Made by a program: the position numbers and the translations under genes. A stretch of 11,184 bases of DNA, from the NCBI GenBank assembly GCA_002401635.1, contig NVTQ01000004.1, positions 20,255-31,438 on the forward strand, written 5' to 3'. Source of the DNA: Pseudomonadota bacterium. GTDB lineage: Bacteria > Pseudomonadota > Zetaproteobacteria > Mariprofundales > Mariprofundaceae. The notes beneath the pieces were generated by a model that saw nothing but the letters and a program-made list of their open reading frames with translations, made no database searches and was not told the DNA's origin. Numbering within the stretch: position 1 is the stretch's first letter; the number at the start of each line of letters is the position of its first letter. Shown here piece by piece: positions 1 to 11,184 of the stretch.

Positions 1-603
1 AAGTGTGTAAGATGCTTTGTTATCTAACCACGATGATGAAAATAAACGTATCCATAAGGCAATCATATTGGCAAAAGATAAAAGGTGATCCCAAGCATAA
101 AAATCATCATCAATATAATACATTTTACCATTGTTATCGATGCCAAAATTGGATAGCCCTTCATCCAAACGCTCATGGTGTTTGGCTCCATATGTAAGAT
201 AGAGAGAGGTGATTGCAGCCAAATAGCCCAGCTTGCTTACAAGTGCATTTTCTTTTTCAAGCATGAGCTGAATGGTTTGCAAACGAGGCGATATATTTGC
301 CACTGTCCAGCCCTTTTCTGTCTGCTGTGCAAACCATGTTTTTTCAGGTGAGTAGAGTGTACTTACCTGCTCTTTTTCATGCTTCTTTGTTGCCCATGCA
401 AGAGCCAACTCTTGCGATGAGAAGTTCAGGTTTCGCTGTGCCTTTAAAACATAATCTTGATTACAATGCAACCGCGTACTTGGTTTACCCGTAAATATTC
501 CACCATGCGATAACTCTATTTCAGGTGACGATAATGCAGCTACAATACTTGCGGTATCAATAGCACGTGGATGTTGGATAACGCCAATGGCTTCTAAATA
601 CAT
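1..603 (-). CDS. Partial kinase-fold-like protein (N-terminal 201 residues)
   Basis: The minus-strand frame is open from an ATG at 603 to the left edge without a stop, so the gene is truncated by the window. An AAGGG ribosome binding site lies just upstream of the ATG. I do not recognise the family with certainty, but the layout recalls the protein kinase or aminoglycoside phosphotransferase fold. There is a strand with a lysine (YVLK, Lys54), then a helical region (about 110-140). A catalytic-loop-like segment follows, with Asp and Asn spaced as D-x4-N (Asp147, Asn152; LDEGLSNFGI). Next comes a strand ending in three aspartates (YYIDDD, 165-167) that could act as the metal-binding Asp. This is inferred from motif spacing only. 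No operon partner can be seen because the downstream region is outside the window. The IS-like element at 648-795 lies immediately upstream and may have changed its promoter. Confidence 0.6.
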   Translation of the reverse strand, partial: MYLEAIGVIQHPRAIDTASIVAALSSPEIELSHGGIFTGKPSTRLHCNQDYVLKAQRNLNFSSQELALAWATKKHEKEQVSTLYSPEKTWFAQQTEKGWTVANISPRLQTIQLMLEKENALVSKLGYLAAITSLYLTYGAKHHERLDEGLSNFGIDNNGKMYYIDDDFYAWDHLLSFANMIALWIRLFSSSWLDNKASYTL

Positions 604-647
604 AAACACCCTTATTCAATCATATAAAATCATTCACCCTACATTAG

Positions 648-795
648 GGAGGCGCTGAATAAATCATGAATCGCATCTTGCCCCAGAATATCCAAGCTCT
701 GCAGCTTGAGCCTTGCTATTCCATGCAACTCACGCCTAGATTTTGAATATTCTAAACCACAATATGCTTCATCCAAACTTATTCAGAGTCACTCC
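648..795. mobile_element. IS5-type MITE or IS relic, 148 bp
   Basis: The ends form an imperfect terminal inverted repeat: left GGAGGCGCTGAATAAAT (648-664) and, on the opposite strand, right GGAGTGACTCTGAATAAGT (795-777). They share GGAG and CTGAATAA, with two extra bases on the right. Both ends are flanked by the same tetranucleotide TTAG (644-647 and 796-799), which fits the YTAR target duplication typical of the IS5 family. The termini also resemble the GGAAGGTGCGAATAAG-type ends known for IS5. The element is too short for a transposase and contains no convincing reading frame, so it is either a non-autonomous MITE or the residue of an internal deletion. A 6-bp-stem hairpin (CAAGCT-CTGC-AGCTTG, 693-708) lies inside it. 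The rest of the 604-869 gap holds no gene I can support. Confidence 0.6.
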
Positions 796-869
796 TTAGC
801 AAGAGAGTCGACTTTGATTTATTTAGCTATCTTGTCAAGGCTTTGGGGAGAAATTCCAAAAACACGGTC

Positions 870-1508
870 TCAAGTTGCCTCATCCCATGATAATCGATCC
901 AAATATTTATCTGCATCAATACCTTGCGCTTTCATGGATTCAAATAAGGTTTGGTGTTGAAAAGGCGGTGTAATCTGAACAAAAGCTTGCATCACATGGT
1001 GTTCTAAAGCCTCCAATCCACCTTCATCAACCGCTAAATATTCAGCTTTCTCAACCATGCTCTGACGGGCTTTCTCACGAAATGCCAAGGGGGTAGATTT
1101 AAGAATATATTGAGCCTTCTCAATCAAACTGCCATGCCAAAATAAAGCGGTTGGCAGTGGAAGAAGTGCATTGTTATCATCTTCAGATAAAGGTTTGATG
1201 AGAATCAGCGTAATACCAACATCGCAATAAAGATGCTGCTCTAGGTAGTCCTTATGACGCACAATTTCTGTACATTTATGCATATTGGCATATTGCAACA
1301 AAGCTTGGGAGTCGGCTTCAATATTAGAGCATTGCAACTCAAGAATTGCGGGTGTTTCACCACGCACCAAGCGTAAGGATAGGCTGCCATTGCTTAATAA
1401 AGGGATGGGGTCTGTGGATAATATTTCAAAACCTAGTGTATTCACCAAAAATTCGGCTGTTTTCTTAGGTGAAGAACTGTGTAGGTAACAAGCTGTAGCG
1501 TAAAACAT
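870..1508 (-). CDS. VOC (glyoxalase-like) domain protein with helical C-terminal domain
   Basis: About 212 residues. The first 105 residues look like a vicinal oxygen chelate module: an opening strand ATACYLHSS, a helix SPKKTAEFL, then NTLGFEIL and later strands (SLSLRLVRG, PAILELQC, DVGITLILIKP). VOC proteins include metal-dependent lyases, dioxygenases and binding proteins; metal ligands cannot be assigned here. The C-terminal half (about 115-212) is helical. Its segment AQYILKSTPLAFREKARQSM...EKAEYLA resembles the PCP_red module (helix, proline, basic helix) seen in the BchB/ChlB C-terminus and in stand-alone proteins, but this is weak. I prefer the ATG at 1506-1508 because the VOC fold begins there, GAGTGAG precedes it and a plausible promoter lies at 1545-1572. 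The frame can extend to an upstream start at 1604, which would leave only 18 bp to the divergent gene. Confidence 0.7.
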   Translation of the reverse strand: MFYATACYLHSSSPKKTAEFLVNTLGFEILSTDPIPLLSNGSLSLRLVRGETPAILELQCSNIEADSQALLQYANMHKCTEIVRHKDYLEQHLYCDVGITLILIKPLSEDDNNALLPLPTALFWHGSLIEKAQYILKSTPLAFREKARQSMVEKAEYLAVDEGGLEALEHHVMQAFVQITPPFQHQTLFESMKAQGIDADKYLDRLSWDEAT

Positions 1509-1544
1509 AAACTCACTCAAATCCGCGTTTAATAATAGCTTAAA

Positions 1545-1572
1545 AATATATCTATAAAAGTTGTCGGTGCAA
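1545..1572 (-). promoter_or_regulatory. Candidate sigma70-type promoter for the VOC gene
   Basis: On the minus strand TTGCAC (1572-1567) is followed after 16 bp by TATATT (1550-1545), about 37 bp before the preferred ATG at 1508. The spacing and hexamers are acceptable for a housekeeping promoter. If used, it rules out the longer start at 1604. Pattern match only. Confidence 0.35.
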
Positions 1573-1622
1573 GCCTTTTCATCTACGCTCATCCGTCTAT
1601 TCAATAAGTAGCTGGAGAGGTT

Positions 1623-1982
1623 ATGCTTTTACAAGAGTATCTAAATAAGCAAAGAGAGACCTTCGATTTCAAATGGCTAACTGTTGTTAATGCTGAAGGC
1701 TTAACCGTGTGCGACAGCGGCATTGATGAGCAATTTGAATTGGCAGCACTGCTGCCTGATTGGATGGATACCAGCCATCAGCTTGCTAAGGCGGCGAAAT
1801 TAGAAAATGGTATGGGCTTGATTTGTTTGGTGCCAAAATCTGGAGGATATTTGCTATTGATGCGTGACTTTGAAGTTCACGGCGAGCGCATATTTCTGCT
1901 GATTGCAACACCAAAAATACCAGCCAAGGCAGCGAGTGTTGTTAAAGCTATTTGCAACGCGGTAGAAAAATCACTGCATTAA
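1623..1982 (+). CDS. Roadblock/LC7-like small protein (first of pair)
   Basis: 119 residues, with GGAGAGG directly upstream of the ATG. The sequence alternates strands and helices like the roadblock/longin fold: WLTVVNAEGLTVCDSG (about 18-33) is the typical two-strand opening in which a residue pair reads 'V.n.eGl.v..sG'. A long helix, then the strands MGLICLVPKSGGYLLLMR and ERIFLLIATP, and a C-terminal helix complete the fold. Roadblock/LC7 proteins usually form dimers that regulate small Ras-like GTPases (MglA/MglB type) or act as scaffolds. No GTPase gene is present in this window. It is followed after 152 bp by a second protein of the same type on the same strand, so a heterodimer is plausible. 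The assignment is by pattern, not by alignment. Confidence 0.65.
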   Translation: MLLQEYLNKQRETFDFKWLTVVNAEGLTVCDSGIDEQFELAALLPDWMDTSHQLAKAAKLENGMGLICLVPKSGGYLLLMRDFEVHGERIFLLIATPKIPAKAASVVKAICNAVEKSLH

Positions 1983-2134
1983 AGTGTCTCACGTCACACT
2001 GTTGTCTTATAATACCAGTAGGGTGTCAGGTTGCATGTTAAGGGTTTGAAAGGTATTGCTATTCTGAAAGCCCTAAATCTTTTCTATAGCGTGCAAAACG
2101 AGAGATGAAAGAGATGGGAAAGGAGAGATGAACA
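1983..2134. other. Spacer between the two roadblock-like genes
   Basis: 152 bp without a gene. It holds an interrupted inverted repeat AGTGT-(8)-ACACT (1983-2000), an isolated perfect TATAAT (2008-2013) with only a poor -35 region upstream, and a strong AAGGAGAG ribosome binding site before the ATG at 2135. The second gene may therefore have its own promoter, possibly controlled through the inverted repeat. The palindrome overlaps where the -35 would lie. Confidence 0.3.
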
Positions 2135-2539
2135 ATGTCATTAAATGATACGCTAAAAGGGCTGGTAGACACCGTGGATGGTGCACTGGGTTGCGCTGTT
2201 GTGGATGTTGACTCTGGTTTGATGCTTGGTGCTCACCACACCGTACCTTACTTCACGCAAGCTTATATTGATGCGGTTGCCGCTGCCGCTGTAGAAATGT
2301 TCCGTGGAAGGACCGTTCGCACAGTCGAAAAGCTATTGGCTACGCAGCGCGGCGAGAATCAAGAAAGCTCTATCCAAGAAATTCAAATGACAACAGATAA
2401 CACGTACCACTTCATGTCCATTGTGCCAGGCAAACAAAATGCTTTGGTAGTTTTGATTACCAGCAAAAAGACCAATCTCGGCATGGGCTGGACGGTTCTT
2501 CGCCGTACACTGGAAGAAGTTGAGCCACACTGCCCTTGA
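2135..2539 (+). CDS. Roadblock/LC7-domain protein (second of pair)
   Basis: 134 residues with an AAGGAGAG ribosome binding site. It fits roadblock/LC7 better than its neighbour does: an N-terminal helix (LNDTLKGLVDTV), the hairpin GALGCAVVDVDSGLMLGAH (about 16-34), a long helix (YIDAVAAAAVEMFRG), then QEIQMTTDNTYHFMSIVPG and NALVVLITSKKTNLGMGWTVLRRTLEEVE. The last part matches the usual closing strand plus helix of the domain. The family acts as a dimeric platform for GTPase regulation or sensory scaffolding. No MglA-like GTPase, chemosensory or motility gene is visible nearby. Transcription ends at the hairpin at 2562-2588, facing the convergent globin gene. Confidence 0.75.
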   Translation: MSLNDTLKGLVDTVDGALGCAVVDVDSGLMLGAHHTVPYFTQAYIDAVAAAAVEMFRGRTVRTVEKLLATQRGENQESSIQEIQMTTDNTYHFMSIVPGKQNALVVLITSKKTNLGMGWTVLRRTLEEVEPHCP

Positions 2540-2561
2540 TTACAAGTGTGTAAAATTACAG

Positions 2562-2588
2562 GGGCTGAGCATTGCTTGGCCCTTTTTT
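2562..2588 (+). terminator. Rho-independent terminator after the roadblock pair
   Basis: Stem 2562-2570 (GGGCTGAGC) pairs fully with 2574-2582 (GCTTGGCCC) with two G-U pairs and a 3-nt loop, followed by six T (2583-2588). The T run overlaps the stop codon of the convergent globin gene. Confidence 0.85.
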
Positions 2589-3477
2589 ATTGTGCTTTGG
2601 GAGACTGATACAGTATTGGTTTTTTCACTGTAAAAGGATGCTGACCCCAAACGCGCATCACACATTCATCAATACTATGCTTCTCAATAGAGGCATGAAA
2701 TGAATGGTCAACCGCTAACCAGCGTTGACACAACGCTTCACTTAAACCTTCTTCGAGAATGGCTCGCCTTAAATAAACATCACGAATGTCCGACATTTCT
2801 TTGGTGATGTACATATGCATATGTATAAAAGCAGGCGGCTCACCCGTATATAAGTTTTCACCGCCAAAAGCCGCCACCATAAACTCCGTTTGTTTGCGAA
2901 TAATAAGTTTTTTAGCCCGATGATGAAAAAATAAACCTATATAATCATCATCATACATATAATCATAAAACCGCTGATGTACACGCGTCACGACTTCTAT
3001 CTCACCAATTTCATCCATAAGTGCTGTGCTCTGCTGCTTGATAGATATTTTATCTTTTCCAGCACTTGGCGCATCACGCAACACTTCAACCATGATAGCA
3101 GCAACCTCTTGAAAGACATCTGACCATGCCTCTTTAAGCGCGGGTGTAAACGAATCTTGCAATGTGTCCTCAAGTGCCATCAGTAGCGCTTGATTGAAGT
3201 CTTTAAAGTGCGATGCCTCTGCATGGTAAGCAATATGACGCTTTGCCATACCTTCCAAGGCTACCGATATTTTATGTAAATCATGGACATTTTTAAACGT
3301 CGATAACATGCTATTAAACTTACGATTAAGTATGGGCACACCGCCATGAAAGATGTGTGTCAAACTAGGGTTTAGGCGAAATAGATGTGAATAAAAACTA
3401 CTACTTAATGCATTGATATTACTGCCTATTTGTTCGATATTTTTCTTTACCAATGCTTGGTGTTCAGTAAAAGACAC
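2587..3477 (-). CDS. Two-domain globin: flavohaemoglobin-type globin fused to truncated globin
   Basis: 296 residues, GTG start with GGAGG 8 nt upstream (no better ATG nearby). Residues about 5-135 form a full-length bacterial globin of the flavohaemoglobin/Vitreoscilla type: Tyr29 (B10), Phe43 (CD1, in LTHIFHGG) and His81 (proximal F8, in AKRHIAYH) fall at the expected spacing. Residues about 160-270 form a second, shorter globin of truncated type: RFYDYMYDDDYIGLFF (Tyr171 as B10), FMVAAFGGENLYTGEPP, then FIHMHMYIT with His219 as likely proximal ligand. The two are joined by a linker of about 25 residues with no reductase module. Such domains bind O2 or NO. With both proximal His present, both are predicted to bind haem; a role in NO detoxification or O2 sensing is inference. 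It lies 89 bp downstream of a group II truncated globin gene on the same strand, so co-transcription is likely. Confidence 0.85.
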   Translation of the reverse strand: MSFTEHQALVKKNIEQIGSNINALSSSFYSHLFRLNPSLTHIFHGGVPILNRKFNSMLSTFKNVHDLHKISVALEGMAKRHIAYHAEASHFKDFNQALLMALEDTLQDSFTPALKEAWSDVFQEVAAIMVEVLRDAPSAGKDKISIKQQSTALMDEIGEIEVVTRVHQRFYDYMYDDDYIGLFFHHRAKKLIIRKQTEFMVAAFGGENLYTGEPPAFIHMHMYITKEMSDIRDVYLRRAILEEGLSEALCQRWLAVDHSFHASIEKHSIDECVMRVWGQHPFTVKKPILYQSPKAQ

Positions 3478-3566
3478 AGCTTATTCCTCCCACCAGATAA
3501 AAAGACAGATGAAAGGGTAATTCATCATTGTAAAATAACAAGCTGCCAAGCCCGAATGACACCAAG

Positions 3567-3962
3567 TTAAGCGCTATTGCGCATAAAATCAGCAACACCA
3601 TACAAAGCTTGCATCAACTCATCACGCAACTCCTTTTCCTCTACAATATCATCAAGCGCATGTTTCATGCATAACATCCACTGATCGCGGGCTGATTCAT
3701 CAATGACAAAGTTGATGTGCCGCTGGCGTAAGCGAGGGTGTCCAAATTTCTCAATAAAGAGCGATGGCCCCCCCATCCAGCCTGATAGAAACATAAAAAG
3801 TTTATCTTCAGCACTTTTTAAATCTGGCGCATGCATATCACGGACTTTTTTGGCTTCACTCAGCTCATCCATATACTGGTAAAAGCTTTGTACAAGGCTG
3901 CGAAGTTTATCTTCACCACCCATACGCTCGTATAATGTTCGGGTATCTTTTTTGATTAACAT
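3567..3962 (-). CDS. Group II truncated haemoglobin (trHbO-type)
   Basis: 131 residues, the usual length. The group II hallmarks are clear: TLYERMGGEDKLRSLVQSFY at the start with Tyr28 as B10, GWMGGPSLFIEKFGHPRLRQRH with His82 as proximal ligand, and the helix G tryptophan (Trp95 in RDQWMLCM). The family binds O2 and NO and is often linked to protection from nitrosative or oxidative stress or to O2 delivery; the precise role here is unknown. The ATG start has only a weak GAG-type ribosome binding site, but the domain begins right after it. It heads a two-gene minus-strand unit with the two-domain globin. Its promoter region is shared with the divergent toxin-antitoxin operon; TTGTCA and TAAAAA 17 bp apart on the minus strand within the 4015-4045 region could serve it. 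Confidence 0.93.
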   Translation of the reverse strand: MLIKKDTRTLYERMGGEDKLRSLVQSFYQYMDELSEAKKVRDMHAPDLKSAEDKLFMFLSGWMGGPSLFIEKFGHPRLRQRHINFVIDESARDQWMLCMKHALDDIVEEKELRDELMQALYGVADFMRNSA

Positions 3963-3998
3963 GGGCGTACTCTATGCAATCATCGGAATGAGGACAGC

Positions 3999-4019
3999 AA
4001 AAGGGAAATTACCCTTTTT
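3999..4019. other. Hairpin in the leader of the trHbII gene
   Basis: AAAAGGG (3999-4005) pairs with CCCTTTT (4012-4018), with a 6-nt loop and flanking A and T runs, so it looks like a small bidirectional terminator. No gene ends here. It lies between the divergent trHbII and toxin-antitoxin genes, and could be an attenuator in the globin leader or a remnant from acquisition of the module. Confidence 0.35.
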
Positions 4020-4028
4020 AGGGTTTAA

Positions 4029-4056
4029 TTGATATTTTGACAATATATTGTACAAT
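4029..4056 (+). promoter_or_regulatory. Toxin-antitoxin promoter and TGTACA operator
   Basis: TTGATA (4029-4034) and TACAAT (4051-4056) are separated by 16 bp, giving a good sigma70-type promoter with transcription starting near 4063. The perfect palindrome ATTGTACAAT (4047-4056) covers the -10 and contains TGTACA, the core reported for YefM-YoeB operators. A degenerate copy TTTGACAA (4036-4043) lies with its centre 12 bp upstream, the spacing known for paired YefM sites. This suggests autorepression by the antitoxin-toxin complex. Confidence 0.6.
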
Positions 4057-4078
4057 TAAGATGTTGAGGTACTTGAAT

Positions 4079-4333
4079 ATGCAAAACATTAGTTATTCAG
4101 AAGCAAGAAATAATCTTAAATCGTTGTGCGATGAAGTGCGTGAAAGCCATGAGCCTGCGTTGATTACACGCAAAGGTGGTGATGTGGTATTGATTGGTGC
4201 GGAAGACTGGGAAGCCATCAATGAAACCTTGGCAGTTACGGATATCAGAGGTGCAGTAGAACGCATTACATCGGCATCCGACTATCAAGCCCTAGAAAGC
4301 AATGATAAAGAAGAGTTAGAAGCATTACTTTGA
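4079..4333 (+). CDS. yefM: Phd/YefM-type antitoxin
   Basis: 84 residues from ATG 4079, preceded by GAGGT at 4066-4070. The longer in-frame start at 4037 falls inside the promoter and is rejected. The N-terminal part NISYSEARNNLKSLCDEVRESHEPALITRKGGDVVLIGAEDWEAI is the typical DNA-binding Phd/YefM fold: 'SEAR..L..l.d.v......v.ItR..g..vvliS..dy..l'. The C-terminal part (about 45-84) is the acidic, probably flexible region that wraps and neutralises the toxin. The partner is the YoeB/Txe-like gene downstream, which in relatives starts at or overlaps the antitoxin stop; here a 57-bp repeat lies between them. Autorepression through the TGTACA palindrome is expected. Confidence 0.9.
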   Translation: MQNISYSEARNNLKSLCDEVRESHEPALITRKGGDVVLIGAEDWEAINETLAVTDIRGAVERITSASDYQALESNDKEELEALL

Positions 4334-4341
4334 CTCCTTCT

Positions 4342-4398
4342 GTCATTCCCGCACAGGCGGGAATCCATAGATACCCAATACAAATACTTGGGTATGAC
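4342..4398. repeat. 57-bp double-hairpin repeat between antitoxin and toxin
   Basis: The element begins with GTCAT (4342-4346) and ends with its complement ATGAC (4394-4398). Inside are two perfect hairpins: ATTCCCGC-acag-GCGGGAAT (4345-4364) and ATACCCAA-(9)-TTGGGTAT (4371-4395). The 'gtcattcccgc..gcgggaatcc' core resembles an intergenic repeat scattered through many proteobacterial genomes. It lies 8 bp after the antitoxin stop and fills nearly all of the gap to the toxin. The second hairpin includes the upstream in-frame TTG and ATG of the toxin and could hide its translation start or tune the antitoxin:toxin ratio. Confidence 0.75.
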
Positions 4399-4408
4399 GA
4401 TAGTTTTG

Positions 4409-4675
4409 ATGCTTAAACCTTATTTATCCAAACAAACACGCCAACAAATTGCCAAACTATCCCGCAGTAACCCGAAGTTACTTGATGATGTAATTGCTGG
4501 CATCGCCAAGCTGCTACATGAGCCATTTACAGGTTCACACCGCCCCAAACCACTGGTGGGCGTGCTCAAAGGCTTTTGGTCTGTACGGATTAATCGAAAG
4601 GATAGAATCGTATATCAAGTTGAAGGAAATAAATTGTTAATCGCATCTGTTGAAGGACATTATAATGACCACTGA
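4409..4675 (+). CDS. yoeB: YoeB/Txe-family mRNA interferase-like toxin
   Basis: 88 residues from ATG 4409; in-frame TTG 4388 and ATG 4394 lie inside the repeat and none has a good ribosome binding site. Alignment to E. coli YoeB is nearly gapless with an offset of one: LLHEPFTGSHRPKPLVGVLKGFWSVRI matches its 'PFEGKGKPEPLK.LSGFWSRRI' block, then DRIVYQV and IASVEGHY. Two catalytic residues are kept (Arg66 and His84, equivalent to Arg65 and His83), but the general base Glu46 is replaced by Lys47. The N-terminal 20 residues are also unlike YoeB, which usually starts with a tryptophan-rich strand. Active YoeB cleaves mRNA in the ribosomal A site. Here activity may be lost or altered. The end overlaps the following ferredoxin gene by 11 bp. 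Confidence 0.85.
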   Translation: MLKPYLSKQTRQQIAKLSRSNPKLLDDVIAGIAKLLHEPFTGSHRPKPLVGVLKGFWSVRINRKDRIVYQVEGNKLLIASVEGHYNDH

Positions 4676-4910
4676 AACAAACATGAATGAACAACCCGAA
4701 GTAGAAATATGTTTTGGCCCTGAATGTGGTGAGCGTGGCGGATACAAACTTGCAGAAGACCTTGCAACTGCTGGTATTGAGACTTCTATCGGTGATTGCC
4801 GCAATCAATGCCCCAATGCATGTTTGGCATTTGTAAATAATAAAATGGTGGTAAAAGCTACTGTTGAACGAGTACAGGCGAAAATCAAAGAGCTTCAAGC
4901 TTCATCATAA
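4665..4910 (+). CDS. Small thioredoxin-like [2Fe-2S] ferredoxin domain protein
   Basis: 81 residues from ATG 4665, with AAGGA 7 nt upstream; this site lies inside the toxin gene, whose last 11 bp overlap this start. Residues EICFGPECGERGGYKLAEDL carry Cys16 and Cys21. The segment GDCRNQCPNACLAFVNNKMVV carries Cys45 and Cys49 (and Cys53), matching the C-x4-C ... C-x3-C ligand pattern of the thioredoxin-like ferredoxins related to the NuoE C-terminal domain. It should be a cytoplasmic electron carrier or a small Fe-S protein. The partner is unknown; the next gene over is convergent cysN, so functional linkage to sulfur metabolism is only a guess. Transcription and translation appear coupled to the toxin-antitoxin module. 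Confidence 0.85.
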   Translation: MTTETNMNEQPEVEICFGPECGERGGYKLAEDLATAGIETSIGDCRNQCPNACLAFVNNKMVVKATVERVQAKIKELQASS

Positions 4911-4936
4911 AAAAAAGGGGGCTTTCGCTCCCCTTT
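4911..4936. terminator. Bidirectional terminator between ferredoxin and cysN
   Basis: AAAGGGG (4914-4920) pairs with CCCCTTT (4930-4936), flanked by six A (4911-4916). Read on the minus strand, the hairpin is followed by a TTTTTT tract, a good end for the cysHDN operon 38 bp after the cysN stop. On the plus strand it follows the ferredoxin stop at once with a shorter T run. Confidence 0.8.
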
Positions 4937-4974
4937 CAATAAGACATGACATATAGCTTAAGTACAGACTGTTA

Positions 4975-6255
4975 TTAAACAATCATACCTGCACCAACCG
5001 TATTGTTGGTAAAGCTATCAATAATGATAAAGCTGCCTGTGGTACGGTTATCAGCATACTTATCGTAATGAAGCGGTTGTTGTAGCTTGAAGGTGACCTG
5101 ACCAATCTCATTCATCGCCAATTCATCCGCAGCATCATGTGCCAAGGTATGAATATCGGTTTTGAAGTTAATTTCAGAAACCATGGCTTTAATCTGACTT
5201 GCGGCATGTTTGATGATGTATTTTTTGCGATTTTCCAATGGTTCATCACCAATCCAACACACATTGGCAGTCAATGCTTTGGTATCGGAATCTTCCTCAC
5301 CCACATGCATCAACATATCACCGCGCGAAACATCAATTTCATCATTCAACGTAATCGTAATACTTTGCGGTGCAAATGCTTCTTCAAGATTGCCATCAAA
5401 GGTCACAATTTCTTTCACCGTTGATGTTTTACCCGATGGTTTGACGACAATTTCATCACCCACTTTCACTGTTCCCGAAGCAATCGTACCCATAAAACCG
5501 CGATAATCTGGCAAATCGGCTGTTTGCGGGCGATTCAATAGTTGCACAGGCATGCGGAATGGTTTGCTATCCAAATCATCCAAAACAGACATCGATTCAA
5601 GTGTTTCGAGCAATGTTTCGCCTTGATACCAGCCCATATTATCGCCACGCACCGATACCATATCACCTGTCAGCGCAGACATTGGAATACAAATTAAATC
5701 TTTCACACCTTGTTTGGCACAGTATTCAGCCATTTCAGCCTTAATTTTTTCATAGGTGGCTTGATCATGGTCAACCAAATCCATTTTATTCACCGCAACA
5801 ATCAAGTGCGGGATACCCAGCAAGCCTAAAATATGGGTATGACGTTTGGTTTGTGCCAATACACCATGACGCGCATCAATCAAAATAATTGCGGCATTGG
5901 CAGTGGAAGAACCTGTCACCATATTACGTGTGTATTGCTCATGGCCAGGGCAATCTGCCATGATGAATTTGCGTTTCGGTGTGGCAAAATAACGGTAAGC
6001 CACATCAATGGTGATGCCTTGCTCACGCTCGGCTGATAAACCATCGGTCAACATTGCCAAATCAATTTCAGCAGCCGAAGATACTTTTACAGTACCCTTC
6101 TTTTTACGTACAGCCATCAACTGATCTTCAAATGCGCCCTTGGTATCCACTAGAAGGCGACCAATCAAGGTAGATTTACCATCATCGACACTGCCCACTG
6201 TTACCAAACGTAATAGTTCGATTTCTTTTGTTAGTTCAAAATTAAATTCAGTCAT
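4975..6255 (-). CDS. cysN: Sulfate adenylyltransferase subunit 1 (GTPase)
   Basis: 426 residues. It is the GTPase subunit that drives ATP sulfurylase (sulfate + ATP to APS) in complex with CysD in the cytoplasm. The GTP-binding motifs are complete: G1 GSVDDGKS (21-28), REQGIT (77-82), G3 DCPGH (101-105) and G4 NKMD (156-159). EF-Tu-like beta-barrel domains follow (from about 230, PFRMPVQ...DYRGFMGTIASGTVKVGDEI). No APS kinase (CysC) domain is attached at the C-terminus. AAAGGTG precedes the ATG. It is the last gene of the operon, 109 bp after cysD; most of that gap is a palindromic repeat. Confidence 0.97.
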   Translation of the reverse strand: MTEFNFELTKEIELLRLVTVGSVDDGKSTLIGRLLVDTKGAFEDQLMAVRKKKGTVKVSSAAEIDLAMLTDGLSAEREQGITIDVAYRYFATPKRKFIMADCPGHEQYTRNMVTGSSTANAAIILIDARHGVLAQTKRHTHILGLLGIPHLIVAVNKMDLVDHDQATYEKIKAEMAEYCAKQGVKDLICIPMSALTGDMVSVRGDNMGWYQGETLLETLESMSVLDDLDSKPFRMPVQLLNRPQTADLPDYRGFMGTIASGTVKVGDEIVVKPSGKTSTVKEIVTFDGNLEEAFAPQSITITLNDEIDVSRGDMLMHVGEEDSDTKALTANVCWIGDEPLENRKKYIIKHAASQIKAMVSEINFKTDIHTLAHDAADELAMNEIGQVTFKLQQPLHYDKYADNRTTGSFIIIDSFTNNTVGAGMIV

Positions 6256-6276
6256 TTCAACACCTTTAAACCTATA

Positions 6277-6358
6277 TTAGCCACGGATGGACACAGATGA
6301 ACACCGATAAATTAAAATCTACCATCATCTGCGTTCATCCGCGTTCATCTGTGGCTAA
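6277..6358. repeat. 82-bp imperfect palindrome between cysD and cysN
   Basis: The arms start TTAGCCAC (6277-6284) and end GTGGCTAA (6351-6358) and pair over roughly 32 bp with a few mismatches. Each arm is itself a run of three 10-bp units of the form CACNGATNNA (left: 6282-6291, 6292-6301, 6302-6311). Repeats built from 'CAGATGAACACGGATGAA' units occur between genes in many bacteria. The transcript would fold into a long hairpin inside the cysD-cysN mRNA, where it might stabilise the 5' part or change relative expression. Confidence 0.8.
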
Positions 6359-6364
6359 AAAACC

Positions 6365-7273
6365 CTAGAAATAGCCTTCTTTTTTCTTATCTTCCATAGA
6401 ATTGCTGCCATGATCAATAATACGTGTTTCACGCTCTGACCTACGTGCCGCAGCTGCTTCAATCACAATTTCATCCATATTCGTTGCATCAGAGCGCACA
6501 GCACCTGTACATGGGCTACAGCCCAACGTACGGAAACGAGACATAATCATCTTCGGCTCTTCCCCTTCAAGCAATTGATCTTTATTTTCTTCATAATACG
6601 GAATCAACATATTGCCACGTTCAATCATCGGGCGTTCTTTGGCAAAATATAAAGGTACGATTGGAATACCTTCATCTCGAATATAAGACCAAATATCCAT
6701 TTCCGTCCAGTTTGAAATCGGGAATACACGCACCGATTCGCCATCATGGATGCGACCATTATAAATATTCCACAATTCAGGACGTTGATTCTTCGGATCC
6801 CACTGCCCAAACTCATCACGCATAGAAAACACACGTTCTTTGGCGCGAGAGCGCTCTTCATCACGGCGTGCACCACCAAAAGCAGCATCATAACCACCTT
6901 CTTCCAAAGCAGCCAAAAGACCCGATGTTTTCAATGCCCCACAACAGCGTGCCACACCGAACTCTTTGGGGTTCATGCCTTTGGCAATGGCATCTTCATT
7001 CTTTTTGACAATTAAATCGGCACCGATTTCTTCACAGAAGGCATCGCGAAAATCATACATTTCTTTAAATTTAAAGCCTGTATCCACATGCAATAGTGAA
7101 AAAGGCAAGGGTGCAGGGTAAAATGCCTTGCGCGCCAAATGCACCATCACAGCTGAATCCTTACCCACAGAATACAACATCACAGGATTACGAAATTCCG
7201 CCACCACTTCACGAATAATGTGAATAGATTCGGCTTCCAAAGCCTTAAGCTGCGTTAATTTATGTTCTGACAT
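6365..7273 (-). CDS. cysD: Sulfate adenylyltransferase subunit 2
   Basis: 302 residues, the same length as E. coli CysD, if started at the ATG at 7271-7273. That start is preferred because GGAG (7283-7286) lies 9 nt before it and only 3 nt before the alternative ATG at 7279. It belongs to the N-type ATP pyrophosphatase superfamily: the PP-loop SVGKDS is at residues 35-40, followed by [36 protein letters not shown] and [13 protein letters not shown]. With CysN it makes APS from sulfate and ATP. Its ribosome binding site overlaps the cysH stop codon, 12 bp between the genes, so the two are translated from one message. Confidence 0.97.
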
Positions 7274-7285
7274 TTTCATAGACTC

Positions 7286-8008
7286 CTAAATTCCATCACC
7301 TGACTCACCTTCACCCTTTGGGGCTTTGAGCGAACTCACATGCAGACCGCACTCTGCCAAAGTATCTTGATTTTCCCACCACCAGCGACCAGCGCGCGGA
7401 TCTTCTCCCATGCTAATTGCCCGCGTACATGGCTCACAGCCAATGGACACATAAAACTCATCATGCAATGTGTTGTATGGCAAATCGTGTTCACGAATAT
7501 ATGCCCATACATCTTTTTCTGTCCAATTGCGCATCGGATTGTACTTTTTCAAACCATACACAGGATCATCTTCTACTGGCGATATTTCAGCACGATTCTT
7601 TGCCTGGTCTTTACGCCGTCCTGTAATCCATGCTTGCATACCATGCAGGGCTTTTTCTAAAGGCTTCACCTTACGAATCTGACAACATAACTTGCGATTT
7701 TCCACAGACTTCAAAAATAAATTCACACCATGCTCATGCACCATGTTTTGTACTGCATTCGAATCAGGAAATAACACATCCAGCACATTGCCATAACGCT
7801 CTCGTATCGCATCCATCAGCGCATATGTGGCTTGCGGCAAACGCCCTGTATCCAATGTTACAATCCGAATATCTAAGTGATTGCGACAAATCAAATCAAT
7901 TAACACCATACCCTGTGAACCCAAGCTACATGAATAAACCAGCTTATCCCCGTGCTGGGCTTTGGCTTCGCGCAACAATGACACTGCCTCATCAATCAAA
8001 AGCTTCAT
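7286..8008 (-). CDS. cysH: Adenylylsulfate (APS) reductase, Fe-S type
   Basis: 240 residues from ATG 8008, with GGAGG 4 nt upstream; the longer in-frame start at 8047 lies inside the preceding gene without support. A modified PP-loop SCSLGSQG (26-33) is followed by the 4Fe-4S ligand pattern Cys108-Cys109 ... Cys191-x2-Cys194 and the C-terminal catalytic cysteine in ECGLH (Cys220). The CC...CxxC set marks APS reductase (APS to sulfite and AMP, thioredoxin-dependent) rather than the cluster-free PAPS reductase. That agrees with the lack of an APS kinase gene in this operon. The start overlaps the previous stop as ATGA, so translation is probably coupled to the radical SAM-transporter gene. Confidence 0.95.
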   Translation of the reverse strand: MKLLIDEAVSLLREAKAQHGDKLVYSCSLGSQGMVLIDLICRNHLDIRIVTLDTGRLPQATYALMDAIRERYGNVLDVLFPDSNAVQNMVHEHGVNLFLKSVENRKLCCQIRKVKPLEKALHGMQAWITGRRKDQAKNRAEISPVEDDPVYGLKKYNPMRNWTEKDVWAYIREHDLPYNTLHDEFYVSIGCEPCTRAISMGEDPRAGRWWWENQDTLAECGLHVSSLKAPKGEGESGDGI

Positions 8009-10638
8009 TGAACCTCCAGTAATGATAATCCAACCACGGGCCACCAATAGGTTGCGACCAGTATAAACAATAAAAACGCCGAGAGCGACAGCACCGCGCC
8101 ATAACGCAGCATGCTTCCACTATTTAGATAACCACTGGCATAAATCATGGCATTGGGTGGCGTGCCCATGGTTAACATAAAAGCAAAACCTGCAATAATA
8201 CCAATCGTTAACGCAACACCTACAGGGTCAAGACCTGCCGCCATGCCAATTGGCATCGCAATCGGCAAAACAATGGCAACAGCGGCAGCATTGCTCACAC
8301 CTTCTGTAAAAAATAACGTCATCAATACCAACAGTGCTACCAGTGCCAAACCCACCATATCACCTGGAATAAGGCTATGCGCCAACCACATAGCAGCACC
8401 TGTATCAGATAGTGCTTTACCAATCGCAATCGCGCCGCCATACATGAGTACAACACTCCAAGACACGTGCTGCTCAATCGCTTTCCATTCCACCAAACGC
8501 AAAGCAAACATCAATACAACAGCAATCAAAGAAATACTTGCCAGTGTATTGGCATGCCCTGCAAGCACCCATGCCAAGACCGTTGCTGACATTAACACTG
8601 CCATCAACCAGCCTTTTATCCCAAGACCACCCAACTCAAGGCGACGCTGAGTAAAGCGTTGACGCACTGCTTGTAAATCCAAAGTTACATATGAAGTCAT
8701 GCGCAACAATAAATACAAAGCAACGGATAACACACCAATCACCAATGGCAATGCCGCTAACGTCCATTGTAAAAATGAAAATGAATGTCCTGTAAGTTCA
8801 CTGCTTAATGCCAAAGCCAAAGGACCTCGCGCACCACCAAGCAATGTGGTTACCCCGCCAATAATTGCACCCCATGCCAATGCAAAAAAGATAGCCTGTG
8901 CATAAACATGACCTTTTTTTAGCCCCAAACTACGTACGATTTCCCAAGCAATCGGCAAAAACAATGCCGCCACAGCATGCTCTGGCATCACACATGCCAT
9001 CAATGCTGGTAACAATAACATCGCACATAAAAGTTGTTTTGGACTATGCGCTACACGATCCAGTATGCCCAAAGCAACACGTTCGGATAAACCGCTTTGC
9101 ATCACACCAGCAACCAGCATAAAAGCACCCAAAATAAAGAAGACTGCGGGGTTACCAAACAAAGCAAACACATTCGATGCGGGCATCACGCCCAGCATGG
9201 GCAACAAAGCCATGCCTAACAACGATGTCACAGCCAAGGGTAACAATTGCGTTACCCACAATACCAAACATAACAAGAAGACAAGTAATGCCTGCCAGCC
9301 TTCAGAACTCAAACCTTCAGGCGCATCGGAAATGGCTCCAACTGCAAATGCCATCACAATCATGAACATCACCACAAAGGGTGCTGCCTGTGCAGCCAAT
9401 AAACGATGGAAAGGTCTATCATCAGTCTTTTCACCTTTTCCAACACGCACATGTCTGCGTAAACCATCCAGCCAACCACCCCAATGTCTGCCAAACGATG
9501 ATATGACCCAACGTTCCGATAAAGCAGGCTGCTCACCATCCAATACGCGACTTTCCATGGGGGTTAATACCCGCCCCATATCACGCAAACGATGGGTCGG
9601 AAGACCCGATGTTTCCAATAAGTGATATTGTAATAACAAGGCATTTTCAACATCATCCAAAGCTGGTATTTTCACATCCTGCAGGGGGGTGCCCGGTAAA
9701 GGTCGAAAAGGAATCAATAAAGGTACAATGCCTTTATCTATCAATGCTTTTAAGCCAGACAAGGTTGATTCCAAAGGCTCTAAACCAACAATCAAATGAC
9801 TCACGACAGCACCTGATCGAAATACTTTATTCGCATGCTCTAAGGCATGCCAAATAGCATCTTGCCCACCTTGCCGCTCTTTGCCTGGACAAATTTCTGC
9901 AAAACGCTTGCCATCAAAGACTTCCAAGTTACAAATGAAAATATCCAAGCCCGCAGCATATAACGCGTCAATCACACTGACATCTTTCGGCGCAACCGTT
10001 TCCAGAGCAATCTGCCTGTGCCCCAAGTGCCTACGTAACAAAGCAATCACGGGAATCAAACGCGACAAACCCACATCATCATTGGGTGTGAAGCCGTTGT
10101 ACAAATAGACTGTATCAACTTCACGTTCATCCAAGGCTGCCAGCACCACTTCGACCAATTCCAAGGCATCACGCAACGGTGGTTGTTCCTCATTGAGCAT
10201 CGAATCAAACTGGCAATAAGCACACGCCTGATCTGGCTGCGCAAAAAAACCACAGCCCATAAACGGCTGTAAAATCAATAATCGATCATGCAGAGAAGCA
10301 AAACTTCCCATGCGCGAACCTTTACGGGTCAATTTGCTATAAAAAGCAGGTGCTTCCACCAATTCAACCGTTTCAGTCTCACCACCACACGACATGACAG
10401 CCATACCATCATCCCCAAGCTTTAAAGAAAAACCACTGGCCTCTGTATAAGGCTGACCAACAGGTACGGAACAAAAATGTCCACTGGGTAAACGCACATC
10501 CAATGTTGATTCTGCACTATTGGATTGCGCCAACCAGCGTGAACTATCAGGCAAACCATCAGGCAATGCCAAACCACGACTCACCAAGGAAAGCTTGGTG
10601 CGCCCGGGGTTGGAAAAAGGATGCAGATCGTCAGTCAT
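8005..10638 (-). CDS. Radical SAM domain fused to SLC13-type anion transporter
   Basis: 877 residues in one uninterrupted frame. Residues 1-395 are soluble. LILQPFMGCGFF...ACAYCQF gives Cys129, Cys139 and Cys142 (C-x9-C-x2-C), the likely 4Fe-4S/SAM site. A TIM-barrel-like series follows: DTVYLYNGFTP, IALETVAPKD, DIFICNLEVFD, EICPGKE, VSHLIVGLEP, LIPFRPLPGTPLQD. The layout recalls the MSMEG_0568-like/biotin synthase-like radical SAM proteins; the substrate is unknown. After a basic linker (391-411) come roughly a dozen hydrophobic segments (415-873) of the SLC13/DASS family, with the conserved FFILGAFMLVAGVMQSGLSER (500-520), EGVSNAAAVAIVLPIA (779-794) and GTPPNAMIYASGY (825-837). Sulfate is the likely cargo because cysH, cysD and cysN follow. 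The ATG abuts the upstream stop (TAA-ATG) and the end overlaps cysH as ATGA. The fold calls are firm; the joint function is inference. Confidence 0.85.
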   Translation of the reverse strand: MTDDLHPFSNPGRTKLSLVSRGLALPDGLPDSSRWLAQSNSAESTLDVRLPSGHFCSVPVGQPYTEASGFSLKLGDDGMAVMSCGGETETVELVEAPAFYSKLTRKGSRMGSFASLHDRLLILQPFMGCGFFAQPDQACAYCQFDSMLNEEQPPLRDALELVEVVLAALDEREVDTVYLYNGFTPNDDVGLSRLIPVIALLRRHLGHRQIALETVAPKDVSVIDALYAAGLDIFICNLEVFDGKRFAEICPGKERQGGQDAIWHALEHANKVFRSGAVVSHLIVGLEPLESTLSGLKALIDKGIVPLLIPFRPLPGTPLQDVKIPALDDVENALLLQYHLLETSGLPTHRLRDMGRVLTPMESRVLDGEQPALSERWVISSFGRHWGGWLDGLRRHVRVGKGEKTDDRPFHRLLAAQAAPFVVMFMIVMAFAVGAISDAPEGLSSEGWQALLVFLLCLVLWVTQLLPLAVTSLLGMALLPMLGVMPASNVFALFGNPAVFFILGAFMLVAGVMQSGLSERVALGILDRVAHSPKQLLCAMLLLPALMACVMPEHAVAALFLPIAWEIVRSLGLKKGHVYAQAIFFALAWGAIIGGVTTLLGGARGPLALALSSELTGHSFSFLQWTLAALPLVIGVLSVALYLLLRMTSYVTLDLQAVRQRFTQRRLELGGLGIKGWLMAVLMSATVLAWVLAGHANTLASISLIAVVLMFALRLVEWKAIEQHVSWSVVLMYGGAIAIGKALSDTGAAMWLAHSLIPGDMVGLALVALLVLMTLFFTEGVSNAAAVAIVLPIAMPIGMAAGLDPVGVALTIGIIAGFAFMLTMGTPPNAMIYASGYLNSGSMLRYGAVLSLSAFLLFILVATYWWPVVGLSLLEVQ

Positions 10639-11184
10639 TTAAATTTGAGAAATTTTCTCTACTACAATACGCCACTGCGTATCAGAAAGTTTTTCTTTTA
10701 CATGCACTTTTTGACCTTGCTCTTCCAAAGATAGCGGCACATTTTCAATCGGTGCGCCATCATCAAGAATCACTTCCAACTGCGAACCAATTGCCATCGT
10801 TGAAAGCTTTATTTTCGTTTTCACAAAGTTCATCGGACATGCCACACCTGACAAATCCAAGCTCACAACATCCGATGCAGATTCGCTTTCAACAACTTCT
10901 TCTGCCGCTTCAGCAGCATCGGGCACAGCTGCAAAACGTTTATCTGCCAAGGCAACCCAAGCACCTTGCACATCTTTAAGTTTGGTTACACCCGCCGCAG
11001 GATCTGCCAAATCAATGCTCATCAATGCACCTTGTACGGCATTAAAATGCTGCATCACTTCCGCATCAGAAGCCACATTACTCATCAATAAAACAAACAC
11101 TTCCGCATCATCTTCAGGGGCTTCGCCATAAGCTACCAAGAAAGCACGTGCAGTAGAGGTTGCAGACCTACGCAAGGCTGTTTG
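10639..11184 (-). CDS. 3' end of a TusA-domain protein, probably the tail of a sulfite reductase fusion
   Basis: The frame runs to the right window edge without a stop; a TTG at 11175 is in frame but has no ribosome binding site, so I read this as the C-terminal 181 residues of a longer gene. The visible part begins with a helical region (ALRRSATSTARAFLVAYGEAPEDDAEVF...) that looks like the HEPN-like extension seen after sulfite/nitrite reductase cores. An acidic linker (AAEAAEEVVESESASD) leads to a TusA/SirA-like domain: LDLSGVACPMNFVKTKIKL, with the family Cys-Pro, then GSQLEVILDDGAPIENVPLSLEEQG. TusA domains carry sulfur as a persulfide on that cysteine. Position at the head of the cysHDN operon fits assimilatory sulfite reduction. 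The TusA call is firm and the sulfite reductase link is inference. Confidence 0.7.
   Translation of the reverse strand, partial: QTALRRSATSTARAFLVAYGEAPEDDAEVFVLLMSNVASDAEVMQHFNAVQGALMSIDLADPAAGVTKLKDVQGAWVALADKRFAAVPDAAEAAEEVVESESASDVVSLDLSGVACPMNFVKTKIKLSTMAIGSQLEVILDDGAPIENVPLSLEEQGQKVHVKEKLSDTQWRIVVEKISQI

What the first reader, a model, noticed from the sequence alone, without database searches (positions are those of the whole stretch)
8005..10638. Radical SAM enzyme fused to an SLC13 anion transporter inside a sulfate assimilation operon
One continuous frame joins a radical SAM module (Cys129/139/142, barrel to about 330) to a complete SLC13-type carrier (415-873). The gene is translationally linked on both sides (TAA-ATG and ATGA). 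A radical enzyme tethered to a membrane carrier at the entry point of sulfate assimilation is not an arrangement I know. It might modify a sulfur compound as it enters, or regulate or report on import. Sulfonate or sulfate-ester use is another possibility.
Basis: partly seen in the sequence, partly recalled or inferred. Interest (0 to 1): 0.8.

Follow-up and report, generated by a model that had tools for sequence, protein, structure and literature searches.

The report
Radical-SAM module tethered to sulfate importer
In iron-oxidising Zetaproteobacteria the carrier that probably brings sulfate into the cell carries an attached radical-SAM enzyme module, inside a gene array headed by the genome's single detected switch for the end product SAM, so uptake of sulfur may be tied directly to how much SAM the cell already has.

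Summary
It is no artefact. The rSAM half is in 74 of 78 Zetaproteobacteria genomes (39 of 39 good ones): one frame across the junction in 65, adjacent separate genes in 7, undetermined in 2. A rooted carrier tree puts standalone genes first, with repeated fusion and/or fission. The rSAM half is akin to NitD (MSMEG_0568) but a separate subfamily; its Cys triad is invariant (183 of 183). The carrier is of a "PEH" DASS subclade; a non-Zeta genome has a 39%-identical one right behind ATP sulfurylase in a homologous operon, without rSAM, so sulfate import is the best reading. New here: the genome's only detected SAM riboswitch heads this array (67 of 78 genomes; 6.1-7.6 kb upstream in 45 of 45 same-contig cases). 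Best explanation: a sulfate importer whose SAM/[4Fe-4S]-binding module ties import to SAM status, as SPX restrains the yeast DASS carriers Pho87/Pho90. Importer plus intact rSAM module is well supported; the control step is inferred. A catalyst merely docked at the carrier remains a close rival.

The parts
8005..10638 (-). Fused gene, 877 aa: N-terminal variant radical-SAM module + C-terminal SLC13/DASS carrier
9445..10638 (-). [not shown]
10213..10254 (-). Cluster motif C129-x9-C139-x2-C142; each Cys invariant in 183 of 183 close relatives scored
9889..9933 (-). C236 (in CNLE) and C250 (in CPGK): invariant in 187 of 187 close relatives, never in the 12 NitD-like rows compared; P0188 has only the second
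9397..9444 (-). Linker, residues 399-414; in split relatives the stop and start codons lie here, overlapping as TGATG or ATGA in four of the seven read
8005..9396 (-). [not shown]
8977..8985 (-). PEH (residues 552-554) in place of the first SNT motif of VcINDY
8827..8838 (-). GGAR (residues 601-604), invariant in the carriers compared inside and outside Zeta
8287..8295 (-). SNA (residues 782-784), second substrate motif (SNT in VcINDY)
10639..11184 (-). C-terminal end of the upstream gene, siroheme sulfite/nitrite-type reductase fused to TusA (full gene 779 aa, L042 10893-13232)
7286..8008 (-). cysH (APS/PAPS reductase family), start codon overlaps the stop of the fused gene (ATGA)
6365..7279 (-). 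cysD
4975..6255 (-). cysN

Best explanation
The gene encodes a Na+-coupled (inferred) sulfate importer of the SLC13/DASS type with a cytoplasmic (inferred) N-terminal radical-SAM module. It works within one class-wide gene array: SAM riboswitch - thrC - thiS - NIL - cysM - moeB - Sir/TusA - rSAM-SLC13 - cysH - cysD - cysN, which takes sulfate to cysteine and methionine and so to SAM. The riboswitch, by its family and the terminator behind it, should stop transcription of the array when SAM is plentiful. The rSAM module, which keeps its [4Fe-4S] cysteines and the residues shared with its Cys-bearing relatives, most likely gives the same product a second hold, on the carrier protein itself: with SAM and an intact cluster bound, or through SAM-consuming chemistry on the carrier or an adjacent partner, it changes the import rate. 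This would be the design of SPX-DASS carriers with another sensor. Shown: fusion, conservation, gene order, riboswitch match, predicted folds. Well supported inference: sulfate as cargo, and a module able to hold cluster and SAM. Inferred only: SAM-dependent control of import and its sign.
Against: No experiment. The riboswitch controls the whole array, so it says little about the rSAM module as such. The G001 contrast is one genome, and it differs also in Sat instead of CysDN. 62 positions invariant in the Zeta group and never seen in NitD, including C236 and C250, look as much like an enzyme's substrate pocket as a sensor's; nearly all characterised rSAM proteins are catalysts (recalled). 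SulP-type genes occur in 70 of 78 Zeta genomes, so this may not be the only sulfate carrier. PEH/SNA motifs differ from VcINDY's. 10 of 74 rSAM genomes gave no riboswitch hit, two of them good genomes (G096, G144). In five loci no cysH/D/N match follows in the stretch fetched. Terminator-like sites in the region are no more than expected by chance in number (16 found, 12.9 expected). pTM of the whole model is 0.74, so the placement of the halves is not established.
Confidence: 0.43

Rival explanations
1. The rSAM half is an ordinary catalyst: it makes or modifies a small molecule, a cofactor or a sulfur-carrier intermediate of the Sir/TusA-ThiS-MoeB route, and is attached to the carrier for co-localisation or co-production, without gating import.
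Against: No substrate or product can be named. LipA and BioB are present separately. No motif like the NitD C-terminal Cys motif. The carrier link is kept or re-made repeatedly, although Sir/TusA would be a nearer partner for sulfur transfer.
Confidence: 0.36
2. Read-through of neighbours: the halves were joined because the genes overlap, and the fusion has no functional meaning beyond both being needed in sulfate assimilation.
For: In four of the seven split loci read, stop and start codons overlap (TGATG or ATGA), one step from fusion. Trees allow several independent changes.
Against: This does not explain why the rSAM gene stays next to the carrier in all 7 split genomes, nor why 65 genomes keep one frame. 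The equally overlapping pair fused gene/cysH is not joined in the window.
Confidence: 0.11
3. The carrier brings in an organic sulfonate or sulfate ester and the radical enzyme cleaves it.
For: SLC13 carriers can take organic dianions; radical chemistry needs a C-H bond (both recalled).
Against: No sulfonate or sulfatase gene was identified among the array genes searched with family models; CysDN/CysH/Sir are the inorganic sulfate route. The G001 homologue follows ATP sulfurylase. The gene is present in all 39 good genomes of the class, which suggests a housekeeping role.
Confidence: 0.06
4. Assembly or frame artefact.
For: The window comes from a 79% complete draft genome.
Against: One frame across the junction stands in 65 of 78 genomes and in proteins of named organisms such as Ghiorsea bivora and Mariprofundus ferrooxydans.
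Confidence: 0.01

Closest known systems
SPX-DASS phosphate carriers (yeast Pho87/Pho90)
   Different: The sensor is SPX (inositol pyrophosphates), not a radical-SAM module; phosphate, not sulfate; eukaryotic.
NitD / MSMEG_0568 family radical SAM protein (TIGR04043, Nit1C cluster)
   Same: Same rSAM superfamily model (NF045502), same CX9CX2C motif, 43 shared conserved positions.
   Different: 22-25% identity to the NitD-like rows; scores 89 bits against a cut-off of 304; lacks the C-terminal Cys motif; not in a nitrilase cluster.
Lipoyl synthase / BioB-type radical SAM enzymes
   Different: No comparable auxiliary-cluster cysteine sets; LipA and BioB are present separately.
Bacterial DASS sulfate transporters (Rhodobacter capsulatus and others, reviewed in PMC5840216)
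   Same: DASS carriers shown to move sulfate for assimilation, mostly low affinity (passages); the window's carrier half folds like NaS1.
   Different: No rSAM module is mentioned in that paper ('radical SAM' and 'fusion' occur 0 times in its main text); the PEH carriers were not compared with those sequences here.
SAM-I (S-box) riboswitch operons
   Same: RF00162 with a following terminator-like stem ahead of sulfur/methionine genes.
   Different: The only copy detected in each of 67 Zeta genomes, and the array behind it contains a SAM-type protein fused to the importer.

Membership tests
Radical SAM superfamily | Three-Cys motif for the SAM-bound [4Fe-4S] cluster | tested here: met
   C129-x9-C139-x2-C142, each 183 of 183 in close relatives; spacing is the variant CX9CX2C, not CX3CX2C
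Radical SAM superfamily | Radical-SAM barrel fold | tested here: met
   [not shown]
Radical SAM superfamily | Reductive SAM cleavage | not testable with these tools
   needs anaerobic biochemistry
NitD / TIGR04043 | Curated family score (303.7 bits) | tested here: not met
   89.1 bits; a true NitD, L120, scores 574.8
NitD / TIGR04043 | C-terminal Cys motif GC[GA]xCGACS, seen in all 12 NitD-like rows L120-L131 | tested here: not met
   the window protein has no Cys between 250 and 457; alignment
NitD / Nit1C cluster | Nitrilase and AIR-synthase neighbours | tested here: not met
   neighbours are sulfate-assimilation genes; L120 has CN_hydrolase and AIRS
Lipoyl synthase (LipA) | TIGR00510 profile | tested here: not met
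   not among the window protein's NCBIfam matches at E <= 0.01; LipA elsewhere in the genomes: 75 of 78 match, 65 over cut-off
Lipoyl synthase (LipA) | Auxiliary [4Fe-4S] CX4CX5C motif (recalled) | tested here: not met
   Cys before the barrel only at 56 and 84, neither among the positions conserved at 98.5%
SLC13/DASS (TIGR00785) | Curated score and full-length carrier fold | tested here: met
   [not shown]
SLC13/DASS (TIGR00785) | Two SNT-type substrate/Na+ motifs as in VcINDY | tested here: inconclusive
   first is PEH, second SNA; 43-48%-identical carriers outside Zeta have PEH or SEH
DASS sulfate transporter | Sulfate uptake | not testable with these tools
   inferred from the operon and from the G001 homologue after ATP sulfurylase
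SPX-DASS carriers | N-terminal SPX domain | tested here: not met
   Pfam finds Radical_SAM and no SPX; 'works like' is proposed, membership is not
SAM-I riboswitch operon | RF00162 over gathering score upstream on the same strand, with a terminator | tested here: met
   74.0 bits against 44.4 at L042 17357-17486 (-), terminator-like stem 17309-17285

The most novel reading that the evidence does not exclude
A SAM-gated nutrient importer: a radical-SAM fold, [4Fe-4S] cluster included, used (or doubly used) as an end-product and cluster-status sensor on a sulfate carrier, so that the same metabolite closes the tap through a riboswitch at the RNA level and through the tethered module at the protein level. 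To my knowledge it would be the first radical-SAM protein shown to control transport.
Probability: 0.3. Interest if true: 0.87.

Novelty: new variant of a known kind. Interest (0 to 1): 0.62.

Why it matters
Radical-SAM proteins are known as catalysts (recalled); one kept next to, and repeatedly joined to, a nutrient carrier in a whole bacterial class points either to an unknown SAM-dependent step at the start of sulfur assimilation or to direct end-product control of an importer. Seawater holds about 28 mM sulfate (recalled), so a marine Na+-driven carrier would need throttling more than help (inference). The system offers a clean test: natural fused and split versions, a Cys-less related family, a homologous carrier without the module, and a riboswitch that names SAM as the array's likely signal.

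Tried and rejected
Artefact: rejected. Replacement of lipoyl or biotin synthase by the rSAM half: rejected, both are present separately (LipA 75 of 78 matches, 65 over cut-off; BioB 77 of 78, 69 over cut-off; matches under the cut-off include other rSAM proteins). Membership in NitD: rejected on score, C-terminal motif and neighbours. My idea that the NIL protein, too, is absent from G001 was wrong: it is there at 45% identity. Carrier as the only sulfate transporter: not shown, SulP-type genes in 70 of 78 genomes (that family also holds bicarbonate carriers, recalled). ATP sulfurylase (Sat) in Zeta: 1 of 78. In plasmid records the annotated matches listed were all MSMEG_0568-type (4 of 4 records listed, one without annotation, 15 of 32 records listed, several without annotation); the carrier half found nothing above 33% identity among the 12 of 17 records listed (motifs not checked). 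A profile search of 398 Pseudomonadota genomes found matches at E <= 1e-12 in 73 Zeta genomes and NitD-level ones (56-117 bits) in 16 others. Solved-structure sequence search with the rSAM half: no match at E <= 1. Papers: searches gave no description of this fusion; the library holds open-licence papers only. C236-C250 distance not measured, as model coordinates were not in the script box.

Full report
What is there. The gene runs on the minus strand from 10638 to 8005 and encodes 877 residues without an internal stop. Residues 62-330 match the variant radical-SAM model NF045502 (182 bits, cut-off 125), residues 439-866 the DASS carrier model TIGR00785 (246 bits, cut-off 199). The cysteines are C129-x9-C139-x2-C142. 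Upstream the Sir/TusA gene ends TAA and the ATG follows at once; downstream the stop overlaps the cysH start as ATGA.

How widespread. The 120 listed homologues (of 464 found; the query's own among the 120) all cover at least 95% of the query; the named ones are Ghiorsea, Mariprofundus, Mariprofundaceae and other Zetaproteobacteria. In the class Zetaproteobacteria 74 of 78 genomes carry the rSAM half, 39 of 39 of the good ones; the four without are 57-88% complete. From the tables, 65 of the 74 have both halves in one frame across the junction, 7 have two adjacent genes on the same strand, and in 2 the contig ends first (tally by eye). Blemishes away from the junction: G203 has a stop at residue 43, G152 a frame change near residue 636, and the split rSAM of G144 is itself in two pieces. 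In four of the seven split loci read, stop and start overlap as TGATG or ATGA; in the other three they do not.

History. An rSAM tree of 159 rows needs 3 changes between fused, split and outgroup (its outgroup branch is very long). A carrier tree of 141 rows rooted on 11 outside carriers needs 4. A careful tree of 77 rows, rooted on 5, needs 5 changes for the fused label, at least 3 forced by well supported branches, and its deepest Zeta-type branch is standalone. So separate genes came first, and fusion and/or fission then happened more than once. That the earliest separate genes were neighbours is inferred from the 7 split genomes, in all of which they are. Two single standalone rows nested in fused clades (P0253, P0254) may be fissions or incomplete records.

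The array and its switch. Outside the window the array reads thrC-thiS-NIL-cysM-moeB-Sir/TusA-rSAM-SLC13-cysH-cysD-cysN. Exceptions: L043 and L056 show no cysH match between carrier and cysD, and in five loci (L047, L049-L052) no cysH/D/N match follows in the stretch fetched. A SAM-I riboswitch lies about 120 bases before thrC, with a terminator-like stem of 9 pairs between; such stems are not more frequent in the region than in shuffles, so this one counts by its place. The class-wide search, made with Infernal's stricter filters, finds the riboswitch in 67 of 78 genomes, one each, 37 of 39 good ones. Of the 64 genomes with both riboswitch and rSAM hits, 45 have them on one contig, all 45 on the same strand 6118-7587 bases apart; 19 have them on different contigs; 10 rSAM genomes gave no riboswitch hit (G096 and G144 are good genomes); 3 have the riboswitch but no rSAM hit. 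G001 has none in the whole genome. That the array is one transcript is inferred from the conserved order.

Mechanism. Sulfate offers no C-H bond to a deoxyadenosyl radical, so the module is unlikely to act on the cargo. Three readings remain: control of import, ordinary catalysis docked at the carrier, or a meaningless join. I favour control: SAM is the array's predicted RNA-level signal, the module's ligand would be the same molecule, the pair stays together whether fused or split, and yeast SPX-DASS carriers show that an N-terminal domain can restrain a DASS carrier (passages of PMC7381174). The case against is that rSAM proteins are usually catalysts and that the Zeta-specific invariant residues could line a substrate pocket. 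I put control at 0.43 and catalysis at 0.36; sulfate import with an intact rSAM module, common to both, I hold at about 0.8.

Novelty. DASS carriers with an N-terminal control domain are known, radical-SAM superfamily members are known, SAM riboswitch operons are known. A radical-SAM module on a DASS carrier was not described in anything my paper searches returned (open-licence library). Of papers I saw passages of PMC5840216, PMC10980263, PMC7381174, PMC4643136 and PMC10138600, and of all others only the listing. New variant of a known kind; if SAM gating were shown it would be a new role for the fold.

Noticed in passing
G000:C36:37357-37486 (-), L042 17357-17486, outside the window: SAM-I riboswitch ahead of thrC; the only RF00162 copy detected in each of 67 Zetaproteobacteria genomes.
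   Followed up: yes
proteins P0193-P0200: A group of eight rSAM-fold relatives (28-31% identity) that have lost all three cluster cysteines and other residues shared with NitD: apparent pseudo-radical-SAM proteins of unknown context.
   Followed up: partly
window 4037-4333 and 4388-4675 (+): YefM/YoeB-type toxin-antitoxin pair between the end of cysN and the globin genes.
   Followed up: no
window 2587-3477 (-): 296-aa protein with two globin-type domains in tandem (Globin 56-128, Bac_globin 153-255), next to a separate truncated globin at 3567-3962 (-).
   Followed up: no
L004, L007, L009, L011, L012, L046, L054, L055, L057, L058, L060, L061: A second TusA-like match after cysH (before cysD where the stretch reaches it) in these relatives, not found in the window's own array.
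   Followed up: no
L133 (G001:C7): A non-Zeta genome, the only one held for its class, with a homologous sulfate operon using ATP sulfurylase and a PEH-type SLC13 carrier but no rSAM between them.
   Followed up: yes
L042 10893-13232 (-): The sulfite reductase/TusA gene of the window's genome contains ambiguous residues (X) just beyond the window's right end.
   Followed up: no
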